Shown here: in pieces, positions 1-46,570 of the stretch
Numbering within the stretch: position 1 is the stretch's first letter
Layout of the letters: every line of letters begins with the position of its first letter
From: Rhodospirillales bacterium
GTDB taxonomy: Bacteria > Pseudomonadota > Alphaproteobacteria > Reyranellales > Reyranellaceae
Assembly (NCBI GenBank): GCA_947466085.1
Contig: CANIEC010000017.1
Location: 1-46,570, forward strand
Direction of reading: 5' to 3'
Length of the DNA: 46,570 nt
Notes under the pieces: model-generated
Database searches by the model: none
What the model saw: only the letters and a program-made list of their open reading frames with translations
What the model was told of the DNA's origin: nothing
Made by a program: the position numbers and the translations under genes

Positions 1-187
1 CGACGGCGCCGCCGATCAGGCCGGCGCCGACCACCGCGCCGAAGCTGCCGCCGGTCGCGAGGCCGATGCCGGTGCCGGCCGCGGCGCCGACGAGCGCGCC
101 GGTCTGGCCATCCGACAGGTTGCTGGTGTTGCAACCGCCCAGGAAACCCGCCGCGACGACCAGCGTCAGGATCTTCGTCTTCATCAT
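1..187 (-). CDS. Glycine-zipper lipoprotein (C-terminal part outside window)
   Basis: Only the first 62 codons are in the window. The protein opens with two Met codons, a short hydrophobic stretch and a lipobox LGGC at residues 16-19, so it should be cleaved and lipidated at Cys19. It then runs into a Gly/Ala-rich segment (GALVGAAAGTGIGLATGG and onward) typical of glycine-zipper membrane-inserting domains. A purine-rich ribosome site (GGGGAG) lies just upstream of the start. It follows the DUF2950 gene by about 28 bases on the same strand, so it probably belongs to that transcription unit. Small lipoproteins of this type are usually outer-membrane or periplasmic, but their precise roles are mostly unknown. 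The identity rests on the lipobox and glycine zipper alone. Confidence 0.75.
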   Translation of the reverse strand, partial: MMKTKILTLVVAAGFLGGCNTSNLSDGQTGALVGAAAGTGIGLATGGSFGAVVGAGLIGGAV

Positions 188-209
188 ACCTCTCCCCTTA
201 ACGTCGACA

Positions 210-224
210 CCTCCGTCACGGAGG
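210..224. other. Short palindrome at the DUF2950 stop codon
   Basis: Two perfect 7-base arms (CCTCCGT and ACGGAGG) flank a single C. The palindrome covers the DUF2950 stop codon and lies in the gap before the lipoprotein start. No T-tract follows on the minus strand, so it is more likely an mRNA-processing or stability hairpin than an intrinsic terminator. Confidence 0.4.
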
Positions 225-1133
225 AGTCATGTCCGCCTTCACCCAACCCTTATCAGGATTGAAGGTGTTGATCATGCCGGCTTTTTGCGCTGTCTCCGGG
301 CCCAGGTCCTGCTGGTAGACCTCGCCCTTGTAGTCGACGATGAAGGTCATCACCCCGGTCACGCCGTAGCGCACCGGCCAGGCGATGGCGCCGAAGCCGC
401 CGATCATGCGGCCGTTGACGATGTAGTCGCGGGCGCCGCCCGGCGCCGCCGCGCCCTGGCCGTAGAGCAGGCGGAAGTAGTAGCCGTAATGGCCGTCCGG
501 CGCGTTGCCGTCGAGCTGGGCGCGGGCGACCGCGGGCCCCAGCGGGCTCTGCGGCTCGCCGGGCTTCGCCTCCCAGTAGAGCCCGTCCTTGCGGCCGGGC
601 GAGCTAAGGAGGCGCCGCGCATAGACCGGCGAGCCGGTCTTCATCGGATCCATCGCCGCGTAGTCGCGCTGGGCATCGACGATGGCGAGCATCGTCTGCA
701 CCACGGCGGCCTCGTCATGGCCGATCTGGCGCAGGCGCATCTCGCGCCAGCCGGCAACCGGATCGAAGCGCCATTCCGCGCCGTCTTTCACGACCGGGAT
801 CGGCAAGGTCCAGCCGGCCTTGCCGGCCATGATGGTCGCCTTGTCGCCGGAAACCTTGACCTCGTGGCTTTCGTCCCAGGCCGCGAGATAAGCCGCCCGG
901 CGCTCCTGGCGCTGCGCGGAGGTGGTCGGGATGAACTCGCCCCATTGGGGGCCGAGCAGGGCCCCCAGCGCCTTCTGGTCGCCCTTGCGGACCGCGTCCG
1001 TGAATGCGTTGGCGGCCGCCTCGGCCGTCGGGAAGCCCTGGAGCTTGGCTGCCTGCTGGGCGACCGCGCCGCCGGCCAGGCCGACGAAGACGGCCAGGGC
1101 CAGGAGACCGCGCCGGAACATCGTGCCGCTCAT
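216..1133 (-). CDS. DUF2950 family exported protein
   Basis: A 305-residue protein with a Sec-type signal peptide (hydrophobic core at residues 9-22, likely cleaved after AVA near residue 25). The mature part matches the DUF2950 family: an early Phe/Ala-rich helix, a central segment with PDGHYGYYFRLL, and a C-terminal part with YIVNGRMIGGFGAIAWP and TFIVDYKGEVYQQDLG. The family's function is unknown. It is periplasmic or envelope-associated by its signal sequence. It starts inside the stop codon of the DUF3300 gene (ATGA overlap), so the two are translationally coupled. DUF2950 and DUF3300 genes are commonly neighbours in Proteobacteria, which suggests a joint envelope role. The family call is firm; no biochemical role is claimed. 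Confidence 0.85.
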   Translation of the reverse strand: MSGTMFRRGLLALAVFVGLAGGAVAQQAAKLQGFPTAEAAANAFTDAVRKGDQKALGALLGPQWGEFIPTTSAQRQERRAAYLAAWDESHEVKVSGDKATIMAGKAGWTLPIPVVKDGAEWRFDPVAGWREMRLRQIGHDEAAVVQTMLAIVDAQRDYAAMDPMKTGSPVYARRLLSSPGRKDGLYWEAKPGEPQSPLGPAVARAQLDGNAPDGHYGYYFRLLYGQGAAAPGGARDYIVNGRMIGGFGAIAWPVRYGVTGVMTFIVDYKGEVYQQDLGPETAQKAGMINTFNPDKGWVKADMTPP

Positions 1134-2290
1134 CGCCGTCCTCCTCCCCCGAACCTTTCGCCCCCGCCGCCAGAACGCTCGCCGCCGCCACCCCAGCTGC
1201 GGTTCCCCCAGGACTGGTTGCCGCGGTTGAAGTCACGGCTGGCGCCGTTGCCGCCGCGATTGATGTCGCCGAATGCCCCGCGATCGCCACCGGCGCGATT
1301 CTCGACGCCGCGATTCTCCGCCGGCCGGGCCTCGGCTCCGCGATTTTGCACGCCCTCCGCGCCGCGCCCGTCGAGCTGGCCACGGAACTGCTGGCGCTGT
1401 GCCGCCGAATCTGGGCGATTCTGGCCGAATGCCTGCCGCTCGGCCGGCGTGCGGTAGGGCACGCCGTCGCGATGCGCCGGATCGTGGTTCCACTGGCCGT
1501 TGCGATAGCGGTCCGCGTTGAAGTTGTTGGTGATGCTGGTCGCCCGGTTGACGTTCACCGTCGTGTAGCTGTTGCCCCAGCCGCCGCCGCCATAGCCCCA
1601 GTGCCAGCCGCCGAACATCGCGGCACCTGCGGCCACACCCAGGCCGAACATCATGCCGGTCATCAGCGCCGCGCCGTAGTTCGGCGGCGGCGGATAATAG
1701 GGTGGCGGATAGGCGGGATAGGGCCAGGCGCCGTAGGCCCAGGTCGGGTTGTAGTAGGGGACGTAGAGCAGCTCGGGATTGGCTGGCTCGATGACGATTG
1801 CGCTGGCGCCGCCGCTCGACTGCGTCGTCACCGTCTGCTGCGGGGTCGACTTCAGGTTGCCGGCGGCCTGTGCCTTGGCGCGCAGGCGCTGAACCGCCGT
1901 CGCGACGTCCTTCTGCTGGCCGATCATCGCGTCGCCGAGCTTCTGGGTCCAGTCGAGCTGGTTGCTCATCATCTGCAGCGTCTGCGGAAACGCGACGAGC
2001 GACTTCACGCTGACGTCCCAGCTCTTGTCCTTCACCGCCGCGACGGCAGCGTCGCCCTTGAGGTTGGGGTTGGCCTGCGACCAGCGCGCCGCCTCGACGA
2101 TCTCCAGCGGATAGGTCGCACCCATCAGCACCTGCGACAGCAGCGCGTCGGGATAGAGGGCGACGGGCGCCAGCATCTGGTCGAGCTGCTCGGTCGTGAA
2201 CGGCTTGTTGGAGTCCTGCGCGCGCAATCCGTGGAAGGGGGCGAGAGCGAGCGCGGCCGTCGACAATGCAAGGAGTTTGCGTCGTTCCAT
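1130..2290 (-). CDS. DUF3300 family exported protein
   Basis: The chosen ATG gives 386 residues and has AAGGAA about 10 bases upstream. The open frame continues 30 codons further upstream, but those lack a signal sequence. The N-terminus (MERRKLLALSTAALALA) is a signal peptide with a partial twin-arginine look. The conserved DUF3300 core follows, with DQMLAPVALYPDALLSQVLM at about residues 39-58, then a Tyr/Pro-rich stretch (LLYVPYYNPTWAYGAWP). The last third is a low-complexity Asn/Arg/Gly-rich tail ending in repeated GGGGER-type units. The function is unknown. The protein is likely exported and perhaps wall- or membrane-associated. It is first in a three-gene unit with DUF2950 and a lipoprotein. 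The Gly/Arg/Asn tail looks disordered and probably varies between species. Confidence 0.85.
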   Translation of the reverse strand: MERRKLLALSTAALALAPFHGLRAQDSNKPFTTEQLDQMLAPVALYPDALLSQVLMGATYPLEIVEAARWSQANPNLKGDAAVAAVKDKSWDVSVKSLVAFPQTLQMMSNQLDWTQKLGDAMIGQQKDVATAVQRLRAKAQAAGNLKSTPQQTVTTQSSGGASAIVIEPANPELLYVPYYNPTWAYGAWPYPAYPPPYYPPPPNYGAALMTGMMFGLGVAAGAAMFGGWHWGYGGGGWGNSYTTVNVNRATSITNNFNADRYRNGQWNHDPAHRDGVPYRTPAERQAFGQNRPDSAAQRQQFRGQLDGRGAEGVQNRGAEARPAENRGVENRAGGDRGAFGDINRGGNGASRDFNRGNQSWGNRSWGGGGERSGGGGERFGGGGRR

Positions 2291-2376
2291 GTGCGGCTCG
2301 TTCCTTCGAAATGCCAAAGAAGAGGACGGGGGCACACTACCGGCGATGACCGTATCCCGTCCAGCGCAGCACCTCG

Positions 2377-4224
2377 TCACAGAAGACGATACACCTGCTC
2401 CGGCTCGTCCCTGCCCTTCACATGCCGCAGCTCCGGCTTGGGCAGTTCACCCAGCGCCTCGGGGCGCTTCATCGCCGCGATCGTATCGCCGCTGACCAGG
2501 ACGATCACGTCCTCGTCGGGGCCCATGAACTCCTTGCCGAGCTGTTCGAAGCGCTGCGCCACGTTCACCGTGTCGCCGACCACGGTGTAGTTGACCCGGC
2601 CCGGCGCGCCGATGTTGCCGACGATCACCGGTCCCGAATGGATGCCGACGCGCAGGCGGACGGGCGTCTTGCCGGCGGCAACACGCTGAAGATTGTCCTC
2701 GTGCACGACTCGACCCATTTCGAGGGCGGCATGGACCGCATGGTCGGCATGGTCCTCCATGGTCGAGAGGCCGCCCCACACCGCCATTACGCAGTCGCCG
2801 ATATACTTGTCGATCACGCCCTGGTCGTTCTCGATGCAGCTGCCCAGCAGGGCGAAGTGATGGTTGAGCATGTCGGCCGTTTCCTGCTCCGGCAGTTCCT
2901 CGGCCTGCGGCGTGAATCCCACGATGTCGGTGAACATCACCGTGACGACCCGTCGGCGCGACGCCACCGCATCCTCGCCCAGTTCCATCAGTCCTAAGAC
3001 GAGACGGCGCGGTACATAGGCGCCGAACCATTTCAGCGCGCCGCGCGCCTTGTCGAGGCTGTGGCCGGCATCGTCGATCTCGCGCAGCCGCGACTTGCGA
3101 TGGAACGGCTCGTCGAACTTGAGCTGCTCGATCAGCTCGGCCGCCGAGGTCAGGGTGCGGATGGAGCGCGCCATGCTGAGCCCCATCACCAGCGCCAGCA
3201 GCGCGGCGACGGCCAGCGTGATGCCGCCGACGATCGCCCCGTTCATCAGCCGGTCGAGGTCGCCGGTCGCGTCCTCGATCGGGAAGTACTGCCCGACCAA
3301 CCAGGGCTCCGGCCCGAACCGCCTGAGCTCGCGATAGACGAACACCCATTGCCGCCCGCCCTCTTCGACGACATGGCCGAGCGAGCCCAGCGCCCGGTCG
3401 ATCTGCGGCGACCGCACGGGCGTATCCCAGATCTTCGCGAGCACCGGGTCGTCCACCTCCTTGATCGTGGGCAGCGGCCGCTTCTCGGAGAGGCCGAGCC
3501 CACGGGGATCGATCAGCCGGCGCGCGGCCAGGACATGGTCACGGCCAACAAGGATGAAATAGCGCCCGTCGCCGCCCCGTACGGGATCGCCGATGAGATA
3601 CGAGAGATCGCCGACGGCCACCGTGGCGATCAGGCCGCCGATGAAGGCATTGTCGATGCGCCGCACCGGCGTGCGCACGTTGACCACCGGCTGCTTGATC
3701 ATCTCGCTCCAGAACAGGGCGCCCCAGAACGTGTTTTGGGCCGTCTGGAGCTGGCGGAAGCGCTCCATGCCCTGCGGCTGGTCGACGAGCGAGAGCGTTT
3801 CGCGCTCGATCGTGCCGTCGGGCTCGCGGACGGCCCGATGGAGCTTGAGATCGAGCGTGGCGAAGCCGACCGCCGAGACGGCGGGGACCTGCTGCATCAT
3901 CACGGCCAGCAGCTCGCGCATCGCGACCGGCGATTCGATGTCGACGCGGCCGCCGGCGGCGAGGGCTGCGATCAGTTCGAGCTGCTCGCTCACCGGATCG
4001 AGGCGGCTGCGGACAAGCGCCACCTGGGCGTCGACCACGCGGGCGGCGCGATCGACCAGCAGCCGCTCGGCGGTTCCGGTCGCGCCGGCCAGCACGACGA
4101 TGTAGGCGACGCCTGAAATCAGCGAGAGCGAAACGAAGGCAAGCGCCAGCGCGGCAACCAGGGGCAACCGCCAGGGGCGGCGCACGGCGGCTTTCGCAGG
4201 GGGTGCTTCGGCAATCTGGCTCAC
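2377..4224 (-). CDS. Membrane class III adenylate/guanylate cyclase with extracytoplasmic sensor
   Basis: A 615-residue receptor-type cyclase. It has one membrane helix at about residues 20-47, a large periplasmic Cache-like sensor region, a second helix near 329-352, a HAMP-like linker, and a class III catalytic domain from about 420. The two metal-binding aspartates are visible in FTDIVGF (about residue 433) and KYIGDCVMAVWG (about 477). The NYTVVGDTVN segment is typical of bacterial cyclases of this class. It should make cAMP, less likely cGMP, in response to an external signal. The only reasonable start is a GTG with no clear ribosome site, and this GTG is the last three bases of a perfect 15-bp hairpin. 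pckA lies upstream on the same strand. The domain call is strong; the ligand is unknown. Confidence 0.88.
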   Translation of the reverse strand: MSQIAEAPPAKAAVRRPWRLPLVAALALAFVSLSLISGVAYIVVLAGATGTAERLLVDRAARVVDAQVALVRSRLDPVSEQLELIAALAAGGRVDIESPVAMRELLAVMMQQVPAVSAVGFATLDLKLHRAVREPDGTIERETLSLVDQPQGMERFRQLQTAQNTFWGALFWSEMIKQPVVNVRTPVRRIDNAFIGGLIATVAVGDLSYLIGDPVRGGDGRYFILVGRDHVLAARRLIDPRGLGLSEKRPLPTIKEVDDPVLAKIWDTPVRSPQIDRALGSLGHVVEEGGRQWVFVYRELRRFGPEPWLVGQYFPIEDATGDLDRLMNGAIVGGITLAVAALLALVMGLSMARSIRTLTSAAELIEQLKFDEPFHRKSRLREIDDAGHSLDKARGALKWFGAYVPRRLVLGLMELGEDAVASRRRVVTVMFTDIVGFTPQAEELPEQETADMLNHHFALLGSCIENDQGVIDKYIGDCVMAVWGGLSTMEDHADHAVHAALEMGRVVHEDNLQRVAAGKTPVRLRVGIHSGPVIVGNIGAPGRVNYTVVGDTVNVAQRFEQLGKEFMGPDEDVIVLVSGDTIAAMKRPEALGELPKPELRHVKGRDEPEQVYRLL

Positions 4225-4255
4225 GCGGCGGACATCATAGGATGTCCGCCGCGTG
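4222..4255 (-). terminator. Strong hairpin between pckA and the cyclase gene
   Basis: Two perfectly complementary 15-base arms (CACGCGGCGGACATC and GATGTCCGCCGCGTG) enclose a 4-base loop (ATAG on the plus strand). It lies 19 bases after the pckA stop and runs into the GTG start codon of the cyclase gene. There is no T-tract, so it is not a classic intrinsic terminator. It may protect the 3' end of pckA mRNA, attenuate read-through, or hide the cyclase start. Confidence 0.6.
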
Positions 4256-4274
4256 GAAGCGATGTCCCGTCAGG

Positions 4275-5882
<1,608 letters not shown>

Positions 5883-6064
5883 AGCGTTTCTCCTGCTTTC
5901 CGGCCGATCCGAATGGCGAAGGTGGTCCAGCACTATGCGCTACTGGCAGGGCCGCGGGGAGGCAAGCCCCTTGCGACAAGTTAGTGTCGGCCAGCATGTG
6001 AATCGGCCTTCGCATCCGCGAGAAGAATGCTGCGACGCGAAACCGGCGGGCCTGCGTGACGGAA
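5883..6064. promoter_or_regulatory. pckA upstream region
   Basis: A gene-free 182-base gap that must contain the minus-strand pckA promoter. No convincing -35/-10 pair is visible. It holds a small dyad, CTTG-CGA-CAAG (5970-5980), overlapping a 5-bp hairpin CGACA/TGTCG (5974-5989). These could be an operator, but both are short enough to arise by chance. Confidence 0.3.
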
Positions 6065-6784
6065 TCAGGGCATCGCGCGAGCCTTGCCAACCAGGGCGAC
6101 CAAGACCTTGCGCGCCTCGCCGGCCGCCTGTAGCGGCACATCGAACGCAAGGCGGGCAACGTTCCCGGCCTGCCGCAGGTCGATCCCTTCGGAATCGATC
6201 CCCGTCATCCTCCATCCATTGCCGGCCCGACCGATCAACTTCGCGGCATAAAGCTGAACGGCATCCGCGTGATCGGCATTCATATGCTCGACGATGCCCG
6301 CCTCGGCCTCGGCAAGGCCCGCGGCCTGCGGCGGAACGAGTTCGGCCCCATCGATCCAGCGGATCTTGCCGAAACCGCCCACCAGATGGGCCCGCTCAAC
6401 CGTGACGCGATAGAAGCCGAAATCCTTGAATCCCGCATAGAGCGCGGCGTCCGGATGCCGCGCCAGGAAGCGTGCCTTCAGCCGTTCGTCGGCGGTCCGC
6501 CCGGCCCGGCCGAGCACGGTCGCCCGCGGGCCCGTCAGCGGCTGGTCGAGCCCACCGGTGCCGTTGAACAGCAGGGAGACGCGGTCGTCCGCCTTGATCG
6601 CCTTGGTATGTTCAGCCATATCGCTCAACAGAAGGATCGGCGACAGGTCGTGATCGACCGCCACCAGGACCAGGGAGGCATAGGGCCAAGCGGCCGGTTC
6701 GCCTGGCAGGTTGGTGGCCAGGGAAGCCCGGTCGAGAGCGCGCAAGAGGCCGCGCACGGTGCGGGGCATGTCGTCTTGGGTCAT
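6065..6784 (-). CDS. HugZ-like pyridoxamine 5'-phosphate oxidase-fold protein
   Basis: A 239-residue cytoplasmic protein with an N-terminal split-barrel flavin/haem-binding fold (residues about 10-150: PYASLVLVAVDHDLSPILLLSDMA, and later DFGFYRVTVERAHLVGGFG) and a C-terminal DUF2470 segment with EHMNADHADAV. This is the domain order of HugZ-type haem oxygenases and related haem-utilisation proteins. The family includes both true haem-degrading enzymes and uncharacterised members, so haem oxygenase activity is possible but not shown. It is transcribed away from chvI across a 120-base gap. No strong ribosome site is seen, and Met6 is an alternative start. No haem-transport genes are nearby, so the neighbourhood does not settle its substrate. 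Confidence 0.8.
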   Translation of the reverse strand: MTQDDMPRTVRGLLRALDRASLATNLPGEPAAWPYASLVLVAVDHDLSPILLLSDMAEHTKAIKADDRVSLLFNGTGGLDQPLTGPRATVLGRAGRTADERLKARFLARHPDAALYAGFKDFGFYRVTVERAHLVGGFGKIRWIDGAELVPPQAAGLAEAEAGIVEHMNADHADAVQLYAAKLIGRAGNGWRMTGIDSEGIDLRQAGNVARLAFDVPLQAAGEARKVLVALVGKARAMP

Positions 6785-6904
6785 GTTCGGATCAAAAAAG
6801 CCGCAATTGTTCGTTGAATATTGCGGGCCGGGAGGCGGCGGCGACGGCCCGGTCTATGATAGCATGATACAAAAGCCGTTGTCCGCTGCAGGAGAAGCCA
6901 AGCC

Positions 6905-7600
6905 GTGCGCAAGACCATCGCCCTCGTCGACGACGATCGCAACATCCTCACATCGGTGTCGATGCTGCTCGAAGCCGAAGGGTTTCAGATCAAGACCTAC
7001 AATGACGGTGCGTCGGCCCTGGAAGGACTCAACCAGTCGCCTCCGGATCTCGGCATCTTCGACATCAAGATGCCGCGCATGGACGGGATGGAACTCCTGA
7101 ACCGCATTCGCAAGACCCAGCAGTTCCCGGTCATCTTCCTCACGTCCAAGGACGAGGAGATCGACGAGGTGCTAGGCCTGCGCATGGGCGCTGACGATTT
7201 CATCCGCAAGCCGTTCTCGCAGCGGCTGTTGCTGGAGCGCATCCGGGCCGTGCTGCGTCGGGCCGATGTCGGCGGCGCCAAGGGCGAAGCCGCCGCCGAG
7301 CGCATCGTGCGCGGCGAACTGGTCCTCGACCCCAGCCGCCATCAATGCACCTGGAAGGGCAAGGAGGTGCACCTCACGGTCACCGAGTTCCTGCTCCTGA
7401 AGTCGCTCGCGGAGCGGCCCGGCCATGTGAAGAACCGCGACCAGCTCATGGACGCGGCCTACGGCGAGACGATCTACGTCGACGACCGCACCATCGACAG
7501 CCACATCAAGCGCGTCCGCCGCAAGTTCCGCGAGGTCGATGGCGAGTTCGAGCAGATCGAAACGCTGTATGGCATCGGATATCGATACCGCGACTCCTGA
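6905..7600 (+). CDS. chvI: Two-component response regulator ChvI (OmpR family)
   Basis: A 231-residue regulator: receiver domain (about 1-120) with acidic pocket Asp9/Asp10, phospho-acceptor Asp53 in [11 protein letters not shown], Thr80 and Lys102, then an OmpR-type winged-helix DNA-binding domain (about 130-230) ending in [10 protein letters not shown]. Length, sequence and the chvG neighbour identify ChvI. In Agrobacterium, Sinorhizobium and Brucella (BvrR) this regulator controls envelope, acid-stress and host-interaction genes. The GTG start has AGGAG about 10 bases upstream. The reading frame of chvG begins inside its last codons. The divergent spacing from hugZ (120 bases, AT-richer than its surroundings at 6790-6822) places the operon promoter there. 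Confidence 0.93.
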
Positions 7601-9377
7601 ACCCGGCGCGCGGCCGCGCGGGCATCAGACCTCAGGTTCCCGGATCGCCACGGCGCTCGCCCGCCTGCTGTCACGCGTGTCGCGCAAGGCGCCCGCCGTG
7701 ACCGGCGGGCCGGCATCGGCCAATGCTGCCGAATCGCCGTCGCTGCTGCGCCGGCGACGCAGCGTCGGCCGTGGCTACTCGCCGCTCACGCGGCGCATCC
7801 TGCTGCTCAACCTCATCCCGGTCGCACTGCTGACCCTCGGGGCGGTCTATCTCAGCGACTACGAGGAAGAGCTGATCGACACGGAACTCGCCTCGCTGCT
7901 GGTGCAGGGCGAGATGGTGGCGGCGGGCATCGGCGAGGTCGCGGTCGTCGGCGGCGAAACCACGGTGAACCGCATGGACACCGAGGCCGCGCGCCAATTG
8001 CTGACGCGGCTGGTGCGGCCAACCGGTGTGCGGGCGCGACTGTTCAGCGAGACCGGCGAACTCCTGGCCGATTCGGCGATGCTGAACGAGCTGGGCCGCA
8101 TCCACGTCGTGCCGCTGCCGCCGCCCGAGGCCCCCGCCGAAGCCGAATCGCACGTCAGCATCGGCGAGCGCGTCAGCGACTGGATCGCCCGCCAGCTGTC
8201 GCGGGTCGACCACTATCCCGAATATGTCGACAAGCCGGTACCGACCCTTCGCGATTTTCCCGAAGCGGCCAGCGCACTGCGCGGCTTCAACGCGTCGGCC
8301 GTGCGCAGTGCCGGCCAGGGGCGGCTGATGCTGAGCGCCGCGGTCCCGGTCCAGCGCTACAAGCAGGTGCTGGGCGCCCTGCTCCTGACGCGCGACAACC
8401 GCGCCATCGCAGCCTCGTTGCGCGAGGTCCGCTACGACATGCTGACCATCGCCGCCGCGGCGCTCGGCATCACCGTGCTGCTGTCGCTCTATCTCGCCGG
8501 CACCATCACCCAGCCGATCGTGCGCCTCGCCAGGGCCGCCGACGAGGTCCGGCTGGCGCGCGAGAGCCGGCCCGAGATTCCCGACCTCGGCAAGCGCGGC
8601 GACGAGATCGGCGACCTGAACGACGCGCTGCGCTCAATGACCGAGGCTCTCTGGTTGCGCATCAATACCATCGAGAGCTTCGCCGCCGATGTCGCGCACG
8701 AGCTCAAGAATCCCCTGACGTCGCTGCGCTCCGCGATCGAGATGGCGGGACACCCCAATCTCGATGCGGAACGCCGTGCCAAGCTGATGGCCATCGTCAT
8801 GGACGACATCAACCGGCTCAACCGCCTGATCTCGGACATTTCCGACGCCTCGCGGCTCGACGCCGAACTGATGCGCGGCGAGGTGAGGCCGGTCGACCTC
8901 GACAAGCTGTTGCGCGACATGGTCCACCACTATGCGGTGACCGCGAACCAGAAGTCCGGCGTCGAGGTCGACTTCCGGGTGGCCGCCAATCCGCCGTTCA
9001 TGGCGCACGGTCACGACGGTCGCTACGGCCAGGTGTTCCGCAACGTCATCGACAATGCCCTCTCCTTCGCGCCCAAGGGCTCGCGCATCCTCGTCGAGCT
9101 GGGCCGGGAATCCCGGAACGGGCCGTTCGTCGTCACCATCGACGACGAAGGCCAAGGCATTCCCGAGGACAATCTCGAATCGATCTTCCAGCGCTTCTAC
9201 TCCGAGCGTCCGATCGAACATTTCGGCCAGCATTCCGGCCTCGGCCTGTCGATCTGCCGCCAGATCGTCGAGACCTATGGCGGCACGATCACGGCCACCA
9301 ACCGGCGCGGCCCCGACGGCAGGGTGCTGGGCGCACGCTTCACCGTCCGGCTGCCCGCGGCCAGCGGACGCAAGTGA
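7569..9377 (+). CDS. chvG: Sensor histidine kinase ChvG
   Basis: The membrane partner of ChvI, 602 residues from the chosen ATG. Order: a basic, low-complexity cytoplasmic N-terminus (about 1-70), membrane helix (about 77-96), periplasmic stimulus-sensing domain, second helix (about 300-320), HAMP linker, HisKA dimerisation domain with phospho-acceptor His377 in [16 protein letters not shown], and an HATPase domain with the N box ([13 protein letters not shown]) and [10 protein letters not shown]. It should autophosphorylate on ATP and pass phosphate to ChvI. The ATG overlaps the chvI stop by 32 bases and has no good ribosome site. A later start is possible, since the first 60 residues are weakly conserved in character. 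Length fits the family (about 590-600). Confidence 0.92.
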
Positions 9378-9385
9378 CGATCTGA

Positions 9386-9841
9386 ATGGCAATCAGGGTC
9401 ACGACATATGTTCACGCGACCTGCATCGCCTTGCGCGCCGGCCGGAACTGGCGCGGCATCCTGCTGCGGGGGCCGTCGGGCGCCGGCAAGTCCGACCTCG
9501 CCCTTCGTCTCGTCGAGGGAGGCAGCCGACTGGTGGCGGACGACCAGACCGCGCTCGTCCGGGAAGGCCGCGGCCTGGTCGCCACGCCGCCCGGCACGCT
9601 TGCGGGCCTGCTGGAAGTGCGCGGCGTCGGCATCGTGAAGCTCGGCCGCTCCCAGCTTCTCGTCCGGGCGACGATCACGCTGCTGGTCGATCTCGTACCA
9701 CCGGACCGCATCGAACGCCTGCCCGAACGGTCACGGGAGACGCTGCTCGGTGTCGACCTTCCGGTGGTGGCGCTGGCGCCCTTCGAGGCCTCCGCCCCGG
9801 CGAAGTTGCGCCTTGCCCTCGCACGAGCCACAGCGGCATGA
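9386..9841 (+). CDS. hprK: HPr kinase/phosphorylase, short alphaproteobacterial form
   Basis: A 151-residue protein that corresponds to the C-terminal catalytic half of the 310-residue Firmicute HprK. It shows the Walker A motif GPSGAGKS (residues 29-36), LVADDQT after it, and the family signature LEVRGVGIVKL. It should phosphorylate, and perhaps dephosphorylate, the regulatory serine of HPr; the matching Ser61 is present in the ptsH product encoded nearby. The short form is normal in alphaproteobacteria and is not a truncation. It starts 8 bases after chvG and overlaps rapZ by ATGA, so all these genes appear co-transcribed. Confidence 0.92.
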   Translation: MAIRVTTYVHATCIALRAGRNWRGILLRGPSGAGKSDLALRLVEGGSRLVADDQTALVREGRGLVATPPGTLAGLLEVRGVGIVKLGRSQLLVRATITLLVDLVPPDRIERLPERSRETLLGVDLPVVALAPFEASAPAKLRLALARATAA

Positions 9842-10794
9842 TCCGCCGCGCGCCGCTCATGCCAGACAGTCCCGCCTCTTCCGCTTCCGACACGACACGC
9901 GACAAGCGCCGGCCGTTCGTCGTCGTCACTGGCCTGTCCGGCGCAGGTCGTGCGACCGCGCTGAACGTCCTCGACGACCTGGGGTACGTCGCCGTCGACA
10001 ACGTCCCGCTGCCCCTGCTCGACGACCTCATGCGCTCGACCGGCGGCGAGGCGGGCGCAAGTGCCCAGCCGCTGGCTCTCGGCATCGACACCCGCACCTT
10101 CGGCTTCGACGCCCGGGAACTGGCCGCGCGCATACGCGAACTGCGGAACCGTCCCGGCCTCGCCGCACGGCTTCTCTTCCTCGAGGCCGACACCGAGACG
10201 CTGCAGCGCCGCTACACCGAGACCCGCCGCCCCCATCCGCTGGCGCCCGATCGTCCCGTTGTCGACGGCATCAGCGAGGAGCGTCGGCAGATCGGCTGGA
10301 TGGGCGACGTGGCGGATTTCACCATCGACACCACCTCGCTGTCGCCGCATCACCTGAAGCAGCTCCTGACCGGACACTTCGCGCTCGGCCGCGCGGTCGG
10401 CACGCGCATTTCGGTGATGTCGTTCTCGTTCCGCCGCGGCCTGCCGCGCGAGGCCGACTTGGTGTTCGACGTCCGTTTCCTGAAGAACCCCCACTACGAT
10501 CCGGCACTGAAGCCCCTTACGGGCCGCGATCCGGCGGTTGCGGCCTTCATCGCAACCGACCCCGATTACCGGCCGTTCGTGGACAGGCTGAAGGCCCTGA
10601 TCGGGCCGCTGCTGCCGCGGTTCGATGCCGAGGGCAAGAGTTACCTGACCATCGCGGTCGGCTGCACCGGCGGCAAGCATCGGTCCGTGGCGCTGGCCGA
10701 GGAGATTGCAGGCTGGTTGCGAAGCGCCGGCCGGTCCGTCACTCTCTCTCACCGGGACGTCGGGGCGGCCGGGGAAGCCGGGGGCGCAGGGTAG
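9838..10794 (+). CDS. rapZ: RapZ-family nucleotide-binding protein
   Basis: A 318-residue protein of the RapZ (YvcJ/UPF0042) family. The C-terminal domain is well conserved (SFSFRRGLPREADLVFDVRF and IAVGCTGGKHRSVALAEEIA). In E. coli this family controls glmS through small RNA binding and decay; in alphaproteobacteria its role is less clear, but it is regularly found between hprK and the PTS genes. The P-loop is unusual: the family's GxSGxGKS reads GLSGAGRA here, so the Walker A Lys is Arg38 and the following Ser is Ala39. DDLGYVAVDNVPLPLL after it is otherwise normal. The first ATG overlaps the hprK stop (ATGA). A second ATG at 9859 would give the more usual length of 311 residues. Confidence 0.93.
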   Translation: MIRRAPLMPDSPASSASDTTRDKRRPFVVVTGLSGAGRATALNVLDDLGYVAVDNVPLPLLDDLMRSTGGEAGASAQPLALGIDTRTFGFDARELAARIRELRNRPGLAARLLFLEADTETLQRRYTETRRPHPLAPDRPVVDGISEERRQIGWMGDVADFTIDTTSLSPHHLKQLLTGHFALGRAVGTRISVMSFSFRRGLPREADLVFDVRFLKNPHYDPALKPLTGRDPAVAAFIATDPDYRPFVDRLKALIGPLLPRFDAEGKSYLTIAVGCTGGKHRSVALAEEIAGWLRSAGRSVTLSHRDVGAAGEAGGAG

Positions 10795-10803
10795 AGCAGA
10801 AGC

Positions 10804-11208
10804 ATGATTGGTATCGTACTCGTGACTCACGGCAATCTGGCGCAGGAATTCAAGGCCGCGCTGGAACATGTCGTCGGTCCACAGCAATGCATGGCGACCG
10901 TCTGCATCGGCGCCGACGACGACATGGAAAAACGACGCGGGGAAATTCTGGAGTGCGTCCGGGCCTGTGAGACGGGCGAGGGCGTCATCGTGCTGACCGA
11001 CATGTTCGGCGGCACACCGTCCAATCTCGCAATCTCCATCATGGAGCAGGCAAGGGTCGAGGTGCTGGCCGGCGTGAATCTGCCGATGCTGGTGAAGCTC
11101 GCCAGCGTCCGCACTCGCCCCATCGCGGAGGCCGTGCGCATGGCACAGGAAGCCGGCCGCAAATACATCACAGTCGCCTCCCGCATCCTCGCCAAGGAAG
11201 CCTCGTGA
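10804..11208 (+). CDS. manX: PTS system mannose-type EIIA component
   Basis: A 134-residue stand-alone EIIA of the mannose family. His9 in VLVTHGNLAQEF is the phospho-acceptor, and TDMFGGTPSNLA is the typical second motif. It would accept phosphate from HPr. No IIB, IIC or IID genes are present, so it cannot form a sugar transporter with its neighbours. In alphaproteobacteria this EIIA belongs to a regulatory PTS that reports carbon/nitrogen status. Interaction with the ChvG sensor has been described for a related EIIA (PtsM/EIIA-Man) system in some rhizobia; that is recalled knowledge and not visible here. The last codons overlap ptsH (GTGA). Confidence 0.93.
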   Translation: MIGIVLVTHGNLAQEFKAALEHVVGPQQCMATVCIGADDDMEKRRGEILECVRACETGEGVIVLTDMFGGTPSNLAISIMEQARVEVLAGVNLPMLVKLASVRTRPIAEAVRMAQEAGRKYITVASRILAKEAS

Positions 11209-11516
11209 GCGACGTGGCCGCGAATTCGAGCGCGGACGCCGGTATCGGCGCCCTGAGGAGAAGCCTCGCGATTGCCAACAAGCGCGGCCTGCATGCCCGC
11301 GCCGCCGCCAAGTTCGTGCGTGCGGCGGGCCAGTTCGACGCCATCGTGCGCGTTTCCTTCAAGGGCCAGGAAGTCTCTGGCCTGTCCATCATGGGCCTCA
11401 TGATGCTGGCCGCCGGCATCGGTAGCTCGGTCGAGGTCATCTGCTCGGGCAGACAGGCGGCCGACGCGATGGCCGCCATTTCAGCCCTGGTCGAAGGAAA
11501 ATTCGGCGAAGATTGA
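11205..11516 (+). CDS. ptsH: Phosphocarrier protein HPr
   Basis: A 103-residue HPr that relays phosphate from enzyme I (not encoded here) to EIIA. The catalytic His30 lies in NKRGLHARAAAKF. The regulatory Ser61 lies in GLSIMGLMML, the site targeted by HPr kinase, which matches the hprK gene upstream. The protein is longer than the usual 85-90 residues because of an N-terminal extension of about 15 residues rich in Ala and Ser. Translation begins at a GTG that overlaps the manX stop. It is the last gene of the chvI-to-ptsH unit; a bulged hairpin and a new leader follow before ahcY. Confidence 0.95.
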   Translation: MSDVAANSSADAGIGALRRSLAIANKRGLHARAAAKFVRAAGQFDAIVRVSFKGQEVSGLSIMGLMMLAAGIGSSVEVICSGRQAADAMAAISALVEGKFGED

Positions 11517-11519
11517 CAA

Positions 11520-11547
11520 GCGCACCGCCGGGCATAAAGGCGTGCGC
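11520..11547 (+). terminator. Imperfect hairpin after ptsH
   Basis: GCGCACCGCC pairs with GGCGTGCGC across a 9-base loop, leaving one bulged C. It begins four bases after the ptsH stop codon. The following bases are A/T-rich but have no U-run, so it is a weak or Rho-assisted terminator at best. Confidence 0.4.
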
Positions 11548-11549
11548 AT

Positions 11550-11579
11550 ATCGACATAAATTCTTGCTTATATGTTGAT
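11550..11579. promoter_or_regulatory. Inverted repeat upstream of ahcY, candidate SahR-type operator
   Basis: The arms ATCGACATA and TATGTTGAT pair at 8 of 9 positions across a 12-base spacer. The A/T-rich core (ACATAAA ... TTATATGT) stands out against the GC-rich surroundings. ArsR-family SahR regulators that sense S-adenosylhomocysteine bind A/T-rich dyads of this general look before ahcY, metK and methionine-cycle genes in Proteobacteria. The match to SahR is from memory of the motif's general form, not an alignment. No sahR gene is in the window. Confidence 0.45.
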
Positions 11580-11587
11580 CTCGCGCG

Positions 11588-11616
11588 TTGAGGCGGTCCC
11601 GCACCGCTGATATGAC
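11588..11616 (+). promoter_or_regulatory. ahcY: Candidate ahcY promoter
   Basis: TTGAGG, a 17-base spacer and TATGAC form a plausible sigma-70-type -35/-10 pair (4 of 6 matches each). It lies 8 bases downstream of the inverted repeat and about 57 bases before the ahcY start. It would let ahcY be transcribed independently of the PTS genes. Confidence 0.4.
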
Positions 11617-11672
11617 ACGCCCGCTTTCCACAATTTTCCGCCTGCCGACGCCGGCACAGCAAGGAGCGCCAA

Positions 11673-13064
11673 ATGGCCGACTACATCGTCAAGGATATCG
11701 GGCTCGCCGACTGGGGTCGCAAGGAACTCGACATGGCCGAGACCGAGATGCCGGGCCTGATGTCGATCCGCAAAGAATACGGACCGAAGAAGCCGCTCAA
11801 GGGCGCCCGCATCGCCGGCTCGCTGCACATGACCATCCAAACGGGCGTGCTGATCGAGACGCTGAAGGCGCTGGGCGCCGACGTGCGCTGGGCCTCGTGT
11901 AACATCTACTCGACCCAGGACCATGCCGCCGCGGCGATCGCCAAGGCCGGCACGCCGGTCTTCGCCATCAAGGGCGAGAGCCTCGAGGAATACTGGGACT
12001 ACACGCACAAGATCTTCGAGTGGCATGACGGCGGCGAGCCGAACATGATCCTCGACGACGGTGGCGACGCCACCCTGCTGGTCCATCTCGGCGCCCGCGC
12101 GGAGAAGGATCCGTCGCTGGTCGCCAACCCGACCAACGAGGAAGAGGAAGTCCTCTACAAGGCGATCCTGAAGACCAATAAGGAGAAGCCCGGCTGGTAC
12201 GCCAAGCTCGGCGCCTCGATCAAGGGCGTCACCGAGGAGACGACTACGGGCGTCCATCGCCTCTACAACATGGCGAAGGAAGGCAAGCTCCTGTGGCCGG
12301 CCATCAATGTGAACGACTCGGTCACCAAGTCGAAGTTCGACAACCTCTACGGCTGCCGTGAATCGCTGGTGGACGGCATCCGCCGCGGCACCGACGTCAT
12401 GATGTCGGGCAAGGTCGCGATGGTCGCGGGCTTCGGCGACGTGGGCAAGGGCTCGGCCGCCTCGCTGCGCCAGGCCGGCTGCCGCGTGATGGTCTCCGAA
12501 GTCGATCCGATCTGCGCCCTGCAGGCCGCGATGGAAGGCTACGAGGTCGTCACCATGGAAGAGGCGGCCCCCAAGGCCGACATCTTCGTGACCGCCACGG
12601 GCAACGTCGACGTGCTGACGCTCGAACACATGAAGGCGATGAAGCACCGCGCCATCATCTGCAACATCGGCCACTTCGACTCCGAGATCCAGATCGCCTC
12701 CCTGCGTAACTTCAGGTGGCACAACGTGAAGCCGCAGGTCGACGAGGTCGAGTTCGCCGACGGCAAGCGCATCATCGTGCTGTCGGAAGGCCGCCTGGTG
12801 AACCTGGGCAACGCCACGGGTCATCCGAGCTTCGTGATGTCGGCCTCCTTCTCGAACCAGACACTGGCCCAGATCGAGCTGTGGACCAATCCCGGCAAGT
12901 ACGAGAAGCAGGTCTATACGCTGCCGAAGTTCCTCGACGAGAAGGTCGCGGCGCTCCACCTCGAAAAGGTCGGCGCCAAGCTGACCAAGCTGCGTCCCGA
13001 CCAGGCCAAGTATATCGGCGTGCCCGAGACCGGCCCGTTCAAGGGCGACCTCTACCGCTACTAG
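11673..13064 (+). CDS. ahcY: S-adenosyl-L-homocysteine hydrolase
   Basis: Hydrolyses S-adenosylhomocysteine to adenosine and homocysteine, which removes the inhibitor of methyltransferases and feeds the methionine cycle. The 463-residue protein has the family hallmarks: substrate-binding segments ([31 protein letters not shown]), the NAD-binding Rossmann motif [11 protein letters not shown] near residue 250, GHFDSEIQ, and a C-terminus ending in YRY, which reaches into the neighbouring subunit's active site. The extra internal segment near residues 150-190 is common in proteobacterial forms. A good ribosome site (AAGGAG) precedes the ATG. It has its own leader and a strong terminator, so it forms a single-gene unit. 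Confidence 0.97.
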
Positions 13065-13110
13065 ACGTTCCGCAACGGCCCACAGCGGCCCCCAAGGCGC
13101 CCATGCTAAG

Positions 13111-13139
13111 AAGTCGGCATCGAAAGATGCCGACTTTTT
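13111..13139 (+). terminator. Intrinsic terminator of ahcY, overlapping the tsaE start
   Basis: Two perfect 11-base arms (AAGTCGGCATC and GATGCCGACTT) close on a GAAA tetraloop and run into a five-T tract (13135-13139). It starts 46 bases after the ahcY stop. The ATG at 13127, the best start for tsaE, lies in the 3' arm. Confidence 0.85.
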
Positions 13140-13570
13140 CATTGCCCCTTCCCGACGAGGCCGCGACCGAGCGGCTGGGCGCGGCTTTGGCGGCCCGCCT
13201 GCAGCCGCGCGACGTCGTGGCGCTGGAGGGCGGCCTGGGTGCCGGCAAGACGACGCTCGCCCGCGCGATCCTGCGCGCCGCCGCGGGCGATCCGGCGCTG
13301 ATCGTGCCCAGCCCCACCTTCACGCTCGTCGAGGTCTACGAGACCCGTCGCGGCAGCTTCTGGCATTTCGACCTCTACCGCCTGGAGGAGCCCGAACAGG
13401 TCTTCGAACTGGGCTGGGAGGAGGCACGGATCGACGGCGTGGCCCTGGTCGAATGGGCCGAGCGGCTGGGCCCGCTGCTGCCTCGCGAGCGGCTCACTGT
13501 CAGCCTGTCGGTCGAGGGCGAAGGCCGGCGCGCGATCCTGGAAGGAGATTCCCGTTTTGGCGAAATCTGA
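13127..13570 (+). CDS. tsaE: tRNA t6A biosynthesis ATPase TsaE
   Basis: The ATPase that works with TsaB and TsaD to make N6-threonylcarbamoyladenosine at position 37 of ANN-decoding tRNAs. The 147 residues carry the Walker A motif GGLGAGKT (35-42), the family segment SPTFTLVEVYE, and FWHFDLYRLEEPEQVFELGWEEA with the usual acidic metal-site residues. The start MPTFSLPLPDEAATERLG fits the alphaproteobacterial N-terminus, but the ATG lies within the ahcY terminator hairpin and lacks a clear ribosome site. The TTG at 13142, which also lies in the leader part, is an alternative. The reading frame overlaps amgK by 14 bases. Confidence 0.93.
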   Translation: MPTFSLPLPDEAATERLGAALAARLQPRDVVALEGGLGAGKTTLARAILRAAAGDPALIVPSPTFTLVEVYETRRGSFWHFDLYRLEEPEQVFELGWEEARIDGVALVEWAERLGPLLPRERLTVSLSVEGEGRRAILEGDSRFGEI

Positions 13571-14564
13571 ACGCGACCGGCTGCGGGCCGAGTTCGTGAA
13601 TCGCGCCGGCTGGGGCGATGCCGGCGAACGGCTGCTGGCGGGCGACGCCTCGTTCCGCAAGTATTTCCGCTTGAGCCGGCCACGCGGTTCGGCGGTCGTC
13701 ATGGATGCGCCGCCGCCGCAGGAAGACGTTCGGCCCTTCGTGCGGATCGGCAGGCACCTGATTGCGCTCGGCCTCAGCGCGCCGGAGATCCTCGCGGAGG
13801 ACGCCGAGCAGGGCTTCCTGCTGCTGGAGGATTTTGGTGACGACACCTATGCGCGCGTGCTGGCGGCGGGCGGCGACGAGGGCGAGCTTTACGCCCGGGC
13901 GACCGACGTGCTGGTCGAGATCTATCGCGCCGGCGAACGCAGCCTGCTGCCCGGCCTCGGCGCCTATACCGGCGACGCGCTGATCGAGGCCGCGATGCTG
14001 CTGCCGGAATGGTACCTGCCGGAAGCGACCGGAACGCCCACGCCGGCGGAGGAAACCGAGCGCTACGTCGCGGCATGGCGGGAGTGCCTGGCGGCACTGC
14101 CGGCCACCGCCGAGACGCTGCTGCTGCGCGACTACCACAAGGACAATCTCCTGTGGCTGCCGGCGCGGCCCGGCGTGAAGGCCTGCGGCCTGCTCGATTT
14201 CCAGGACGCCCAGCGCGGCCATCCTTCCTATGACCTCGTGTCGCTGATCGAGGATGCGCGCCGCGACGTGGCGCCCGCCATCCATGCCGCCTGCCTCGAT
14301 CGCTATGTCGGCGAAGCGGGGATCTCCGACGCCGCCGGTTTCCGCACCGGCTTCGCGCTGATGGCCGCGCAACGCCACGCCCGCATCATCGGGCTGTTCG
14401 TTCGCCTGCTGCGGCGCGACGGCAAGCCCGATTACCTGCGCTACCTGCCGCGGGTCTGGCGCATGTTCGAGCGCGCCCTGCAGCATGAGGCGCTGTCGCC
14501 GCTGCGCGCCTGGGTCGATCGCACCCTGCCGCCGGAGCTGCGCCGTATCGGAGCAGGCTCGTGA
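13557..14564 (+). CDS. amgK: N-acetylmuramate/N-acetylglucosamine kinase AmgK
   Basis: An aminoglycoside-phosphotransferase-fold sugar kinase, 335 residues. With MurU it forms the cell-wall recycling route that makes UDP-MurNAc from recovered MurNAc and bypasses de novo synthesis, which gives intrinsic fosfomycin tolerance in Pseudomonas. The kinase motifs are seen as LLRDYHKDNLLWL (catalytic loop) and GLLDFQDAQRGHPSYDLVSL (metal-binding Asp). It starts at TTG with AAGGAG 9 bases upstream, inside the end of tsaE. It overlaps murU by four bases (GTGA). The tsaE-amgK-murU-addB order is conserved in alphaproteobacteria. Older annotations call it an aminoglycoside phosphotransferase; the murU neighbour argues for AmgK. 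Confidence 0.9.
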   Translation: MAKSERDRLRAEFVNRAGWGDAGERLLAGDASFRKYFRLSRPRGSAVVMDAPPPQEDVRPFVRIGRHLIALGLSAPEILAEDAEQGFLLLEDFGDDTYARVLAAGGDEGELYARATDVLVEIYRAGERSLLPGLGAYTGDALIEAAMLLPEWYLPEATGTPTPAEETERYVAAWRECLAALPATAETLLLRDYHKDNLLWLPARPGVKACGLLDFQDAQRGHPSYDLVSLIEDARRDVAPAIHAACLDRYVGEAGISDAAGFRTGFALMAAQRHARIIGLFVRLLRRDGKPDYLRYLPRVWRMFERALQHEALSPLRAWVDRTLPPELRRIGAGS

Positions 14565-15253
14565 TCCGCAGCGCGATGATCCTGGCAGCGGGCCGCGGCG
14601 AGCGCATGCGGCCCCTCACCGATTCCACGCCCAAGCCGCTGATCCCCGTAGCCGGCCGCTCGATGCTCGAACGCTCCATCGATCGCCTGCAACGCACCGG
14701 CGTCCAGAACATCGTCGTGAACGTGCATCACCTGGGCAGCCAGATCGCCGACCGGCTGGGCAGCCGCGCGCGCATCCTCCGCGAGGACCATCTCCTGGAA
14801 ACCGGTGGCAGCGTGCGCAATGCGCTGCCCCTGCTTGGCAACGGACCGTTCTTCGTCCTGAACGGCGACGGGCTATGGCGCGACGGACCGGAATCGATGC
14901 TGGGTCGCCTGTCGGCGGCGTGGGATCCCAACCGCATGGACGCGCTGCTGCTGCTCCATCCCCTGGCCACCGCCATCGGCCGCGAGGAGAAGGATCGCGG
15001 CGACTACTATCTCGAACCGGACGGCCGCGCCCGGCATCGCGGTACGGCCGAGACCGCGCCCTATCTCTTCGCCAGCATCTCGGTCTGCGATTCACGCCTG
15101 TTCAATGGCTCGCCCGAAGGTCCCTTCTCGCTCCTGAAACTGTGGAACCGTTCGGAGCAGGCTGGCCGTCTGCATGCCCTCGTACATGATGGCGACTGGT
15201 TCCATGTCGGCACGCCCTCGGCCCTCGCCGAGGCCGAACGCGTGCTGGGATGA
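14561..15253 (+). CDS. murU: N-acetylmuramate-1-phosphate uridylyltransferase MurU
   Basis: A 230-residue nucleotidyltransferase that joins UTP and MurNAc-1-phosphate to give UDP-MurNAc. The nucleotide-binding signature LAAGRGERMRPLTDSTPKP spans about residues 8-26, and FFVLNGDGLWRDG carries the metal-binding Asp. Residues near TGGSVRNALPLLG match the sugar-phosphate site of the family. The GTG start overlaps the amgK stop, and its own stop overlaps addB (ATGA). General mannose-1-phosphate guanylyltransferases look similar, but the position beside amgK and the short length favour MurU. Confidence 0.9.
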   Translation: MIRSAMILAAGRGERMRPLTDSTPKPLIPVAGRSMLERSIDRLQRTGVQNIVVNVHHLGSQIADRLGSRARILREDHLLETGGSVRNALPLLGNGPFFVLNGDGLWRDGPESMLGRLSAAWDPNRMDALLLLHPLATAIGREEKDRGDYYLEPDGRARHRGTAETAPYLFASISVCDSRLFNGSPEGPFSLLKLWNRSEQAGRLHALVHDGDWFHVGTPSALAEAERVLG

Positions 15254-18198
15254 AGGGCCTCTTCACCATCGCCACGGAGCGTCGCTTCGCCGACGAACTG
15301 GCGCGGGTGGTGCTGGCCGAGCATGGGGGCAATCCGCTGGCCCTCGCCGACGTGCTGATCCTGCTGCCGACGCGGCGCTCCGTGCGTGCCCTGCGCGAAG
15401 CCTTCCTGCGCGCCGCCGACGGAAAGCCCACGATCTTGCCGCGCATGGCACCGCTCGGTGACGTCGACGACGGCGAATGGGAGATCGCGTCCGGCGACGG
15501 CGATGCGCTGACCCTGCCGCCCGTCATCGATCCCACCGAGCGGGAAGCGCTCCTGACGCAGCTCGTGGCGGCCTTCACCGACGACCAGGGCCACCCCATT
15601 GCGCAGTCGGCGGCGCAGGCGCTGAAGCTCGCGCGCGAACTCGGCCGCCTGCTCGACGAACTCGCCATCGAGGGCGTCTCGTTCTCGCAACTCGAAGGGC
15701 TGGTCGAAGGCAACTTCGCGAGCCACTGGCAGCGCACGCTGAGATTCCTCGCCATCGTCGGCGAACACTGGCCGCAGATGCTGGCCGCGCGCGGACAGAT
15801 CGACGCCATCGAGCGGCGCACCCTGGCGATCCGCAACCAGGCCGGCCGGTGGCGCGCACGACCTCTGCAAACGCCCGTGATCGCGGCGGGCTCGACCGGC
15901 TCGCAGCCCGCGACGCGCGACCTTCTCGCGGCCATCGCCGAACTGCCGCAGGGCGCGGTCGTCCTGCCAGGCCTCGACCAGGATATGGACGAGGCGAGCT
16001 GGGAGGCTCTCGATCCATCGCATCCGCAGTACGGCCTGCGCGAACTGCTGACCGCGCTGGGCCGCAGGCGCGCCGACGTCCAGGAGTGGCCCGGCGCCGC
16101 GAGCGGCTCGGCGCGTCATTTCCTCATCACCGAGCTGATGCGGCCGGCGGAGACCAGCGACGCCTGGGTCAAGCCGGAGGCCGCTTCGCTCGAGCATGTG
16201 ACGCGCGCCGATTGCGCCACGCCGCACCAGGAGGCGCTGGTCGTGGCGCTGGCGCTCCGCAGCGTTCTCGATACGCCGGCGCGCACCGCCGCCCTGGTTA
16301 CACCCGACCGCGAGCTGGCGCGGCGCGTCACCGCCGAACTGAAACGCTGGCAGATCGACATCGACGATTCCGCCGGCACGCCGCTCGCCGACACGCCGTC
16401 CGCCGCGCTCGTGCATGCGCTGATCGCCGTGGTCGATGCGGGCTTTGCGCCGGTCGAGCTGCTGGCGCTTCTCAAGCATCCTCTCTGCACCCTGGGGCTC
16501 GACCGCGCCTTCGTGCTCGACGCGACGCGGCGGCTCGATCGCAAGTGTCTGCGCGGCCTCAAGCCGGCACCGGGCCTGGCATCGATCCGCGCCCGCGTGG
16601 ACGAAGCGAAGTTCGGCGATCTCGCCGACCGTGCAGCCGTGAAGACGCTGCTCGACCGGCTCGACGAGGCGGCCGGGCCGCTCGTCGAGCTGATGCAAGG
16701 CAACGCCGAACCAGATGCCCTGCTTGCCGCCACGATCGCCGCCGCGGAGAAGGTCGCGCCGCCCGAGACGCTGTGGTCGGGTGAAGTCGGCAGCGCTCTC
16801 GCCGACGTACTGGGACGACTGCGCACCGCCTGGGCGAACCGGCCCGCGATCGCCTCGGGCGAATGGCCCGGCCTGTTCACGGCCATGCTGGAGCCGGACA
16901 CCATCCGCCCGTCCTTCGGACGTCACCCGCGCCTTTCGATCTGGGGCCCGCTCGAAGCCCGTCTTCAGCGCGCCGATCTGCTGGTGCTCGGCGGTCTCAA
17001 CGAAGGCACCTGGCCACCTGCCGTCGAGACCGGCCCATGGATCAACCGCCCGATGCGCGCCGAACTCGGCCTGCAGCAGCCCGAGCGCCGGATCGGCCTC
17101 TCGGCGCACGATTTCGTGGCGGCCCTCGGCGCCGAACGGGTGCTGCTGACGCGCTCGGAGCGCGAAGGCGGCGCGCCCACCGTGCCGTCGCGCTGGCTGG
17201 CGCGCCTCGATGCGCTGTTCGGTCACGAGCCGGGCGGCAGCGCGCCGGTACCGGAGTACATCCAACGCGGCCGGCGCAGCTTCGTCGCCTGGGCCGAAGC
17301 GATCGACCGGCCCGACACCTATGAGCCGTGGCCGCGGCCCGAGCCGCGACCGCCGGTCGAGGCCCGGCCGACACGGCTTTCTGTTTCGAGCGTCGAGCAG
17401 TGGCGGCGCGATCCCTATGGTCTCTACGCGCGACGCATCCTCGATCTGAAGGCGCTGAAATCGCTGGAAGAGGAACTGGGCGCGGCCGATCGCGGCAACG
17501 CCCTGCACGACGCGCTCGACGAATTCCTGCGCGCGCATCCCTCCGGCGTGCTGCCGCCGGACGCCGTTCGGGAATTCGAAACGATCGGCGAGGGACATCT
17601 TCGCGATCTGCTGACGGCGCCGGCGGAACGCGCCTTCTGGTGGCCGCGCTTCCAGCGACTCGCGCGCTGGCTCGTCACCCAGGAAAACATGCGCCGTGCC
17701 ACCGGTACCAGATTGCTGGACAGCGAGACGGAGGGCGCGATCACCATCGGACCGGCCGCACGTCCGCTCCGCATCGAAGCGCGCGCCGACCGGGTCGACG
17801 AGCTCGAACGCGGGGCCTGGGAAATCATCGACTACAAGACCGGCCGCGTGCCGACCAAGGACGAACTCGAAGCCTTGTTCGCGCCGCAGCTTCTGCTTGA
17901 AGCGGCGATGGCCGAGCGAGGCGGCTTCGACCGGATCGACGGCAAGGCGAAGACAGTTCGCCTCTCCTACTGGCAGGCCAACGGTCTGGGCGACGGCGGC
18001 AAGGTGTCCGAGATCAAGGACAGCGACAGTCTGGTGACGGAGATGATGGCGCTGGTCGAAAGAATGGCCCATCACTTCGCGAGGCCGGATACCCCCTACC
18101 CCGCGTTGCCCTGGCCGGCCTACGGCCCCTATTTCAACGACTACGCCCATCTTGAGCGGGTCGCCGAATGGTCGACGGCGGGAGGCGGCGAGGAATGA
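15250..18198 (+). CDS. addB: Double-strand break repair protein AddB
   Basis: The second subunit of the AddAB helicase-nuclease, which resects double-strand breaks for RecA. 982 residues. The N-terminal helicase-like part begins MKGLFTIATERRFADELARVVL and lacks an intact Walker A (LLPTRRSVRALREAFL), as in other alphaproteobacterial AddB proteins. The C-terminal RecB-like nuclease motif lies near residue 860 (WEIIDYKTGRVPTKDELE). The four-cysteine iron-sulfur site of Bacillus AddB is not evident. It overlaps murU upstream and addA downstream by four bases each, so the two subunits should be made together. Confidence 0.94.
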   Translation: MKGLFTIATERRFADELARVVLAEHGGNPLALADVLILLPTRRSVRALREAFLRAADGKPTILPRMAPLGDVDDGEWEIASGDGDALTLPPVIDPTEREALLTQLVAAFTDDQGHPIAQSAAQALKLARELGRLLDELAIEGVSFSQLEGLVEGNFASHWQRTLRFLAIVGEHWPQMLAARGQIDAIERRTLAIRNQAGRWRARPLQTPVIAAGSTGSQPATRDLLAAIAELPQGAVVLPGLDQDMDEASWEALDPSHPQYGLRELLTALGRRRADVQEWPGAASGSARHFLITELMRPAETSDAWVKPEAASLEHVTRADCATPHQEALVVALALRSVLDTPARTAALVTPDRELARRVTAELKRWQIDIDDSAGTPLADTPSAALVHALIAVVDAGFAPVELLALLKHPLCTLGLDRAFVLDATRRLDRKCLRGLKPAPGLASIRARVDEAKFGDLADRAAVKTLLDRLDEAAGPLVELMQGNAEPDALLAATIAAAEKVAPPETLWSGEVGSALADVLGRLRTAWANRPAIASGEWPGLFTAMLEPDTIRPSFGRHPRLSIWGPLEARLQRADLLVLGGLNEGTWPPAVETGPWINRPMRAELGLQQPERRIGLSAHDFVAALGAERVLLTRSEREGGAPTVPSRWLARLDALFGHEPGGSAPVPEYIQRGRRSFVAWAEAIDRPDTYEPWPRPEPRPPVEARPTRLSVSSVEQWRRDPYGLYARRILDLKALKSLEEELGAADRGNALHDALDEFLRAHPSGVLPPDAVREFETIGEGHLRDLLTAPAERAFWWPRFQRLARWLVTQENMRRATGTRLLDSETEGAITIGPAARPLRIEARADRVDELERGAWEIIDYKTGRVPTKDELEALFAPQLLLEAAMAERGGFDRIDGKAKTVRLSYWQANGLGDGGKVSEIKDSDSLVTEMMALVERMAHHFARPDTPYPALPWPAYGPYFNDYAHLERVAEWSTAGGGEE

Positions 18199-21100
18199 GC
18201 GACGTGCTCGACGCCATCGCCCAGGCGACCGAAGCCCAGCGGCGCGCCACGACACCCGATCATTCGGCCTGGGTCGTGGCCAATGCCGGCACCGGCAAGA
18301 CGAAGGTCCTCACCGACCGCGTGACCCGGCTGCTGCTGGATGGCGTCAAACCCGAACGCATCCTCTGCCTCACCTTCACCAAGGCGGCGGCCGCCGAAAT
18401 GCGCAATCGCCTCGCCCACCAGCTCGGCCGCTGGGCGCTGGCCGACGAGGCGACGCTCGACGACGCGATCACCCGCCTGGTCGACCAGGCGCCCGATCCG
18501 GCGCAGCGCGTCGTGGCACGCCGCCTGTTCGCACGCGTGCTCGATGCACCGGGCGGCATCAACATCCTCACCATCCATGCCTTCTGCCAGGCGCTGCTCA
18601 AGCGCTTCCCGCTCGAGGCGGGCGTGGCGCCGGGCTTCGACATTCTCGACGAAGCCGAGGCGCAGACGATCCTGCGCCGCGTGCAGGACGAGCAGATGGA
18701 AGCGCTCGCACGCAGCGACGCGCCGCCCGCGCTGGCCGCCGCCCTCGCCAGCGTTGCTGCCAAGGTCTCGATCGCCGAATACGCGGAGCTGATGACGCGG
18801 TTGCTGAGCGAGCGCGCGTGGCTGCTGGCTCATGTCGTCGATGAAGCCGGTCTCGCGAACCTGGGCGCGCGTCTTCGCAGGCAGCTGAAATGCGAAGGCG
18901 CGGTGCCGCTCGACGAGGCCGCCCTGCGCGAGGCAGCGCGGGCCCTGATCGAAACCGGCGGCAAAACCGATGGGCCGAACGGCCAGAAGATCGCAACCTG
19001 GCTGAACGACGGGCACGACGATCTCAGTCCCGCCTATTGCAGCGTGTTCTTCACCGACAAGGGCAAGGTGCGCAACACGCTCGCGACCAAGGCGGCTCAG
19101 AAACGCCTGCCTGGCATCGTCGACATTCTCGAGGCCGAGGCCGAGCGCCTGGAATGCGCGCGAGGGCAGGCGCTGGTCGAGCTGACCCTGGCCCTTCTGC
19201 GGCTCGGTCTCGACGTCGCCGACCGCTATACCCGCGCCAAGCGCCGCCGCGCCGTGCTCGACTATGACGACCTGATCGTGGCGACGCGCCGCCTGCTGGA
19301 GACCGCGGAAAGCGCCGCCTGGGTGCTCTTCAAGCTCGACGGCGGCATCGATCACGTGCTGGTCGACGAGGCACAGGACACCAATCCCGACCAGTGGGAA
19401 GTGATCCGCCGCCTCACCGAGGAATTCTTCGTGGGCGAGGGCGCGGTCGGGCGCAGCCGCACCATCTTCGCCGTCGGCGACACCAAGCAGTCGATCTTCG
19501 GCTTCCAGCGCGCCGATCCGCGGAAGCTCGAAGAGATGCGCTTGTGGTTCGACGAGCGCAGCCGCATCGCCGACCGGATGTTCGTGCCGGTCGACCTCAA
19601 CGTCTCGTTCCGCTCGACACCGGCCGTGCTCGATGCCGTCGACTGGGTGTTCGGCGAGGCCGACACCGCGCGCGGCGTCGGCGAGGCCGGCACGGTCCGG
19701 CACGTGCCCAGCCGCAAGAACGAGCCGGGACGGGTCGAGCTGTGGCCGCTGGTCGTCGGCGGCGACGACGAGGTCGACACCAAGGATGTCGAAAACATGG
19801 GGAGCGGCGCGGCGCAGGGGCTGCCGCACGAACGGCTGGCACGATTGATCGCGGCGCACGCCAAGCACCTGATTGCCACTGAGCGACGCGCGCGCGACGG
19901 CGAGAAGCTGCATGCCGGCCACTTCATGGTGCTGGTGAGGCGGCGCAACGAGTTCGTAAGCGCGCTGGTGCGGGCGTTGAAACGCGAGGGTGTCGAGGTA
20001 GCGGGTGTCGACCGGCTGAACCTCGGCCAGGAACTCGCCATCCAGGACCTGCTGGCGATGGCGCGCTTCGTTCTCCTGCCGCAGGACGATCTCAATCTCG
20101 CGGCCCTGCTGAAGTCGCCGCTGATCGGCCTCGACGAGGACGAGCTCTTCAGCCTGGCCTGGAAGCGCCCCGGCCATCTGTGGCGTGCCTTGCGCGAGCG
20201 CGCGAGCGAGGCGCCCTTTGCCGCGGCTTACGCCACCCTTTCCGACTGGCTGCGGCGCGCCGACTACGACACGCCGTTCGACTTCTTCGCCCGCGCGCTC
20301 GGCCCACAGGGCGGCCGGCGGCGGCTGCTGGAGCGGCTGGGCCGCGAGGCCTCCGATCCGATCGACGAGCTGCTGGCGCGCGCGCTGCAATACCAGGGGA
20401 TCGAGGGCGGTTCGCTGCAGGGCTTCCTGCGCTGGTTCGAGACGGGTGGCGGCGAGATCAAGCGCGACCTCGACCAGAACCGGCGGCGCGAGCTGCGCAT
20501 CCTGACCGTGCACGCCTCGAAGGGCCTGCAGGCGCCGATCGTCTACCTGCCCGACACGACGCGGGTTCCGCAGAACCGCGAGCGGCTGCTCTCTGGCACC
20601 GACGACGAAGCCCGGCTCTGGCTGCCGCGCACCGACGATGCCAACGAGTCGGCACGCAGCTGGCGGAGCGAGATCCACGGCCGCGCCCTGGAGGAGCAGA
20701 ACCGGCTCCTCTACGTCGCGATGACGCGCGCCGAGGACCGGCTCTATGTCGGCGGCTGGACCGGCACCCGTAAAGCCGATCGAGGCTGCTGGTATGAGCG
20801 GATCGAAGCCGGCCTGCGCGCCAGCACCGAGGCCGACATGCCGGACGGCGGCCCGCCCCGCGTCCGCGGCGTTGCAAGGAACTTCGACTTCGCCTCGCTT
20901 CTCCCGACCGAGGGCTGGTCGGGCGAGGGCTACGAACTCGTGAACGAAGGTCATATCGTCGAGGCCGAGCAACCCGAGCTGCCGATCGCCGACGAAGCGC
21001 CGCTGCCAGACTGGTGGACCGCGCCCGCACCGGGCGAGCCCGATCCGCCGACGCCGCTCGCCCCCTCGCAGCCGCTTCCCGACGAGGCCACCGGTGGGCC

Positions 21101-21656
21101 CCGGGCATACAGCCCGCTGATCGCCGACGATCCCAAGCGCTGGCAGCGAGGCCTGCTGCTGCACGACCTTCTGCGCCATCTTCCCGGGTTGCCTGCAGCG
21201 GAGCGTGCCGCTGCCGCCCGCCGTTTCCTCGCGCAGCCCGCGCACGGGCTCGCAGCGGAGGACGTCGAGCATTGGGCCGACGAAGCGCTCGCCGTCACCG
21301 AGGCGCCGGCCCACGCCGCCCTGTTCGCTCCCGGATCGCGGGCGGAGGTGCCGTTGATCGGCACCCTGCAGACGCCGCGCGGCACCTTCACGGTGAGCGG
21401 CCAGGTCGACCGTCTGGCCGTCTCGGACGCCGAAGTCCTGATCGTCGACTACAAGACCAACCGCCCGCCGCCGGATTCGGCCGAAGGCGTCGCGCTGGTC
21501 TATCGCCGCCAGCTCGCGCTCTATCGTGCCCTGCTGCAGCGGATCTATCCCGGGCGCAGGGTGAGAGCCTTCCTGCTCTGGACGGCGGCGCCCCGCCTCA
21601 TGGAGATCGCCGAAGAAACCCTAGACAAATCAATGCCTTATGCCGGCGCATCTTGA
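18195..21656 (+). CDS. addA: Double-strand break repair helicase-nuclease AddA
   Basis: The motor subunit of AddAB, 1153 residues from the ATG that overlaps the addB stop. UvrD-type helicase motifs are complete: Walker [15 protein letters not shown] (about 32-45), Walker [14 protein letters not shown] (about 389), motif [18 protein letters not shown], motif [20 protein letters not shown] and motif [20 protein letters not shown] second RecB-type nuclease lies at the C-terminus, [11 protein letters not shown] (about 1083). Both nuclease domains of the AddAB pair are therefore intact, as expected for two-strand cutting. It is followed by trxA with an intervening hairpin. A start 27 bases upstream is possible but would not be coupled to addB. 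Confidence 0.95.
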
Positions 21657-21681
21657 CTCGGGGGGCGTGCGTTCCTAGCTT
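21653..21681 (+). promoter_or_regulatory. trxA: Candidate trxA promoter
   Basis: TTGACT (5 of 6 matches to the -35 consensus), a 17-base spacer and TAGCTT (a poor -10) overlap the addA stop codon. This would give trxA its own transcription in addition to read-through from addA. Confidence 0.35.
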
Positions 21682-21697
21682 CTGGGCCAAGGGCGGC

Positions 21698-21729
21698 GCC
21701 GGTCCCCTCGACCGGCCTGTAGTGTTTTT
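21698..21729 (+). terminator. Hairpin with T-run in the trxA leader
   Basis: GCCGGTC and GACCGGC pair perfectly over a CCCTC loop, with five Ts at 21725-21729 after an eight-base interval. It can end addA transcripts weakly or act as an attenuator in front of trxA, whose start lies 14 bases past the T-run. Confidence 0.5.
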
Positions 21730-21742
21730 GGGAGAACCCGCG

Positions 21743-22060
21743 ATGACCGTTAAAGCAACCGATGCTTCCTTCGAAGAGGAAGTCCTGAAGTCCGACACGC
21801 CCGTCCTCGTCGACTTCTGGGCCGAGTGGTGCGGCCCCTGCCGCATGATCGGCCCATCGCTGGAGGACATCTCCAAGGAGATGGACGGCAAGCTCAAGGT
21901 CGTGAAGATCAACATCGACGAGAACCCGATGGCGCCGACGCGCTACGGCGTGCGGTCGATCCCGACCCTGCTGCTGTTCAAGAACGGCCAGGTCGCGGCC
22001 ACCAAGATCGGCGCCGAGCCGAAGCAGAAGCTGGTGAGCTGGATCAATACCGTCGTCTGA
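21743..22060 (+). CDS. trxA: Thioredoxin 1
   Basis: A small cytoplasmic protein-disulfide reductase of 105 residues. The active site WCGPC lies at about residues 30-34 within [18 protein letters not shown], and the conserved cis-proline is in SIPTLLLF. It reduces ribonucleotide reductase, peroxiredoxins and other targets and is recharged by thioredoxin reductase (not here). The ATG has GGGAG upstream. It follows addA and converges on folC with only 12 bases between stops. A longer upstream open frame exists but no thioredoxin extends that far, so the ATG at 21743 is clear. Confidence 0.97.
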
Positions 22061-22072
22061 TCAGGTTGCGGC

Positions 22073-23371
22073 TCAGCCGTTGCGGACGAGGACTTCGCCC
22101 GCGAGGTAGAGCGAGCCGCAGATGAGAATGCGCATCGGCGCGGGCTGGGTGGCCAACAGGTCCTCCAGTGCCGCGCCGATGTCGTTTGCGGGCGTGCAAT
22201 CGAGCCCGACATCGGCCGCACGCGCACAGGCTTCCGGTGGCGTGTAAGCGGCATGACCCTCGGGGAACGGTACCGCCCGCGCCGCTCGGGCATATCGCGC
22301 CAGCGGCCGCAGGAAGCCCGACGCGTCCTTGGTCGTCTGCATGGCGAAGACGAGATAGAGCGGCAGCGCTGCCGGCTCCTTCGCCCATTCCGCCGCCATG
22401 CGGCCGAGCACGATGCCGCAATCCTCGTTGTGGCCGCCGTCGAGCCAGAGCTCGCAGCCCACCGGCAGCGAACTCGGCAGCGGTCCCTTGGTGAGGCGTT
22501 GCAGGCGCGCCGGCCATTCGACGGAGGCGAGACCCTTGTGGATCGCAGCATCGCCGATGTCGAGCCGCGCCGCCCGCAGGCGCTCGATGCAGGCGACGGC
22601 GGTCGCGGCGTTGTCGATCTGGTGTGCCCCCGCCAGCGCAGGATTGGGCAGGTCGAGCGTCAGGAGATCGCTTTCGTAGCGAAAGCCCGAGTCCTTCGGC
22701 ATCACTTGCCACTCGCGGCCCATGCGGAACAGGGGCGCGGCGAGCTTGGCCGCCTCGGCCTCGATCACCTCCGCACTGACGTCACGCTGACGGCCGATCA
22801 CGGCGGGCGTCGCGCGTTTGAGGATGCCCGCCTTCTCCCAGGCGATGCCTTCGAGCTTGTCGCCCAGGAAGCCGGTATGGTCATAGCCAACCGGCGTTAT
22901 GGCCGAGAGGATGGGATCGATCACGTTGGTGGCGTCGAAGCGACCGCCCATGCCAACCTCGATGATGCCGAGATCGGCCGGCACGCGCGAGAAAGCCAAA
23001 TAGGCCAGCGCCGTCGTGATCTCGAAAAAGGCGATCGGGGTTTCGCCATTCGCCTCCTCGCATTCGGTCAGCATCGAGTCTAGCAGGTCGTCCTCGATCA
23101 GCCGGCCGGCAATGCGGATGCGCTCGTTGAAGCGCACGAGATGCGGCGAAGTATAGACATGCACGCGATAGCCGGCGGCTTCGGCGATGGCGCGCAGATA
23201 GGCGACCAGCGAGCCCTTGCCGTTCGTGCCGGCGACATGGATCAGCGGCGGCAGCTTCTTTTCCGGCGATCCCAGGCGCTGCAGCAGGCGCTCGATACGC
23301 TCCAGCCCGAGGGTGATGACCCTCGGATGGTGGCTCATCAGGCGTTGAACGATCGGATCGTTCGCGGTCAC
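22073..23371 (-). CDS. folC: Folylpolyglutamate synthase / dihydrofolate synthase
   Basis: Adds glutamate to dihydropteroate and to folates, using ATP, in the cytoplasm. 432 residues, normal for the bifunctional enzyme. Motifs: P-loop HVAGTNGKGSLVAYLR (P-loop at 48-54), YTSPHLVRFNERI, IIEVGMGGRFDATNVI, TPVGYDHTGFLGDKLEGIAWEKAGI, and the Mur-ligase-like C-terminal part with WLDGGHNEDCG. It starts at GTG one base after the accD stop, so the two are coupled. The accD-folC pair is a standard arrangement in alphaproteobacteria and in E. coli. Confidence 0.96.
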   Translation of the reverse strand: MTANDPIVQRLMSHHPRVITLGLERIERLLQRLGSPEKKLPPLIHVAGTNGKGSLVAYLRAIAEAAGYRVHVYTSPHLVRFNERIRIAGRLIEDDLLDSMLTECEEANGETPIAFFEITTALAYLAFSRVPADLGIIEVGMGGRFDATNVIDPILSAITPVGYDHTGFLGDKLEGIAWEKAGILKRATPAVIGRQRDVSAEVIEAEAAKLAAPLFRMGREWQVMPKDSGFRYESDLLTLDLPNPALAGAHQIDNAATAVACIERLRAARLDIGDAAIHKGLASVEWPARLQRLTKGPLPSSLPVGCELWLDGGHNEDCGIVLGRMAAEWAKEPAALPLYLVFAMQTTKDASGFLRPLARYARAARAVPFPEGHAAYTPPEACARAADVGLDCTPANDIGAALEDLLATQPAPMRILICGSLYLAGEVLVRNG

Positions 23372-23372
23372 G

Positions 23373-24263
23373 TCAGCGACCGGTCACCGCGACGGCGCGG
23401 CTCTCGACGACCAGCGGATCCATGAAGAGCGAGACCATGCGGATCAGCGTCTCGCGCAGCTTGTGGCGGTGCACGACGGCATCGACCATGCCGTGCTCCA
23501 GGAGATACTCCGAGCGCTGGAACCCTTCGGGCAGCTCCTGGCGGATCGTGTCCTGGATGACGCGCGGGCCGGCGAAACCGATGATGGCGTCGGGCTCGGC
23601 GATGTGGACGTCGCCCAACATCGCGAACGAGGCCGAGACGCCGCCGGTCGTCGGATCGGTCAGCACGACGATATAGGGCAGCCCCGCCTGCTTGACCTTG
23701 CGCACCGCGATCGTGGTGCGCGTGAGCTGCATCAGCGAAAGGATGCCCTCCTGCATGCGCGCGCCGCCCGAGGCGGAGAAGACGATCAGCGGCGCCCCGC
23801 GAGCGACGGCGAGGTCGGCGGCCATCACCAGTCCCTCACCCACGGCGGTGCCCATCGAGCCGCCCATGAAGCCGAAGTCGAGCAGCGCCACGACGGAGAG
23901 GCGGCTGCCCATCAGGCCGCTCGCCACCACCAGCGCGTCGGTCGTGCCCTCGGCCTTGGCCTGGGCCTCCTTCAGGCGCGCGTCATAGCGCTTGGTATCG
24001 CGGAACTTCAGCGGATCGGCGTTGACGCGGGGCAGCGGATGCAGCTCGTACTTGCCCTCGTCGAACAGGAACGGCAGCCGCTTCATCGGACGCAGCCGCA
24101 TGTGGTGGCCGCAGTGACTGCAGACTTCCTGGTTGGCCTCCCAATCGCGCGTGAACAGCATCTGTTCGCACTTCGGGCACTTCACCCACAGATTGTCCGG
24201 CACTTCCTTGCGGGCGACCAGCGCACGCAGCTTGGGGCGGACGAAATTGGTCAGCCAGTTCAT
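23373..24263 (-). CDS. accD: Acetyl-CoA carboxylase carboxyltransferase subunit beta
   Basis: With AccA it transfers the carboxyl group from biotin on AccB to acetyl-CoA, giving malonyl-CoA for fatty-acid synthesis. 296 residues. The zinc ribbon is visible as Cys29, Cys32, Cys48 and Cys51 (CPKC ... CSHC). The crotonase-like fold has VVALLDFGFMGGSMGTAVGEG and FSASGGARMQEGILSLMQ. The start MNWLTNFVRPKLRAL is the usual beginning of alphaproteobacterial AccD; an open frame continues upstream but is not conserved. It precedes folC directly. Its usual upstream neighbour, trpA, is here separated from it by three insertions. Confidence 0.97.
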   Translation of the reverse strand: MNWLTNFVRPKLRALVARKEVPDNLWVKCPKCEQMLFTRDWEANQEVCSHCGHHMRLRPMKRLPFLFDEGKYELHPLPRVNADPLKFRDTKRYDARLKEAQAKAEGTTDALVVASGLMGSRLSVVALLDFGFMGGSMGTAVGEGLVMAADLAVARGAPLIVFSASGGARMQEGILSLMQLTRTTIAVRKVKQAGLPYIVVLTDPTTGGVSASFAMLGDVHIAEPDAIIGFAGPRVIQDTIRQELPEGFQRSEYLLEHGMVDAVVHRHKLRETLIRMVSLFMDPLVVESRAVAVTGR

Positions 24264-24300
24264 GGGCGCGGTATCGCACGAATGAGCGGATGGGCCAAGG

Positions 24301-25521
24301 TCAGCGCCAGAACCCGCTGTAGGGCACTGCAAATTCCGAAGGTTTCTTCACGACACAGAAGGATTTCCGGGCCTGGTAGTCGGCGCACAGCCTCTTCGCC
24401 GCCTCGGGCTGGAGATCGGCAATGATGGCCGCCTGCTTCGTCACCTGGTTGGACGTGACGGGCAGGATGTACTCCTTGCCGGGGTGGGCGACGCCCATCG
24501 ACATCAGCCTGGCCTGCCCGGCGTCGAACGCATTCTTCGCCGTCCTCCAGTCGCCGAACGTGCCGAGCCACACCGCATCGCCTGGCATGTCGTAGCGGAT
24601 GCCGCCGCATTCGCCGTAGGGCAGCACCGTCACCGGGCCGCCCTCGCCGTTGCGCAGCTGCCAGATTTTCTGGCGATTGCCGCCGGTCTTGAGCGCGTAG
24701 GCCTCGTCGAACAGGCGGACCAGGAATTCGTCGCGCAGGTCGGCCCGGCGGAAGCCGAAGGCGACGGCGACCAGCCTCCTTCCGTCGCGCACGGCGCTGC
24801 CCACGATGTTGAAGCCCGAGGCGCAGATGAAGCCGGTCTTCAGCCCGTCGGCATAGGGCGAATAGAGGTCCATGAACTTGATGCCGGGCCCGATCCGCTG
24901 CTTGCCCAGCATGAACTCCTTGGTGCGGAAGTAGCCGTAATACTGTGGGAAATCCTTGATCAGCGCCAAGGCGAGGATCGCCATGTCGCGCGCCGTCGTG
25001 GTCTGCGCAGGGTCGGGCCAGCCGTTGGCGTTGCGGAAGGTGGTCGCCGTCATGCCGAGGCGTTGCGCGGTGTCGGTCATGCGCTGCGCGAAGGCAGGCT
25101 CCGAGCCGGACAGCAGCTCGCCGAAGGCGGTGGCGACATCGTTGGCCGAGCGGGCGACCAGCGCCTGGATCCCCTGCTCGACGGTGATGCTCTGTCCCGG
25201 CGCCAGGCCCAGATGGGAAGCGGGCTTCTTGCGGGCATTCTCCGAGAAGGGAAGCGTCGCGGCGAGGGTGAGGCGGCCGGCCTTCAGCTCCTCGAAGACG
25301 ATGTAGAGCGTCATCATCTTGGTAAGCGACGCGGGATACCAGAGCGTGCCGGCATTGCGGTCGAGCAGGGCCTCTCCGGTCGCCACGTCGACCACGACAT
25401 ACGGGCCCGCGGGAACGGGACCGGAGGGCGAGGCCACGGAGGCGATCTGGGCCCGCGCCGGGGCCAGCGACAGGGCAACCAGGCCCAGAATGCACAGCAG
25501 AAGACGCACGTTCATTGCCAT
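24301..25521 (-). CDS. D-alanyl-D-alanine carboxypeptidase (DacF/PBP5-type)
   Basis: A low-molecular-weight penicillin-binding protein that trims the terminal D-Ala from peptidoglycan stem peptides in the periplasm. 406 residues from the chosen ATG. The signal peptide covers about residues 1-25 (cleavage after PARAQ or ARA). All three S11 active-site motifs are present: SLTK (Ser65-Lys68), SAN (125-127) and KTG (228-230). The C-terminal part (VWLGTFGDWRTAKNAF and onward) looks like a degenerate SPOR peptidoglycan-binding domain, which is common in alphaproteobacterial members. The start is uncertain: in-frame ATGs lie at 25557, 25545, 25521 and 25515, and the GGAGG before 25521 is rather distant. 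It is divergent from the metallo-hydrolase gene. Confidence 0.93.
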   Translation of the reverse strand: MAMNVRLLLCILGLVALSLAPARAQIASVASPSGPVPAGPYVVVDVATGEALLDRNAGTLWYPASLTKMMTLYIVFEELKAGRLTLAATLPFSENARKKPASHLGLAPGQSITVEQGIQALVARSANDVATAFGELLSGSEPAFAQRMTDTAQRLGMTATTFRNANGWPDPAQTTTARDMAILALALIKDFPQYYGYFRTKEFMLGKQRIGPGIKFMDLYSPYADGLKTGFICASGFNIVGSAVRDGRRLVAVAFGFRRADLRDEFLVRLFDEAYALKTGGNRQKIWQLRNGEGGPVTVLPYGECGGIRYDMPGDAVWLGTFGDWRTAKNAFDAGQARLMSMGVAHPGKEYILPVTSNQVTKQAAIIADLQPEAAKRLCADYQARKSFCVVKKPSEFAVPYSGFWR

Positions 25522-25586
25522 CGATGCCGGAGGGGCCTCCAGCATACGCCCTTCCAACCGCCCGCGGGAGGCATTAGATCAAAAGC

Positions 25587-26237
25587 ATGCTCAAGGTCAT
25601 GATCGCCCCCGTCACCCCGTTCCAGCAGAACTGCTCCATCGTCTGGTGCGACGAGACCATGGAAGGCACCGCCGTCGATCCCGGCGGCGACTTCGACATG
25701 CTGCGCCAGGCGATCGACCAGCAGGGCATCAAGGTGACCAAGGTGCTTCTGACCCACGGGCATGTCGACCATGCCTCGGCGGCCGGCACCATGGCCGAGC
25801 ATTACGGCGTGAAGATCGAGGGCCCGCACGAGGACGACCTGTTCCTGATCGAGGGCCTTCCGGACTCGGGCCGGAAGTACAATTTCCCGGTCTACAAGCC
25901 GTTCGTGCCCGACCGCTGGCTGACCCACGGCGAGACGGTGAGCCTCGGCAACGTGACCTTCGACGTGGTGCACTGCCCCGGCCACACGCCGGGGCATGTC
26001 GTGTTCGTGAACAAACCCGCAAAGGTCGCGTTCGTGGGCGACGTGCTGTTCCGCGGCTCGATCGGCCGCACGGATTTTCCGCGCGGCAATCATGACCAGC
26101 TCCTCGATTCGATCCGCCACCGCCTGTGGCCGTTCGGCGACGACATCACCTTCGTCCCCGGCCACGGCCAGACCTCGACCTTCGGCTGGGAGCGCAAGAC
26201 CAACCCCTACGTCGCCGATCTCAATTTCGAGGATTAG
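25587..26237 (+). CDS. MBL-fold metallo-hydrolase, glyoxalase II-like (YcbL type)
   Basis: A 216-residue cytoplasmic metallo-beta-lactamase-fold hydrolase. The metal-binding motif THGHVDH gives His57, His59, Asp61 and His62; CPGHTPGHVVF, FVGDVLFRGSIGRTDFP and FVPGHGQTS supply the remaining ligands. The GRTD segment and size fit YcbL/type-II glyoxalase relatives that hydrolyse S-lactoylglutathione or related thioesters, but many members have unknown substrates. It is the only plus-strand gene between trxA and the methyltransferase, and splits a run of minus-strand genes. Its stop codon sits in a palindrome with the stop of the zeta-like gene. Confidence 0.88.
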   Translation: MLKVMIAPVTPFQQNCSIVWCDETMEGTAVDPGGDFDMLRQAIDQQGIKVTKVLLTHGHVDHASAAGTMAEHYGVKIEGPHEDDLFLIEGLPDSGRKYNFPVYKPFVPDRWLTHGETVSLGNVTFDVVHCPGHTPGHVVFVNKPAKVAFVGDVLFRGSIGRTDFPRGNHDQLLDSIRHRLWPFGDDITFVPGHGQTSTFGWERKTNPYVADLNFED

Positions 26238-26247
26238 GGATCCCTAA
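26234..26247. repeat. Perfect palindrome holding two convergent stop codons
   Basis: The 14-base palindrome TTAGGGATCCCTAA contains the TAG of the metallo-hydrolase on one strand and the TAG of the zeta-like gene on the other. It marks one edge of the low-GC module. It may be a bidirectional termination or pause site or a junction sequence; the arms are too short for a strong terminator. Confidence 0.6.
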
Positions 26248-26849
26248 GACGAAACCGTCGGGACACGCCCGCCAAGTGCGTCCAATCTCATGCGCAGCCA
26301 CATCCAGCCAAAACGGTCGACGATCTTTGTAGAACCGCTTTCCTTGACAAGCGCCTCCAGCGGTCGCTCGGTGCGTGCATCGAACAGCACGGCCTCATCG
26401 CAAGCGTCCCAATAGTCTGCAAGCATCATCAATCCACTGCGGTGGCGTCTGTTGATGGTTTCGGTGTCGATATTGTGTCCACCTGCCATAACTCGCTGCT
26501 TTACTCGAAGTTCGTTCAGCTGTGGAAATGGCGTAAACAAAAAGATCAGACGCGTCTGATATCCAATGGCCTTCGCCTCTTCCACGAAGCGTAATAGCGA
26601 TCGCGTTGCCAAGGTCGTCTCGATGCAAAACGAACAGCGAAGCGCCAAACGAGACCGTCGCTCCCGGAGCATTTGACGAGCTGCCGCTATCGCAACGGCA
26701 GCCACATCATTTGGCCTGATGCCCCGAGCAATGTCGTCGGCATTGAGGAATGCATCTGTCTTGATGAAGTCGGCTAGGTTCGCGTGCGCGAATGTCGTCT
26801 TCCCGACCCCGTTGGGGCCTGCCAAGACCACAAGATAGGGCTTGGTCAC
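26244..26849 (-). CDS. Zeta toxin-like P-loop kinase
   Basis: A 201-residue AAA/zeta-toxin-type P-loop protein. Walker A is GPNGVGKT at residues 11-18, directly after a hydrophobic strand (PYLVVLA). FLNADDIARG and CIETTLATRSLL match positions of the acceptor-binding Asp and Glu-Thr-Thr segments of zeta-like kinases, and RVMAGGHNI fits the R-x4-GGH substrate-loop pattern of this family. Zeta toxins phosphorylate UDP-N-acetylglucosamine and block wall synthesis; chromosomal relatives may use other substrates. The start ATG overlaps the stop of a 62-residue upstream gene. The region is lower in G+C (58 of 120 bases at 26461-26580) than the neighbouring gene (40 of 60 at 25681-25740), which suggests acquisition. 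Toxicity is an inference. Confidence 0.8.
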   Translation of the reverse strand: MTKPYLVVLAGPNGVGKTTFAHANLADFIKTDAFLNADDIARGIRPNDVAAVAIAAARQMLRERRSRLALRCSFCIETTLATRSLLRFVEEAKAIGYQTRLIFLFTPFPQLNELRVKQRVMAGGHNIDTETINRRHRSGLMMLADYWDACDEAVLFDARTERPLEALVKESGSTKIVDRFGWMWLRMRLDALGGRVPTVSS

Positions 26850-27034
26850 TCGGGATTTTTAACGGGCAGGTGTTCTACGGCGACGCGTCGACCATCTGGA
26901 TAGATCGCGTAGATTGTCGATTCATCGGAGACGAAAACTGGTAAGCCACGAGCGTGCGCATCCTTGATGGCAGCAGCGACACCACGTTGGATGCCCACGG
27001 CCATTTCGTCGATCGTCGGAACAACGATGTCCAT
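26846..27034 (-). CDS. Small protein preceding the zeta-like kinase, candidate antitoxin
   Basis: A 62-residue protein with no signal or membrane segment. An N-terminal helix (IDEMAVGIQRGVAAAIKDAHA) is followed by a short strand-rich part (GLPVFVSDESTIYAIYPDGR). This 'helix then xGLPV...PDGR' layout is common in small genes that precede zeta/AAA kinases. Coupling by ATGA overlap with the kinase, shared low G+C and small size make an antitoxin or regulatory partner the best guess. It is not related to the epsilon or PezA antitoxins by eye. The ATG at 27034 is preferred to a TTG six bases upstream; neither has a clear ribosome site. No function is proven. Confidence 0.6.
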   Translation of the reverse strand: MDIVVPTIDEMAVGIQRGVAAAIKDAHARGLPVFVSDESTIYAIYPDGRRVAVEHLPVKNPE

Positions 27035-27082
27035 GCACAAAGACTAGATCAAAGACCGGTATCCGGCAACGAAGGCCCAGAC

Positions 27083-27916
27083 CTAGGCCTTCCGTACGCC
27101 CCTTACACCGTCGGCGAGAGCCTTGATGTAGGCGAAGACGCCCGGAATCAAATCGGGTTTGGCCTTGCCGTGGTCGTCGAGGCCCGCCTTCACGCGCTCG
27201 ACGATGGCGGAGCCCACGACCGCGGCATCGGCGTGACGCGCGATGGCCGCGGCCTGATCGGGCGTGCGGATTCCGAAGCCCACGCCGATCGGCAGTTCGG
27301 TGTGACGCTTGATGCGCTCGACATGGGTGCGCACGGCTTCTTCCGTCGCCGAACTGGTGCCGGTGATACCGAGCACCGAGACGAAGTAGACGAAACCCGA
27401 AGAATACCTCAGCACCGCCGGCAGGCGCTCGTCGTCGGTGGTGGGGGCCGTCAACAGCACGGTGTCGATGCCGGCCGCGACCGCGTAGGGCTTGAGTTCG
27501 TCGGCCTCTTCCGGCGGCAGGTCGACCAGGATGAAACCATCGACACCGGCGGCGGCGGCTTCCTTGCAGAAGCGCTCGGGACCGCGCTGGTAGACGAGAT
27601 TGTAGTAGCCCATCAGCAGGATCGGCGTGTCGTTGTCGCCGGTTTCCTTGCGAAAGCGACGCACCATGTCGAAGGTCGCATCGACGGTGATGCCGGCCTT
27701 CAGCGCGCGTTGACCGGCGAGCTGGATCGACGGGCCGTCGGCCATCGGGTCGGTGAAGGGCATGCCGAGCTCGATGAGATCGGCGCCGGCGGCCGGCAGG
27801 CCCTTCAGGATCTGGTAGCTGACGTCGAGGTTGGGATCGCCGGCGGTGACATAAGTCACGAGACCGGCACGTTTGTCGGCCTTGAGCCGGGCGAAGCGCT
27901 TGGCGATGCGACTCAT
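27083..27916 (-). CDS. trpA: Tryptophan synthase alpha chain
   Basis: Cleaves indole-3-glycerol phosphate to indole and glyceraldehyde-3-phosphate; the indole passes to TrpB. 277 residues forming a TIM barrel. The catalytic Glu49 and Asp60 occur in ELGMPFTDPMADGP at exactly the positions known for the enteric enzyme, and GFGIRTPDQAAAIA and VVGSAIV form the phosphate site. It starts two bases after the trpB stop. A 7-bp hairpin (GAAGGCC/GGCCTTC, 27071-27092) surrounds its stop codon without a T-run. The rest of the tryptophan genes except trpB and trpF are elsewhere. Confidence 0.97.
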   Translation of the reverse strand: MSRIAKRFARLKADKRAGLVTYVTAGDPNLDVSYQILKGLPAAGADLIELGMPFTDPMADGPSIQLAGQRALKAGITVDATFDMVRRFRKETGDNDTPILLMGYYNLVYQRGPERFCKEAAAAGVDGFILVDLPPEEADELKPYAVAAGIDTVLLTAPTTDDERLPAVLRYSSGFVYFVSVLGITGTSSATEEAVRTHVERIKRHTELPIGVGFGIRTPDQAAAIARHADAAVVGSAIVERVKAGLDDHGKAKPDLIPGVFAYIKALADGVRGVRKA

Positions 27917-27918
27917 GG

Positions 27919-29133
27919 TCAGATCTTCATCCCGAGGCGTTCGGCTACGGCAAAGACATCCTTGTCGCCGCGTCCGCAGAGATTCATCACCAGCAGATTG
28001 TCCTTCGGCAAGGTCGGAGCGAGCTTGATCACATGCCCCAAAGCGTGGGCCGGCTCGAGCGCCGGAATGATGCCCTCAAGCTTGCACAGCATCTGGAAGG
28101 CCGCGAGCGCCTCGTTGTCGGTGGCCGACACGTATTCGATGCGGCCCGTCTCCTTCAGCCAGGAATGCTCGGGCCCAATGCCGGGGTAGTCGAGCCCGGC
28201 GGAGATCGAATGCGCCTCGGTGATCTGGCCTTCCTTGTCCTGCAGGAGGTAGGTCCGGTTGCCGTGCAGCACGCCCGGGCGGCCACCCGTGAGCGACGCG
28301 GCATGTTCGCCGGTCTCCACACCCTTGCCGCCCGCCTCGACGCCGACGAGGCGTACGCCCTTGTCGTCGAGGAAGGGATGGAAGAGGCCCATCGCATTCG
28401 AGCCGCCGCCGATGCACGCCACCAGCGTGTCGGGCAAACGGCCCTCGGCCTTCATCATCTGCACGCGCGTCTCGTTGCCGATCACGCACTGGAAGTCGCG
28501 CACCATCGCAGGATAGGGATGCGGGCCCGCCACGGTGCCGATGCAGTAGAAGGTATTCTCGCAGGTCGCGACCCAGTCGCGCAGCGCCTCGTTCATGGCG
28601 TCCTTGAGCGTGGCGGAACCCGCCGTCACGGCGCGGACCTCGGCCCCCAGCATGTTCATGCGCACGACGTTGGGCGCCTGGCGGTCGACGTCGACGGCCC
28701 CCATGAAGACCACGCAGGGAATGTCGAAAAGCGCACAGGCGGTGGCGGTGGCGACGCCATGCTGGCCGGCGCCGGTCTCGGCGATGACCCGCGTCTTGCC
28801 CATGCGCTTGGCCATTAGAACCTGGCCCAGCACGTTGTTGATCTTGTGGCTGCCCGTGTGGTTCAGCTCGTCGCGCTTGAAGTAGATTTTTGCGCCGCCC
28901 AGCTTCTCGGTCAGGCGCTTGGCGTAGTAGAGCGGGCTGGGGCGGCCGGCATAGTGCTCCAGCAGATAGTCGAGCTCGTTCTGGAACGCCGGATCGGCCT
29001 TGGCCTCGTTGTAGGCCTTCTCCAGATCGAGGATCAGCGGCATCAGCGTCTCGGCTACGTAGCGGCCGCCGAAAATACCGAAATGCCCCCGCTCGTCGGG
29101 GCCGGTGCGGAAACTGTTGAGTGCGCTGGGCAT
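27919..29133 (-). CDS. trpB: Tryptophan synthase beta chain
   Basis: The PLP enzyme that condenses indole and serine to tryptophan in complex with TrpA. 404 residues, as usual for TrpB1. The PLP lysine is Lys97 in [10 protein letters not shown], and [18 protein letters not shown] and [15 protein letters not shown] bind substrate and cofactor phosphate. AGGAAG lies 4 bases upstream of the ATG. A 6-bp GC hairpin (GGCCGG/CCGGCC, 29152-29173) lies between this gene and the upstream membrane-protein gene; no Trp-rich leader peptide is visible, so attenuation of the classic kind is not supported. Confidence 0.97.
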
Positions 29134-29194
29134 TATTCTTCCTATAGGACGGGCCGGCTTAGCAGTCCCGGCCGGGGTCGGTCAAAGCGCATGG

Positions 29195-30688
29195 CTATGG
29201 CTCGAGGGTCAGCATCTTGGCCGCTTGGCGGGAGCCTTTCCGATATTCGATGAGTGCCTTGCGCATCCGGGCGGCGGCGGCGGGATTGGCCGAATAGAAA
29301 TCCACCTGATCGAAGGGAACCACCACCTTGGAGCCCGGCAGGGTGAGCGTCGCGACGCGGATCCAGTTGGCGGGCTTCTGTCGAACCCAATCGTCGTAAA
29401 TCATCACCTGCTCGACCTTCTTCGCCTCCATCAGCGGGCCAAGCCAGTCCCCTGCAGCCGGGTCGGCCTGTCGACGGAGCGCTTCATAGGATGCAAGCCC
29501 CAGCACATCGAGCACATAGTGCCGTCCATAGAGAACGACGAATCCGATGTCGTTCGCTGCCACCGGCTCGTCGAGATGATCCCGCAAGATCAGCCCCATC
29601 TGACGCTGCTGGTCGTGGATATTGCGCGATGCCGACGCCGTGTTCAGCGTCACCTTGATATTCTCGATCGAGGACACGCCCAGGCAGACCACCAGCACCA
29701 CGTTGAGGAAGACCACTTGATAGAGTCGCGTGCGGGCGTAAACCGCAACGAACAGGATCAAGACCCAGGCGTAGGCGTAGATATGGTAGCGGCCGAACCA
29801 ACCATAGCTGCCGAACGTCAAATGAAGCAGCGTCGGCAGGCCAACCAGCAAAACGGCTTCCTTGTACTTGCTCTGGTGGAGATACAGCACGGCTGCGGCG
29901 GCGGCGCATACGACGAGGAAAAGCTGCATCCGGACATTATGTTCGATCGCGGTCGAGCGGCCGATATCGCTCATGAAGGAAACACCCTTCTTTGCGAAAA
30001 CCGACGACGGCAGGAAGCTATGGCCGTGACTGTAGAGAAAGAGCGAGAAGCCTCCGACTGCGGCCGCTATGATTCCTCCGGCCAGTACCGCCATGAGGCG
30101 TTGGCCAGGCATCAGCACGAGATAGGCGAGGACGGGCAACGAAATCGCGAGGCCCTCGTAGCGCAGCAGCGGCAGCACGACCAACGACGTCCAGAACGCC
30201 AAGGTGAACCGACCGTGCACAAGCGACAGCGCGATCACGATGGTGAGCGTCACCTGCCAGGAATTCTCCATTCCGGTCAGTACGAGGCCGTAGAGGTTGA
30301 GCGACAGCGCAACTGCCGTGGTCGCGAAAAACGCCCAGATCGGCGGCATGAGGTCCGACAACCAGCGGAGCAACCACCAGACGGCAACCAGAATTGACAC
30401 CAGGTTCAGTGCAAGCGGCAAGAACTCCGACCAGCGCGTGAAGGTGAAGGGCGCCAGCACGAACGGCCACAGAATGCTCGACGAAGGCGCCGAGAATTCA
30501 CCTGGATTGATACCGTAGTGGCCGTTGAGAATATGCCGTGCCAGGGCGAGATGAATGTAGGCATCGTCGAGCGAGTAAACGATGCCGCTCGTAGTGACGT
30601 ACACCTGCGCCGTCAAAACCAGCGCTGGCGCGGCCGCAAATAGCGCCAGCCAGTTGAATTGCTGGGACGAGGGCCGCCACGGCAACAA
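29195..30688 (-). CDS. Polytopic membrane protein, GT-C glycosyltransferase-like
   Basis: A 497-residue integral membrane protein with about ten to eleven hydrophobic helices and a soluble C-terminal part of some 150 residues. After the first helix comes SLDDAYIHLALARHILNG (Asp41, Asp42), then YGINPGE. This layout matches the catalytic loop of polyprenyl-phosphate-sugar-dependent GT-C enzymes such as the AftB-like group (DDAYI...ARNL...NPGE). It would use a lipid-linked sugar outside the inner membrane. The start is a TTG directly after the stop of ridA in the same frame, with AGAGG 6 bases upstream. Base composition is somewhat lower (68 of 120 G+C at 29881-30000). It interrupts trpF-trpB. 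The substrate is unknown. Confidence 0.72.
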   Translation of the reverse strand: MLPWRPSSQQFNWLALFAAAPALVLTAQVYVTTSGIVYSLDDAYIHLALARHILNGHYGINPGEFSAPSSSILWPFVLAPFTFTRWSEFLPLALNLVSILVAVWWLLRWLSDLMPPIWAFFATTAVALSLNLYGLVLTGMENSWQVTLTIVIALSLVHGRFTLAFWTSLVVLPLLRYEGLAISLPVLAYLVLMPGQRLMAVLAGGIIAAAVGGFSLFLYSHGHSFLPSSVFAKKGVSFMSDIGRSTAIEHNVRMQLFLVVCAAAAAVLYLHQSKYKEAVLLVGLPTLLHLTFGSYGWFGRYHIYAYAWVLILFVAVYARTRLYQVVFLNVVLVVCLGVSSIENIKVTLNTASASRNIHDQQRQMGLILRDHLDEPVAANDIGFVVLYGRHYVLDVLGLASYEALRRQADPAAGDWLGPLMEAKKVEQVMIYDDWVRQKPANWIRVATLTLPGSKVVVPFDQVDFYSANPAAAARMRKALIEYRKGSRQAAKMLTLEP

Positions 30689-31252
30689 CTAGAGCCTCTT
30701 CTTCCCGGCAGCCTTCTTGACGGCGTTCTTGACGACCTTCTTCCTGGCTTTTGGCACGGCCTTGGCCGCCACGGCAACGCGCGCCGGCGCGTCGTCCTCG
30801 AGTTCGACGATCACCTCGATCTCGACCGGGATTCCGCGCGGCAGGGAACCCATTCCGACCGCCGAGCGCGCATGCCGGCCCTTGTCACCGAACACCTCGA
30901 CGAAGAGATCGGAGCAGCCGTTGATGACTTCGGGTTGGCTTCCATACTCTGACGTGGCATTGACCATGCCCAGAACCTTGACGATGCGCTTCACGCGGTC
31001 GAGGTCGCCCAGCTCGGCCTTGAGGGCGGCGAGGATGCTGAGACCCGTGTCGCGCGCCAGGCGATTGGCCTGCTCAAGCGAGAAATCGCGTCCCACCTTG
31101 CCCACCGGCAGCGGCTTGCCAGGAAGGCCCGGCCCCTTGCCGGCCATATAGAGCAGGTTGCCAGTGCGCACGGCATTGACGTAGCTGCCCACCGGCGTGG
31201 TCGCCTCGGGAAGCTCGATGCCGAGTTCCTTCAACCGTTCCTCGATCTTCAT
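30689..31252 (-). CDS. RidA (YjgF/YER057c) family protein with lysine-rich tail
   Basis: A 187-residue protein. The RidA-like domain covers about residues 1-152 and has the subgroup features GKVGRDFSLEQANRLA, RIVKVLGMVNATSEY, INGCSDLFVEVFGDKGRHAR and SAVGMGSLPRGIPVEIEVIV. RidA enzymes deaminate reactive enamine/imine intermediates; this subgroup is poorly characterised and may lack that activity. The last 27 residues (VAAKAVPKARKKVVKNAVKK onward) hold nine lysines and resemble histone-H1-like nucleic-acid-binding tails, which is unusual for the family. It follows trpF by 12 bases. Its TAG stop is followed at once, in frame, by the TTG start of the membrane-protein gene. Confidence 0.88.
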   Translation of the reverse strand: MKIEERLKELGIELPEATTPVGSYVNAVRTGNLLYMAGKGPGLPGKPLPVGKVGRDFSLEQANRLARDTGLSILAALKAELGDLDRVKRIVKVLGMVNATSEYGSQPEVINGCSDLFVEVFGDKGRHARSAVGMGSLPRGIPVEIEVIVELEDDAPARVAVAAKAVPKARKKVVKNAVKKAAGKKRL

Positions 31253-31264
31253 GCAGCCTGCTCC

Positions 31265-31903
31265 TCAAAGCGCTTTTACTGCGCCAAGGAAGGCGCGGAT
31301 CAGTTCGACGGATTTCACACCGTGTGTCGCTTCTACACCAGAAGAAACGTCGACGGCTCGCGCGCCGGTGACGCGGACCGCCTCGGCGACATTTCCGGGA
31401 TTGAGGCCGCCGGCGAGGAACCATGGACGCGGCACCGTCCGGCCCGACAGAAAGGTCCAGTCGAAGGCCTTGGCATTGCCGCCCGGCAGGGTGCCATCGG
31501 CGGCATCGAACATCAGCCGGTCGGCGACGCCGGCATAGGCCTCGATGCCGCGCTCGACGTCCGCGGGACCCGCGACCTTGATGGCCTTGATCACCGGCTT
31601 GCCGGTGCGCGCCTTCAGCGCGGCCACGCGCTCGGCGGTCTCGGCACCATGAAGCTGCAGCATGTCGATCGCGCCCGTCGCTAGACGCACCTCGATCAGC
31701 GCGTCGTCGGCATCGACGAACAGGCCGACGCGAACCACGGTACGCGGCACCCGTGCGCCCAGTGCCTTGAGCACGTCGAGCGACTCGACATGACGCGGCG
31801 AGCGCGGAAAGGTGACGAAGCCCACGAAGCCGGCGCCGGCCTCCACGGCCGCATCGACCGTCTCCGGCGTCGACAGTCCGCAGATCTTCGCCTCGACGGT
31901 CAT
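31265..31903 (-). CDS. trpF: Phosphoribosylanthranilate isomerase
   Basis: Third step of tryptophan synthesis: an Amadori rearrangement of phosphoribosylanthranilate. 212 residues in a TIM barrel. The general-base Cys8 lies in EAKICGL; the general-acid Asp is in RLMFDAADGTLPGG; FLAGGLNPGNV and AVDVSSGVE bind phosphate. It overlaps pyrF by four bases (ATGA). Its usual partner trpB is displaced about 2.1 kb by ridA and the membrane gene. An open frame extends upstream into pyrF but the ATG at 31903 is the family start. Confidence 0.96.
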   Translation of the reverse strand: MTVEAKICGLSTPETVDAAVEAGAGFVGFVTFPRSPRHVESLDVLKALGARVPRTVVRVGLFVDADDALIEVRLATGAIDMLQLHGAETAERVAALKARTGKPVIKAIKVAGPADVERGIEAYAGVADRLMFDAADGTLPGGNAKAFDWTFLSGRTVPRPWFLAGGLNPGNVAEAVRVTGARAVDVSSGVEATHGVKSVELIRAFLGAVKAL

Positions 31904-32652
31904 AGGTCGTTGACGCCGGCCTCGCGCGCGATCGCCTCGGCGGCCGCACGCGGGTCCTGTGCCTGGTAGATCGGCCGGCCGACGACCAGGTTGGTGGCGC
32001 CGAGATCGACCGCCTGGCGTGGCGTCATCGCCCGCTTCTGGTCGTTGGCGGCGCTCCCCACGGGGCGAATGCCGGGTACCATGAGAACGAAGTCGGGGCC
32101 GCATTGCCGGCGCAGCGCTTCGATCTCGAGCGGCGAGCAGATCACGCCGTCGAGGCCGCTTTCGTGCGCCAACGCGGCGAGTCGCAGCACCTGGTCCGAC
32201 GGGTCGGCATTGACGCCGGTCGCTTCGAGGTCCGAGCGGTCGAGCGACGTGAGCACGGTGACGCCGAGCAGCTTCGGCCGCGCGACGTTCTGCTTCACCG
32301 CCTGCGAACCGGCCTCTTCGACCGCCGCCTTCATCATCTCTCGACCACCGCTCGCATGAATCGTGATGAAGGTGGGCGCCAGCTCGACGACCGCGCGGAT
32401 GCCGCCAGCCACCGTGTTGGGAATGTCGTGCAGCTTGAGGTCAAGGAAGAAGCCTACGCCGGTCGCTCGCACCGGCGTCGGAAAGGCATAGCGCACGCCC
32501 GGGGCACCATGGGCCAGGAAGAACTCCAGCCCGAGCTTGATGCCGCCGACGGCCGGGTTCGGCCCTCCGGCGACGCTCTGGATCAGCTTGGTGGCATGGG
32601 CAAGATCGGTCGTGTCGATGCTGCAGTAGACGGGATTGGCGCGGCTTTTCAT
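31900..32652 (-). CDS. pyrF: Orotidine 5'-phosphate decarboxylase
   Basis: Last step of UMP synthesis. 250 residues; the active-site Lys-Asp network is seen in DLKLHDIPNT (Asp71, Lys73, Asp76) and the phosphate site in VPGIRPVGSAANDQKRAMTP and VVGRPI. The first residues (MKSRANPVYCSIDTTD) are typical of the proteobacterial enzyme. It follows glpK by 38 bases on the same strand and overlaps trpF, so the pyrimidine and tryptophan steps are joined in one transcript. Confidence 0.96.
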   Translation of the reverse strand: MKSRANPVYCSIDTTDLAHATKLIQSVAGGPNPAVGGIKLGLEFFLAHGAPGVRYAFPTPVRATGVGFFLDLKLHDIPNTVAGGIRAVVELAPTFITIHASGGREMMKAAVEEAGSQAVKQNVARPKLLGVTVLTSLDRSDLEATGVNADPSDQVLRLAALAHESGLDGVICSPLEIEALRRQCGPDFVLMVPGIRPVGSAANDQKRAMTPRQAVDLGATNLVVGRPIYQAQDPRAAAEAIAREAGVNDL

Positions 32653-32690
32653 GGCGGGCGCAACCTAATGGCCGCGCCCCTCACCAGCAA

Positions 32691-34175
32691 TCAGGAACTG
32701 CGCACCCGGCGGACCGCGTCCTTCCAGCCGGCGTAGCGGCGGTCGCGCGAGGCAGCCCCCTCCGCCGGCAGGAAGGCCCGGTCGAGCACCCAGGTCTTCG
32801 ACAGGGCCTCCAGCGACGGCCACAGGCCCGCCTTCAGGCCGGCCAGGAAGGCGGCGCCCAGCGCAGTCGTCTCGGTCACCACCGGCCGCTCGACCGGCGT
32901 GCCCGCCGTGTCGGCCAGCCGCTGCATCAGCAGGTCATTCACCACCATCCCGCCATCGACCCTCAGCTCATCGATCTGGGCGCCGTCGCCGCGCATCGCC
33001 TCCAGCAGGTCGCGGGTCTGGTAGCAGACCGAATCGAGGGTCGCGGCGGCGATCTCGCCGGGGCCCGAATCGCGCGTGAGGCCGAGAATGGCGGCGCGCG
33101 CCTCCGGATCCCAGTGCGGCGCGCCCAGCCCCACGAAGGCCGGCACCATGTAGACGCCGTGGCCGTCTTTGGCCCCGGCGGCGACTTTCTCGACGTCGGA
33201 GGATTTCTCAATCAGCTTCAGCCCATCACGCAGCCACTGCACCGCGGCGCCGGCGATGAAGATGCTGCCTTCCAGCGCATAGGTGCGCCGTCCCTCGAGC
33301 TGGTAGGCGATCGTCGTCAGCAGGCGGTGACGCGAGTGCACGGCGATGCTGCCGGTGTTGAGCAGCGCGAAGCACCCGGTGCCGTAGGTCGCCTTCACCA
33401 TGCCGGGCCTGATACAGGCCTGGCCGACAGTGGCCGCCTGCTGGTCGCCGGCCATGCCGAGGATCGGCACAGGTGCGCCGAGAATCTCGGCGGCGGCGAC
33501 GCCCAGCTCGCCGGAACAGTCGACGACCTTGGGCAGCATCGACGCCGGCACGCCCAGGATCTTCATCAGCTCGGCGTCCCAGGTACCCTTGCGGATGTCG
33601 AGCAGCAGCGAGCGGCTGGCATTGGTGGCATCGCTCGCATGCACCGTGCCGCCCGTCAGGCGCCACAGCAGGAAACATTCGATCGTGCCGGCCGCGAGGG
33701 CGCCTTTCTCCGCGGCGGCGCGGGCGCCGGCGACATGGTCGAGGATCCACGCGATCTTCGTCCCCGAGAAATACGGATCGAGCAGCAGCCCGGTGCGATC
33801 GGTGAAGAGCTTCTCGTGCCCTTCCTTCTTCAGTACGGCGCAGCGGTCGGCGGTGCGCCGGTCCTGCCAGACGATGGCGTTGTGGATCGGCTTGCCGGTG
33901 GCGCGATCCCACACGACCGTGGTCTCGCGCTGGTTGGTGATGCCGATGCCGGCCAGCTCCCGGGCGTCGAGCTTCGCCCTGGCGAGCGCGCCGCGGCAGA
34001 CATCGACCGTCGCGGACCAGATCTCTTCCGGATCGTGCTCGACCCAGCCCGGCTTGGGAAAGATCTGCGGCAGTTCCTTCTGGGCCGAAGCGACTGGCCG
34101 ACCGCCCGCGTCGAAGACGATGGCGCGGGTGCTGGTCGTGCCCTGGTCTATGGCGAGAACGTGCTGGGCAGCCAT
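32691..34175 (-). CDS. glpK: Glycerol kinase
   Basis: Phosphorylates glycerol to sn-glycerol-3-phosphate with ATP. 494 residues of the FGGY fold: the first ATP-binding strand pair is [17 protein letters not shown], and later [45 protein letters not shown] and the FGGY-like [15 protein letters not shown] are all present. No glpD, glpF or glycerol transporter is adjacent, so here it stands alone between ispB and pyrF. The ATG is chosen because the family begins at this residue; the ribosome site is weak. The spacing of 14 bases from ispB suggests co-transcription. Confidence 0.96.
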
Positions 34176-34189
34176 CGCGCGACAAAAGC

Positions 34190-35209
34190 CTAATGGGCGC
34201 GGTCGATGGCGAAGTCGACGGCCTCGAGCAGCGCGGCCTTGAGCGGCGAGCTGGGGAACAGTCCCAGCGCGTCGCGCGCCATGGCGCCATAGTGACGTGC
34301 GCGCTCCAGCGTATCGGCGAGTGCGCCGTGTCGTTCGATCAGGCTGTAAGCCTGTTCGAGATCGCCCGGCCGCTGGTCGAGCTTCTCGATCGTGCGCTTC
34401 CAGAATTCGCGGTCGACGGCGCCACCCCGCAGGAAGGCCAGGATCACCGGCAGGGTGATCTTGCCCTCGCGAAAATCGTCGCCGACCGACTTGCCGAGCT
34501 TGGCCTCGCGGCCGGAGTAGTCGAGCGCATCGTCGACGAGCTGGAAGGCGATGCCGAGGTTCATGCCGAAGCTCTGCAGCGCCACGCGCTCCGGGCCGTT
34601 GCGGCCGGCCACCATCGCGCCGACCTCGGCCGCCGCGGCGAACAGCTTGGCCGTCTTCGCCTTGATGATCTCGAGATAGGTCGCCTCGGGTGTGCTGATG
34701 TCGCGCTGGCTGACCAGCTGCAGCACCTCGCCCTCGGCGATCGTCGATGAGGCATTCGACAGGACGCCGAGAATGTCGAGCGAGCCGACCTCGACCATCA
34801 GCTCGAAGGCGCGCGTGAACAGGAAATCGCCGACCAGCACCGAAGCCTTGTCGCCATACACGGTATTGGCGGTCGGCTTGCCGCGGCGCAGAGCGCTCAC
34901 GTCGACGACATCGTCGTGCAGCAAGGTGGCGGAATGAATGAACTCGACGCAGGTCGCGAGCTTGATGTGGCGGTCGCTGCCCTCGCTGTAGCCGCACAGC
35001 CGCGCCGACGCGACCGTGAGAAGCGGACGCATCCGCTTGCCGCCGGCGCCGACGAGATGGTTGGCGAGCTCGGGAATCAGCGCGACCGGCGAGCGCATGC
35101 GCAGCACGATCTCGCGATCGACCCGCGCCATGTCGTCGGTGCAGAGCGCCAGGAGCGGTTCGAGGCTCGGCGACTTGCGCTTGCCTTCGAGAGAGACGAC
35201 GGTTGCCAT
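34190..35209 (-). CDS. ispB: Trans-polyprenyl diphosphate synthase (ubiquinone side chain)
   Basis: Elongates farnesyl diphosphate with isopentenyl units to the long chain used in ubiquinone; alphaproteobacteria mostly make the decaprenyl chain, but length cannot be read from the sequence. 339 residues from the ATG. The two aspartate-rich motifs are LLHDDVVD and LVDDALDY, and [19 protein letters not shown] is the usual first region. A TTG four codons upstream is an alternative start, but the GGAG is placed better for the ATG. It is divergent from the methyltransferase gene, a common alphaproteobacterial arrangement. Confidence 0.94.
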
Positions 35210-35264
35210 GACGGAGGCCAAACTCTCCGGTGAAGCTTGTTACTGAGAATCAAAATCGTGAGAG

Positions 35265-35999
35265 ATGAGTAGCACGGAATCCGCGCCGACCGAAAACGCT
35301 GTGATGGGCGGCAGGGTGAAGCTCTTGCAGCCACGACGCGGATATCGAATCGCGGTGGACGCGGTGTTGTTGGCCGCCGCCGCCGACGTGAAGCCTGGCG
35401 AGGGCGTACTCGATCTCGGTGCGGGCGTGGGCGCCGTGGGTCTCTGCCTCGCCGCGCGCGTGCCCGGCTGCGACATCACCGGCATCGAACTTCAACCGAT
35501 GCTGGCGGCACTGGCTGAGCGCAATGCCGCCCTGAATGATGCGACAAACCGTGTACGAACGGTGGTTCACGACCTGGCGCACCCCCTGCCGCCCGGCCTG
35601 GGTCGCTTCGACCATGTCGTGACCAATCCACCTTATCTTCCGGCAGCCGTCGCCGATCCCTCGCCTGATCGCAGCAAGGCACTCGCCACAGTCGAATCCA
35701 GCGCAGATCTCGCACGGTGGCTAACCGTAGCGACCGAAGCGTTGAAATCTGCAGGGACTCTGCTCGTGATCCATCGCAGCGACCGCCTGGAAGAAATTAT
35801 CGGCACGCTGGCCCGTCTCGGCTGGGGCGACGTCACCGTGAAGCGACTGCCGCCGGCCGCGCGCGTTCTCGTCCGCGCGCGCCGTGCGGATGGCTTGCGC
35901 CGGCACGACGCCCCGCCCCTGGTCCTGCATCGACCCGACGGCGGCTACACCGACGAGGCCGAGGCCATCCTGCGCCACGGCCGGGCGCTTGCCTTCTAG
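35265..35999 (+). CDS. TrmN6-like class I methyltransferase
   Basis: A 244-residue SAM-dependent methyltransferase. The SAM-binding loop is VLDLGAGVGAVGLCLAAR, and the catalytic NPPY motif (TNPPYLP) shows it methylates a planar nitrogen, as in nucleic-acid adenine N6 methylation. The QPRRGYRIAVDAVLLAA segment is typical of the tRNA1(Val) A37 N6-methyltransferase (TrmN6/YfiC) group. The family's activity in alphaproteobacteria has not been firmly assigned. It lies divergent from ispB (55-base gap to the ispB ATG) and is followed after four bases by the S49 peptidase, as in related genomes. Confidence 0.87.
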   Translation: MSSTESAPTENAVMGGRVKLLQPRRGYRIAVDAVLLAAAADVKPGEGVLDLGAGVGAVGLCLAARVPGCDITGIELQPMLAALAERNAALNDATNRVRTVVHDLAHPLPPGLGRFDHVVTNPPYLPAAVADPSPDRSKALATVESSADLARWLTVATEALKSAGTLLVIHRSDRLEEIIGTLARLGWGDVTVKRLPPAARVLVRARRADGLRRHDAPPLVLHRPDGGYTDEAEAILRHGRALAF

Positions 36000-36003
36000 A
36001 GGC

Positions 36004-36864
36004 ATGCCCGCGACAGTGCCCGGCATGCTGAATTGGATCAGGGATCGTTTTCGTCGCGGGTCGGTCGTGCCCGTCGTCCGCCTCTCGGGCGTCATCGCTT
36101 CCGGCGGCCTGTTGGGCAGCCGCGGCCTGTCGATCGAAACGGTCGCGCCGCTGCTCAAGCGGGCCTTCGAGACGCGTGGGGCCAAGGCCGTCGCGCTCTC
36201 CCTCAACTCGCCCGGCGGCTCCCCCGTACAGTCCGCGCTGATCGCCCAGCGCATCAGGATGCATGCCGCCGAGAAGGGCCTGCCTGTCATCGCCTTCGTC
36301 GAAGACGTGGCCGCTTCGGGCGGCTACTGGCTGGCCTGCGCAGCCGACGAGATCATCGCCGATCCCAGTTCGATCGTGGGCTCGATCGGAGTCATCAGCT
36401 CGGGCTTCGGCTTCCAGGACCTGATCGCGCGCATCGGCGTGGAACGCCGCGTCCATACGTCGGGCGAGAACAAGTCGATGCTCGATCCCTTCCGGCCCGA
36501 GCAGCCCGAAGACGTCGTGCGCCTGAAACGCCTGCAGGCGGAGATCCACGATGGCTTCAAGGACTGGATCCGACAGCGGCGCGGCAAGCTGCTCAAGGGC
36601 GACGAGTCGATGCTGTTCACTGGAGAGTTCTGGACGGCGCGGCGCGGCATCGAATTCGGCCTGGTCGACGGGTTCGGCGAACTGCGCGGCACCCTGCAGG
36701 CCCGCTACGGCGAGAAGGTGCGCCTGCCCGTCATCGGCCCGCGTCGGCGCCTGTTGTCGCGCTTCGGCCTGCAGACCGGGACCGGCGGCGGGATCGAAAT
36801 GATCGGCCCCGCCACCCTGGCCGCGCTCGAGGAGCGCGCCCTCTGGCAGCGTTTCGGACTCTAG
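36004..36864 (+). CDS. S49 family peptidase (SppA/SohB-like)
   Basis: A 286-residue serine protease of the signal-peptide-peptidase A family. The nucleophile is Ser105 in EDVAASGGYWLACAADEI and the general base is Lys157 in SGENKSMLDPF. The spacing of 52 residues equals the Ser147-Lys199 spacing known for the Bacillus enzyme. LNSPGGSPVQS forms the oxyanion region. No strong N-terminal membrane helix is seen (MLNWIRDRFRRGS is amphipathic), unlike classic SppA, so it may be cytoplasmic and membrane-associated. A second ATG at 36025 (MLNWIRD) is an equally likely start. It follows the methyltransferase closely. Confidence 0.9.
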   Translation: MPATVPGMLNWIRDRFRRGSVVPVVRLSGVIASGGLLGSRGLSIETVAPLLKRAFETRGAKAVALSLNSPGGSPVQSALIAQRIRMHAAEKGLPVIAFVEDVAASGGYWLACAADEIIADPSSIVGSIGVISSGFGFQDLIARIGVERRVHTSGENKSMLDPFRPEQPEDVVRLKRLQAEIHDGFKDWIRQRRGKLLKGDESMLFTGEFWTARRGIEFGLVDGFGELRGTLQARYGEKVRLPVIGPRRRLLSRFGLQTGTGGGIEMIGPATLAALEERALWQRFGL

Positions 36865-36876
36865 GAGAGGCTTGCG

Positions 36877-37344
36877 ATGAACCTTCGGAATCCCGTCACC
36901 CCCGACGATCTCGCCGCCGTGCGCCAGTGGTTCGACACGCTGTCGAAGCATTGCCGCGCCGTCGACTACGAAGGCGCGCGGCCGATCTTCGCCGACGACA
37001 TGATCGCCTTTGGCACCTTCACGGACTTCATGATCGGCCGCGAGCTGGCCGAGCAGAAGCAGTGGCGCAACGTCTGGGGCACGATCCGCGAGTTCCGCTA
37101 CGACCTCACGAAGATCGAGGCCATCGTCTCGGCCGACCGGCTGACCGCCGTTGGCATGGGCGTCTGGCAGTCCCACGGCTTCCATCCCAACGGCGACCGA
37201 TTCGACCGGCCCGGTCGCACGACGGTCGTGCTGGGACGCAGGGCGGTGGGCGACCCGTTCGTCGCCACCCACACCCACATGTCGCTGTTCCGCGGCACGC
37301 CCGAGCGAAGCTACGGGAACTTCGCGAAGAGCGAAGTCGTCTGA
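36877..37344 (+). CDS. SnoaL/NTF2-like fold protein
   Basis: A 155-residue protein with the SnoaL-like pattern: an N-terminal helix (DLAAVRQWFDTLSKHCRAVDY) that leads to FADDMIAFGTF, then a mid-helix and strands with AVGMGVWQSHGF, TTVVLGRRAV and THTHMSLFRG. The conserved DDMIAFGT segment is the usual pocket wall of the family. Such proteins may be isomerases, hydratases, or binding proteins; no activity can be given. It starts 12 bases after the peptidase gene with AGGAG nearby, and ends four bases before the stop of the convergent carbamoylase gene. Confidence 0.8.
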   Translation: MNLRNPVTPDDLAAVRQWFDTLSKHCRAVDYEGARPIFADDMIAFGTFTDFMIGRELAEQKQWRNVWGTIREFRYDLTKIEAIVSADRLTAVGMGVWQSHGFHPNGDRFDRPGRTTVVLGRRAVGDPFVATHTHMSLFRGTPERSYGNFAKSEVV

Positions 37345-37347
37345 GCT

Positions 37348-38283
37348 TCAGGCCGGATCGATCGCGCCCTTGCGCTCGACGATCATGCGGTACTGGTCGG
37401 GCTGGCGATGGACGGCGAAGTTGAAGGTCGTCGTCTTGTAGCTCTTCCCGGCGTCGAGATCGCAGCGATGGACGATCAGCTCGTCGCCGTCGCCCCCCGC
37501 CCGCGCGACGACCTTGCCCGAGGGGGCCACGATCATGCTGTCGGCCAGCGACGGCACGCCCTCCTCGGTGCCGCCCTTGGCGACGCCGACCACCCAGGTG
37601 CCGTTCTGGTAAGCACCGGCCTGCATGGAGAGCTGGTTGTGGAACCAGGAATGCTCGTCATGGTCGGGCGACGGCGCGTTGTGCAGCGGCGTGTTGTAGC
37701 CCAGCAGCACCATCTCGACGTTCTGCAGGCCCATCACGCGATAGGTCTCGGGCCATCGGCGATCGTTGCAGATGCACATGCCCATGTTGCCGCCGAACGC
37801 CTTGACGACGGGAAAGCCGAGATTGCCGACCTCGAAGTAGCGCTTCTCGAGATGCTGGAACGGCCGCTCGGGCTCGTGCCCGGCATGGCCCGGCAGATGG
37901 ACCTTGCGGTACTTGCCCACGATGCTTCCGTCGCGCTCGACCAGGATCGACGTGTTGAACCGCCGGGTGCGGCCGTCCTCGTTGGCCAGCTCGGCATAGC
38001 CGAGGCAGAACCCCATCGACAGGCGCTTCGCCTCGGTGAACAGCGCCGCCGTCTCGTTGGACGGCATCTCCTGCTCGAAGAAGGAATCGACCTCGGCCTG
38101 GTCCTGCATCCACCAGCGCGGAAAGAACGTGGTGAGCGTGAGTTCGGGGAACACCACGAGCTCGCAGCCCATCCGGCTGGCCTCGCGCAGATGGGCGATC
38201 AGCCGCTCCACCACGTCACGACGGGTATGGCTGCGCTGGATGGGACCCATCTGCGCCGCCCCGACAGTCAGAAAACGCGTCAT
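37348..38283 (-). CDS. N-carbamoyl-D-amino acid hydrolase-like nitrilase
   Basis: A 311-residue member of the nitrilase superfamily close to Agrobacterium D-carbamoylase, which splits N-carbamoyl-D-amino acids into D-amino acid, CO2 and ammonia. The catalytic Glu47, Lys127 and Cys172 fall at the positions reported for that enzyme (FPELTLTTFFPRW, KYRKVHLPGH, CICNDRRWPE), which also supports the ATG start. LEKRYFEVGNLGFPVV and SMQAGAYQNGTWVVG are shared with it. GAGAGG lies 5 bases before the ATG; a GTG two codons upstream is an alternative. It is last in a minus-strand cluster with a uronate dehydrogenase-like gene and a GntR regulator. No hydantoinase gene accompanies it, so the physiological substrate may differ. 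Confidence 0.9.
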   Translation of the reverse strand: MTRFLTVGAAQMGPIQRSHTRRDVVERLIAHLREASRMGCELVVFPELTLTTFFPRWWMQDQAEVDSFFEQEMPSNETAALFTEAKRLSMGFCLGYAELANEDGRTRRFNTSILVERDGSIVGKYRKVHLPGHAGHEPERPFQHLEKRYFEVGNLGFPVVKAFGGNMGMCICNDRRWPETYRVMGLQNVEMVLLGYNTPLHNAPSPDHDEHSWFHNQLSMQAGAYQNGTWVVGVAKGGTEEGVPSLADSMIVAPSGKVVARAGGDGDELIVHRCDLDAGKSYKTTTFNFAVHRQPDQYRMIVERKGAIDPA

Positions 38284-38311
38284 CGTCACCTCTCGCCGGT
38301 GAGTATAGCAA

Positions 38312-39145
38312 CTAAGGACCGGCGCGCTTCACGTCGTTGGTGAACTCTGCCGAGCAAAAACTGCCACCCTGGAACAGATCGCCGACCGGATCTGGTCCGA
38401 TCCTTGCCTGTTCGGCCTCGGCATGGGCGCGATGATCCTCTGACTTGTCCTTCGGACGGTAGCCCAGCCGGTATGCCCGCGAATTGTCCCACCAGCCCGC
38501 CGCATTGTCCGACGCCCCGTAGAAGATTTCGTAGCGAAGATCGGGATGGTCCAGACCGATCTGGAAGAGCTGCACAAGATCGCGTGGCGAGATCCAGATG
38601 GACAGGCGCCGAACGTCGAGCGGCAGCGGCCCGACATTGCCGATGCGGAGGCATGTCACGGCGATGCCGTGCTTGTCCGAGTAGAGCGCGCCCAGGGCTT
38701 CGCCGAACACCTTGCTGACGCCGTAACGGCTGTCGGGACGCACGGTGACATCGGTGCCGATGCGCTTCTTGCGCGGATAGAAGCCGATCGCATGGTTGGA
38801 CGAGGCGAAGATCACGCGCTTCACCCCGGCCTCGCGCGCCGCTTCGAAGAGGTTGTAGCAGCCGATGATGTTGGCCTGCAGGATCTGGTCCCAGGTCCCC
38901 TCCACCGAGTGGCCGCCGAGATGGATGACGCTGTCGGCACCCTCGAGCAGGGCGGCCACCTCATCAGGCCGGGTGAGGTCGGCCGCGACGAAGGTCTCGC
39001 CCGCCTGCAGATCCCCGGGCTCGACCCGGTCGCTCAGCACCAGCCCCGGATAGAGCCTCGCCAGCAGCGGCCGCGTCATGGTGCCGATGCCGCCGGCGGC
39101 GCCGGTGAAGACGATGCGGCGTGTCGCGTCCCTAGCGTCGGCCAT
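38312..39145 (-). CDS. Uronate dehydrogenase-like NAD(P)-dependent oxidoreductase
   Basis: A 277-residue short-chain/extended reductase-type enzyme. The Rossmann motif is TGAAGGIG (14-21), and the catalytic Tyr141-x3-Lys145 lies in RPDSRYGVSKVFGEAL. IHLGGHSVEGTWDQILQANIIG, FASSNHAIGFYP and NAAGWWDNS closely follow Agrobacterium uronate dehydrogenase, which oxidises glucuronate and galacturonate to aldarolactones. It overlaps the end of the GntR gene by 14 bases and precedes the carbamoylase by 28 bases, with a weak hairpin (CGCCGGT/ACCGGCG, 38294-38324) between. Uronate catabolic partners (dehydratases, transporters) are not in the window, so the substrate may be another aldose or acid. Confidence 0.85.
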   Translation of the reverse strand: MADARDATRRIVFTGAAGGIGTMTRPLLARLYPGLVLSDRVEPGDLQAGETFVAADLTRPDEVAALLEGADSVIHLGGHSVEGTWDQILQANIIGCYNLFEAAREAGVKRVIFASSNHAIGFYPRKKRIGTDVTVRPDSRYGVSKVFGEALGALYSDKHGIAVTCLRIGNVGPLPLDVRRLSIWISPRDLVQLFQIGLDHPDLRYEIFYGASDNAAGWWDNSRAYRLGYRPKDKSEDHRAHAEAEQARIGPDPVGDLFQGGSFCSAEFTNDVKRAGP

Positions 39146-39857
39146 TCCTGTTTCCTCCTGCCAGTGTTCGATAGCGGTCGAGCGAGCGCGTGAGATGGTC
39201 GCGCATGGCGCGTCGCGCTTCGCCCGGTTCCCTGTCGGCGATGGCCGTTACTATGCGCGTGTGTTCGGCCTGGATGCGTTCGAGATACAGACGACGTTCG
39301 GCGGGCGTATCCATATCCAGCCGCACGCTCTGGCGAGGAATCACGTGACTGCCGAGATAGGCCAGGAAGCGCGGGAACTGGTCGTTGCCGGTCGCCTCGG
39401 CGATGGTGCGATGGAAGGCGAAATCCTGGGCGACCGCGCCTTCGCCACGCTGAAGGGCGTCGTCGATCGCCCGCCACGCCGCGCGAATCGATACGACCTG
39501 CTTCCGGCTGGCGCGCTCGGCGGCGAGACCCGCCGCCTGCGCTTCGACCGCCAGCCGCAGTTCCATGACGTTCAGGATGTCGGACAACGCCGCCGGGCGC
39601 GGCGGCGCGATCCGGAAGGGTCCGGCGGCGGGATCGGCGACATAGGCGCCGGAACCGCGGCGCGTCACGACCAGCCCATCGGCGCGCAGCGCCGCCACGG
39701 CTTCGCGGACCACCGTGCGACTCACGCCCAGCTCTGCCGTCAGCGCCTGTTCGGTCGGCAGTCGCGTGCCGGGCGCCAGCCGGCCGCCGCGGATATCGGC
39801 GCTCAGCCGCGCCATCACCTGCTCGGCAAGATTGTTCCTGGGCTGCTTCACGGCCAT
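39132..39857 (-). CDS. FadR/FCD-type GntR transcriptional regulator
   Basis: A 241-residue regulator: winged-helix domain at about 8-75 (AEQVMARLSADIRGGRLAPG, GVSRTVVREAVAALRADGLV) and an all-helical FCD ligand-binding domain from about 95 to 225, with the His and Asp positions that usually bind a metal (DFAFHRTIAEATGN, EHTRIVTAIADREPGEA). FCD members typically sense organic or sugar acids and repress catabolic genes, which suits the neighbouring uronate dehydrogenase-like gene. A start further upstream (TTG at 39893) would lie inside a palindrome that looks like the regulator's own operator, so the ATG is preferred. It lies inside the cluster it probably controls. Confidence 0.9.
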   Translation of the reverse strand: MAVKQPRNNLAEQVMARLSADIRGGRLAPGTRLPTEQALTAELGVSRTVVREAVAALRADGLVVTRRGSGAYVADPAAGPFRIAPPRPAALSDILNVMELRLAVEAQAAGLAAERASRKQVVSIRAAWRAIDDALQRGEGAVAQDFAFHRTIAEATGNDQFPRFLAYLGSHVIPRQSVRLDMDTPAERRLYLERIQAEHTRIVTAIADREPGEARRAMRDHLTRSLDRYRTLAGGNRNGRR

Positions 39858-39882
39858 CGGGCGGATGCTAGCGTCGCCTAAG

Positions 39883-39893
39883 TTGTCAGACAA
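39883..39893. promoter_or_regulatory. Candidate GntR (FCD) operator
   Basis: TTGTC-A-GACAA is a perfect dyad with 5-base arms around one base. This TTGTCnGACAA form is close to the known operators of FadR-subfamily GntR regulators. It sits in the 36 bases between the stop of the M20 hydrolase and the regulator's ATG, so it fits autoregulation and control of the downstream udh-carbamoylase genes. Confidence 0.6.
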
Positions 39894-41120
39894 TTAACAC
39901 TGGTCGGCCAGCTCCAGCATCACGTTCAGCAGCACCTGCGCGCCGGCCGCGAGGTCGGCGGCCTCGGTGTGTTCCTTCACATTGTGGCTGAGGCCCGCAA
40001 CGGACGGCACGAAGATCATGGCCGTCGGGCAGAGGCGCTGCATCATCTGGGCATCGTGGCCGGCCCCCGACGGCATGCGTCGTGTGGTGAGCGACAGCGC
40101 CCTGGCATGATGCTCGACCCGGTCGACCAGGGCGGCATCGAAGATCACCGGCTCGAAGCGCGCCAGCACCTTCGCCTCGACCTCCACCCGCTCGGCCTTC
40201 GCGACCTCGGAGATGTGCGCGGCGACCCGTGCCTCGGCTTGCTTGAGCTTCGCCTCGTCGGTGTTGCGCAGGTCGACAGAGAAGACCGCGCGATTGGGCA
40301 CGACGTTGATGAGGTTGGGCCGCAGCGCCAGAGATCCCACCGTAGCCACCTGGTCGCCGCCCATCTCCCAGGCGAGCTTGCGGACGAAGAGATTGACTGA
40401 GGCCGCGAGGTAGCCCGCATCGCGGCGCAGGCGCATCGGGGTCGTGCCCGCATGGTTGGAGACGCCGGTCACCGTATACTCCGTCCAGGAGATGCCCTGC
40501 ACGCTCTCGACAACGCCGATCTGGACCTTTTCTTCGTCGAGGATCGGGCCCTGCTCGATATGCAGCTCGACGAAAGCATGCGGCTTCACCGCGCCCGGCT
40601 TTGCCGGCCCGAGATAGCCGATGCGGCGCAGCTCGTCGCCGACCGAGACACCGTCCTTGTCGGCAGCGGCATGGGCCTCGTTGAGGCCGATGCCGCCGAC
40701 ATAGACCAGGCTGCCCATCATGTCGGGCTGGAAGCGTGCTCCCTCCTCGTTGGTGAAGACGCCGACCGCGATCGGCCGGCGCGTCGTGACGCCGGCCTCG
40801 TTCAAGGCGCGCACGATCTCGAGCCCCGCCAGGACGCCGTAATTGCCGTCGTAGCGGCCGCCGGTGCGGACCGTGTCAATATGGCTGCCGGTCATCACGG
40901 GCGCGAGGTTCTCGCGGCCGGCGCGCATGCCGATCACGTTGCCGATCGCATCGACCGTCACGGCGAGGCCCAGCGCGTTCATCCAGCCCACGACCAGATC
41001 GCGGCCGGCCTTGTCCTCGTCGGTGAGCGCCAGCCGGGCGCAGCCGCCGCCCTCGATGGCGCCGATGGAAGCCAGATCGTCGAGCGCGCCGAGCAGGCGC
41101 CGGTCATCCAATCGCAACAT
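39894..41120 (-). CDS. M20 hydantoinase/carbamoylase-family amidohydrolase
   Basis: A 408-residue zinc- or manganese-dependent amidase of the N-carbamoyl-L-amino acid hydrolase / allantoate amidohydrolase / beta-ureidopropionase group. Metal ligands are visible: His80 and Asp91 in GSHIDTVRTGGRYDGNYG, Glu125-Glu126 in TNEEGARF, the His of VELHIEQGP, and the C-terminal His of SHNVKEHTEAADLAAG. It should hydrolyse an N-carbamoyl or ureido bond. The exact substrate cannot be read. The ATG has GGAG 5 bases upstream. It is first in the minus-strand cluster with the GntR gene, the uronate dehydrogenase-like gene and the D-carbamoylase-like gene, and is divergent from the DsbD-like gene. Confidence 0.9.
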   Translation of the reverse strand: MLRLDDRRLLGALDDLASIGAIEGGGCARLALTDEDKAGRDLVVGWMNALGLAVTVDAIGNVIGMRAGRENLAPVMTGSHIDTVRTGGRYDGNYGVLAGLEIVRALNEAGVTTRRPIAVGVFTNEEGARFQPDMMGSLVYVGGIGLNEAHAAADKDGVSVGDELRRIGYLGPAKPGAVKPHAFVELHIEQGPILDEEKVQIGVVESVQGISWTEYTVTGVSNHAGTTPMRLRRDAGYLAASVNLFVRKLAWEMGGDQVATVGSLALRPNLINVVPNRAVFSVDLRNTDEAKLKQAEARVAAHISEVAKAERVEVEAKVLARFEPVIFDAALVDRVEHHARALSLTTRRMPSGAGHDAQMMQRLCPTAMIFVPSVAGLSHNVKEHTEAADLAAGAQVLLNVMLELADQC

Positions 41121-41236
41121 GAATTCTCCAGTAGGACCAAGACCTTAGTCGTTCACGGAAGGCCGGGCAAAATATCACGGCGGCTTGATCCGGATTGCCT
41201 TGCAAGCGCCACGACCCGAGGTCACTTAGAAAGGCA

Positions 41237-43369
41237 ATGTCGCGTCTCCTGGTCCTTCTTCTCGTGCTTCTGGCCGGTCCGGCCTTCGCGCAGGCGGTTG
41301 TAACGACCGACAATGTGCGGTCCGAACTCGTGTCCGAGGTCGCGACGGTCAAGCCCGGCGAGCCGTTCTGGGTCGGGCTGCGCCAGACGATGCGCCCCAA
41401 ATGGCACACCTACTGGAAGAATCCGGGCGACTCCGGCCTGCCGACCGAGATCACGTGGAAGCTGCCCGAAGGCGCCAAGGCCGATCCGATCGTCTGGCCG
41501 GCTCCGGCCCTGTTCGATATCGGCGGCATCGTCAATTACGGCTTCAAGGACGAGTCGGTACTGCTGGTGCGCATCACACCGCCGGCCGGCCTCACGGGAC
41601 CGCTCACCCTCGCCGCCGAAGCCAACTGGCTGGTCTGCGAGGATGTCTGCATCCCCGAGGAGGGCAAGTTCGAGCTGGTGTTGCCCTCGGGCCCTGCCGC
41701 GACGCCGGCACCGCCCGCCACCCTCACGCTGTTCGAGCAGGCCCGCCGCGCCGTGCCCACGCCAAGCCCGTGGTCCGCCCGCTATGGCCTGTCCAAGAGC
41801 GGCGATCCCACCCTGCTGGTAGAGGCCAGGGGCCTGAAGCCGGACGCGGTGAGCAACGTCTATTTCTTCCCTGCCGAGTGGGGTCCCGTGGCCACCATGG
41901 CCAAGCAGAGCGCCACGGTGACGCCTGAGGGCATTCGCATTCCCCTCAAGAGGGGTGACGCCAAGACCACGATGCCGGCCAACCTTGCCGGCACGCTGGT
42001 CCTCACCGAGAAGACGGCCGACGGCAACGTGAAACAGGCCTTCGACCTCTCGGCGAACCTCGATCCGGCGTTCGTGCCGGCCGCCACGGCGTCGCTGGCC
42101 AATGCGCTGGGCGCCGAGCAGCTCTCGCTCATGCAGGCCCTGCTGTTCGCGCTGCTGGGCGGCCTGATCCTGAACCTGATGCCCTGCGTCTTCCCGGTGC
42201 TGGCCATGAAGGCCGCGGCCTTCGCGCGCCTCGCCGGCCATGAGCGCAACGAGATGCGCCGCGACGGGCTCGCCTATACCGCCGGGGTCCTTGCCTCCTT
42301 CGCCGCCATGGCGGGCATCGTGATCGCGATCCGCTCGACAGCGGGCGAGGTGAACTGGGGCTTCCAGTTCCAGTCACCGGTCTTCTCGCTCCTGATCGCC
42401 TATCTGTTCTTCGTGGTCGGGCTCAACCTCTCGGGTGTCTTCGAGGTCGGCAGCCGCCTGGCCGGCGTCGGCCAGGGCCTCGTCTCCCGCGGCGGCACCA
42501 CGGGCGCCTTCTTCACCGGCGTGCTGGCGGTGATCGTCGCGACCCCCTGCACCGCGCCGTTCATGGCCGCGGCGTTGGGCTTTGCCCTCAGCCAGCCCGC
42601 GCCCGCCACGATCGCGGTGCTGCTGGCCATGGGTCTCGGCCTCGCCCTTCCCTACCTCGCGTTGTCGATGACGCCTGCGCTGCAGCGGCTGATGCCGCGC
42701 CCGGGCCCGTGGATGGACCGGCTGCGCCAGTTCCTCGCCTTCCCGATGTATGCCTCCGCGGTCTGGATGATCTGGGTGCTGACCCAGCAGACCGGCGCCG
42801 ACGGGGTGCTCTACGCGCTGGGCGGCATGATCCTGATTGCCTTCGCCATCTGGCTGCTGCGGATCGGCACGGCTGAGTCGGCGGGCACTTGGGCACGCCG
42901 CGGCCTTGCCGCCGGCGCCGTGCTGCTGGCCTTTGCCGCCACGCTCAAGCTCGACGACAGTCCCGCAACGGCCGCCTCGGCGTCGGGCGGTCCCGCTGCC
43001 GGCGTCAGCTTCGAAGGCTGGGAACGCTTCTCGCGCGCCCGCATGGCCGAGGCCGTGGCCGCCGGCAAGCCGGTCTTCGTCGACTTCACCGCCGCCTGGT
43101 GCATTACTTGCCTGGTGAACGAGCGGGTCGCGCTTGAAACGCCGGCCAGCCGGAAGGCATTCGAGCAGGCGGATGTCGTCAAGCTCAAGGGTGACTGGAC
43201 CAATCGCGACGCCGAGATCACGGGCGTCCTGAAGGAACTCGGCCGCGCCGGCGTTCCGCTCTACCTGTTCTGGGCGCCGAGGGCCGATCGGCCGAAGATT
43301 CTGCCGCAGGTCCTCACCGAGTCGCTGATCCTGTCGGAGTTGTCGTCAATCCAGCAAGCCAAGCGTTAG
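41237..43369 (+). CDS. DsbD/ScsB-like thiol:disulfide interchange protein
   Basis: A 710-residue inner-membrane protein that moves electrons from cytoplasmic thioredoxin to the periplasm. Signal peptide at 1-19 (LLVLLLVLLAGPAFAQ). The periplasmic N-terminal domain has a Cys pair at 134/138 (WLVCEDVCIP). The eight-helix membrane domain has paired Cys317 (NLMPCVFPV) and Cys438 (ATPCTAPF). The C-terminal thioredoxin-like domain has WCITC (622-625). All three redox sites are intact. Length and N-domain are those of the longer ScsB-like form rather than E. coli DsbD. The ATG overlaps an AAAGG-like site closely. It is first in a unit with the peroxiredoxin-like and DUF3500 genes. Possible clients are the latter two. 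Confidence 0.91.
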   Translation: MSRLLVLLLVLLAGPAFAQAVVTTDNVRSELVSEVATVKPGEPFWVGLRQTMRPKWHTYWKNPGDSGLPTEITWKLPEGAKADPIVWPAPALFDIGGIVNYGFKDESVLLVRITPPAGLTGPLTLAAEANWLVCEDVCIPEEGKFELVLPSGPAATPAPPATLTLFEQARRAVPTPSPWSARYGLSKSGDPTLLVEARGLKPDAVSNVYFFPAEWGPVATMAKQSATVTPEGIRIPLKRGDAKTTMPANLAGTLVLTEKTADGNVKQAFDLSANLDPAFVPAATASLANALGAEQLSLMQALLFALLGGLILNLMPCVFPVLAMKAAAFARLAGHERNEMRRDGLAYTAGVLASFAAMAGIVIAIRSTAGEVNWGFQFQSPVFSLLIAYLFFVVGLNLSGVFEVGSRLAGVGQGLVSRGGTTGAFFTGVLAVIVATPCTAPFMAAALGFALSQPAPATIAVLLAMGLGLALPYLALSMTPALQRLMPRPGPWMDRLRQFLAFPMYASAVWMIWVLTQQTGADGVLYALGGMILIAFAIWLLRIGTAESAGTWARRGLAAGAVLLAFAATLKLDDSPATAASASGGPAAGVSFEGWERFSRARMAEAVAAGKPVFVDFTAAWCITCLVNERVALETPASRKAFEQADVVKLKGDWTNRDAEITGVLKELGRAGVPLYLFWAPRADRPKILPQVLTESLILSELSSIQQAKR

Positions 43370-43378
43370 GAGGCAGTC

Positions 43379-44020
43379 ATGTCGAAGCTGAATGTTCCCC
43401 GTCGTTCCTTGATGATCGGTGGCGCCGCACTCGCCCTCGCCCCCGCCGCAGCCTTTGCCTCCTCGAGCCCCGATATCGGCAAACCCGCGCCGCCGTTCAG
43501 CGCCGTCGACAGCAACGGCAAGAGCTGGTCGCTGGCCGACCTCAAGGGCAAGGTCGTTGTCCTCGAGACGACGAATCACGACTGCCCCTATGTGCGCAAG
43601 CACTACACGTCCAACAACATGCAGGACCAGCAGCGCGAGGCCGCTGCCAAGGGTGTCGTCTGGCTGACGGTCGCCTCGTCCGCCACCGGCGAGCAGGGCC
43701 ACGTGACGGCCACGCAGGCCAACGACCTCACCAAGAGCCGCAACGCCGCGCCCGCGGCGGTGCTCATCGACCCGCAAAGCAAGGTCGCGCGCGCCTATGG
43801 CGCCACGGTGACGCCGCACATGTACATCATCGATGCCAACGGCATCCTGGTCTACAAGGGCGGCATCGACTCGATCCCCTCCTCGAGCGCCGCCGACGTT
43901 CCGAAGGCGACGCAGTATGTCCGCGTGGCGCTGGACCAGGTTCTGTCCGGCAAGCCGGTGGCCGAGGCTTCGACCCGCGCCTATGGCTGCTCGCTGAAGT
44001 ACCCCAAGACCTCGACCTGA
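43379..44020 (+). CDS. Exported peroxiredoxin-like (PRX_like1, AhpC/TSA) protein
   Basis: A 213-residue redoxin-fold protein with a twin-arginine-like signal (NVPRRSLMIGGAALALAPAA). The mature part starts with a typical redoxin opening (DIGKPAPPFSAVDSNGKSW). The single N-terminal Cys69 (TTNHDCPYVRKHY) replaces the peroxiredoxin Thr-x-x-Cys site, and a second Cys204 ends the protein (YGCSLKY), as in the PRX_like1 subgroup. The pair could form a redox disulfide served by the upstream DsbD/ScsB-like protein. It may remove peroxides or reduce another protein; the family's substrate is not established. The start is 10 bases after the DsbD gene with AGGAG before it. Confidence 0.85.
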   Translation: MSKLNVPRRSLMIGGAALALAPAAAFASSSPDIGKPAPPFSAVDSNGKSWSLADLKGKVVVLETTNHDCPYVRKHYTSNNMQDQQREAAAKGVVWLTVASSATGEQGHVTATQANDLTKSRNAAPAAVLIDPQSKVARAYGATVTPHMYIIDANGILVYKGGIDSIPSSSAADVPKATQYVRVALDQVLSGKPVAEASTRAYGCSLKYPKTST

Positions 44021-44030
44021 CGGTCCGGCC

Positions 44031-45107
44031 ATGCCGCACGACGGCTGGCATCCGCACGACGAGTCTCACGACCATCCCCATCATCACCACGGCCCGCCGA
44101 CCCGGCGGACCGTGCTGGCGGCGGCAGCCCTGTTGCCGTTCGGCAGCGCAAGCGCCCAGACGGTCGATGCCGCCCAGCGCATCGCCGATGCCGCCAACCG
44201 CTTCCTCCTCTCCCTCGACGACGGCCAGCGTCGGAAGACGCTGATCGTCTTCGACTCGGCCAATCGCCTCGACTGGCACTACATCCCACGCACCCGCTCG
44301 GGCCTCGCCTTGGGTGAAATGCGTGCCGACCAGGCGGATGCCGCCCGTGCGCTCTTCGCGTCGGTGCTGAACCAGCGCGGCCTCGAACTGCTGGAGGGCG
44401 TGCGCCTGCTCGAAGGCGTTCTGCGCGAACAGCAGGGCAGCTTCCGCGATCCTGACCGCTATTTCGTCTCGGTGTTCGGCACGCCTGGCCGCTTTCCCTG
44501 GGGCTGGCGCTTCGAGGGCCATCACCTGTCGCTGAACGTGGCGCTGCCCGCACCCGGACATGTCGCGGTGACGCCGTTCTTCACCGGGGCCCATCCCGCG
44601 ACGGTACGCGACGGGCCCCATCGCGGCTTCCGCCTGCTCGGCGCCTCCGAGGATCTCGCCCGCCAGATCATGGCGGGCCTCAACGACCGGCAGCGCGAGG
44701 CGGCGATCATCGCCAACCGCTCGTTCGGCGAGATCGTGGCCAGCCCACAGCGTGAGCAGGATCTCGGTAGTCCTCGTGGGCTGCTACTGGGCGAGATGTC
44801 CGGTGCGCAACGCACCCTGGTCGAGGCGCTGATGGACCGCTTTCTCGGCACGCTCGCGGCCGACCTGCTGGCCCAGCAGAAGCAGCGCGTCCTGGAACAG
44901 GGGCTCGCGACCTTCCGCTTCGCCTGGGCCGGATCTCTGACGCCCGGCGAGGCGCATTATTTCCGCGTGCACGGCCCCGCCACCCTGATCGAGCACGACA
45001 ACACGCAGAATGGCGCCAACCACATCCATGCCGTCTGGCGCGACCTCGCCGCCGATTTCGGCCGCGACGCGCTGGCCGACCATTACCGCCAGCAGAAGCA
45101 CCGTTGA
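44031..45107 (+). CDS. DUF3500 family protein with His-rich N-terminus and export signal
   Basis: A 358-residue protein. Nine of the first 20 residues are His, followed by a twin-arginine-like signal (PTRRTVLAAAALLPFG) and cleavage near SAQ. The mature domain matches DUF3500: NRLDWHYIPRTRSGLALGEM, GWRFEGHHLSLNV, VTPFFTGAHPATV and HDNTQNGANHIHAVWRD, with several invariant His and Asp that could bind a metal. The function is unknown. A His-rich stretch ahead of the signal would stay in the cytoplasm until export and be removed with the signal. If translation instead starts at a GTG near residue 28 the stretch is not made. The gene follows the peroxiredoxin-like gene by 10 bases. Confidence 0.85.
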   Translation: MPHDGWHPHDESHDHPHHHHGPPTRRTVLAAAALLPFGSASAQTVDAAQRIADAANRFLLSLDDGQRRKTLIVFDSANRLDWHYIPRTRSGLALGEMRADQADAARALFASVLNQRGLELLEGVRLLEGVLREQQGSFRDPDRYFVSVFGTPGRFPWGWRFEGHHLSLNVALPAPGHVAVTPFFTGAHPATVRDGPHRGFRLLGASEDLARQIMAGLNDRQREAAIIANRSFGEIVASPQREQDLGSPRGLLLGEMSGAQRTLVEALMDRFLGTLAADLLAQQKQRVLEQGLATFRFAWAGSLTPGEAHYFRVHGPATLIEHDNTQNGANHIHAVWRDLAADFGRDALADHYRQQKHR

Positions 45108-45304
45108 GCGGCTACCGGTTCAGGCCGGAGGCACCAGCCTGGGCAACGCACGGTTCACCAACCGGGAGTGACTCGGGTCCAACCGAAAGAGCCTAAAGGT
45201 CCTTCGCTTCGCTCAGGATGACAATGGTGGCGTGATCAACGTAGTGCGCCGATGCAAGGAATGCTGTCATCCCCAGCGTGAGCGAGGGACCTTTGTCTTT
45301 GTCG
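45108..45304. other. Intergenic region with large inverted repeat
   Basis: This gap between convergent DUF3500 and cysK holds no gene. Its first 80 bases contain only a small dyad (GAGT-G-ACTC, about 45166-45174). The rest is the repeat described separately. Confidence 0.6.
45195..45294. repeat. REP-like inverted repeat
   Basis: Arms at 45195-45223 and 45265-45294 are imperfect reverse complements of about 29 bases each (AAAGGTCCTTCGCTTCGC and its partner, each ending in GATGACA toward the centre), separated by 41 bases. The 'ccttcgcttcgctcaggatgaca' look is a widespread intergenic bacterial repeat. It lies just after cysK and can also act as a bidirectional transcript end. Confidence 0.75.
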
Positions 45305-46381
45305 CTATCCCATCTGATAGCCGGGCGTGGACTTGGAGATGGCGATCTCCGACTCGTCCATGTCGTCGATGATGCCCTCGAACAGCGGCGTGGTGAGATA
45401 GCGCTCACCGGTGTCGGGCAGCATGCAGAGGATGACCGAACCGGGCGCGGCCTTGGCCGCCACCTGGAGAGAGATGGCGAAGGTCGAGCCGCCGGAAATG
45501 CCGGTGAAGATGCCTTCCTTCTGCGCCAGCGCCTTGGCGCATTTGATCCCATCGGCCCCAACGACCGGCAGGAGCTCGTCGAAGTATTTCTTGTCGATGG
45601 ATTCCTGCAGCACCAGCGGGATGAAGTCCGGCGTCCAGCCCTGGATCGGATGCGGTTCGAAAGCGGGATGGCTGACCGCGGGTGACCCGTCCGCCGCCCG
45701 CTCCTGCGCCTTGCCGCTGCCGAGGAGTTGGGCGTTGGCGGGCTCGGTCAGGATGATCTTCGTCTCGGGCCGCTCCCGGCGCAGCGCCCGCGCCACGCCG
45801 GTCACCGTGCCTCCGGTCCCGTAGCCGCTTACGAAATAATCGAGCCGGCTGCCGGTGAAGTCGGCCAGGATCTCGCGCGCCGTGGTGGCTTCGTGGATCT
45901 CGGCGTTGGCGTCGGTCTCGAACTGGTGGGCCAGGAACCAGCCGTTGGCCTTCGCGAGCTCGACCGCCTTCTGGTACATGCCGAGCCCCTTCTGGGCGCG
46001 CGGCGTCAGCACGACCTTGGCGCCCAGCATGCGCATCAGCTTGCGCCGCTCGATCGAGAAACTTTCGGCCATGGTGACCACCAGCGGATAGCCCTTCTGG
46101 GCGCAGACCATGGCCAGGCCGATTCCGGTATTGCCGCTGGTCGCCTCGACCACGGTCTGGCCTGGCTTCAGCGTGCCGTTGCGCTCGGCCGCCTCGATGA
46201 TGTTGACGGCAAGGCGATCCTTCACCGAGCCGCCGGGATTGAAGGCCTCGACCTTGACGTAGATCGTGACACCCTTGGGGGCGAGGGCGTTGATGCGGAT
46301 GCAGGGCGTGTCGCCGATCGTGTCGAGCACGTTGTCGTAAAGTCGACCGCGTCCCGCAGTGGTCCGGATCTTGGCGCCCAT
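45305..46381 (-). CDS. cysK: Cysteine synthase A (O-acetylserine sulfhydrylase)
   Basis: Makes cysteine from O-acetylserine and sulfide with PLP. 358 residues from the ATG, which has GGAG 7 bases upstream. The PLP lysine is Lys54 in FNPGGSVKDRLA; EATSGNTGIGLAMV binds the substrate carboxylate, and GYGTGGTVTGVARAL binds the PLP phosphate. The protein is longer than the 320-residue enteric CysK by an insertion near residue 235 (AADGSPAVSHPAFEPH) and a C-terminal extension (DESEIAISKSTPGYQMG). Cystathionine beta-synthase-like enzymes share this fold, but CBS domains are absent. It is divergent from the partial gene at the window's end. Confidence 0.93.
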   Translation of the reverse strand: MGAKIRTTAGRGRLYDNVLDTIGDTPCIRINALAPKGVTIYVKVEAFNPGGSVKDRLAVNIIEAAERNGTLKPGQTVVEATSGNTGIGLAMVCAQKGYPLVVTMAESFSIERRKLMRMLGAKVVLTPRAQKGLGMYQKAVELAKANGWFLAHQFETDANAEIHEATTAREILADFTGSRLDYFVSGYGTGGTVTGVARALRRERPETKIILTEPANAQLLGSGKAQERAADGSPAVSHPAFEPHPIQGWTPDFIPLVLQESIDKKYFDELLPVVGADGIKCAKALAQKEGIFTGISGGSTFAISLQVAAKAAPGSVILCMLPDTGERYLTTPLFEGIIDDMDESEIAISKSTPGYQMG

Positions 46382-46533
46382 ATTCGTCTCCGTTTGCCTG
46401 AAGGCCAATCCTACGCCGGTTCGGCGTGGCCACGAAATGCTCGATGCGCAAACCGTATCGACCTTGCGTACTTCGCGCATCCATCGATAGGTTAGTCTCG
46501 CAGACGCGGCGACGGGCCGCCTGGAGTTTCGAC

Positions 46534-46570
46534 ATGAGCACGGCAGCCGCACGACCGGACATCGACCCGC
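46534..46570 (+). CDS. Start of an unidentified gene (truncated by window edge)
   Basis: An ATG with GGAG 7 bases upstream (CTGGAGTTTCGAC) opens a frame MSTAAARPDIDP that runs off the window. Twelve codons are too few to name a product. Its position divergent from cysK and its good ribosome site make it a likely real gene. Confidence 0.5.
   Translation, partial: MSTAAARPDIDP

Follow-up and report, generated by a model that had tools for sequence, protein, structure and literature searches.

Among the described systems closest to the locus studied here, epsilon/zeta (pSM19035) and streptococcal PezAT place the small gene first, overlapping the kinase gene, and their antitoxin forms a 2:2 complex in which it blocks the ATP site of the kinase. 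For Neisseria gonorrhoeae plasmids, a Gram-negative zeta-like kinase, ng_zeta1, is described together with an antitoxin, ng_epsilon1, that is unrelated to epsilon (PMC5923241), and this system is therefore a precedent for a zeta kinase controlled by an antitoxin of another kind. The ng_epsilon1 gene is given as 186 bp (PMC2848598), similar in size to the partner gene described below. In the E. coli protein EzeT, a zeta-like kinase is reported to be held by an antitoxin part, whose removal leads to toxicity (PMC4803016). N. gonorrhoeae is reported to die when a zeta toxin of its own is activated (PMC11964940), and the question of which antidote holds which kinase therefore has practical weight.

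The window, meaning the whole stretch of 46,570 nucleotides that was analysed (contig CANIEC010000017.1), carries a comparable pair of genes on its minus strand. The first, here called the partner gene (26846..27034), is an open reading frame with an ATG start that encodes 62 residues of no named family and is proposed to be the antitoxin gene; an alternative TTG start two codons earlier would give 64 residues. The second (26244..26849), with a GTG start, encodes a zeta-like P-loop kinase of 201 residues, the proposed toxin. The stop of the partner gene and the start of the kinase gene share four bases (26846..26849, minus strand), and this overlap probably couples translation of the two proteins. 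Upstream, the slot occupied by the pair is bordered by trpA (27083..27916, minus strand), with 48 bases to the partner start, and downstream by a convergent gene for a hydrolase of the metallo-beta-lactamase fold (MBL; 25587..26237, plus strand), with 6 bases between the kinase stop and the MBL gene stop. The base composition of both genes of the pair is foreign: third-position G+C is 0.62 in the kinase gene and 0.56 in the partner gene, compared with 0.83-0.91 in trpA, trpB, folC, accD, a D-alanyl-D-alanine carboxypeptidase gene and the MBL gene. Segments of 120 bases, taken in steps of 10 over the whole window, reach a G+C of 48.3% or less only in the eight that start at 26411-26481. Positions 26150-27200 gave no promoter in a simple scan for sigma-70 sites, so transcription by read-through from trpBA is possible, if unproven. 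The two reading frames of the original prediction are present, on the minus strand (kinase 26849-26244, partner 27034-26846), and its value of about 48% G+C over 26461-26580, which we measured as 48.3%, is correct; the overlap, given there as ATGA, reads GTGA. Its statement that the pair splits a trpA-accD neighbourhood holds on the trpA side, but the other direct border is the MBL gene, and the carboxypeptidase gene also lies between the pair and accD.

We consider it probable that the pair is a type II-like toxin-antitoxin module, composed of a zeta-like kinase toxin and an antitoxin of an undescribed family. The proposal rests on the kinase fold, the active-site pattern, the gene overlap, co-conservation and mobility. 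In this chromosomal, toxin-antitoxin-like module, the substrate of the free kinase would be an essential small molecule, most likely, by analogy with zeta toxins, an amino sugar in UDP-activated form, and its phosphorylation would stop growth or damage the cell wall. The 62-residue antitoxin would bind the kinase and keep it inactive, and because of the four-base overlap its translation would precede and keep pace with that of the kinase; if the partner were lost, the kinase would phosphorylate its substrate and harm the cell. The module would move horizontally, occupy the intergenic slot between trpA and the MBL gene, be kept by selection on both proteins, and could be lost or replaced. We infer the toxicity of the kinase, its binding and neutralisation by the partner, and its substrate from what is described for zeta, ng_zeta1 and EzeT (PMC3062530, PMC5923241, PMC4803016).

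The kinase scores above the Pfam cut-offs of AAA_33 and Zeta_toxin (32 bits for the latter, with a curated cut-off of 22.3), and its confident structural model agrees with the structures of zeta, PezT, AvrRxo1 and one polynucleotide kinase. Judged by these profile and model comparisons, it is a member of the zeta fold family, as had been predicted. The P-loop lies at residues 11-18 and the chain ends at residue 201. In 42 aligned rows, the window included, G11, G14, G16, K17, T19, N36 and D38 are invariant, and so are E77-T78-T79, R115, R119, G123-G124-H125 and R134-R135. D38 is the proposed catalytic base because of its spacing to K17; the kinase thus combines the fold, P-loop, catalytic aspartate and conserved arginines that mark zeta-type kinase toxins. 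COG4185, presumably the COG number connected with zeta-like kinases, was not found mentioned in the open-licence literature.

The same module could have a kinase target other than a UDP-sugar, namely NAD, another nucleotide or a nucleic-acid end. AvrRxo1, one of the structures that the model fits, phosphorylates NAD, and its sequence is 15% identical to that of the kinase. We hold such a target to be possible but distinctly less probable than an amino sugar, because Pfam scores the kinase as Zeta_toxin, Foldseek ranks zeta and PezT first for the kinase model, and the invariant ETT motif would hold the threonine described as contacting UNAG in zeta toxins (PMC3062530).

We compared the trpA-MBL slot across Reyranella, the genus of the window. 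TrpA was matched in 58 of 61 genomes and the MBL protein in 57, and in most cases the two lie near each other on the same contig. Forty such stretches were fetched, and with the window the pair occupies the slot in five of 41 (window, G029, G477, G465 and G006). The 20 genomes without a fetched stretch comprise 14 in which the TrpA and MBL matches lie 16-33 bases apart by coordinates, one (G036) with about 490 bases between them, and five in which one or both proteins are unmatched or on different contigs. When 36 of the 60 other genomes were searched genome-wide with the kinase, matches were obtained in G006, G024, G029 and, at 29% identity, G020. G024 carries a degenerate copy of the pair about 11 kb away from the slot (L012, 3715-4546 / L150), in which the kinase is broken into two frames and the upstream partner ORF is still open, as would be expected if the toxin were lost before the antidote. 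The patchy presence implied by the original prediction extends to some of the closest relatives, so the pair is not vertically present in all of them: in three genomes with 99% TrpA identity (G025, G027 and G460) the slot measures 116-285 bases, and blastn at E 0.01 found nothing there that resembles the gap of the window. Elsewhere, the slot (L118-L157; 26238-27082 in the window) holds almost nothing, repeat-like DNA or a small 'REPDRWEEECLSYALGAMACG' gene without a Pfam match; it contains an aminoglycoside-adenylyltransferase-like gene (PF10706) in L130 and, by our reading, a carboxypeptidase-like gene in L147. The pair also stands in the same slot in L009, a bin from public data that bears the name Rhizobium sp. 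Q54. The flanks of this bin match the window's genus (TrpA 88% and MBL 90% identical), and its label may therefore be wrong.

In four of the five other carriers, the divergence of the pair tracks that of TrpA, the identities of kinase and TrpA to the window falling together (95.5/97.1, 74.6/88.4, 61.9/83.0 and 59.5/81.2%), and the pair therefore looks old in the slot. The exception is G029, with a TrpA 98.6% identical and a kinase 54% identical. This history suggests that the slot has long been occupied, that the pair was lost several times, and that it was replaced or arrived separately at least once. A single recent insertion was rejected, related pairs having occupied the slot repeatedly in several genomes of the genus; the insertion originally proposed is thus borne out in its foreign composition and patchy presence but not as a one-off event.

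The chromosomal site, the biosynthetic neighbourhood and the parallel divergence of pair and TrpA would also suit a kinase that is not toxic but regulatory or house-keeping, and that a small subunit activates or stabilises. We consider this unlikely, since close relatives lack the pair in the slot, a genome with nearly the same TrpA carries the 54% identical version, and the broken kinase of G024 beside an open partner ORF fits the loss of a toxin. Related kinases, by our reading, have Phd-like or other small genes upstream, and relatives occur on many plasmids (390 of 72,556 plasmid records, in 283 of which the match spans at least 80% of the query, with a further three among 50,697 phage records); the Enterococcus records among the 390 were taken for classical epsilon/zeta. 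Relatives on mobile elements and patchy presence are what type II modules display. The toxin-antitoxin reading is consequently favoured over the regulatory kinase, which the original prediction had named beside it.

The foreign composition and patchy presence could likewise be those of a decaying addiction-module remnant with no present function. This is very unlikely: both frames are intact, the conserved positions are kept, and comparison with L008 gave dN/dS values of 0.020/0.189 (about 0.11) for the kinase and 0.007/0.117 (about 0.06) for the partner. The substitution pattern shows purifying selection on both proteins within this one close comparison, in which the partner has very few changes. 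An accidental ORF was rejected on the same dN/dS and on the identity comparison.

The partner matched no entry of Pfam (E <= 1), PADLOC or PHROGs, and a single NCBIfam row at E 0.12, far below the cut-off; no DNA-binding domain was found in the Pfam, NCBIfam and PADLOC family scans. A PDB search with its profile gave no convincing relative and no epsilon or PezA chain among the matches listed. An epsilon or PezA identity was therefore rejected on the Pfam and PDB profile searches, in keeping with the unlikeness noted earlier by eye, and the idea of an undescribed family holds in so far as the partner matches no named one. Designed propellers ('Cake') among the PDB matches were set aside as repeated 13-residue YAIxPDG matches and not relatives. 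Read from its sequence, the partner would form a helix followed by a G-L-P-V strand and a Y-P-D-G-R hairpin. It is matched by 40 proteins, and in 34 aligned rows, the window included, A22, H27, G30-L31-P32, F34, Y42-A43, P46 and G48-R49 are invariant. A search of titles and abstract openings in the open-licence literature found no name for the family.

The partner lies directly upstream of the kinase in the close relatives L008-L011 and L003. For 12 of the 40 partner proteins, the longest contig is equal in bases to one from the 120 kinase homologues listed, and shifting the sizes by 1-30 bases gave a mean of 1.1 and at most 4 such coincidences; one of the 12, at 962 bases, links a close partner with a kinase that is more distant, and may be a coincidence. 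We then scanned 6,925 six-frame ORFs from 88 kinase-centred loci with the close-family profile, excluding L002, L004, L046, L166, L167 and L179 as duplicates and leaving L047-L057 and L058-L157 unused. All 23 matches at E <= 1 stand beside a kinase, in a set where ORFs bordering a kinase make up 4.3% of those scanned. By matched stretch, 12 lie upstream and eight downstream, each within 120 bases of the kinase, and the remaining three (L012, L028 and L038) adjoin kinases with broken frames. Sixteen of the 23 fall outside the close family, two of them beside broken kinases, and no probability is claimed for these 16 because some come from related bins. At E <= 10, matches number 18 upstream, 12 downstream, one fused and 13 elsewhere, L012, L028 and L038 included. 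As an unselected test, this profile was also run over 398 genomes of the phylum, and 12 of them matched at E <= 0.01, the window's own included. In the best two of the other 11, L047 (2.3e-5) and L048 (6.3e-4), the match immediately precedes a zeta-like kinase, and eight others appear to be chance stretches without a kinase. L050 (1459-1845, minus strand) has a partner-like ORF that closely resembles the ones in L047 and L048, but no zeta-like kinase was found in its 3.1-kb stretch. The conserved pairing for which the original prediction had suggested searching is thus found in the 88 loci and, for the two best matches, in the 398 genomes, and an objection from missing co-conservation fails because the partner is co-conserved; two small, overlapping, co-conserved genes are the arrangement of a type II module.

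Distant partners lie upstream or, in other phyla, downstream of the kinase. In profile-profile comparison, the probability of a relation was 95.8 (P 8e-9) between the close family, A1, and A4, a set of downstream genes; it was 92.6 (P 5e-7) between A1 and an upstream 'GxPIYY...IKEYPDGRRELV' set (A3), and 92.9 (P 4e-7) between A3 and A4. The A3 and A4 rows were picked by eye and score from kinase-adjoining genes and are therefore selected sets; 30 column-shuffled versions of A4, the set used for this control, gave P 0.11 or worse against A1. A merged profile found the partner in 53 of the 88 loci (30 downstream, 21 upstream and two fused, one of which, L040, is a shortened kinase). Outside its training set, it found 28 of 63, at least eight of them not independent: L003 and L008-L011 belong to the close family, L006 is the place of training row L179, and L017 and L184 are near-copies of training rows. 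Of five matches elsewhere at E <= 1, three seem to be genuine members, namely those in L038 and L012 and an additional copy in L014. This second partner-like gene of L014 (7169-7417) lies about 2.6 kb past the first kinase pair, with no kinase detected beside it.

No member was found in 35 of the 88 loci, several of which are at contig ends or broken. Others carry different small genes, which read as Phd-like (L191, L195), epsilon-like (L204) or of a 'DMPGRPKDWR' type (L186-L190). In L186-L190, the small genes 'PPPDMPGRPKDWRDQIKADLAAQVEAGGTLYGIRPDG' stand upstream of related kinases and are possibly a further partner type. That the small gene is an accidental companion without functional link would agree with these 35 loci and with the many distant kinases that have other small neighbours, but is hardly credible when all 16 distant matches at E <= 1 and the two best unselected genome matches adjoin kinases and homologous partners occur in both gene orders.

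We lean slightly towards the view that the partner founds an unnamed, phylum-spanning antitoxin family whose members pair with zeta-like kinases, whichever of the two genes comes first. Judged by sequence, its shape would be a single helix followed by a G-x-P strand and a D/N-G hairpin. Ten distant partners gave sub-threshold Pfam rows only (AbrB_C 0.032, DUF3253 0.053), and eight gave one sub-threshold NCBIfam row at 0.094. CPAP chains matched by the A3 profile in the PDB (1e-6, 17-18 residues) were read as a common strand motif and not as homology. A single-chain kinase of a Verrucomicrobiia bin (L035, 4001-4732) and 12 database proteins (P0162-P0173) share a conserved C-terminal 'EEMLEYYRRMGVKVTP' tail, which is perhaps a built-in antitoxin; its likeness to the separate partners is no more than suggestive, with a weak P of 0.014 against A4 and 0.18 for the best of 30 shuffles. 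A model of this fusion (P0162-P0173) reached pLDDT 85.4 and pTM 0.83, with a helix at 196-218 and residues 229-243 under 50, and is not taken as docking evidence because the tail resembles A4 weakly.

Eighteen plasmid loci, chosen by us, were opened, and the merged profile found the partner in ten. Six of these had been used to train it (E. coli pTA13-3, Zymomonas, Paraburkholderia, Cupriavidus, Synechocystis and Nostoc); the four from outside the set (Komagataeibacter, Butyrivibrio, Roseibium and Deinococcus) are weaker, at E 0.016 to 0.76. The close profile by itself scored E. coli pTA13-3, Zymomonas, Paraburkholderia and Cupriavidus at only E 0.3-1.2 and Nostoc at 12, and Synechocystis was not among the rows listed. 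The E. coli plasmid partner (L196, 953-1204) matches phrog_21003, of unknown function in PHROGs, at 4.7e-43, and the wider partner set is therefore also represented in phage-family data.

The names 'zeta toxin family protein' and 'AAA family ATPase' are attached to genes on many plasmid records, and in several of the opened loci a small gene without a name adjoins such a gene. Should this neighbour prove to be the antidote, these orphan kinases would become testable toxin-antitoxin pairs, among them a pair from the klcB-kleE-TrfB-like-ParA region of one E. coli plasmid. If the partners form one family, solitary-looking 'zeta toxin family' genes of bacteria and plasmids would become two-gene modules of one undescribed class.

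Compared with known systems, the pair resembles epsilon/zeta and PezAT in the zeta-family fold, the P-loop, the position of the catalytic aspartate, the arginines, and the small first gene that overlaps the kinase gene; an E. faecium plasmid relative has the same arrangement, with a small gene that reads as epsilon-like. It differs in the length of the kinase (201 residues, against 270-272 in solved zeta chains), in a partner without an epsilon or PezA Pfam match, and in having no adjoining omega-type regulator gene. On pSYSG of Synechocystis (NC_005231), a zeta gene of the same kinase family is followed by a small gene that we placed in A4, so that the order is reversed; five pSYSG genes are described as toxin-antitoxin-related but short of that study's criteria (PMC4963859), and from its position this pair is probably among them. 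ng_zeta1 is described with shuffled blocks, a P-loop lysine at position 115 and an OB domain (PMC5923241), whereas the kinase has K17 near its N-terminus and no extra domain such as the C-terminal OB domain of that subclass. The ng_zeta1 structure ranks 46th in Foldseek for the kinase model and is absent from the 50 entries of the VIA list, and no ng_epsilon1/ng_zeta1 chain is among the PDB matches listed for profiles A1, A3 and A4. AvrRxo1-ORF1/ORF2 differs in its low identity to the kinase. In EzeT, the antitoxin is described as the N-terminal domain of one chain (PMC4803016), whereas the pair consists of two overlapping genes. As far as sequence comparison defines these groups, the pair is thus neither epsilon/zeta nor PezAT, because it lacks an epsilon-type partner, nor a member of the ng_zeta1 subclass, because of K17 and the missing OB domain, nor EzeT, because it is encoded by two genes.
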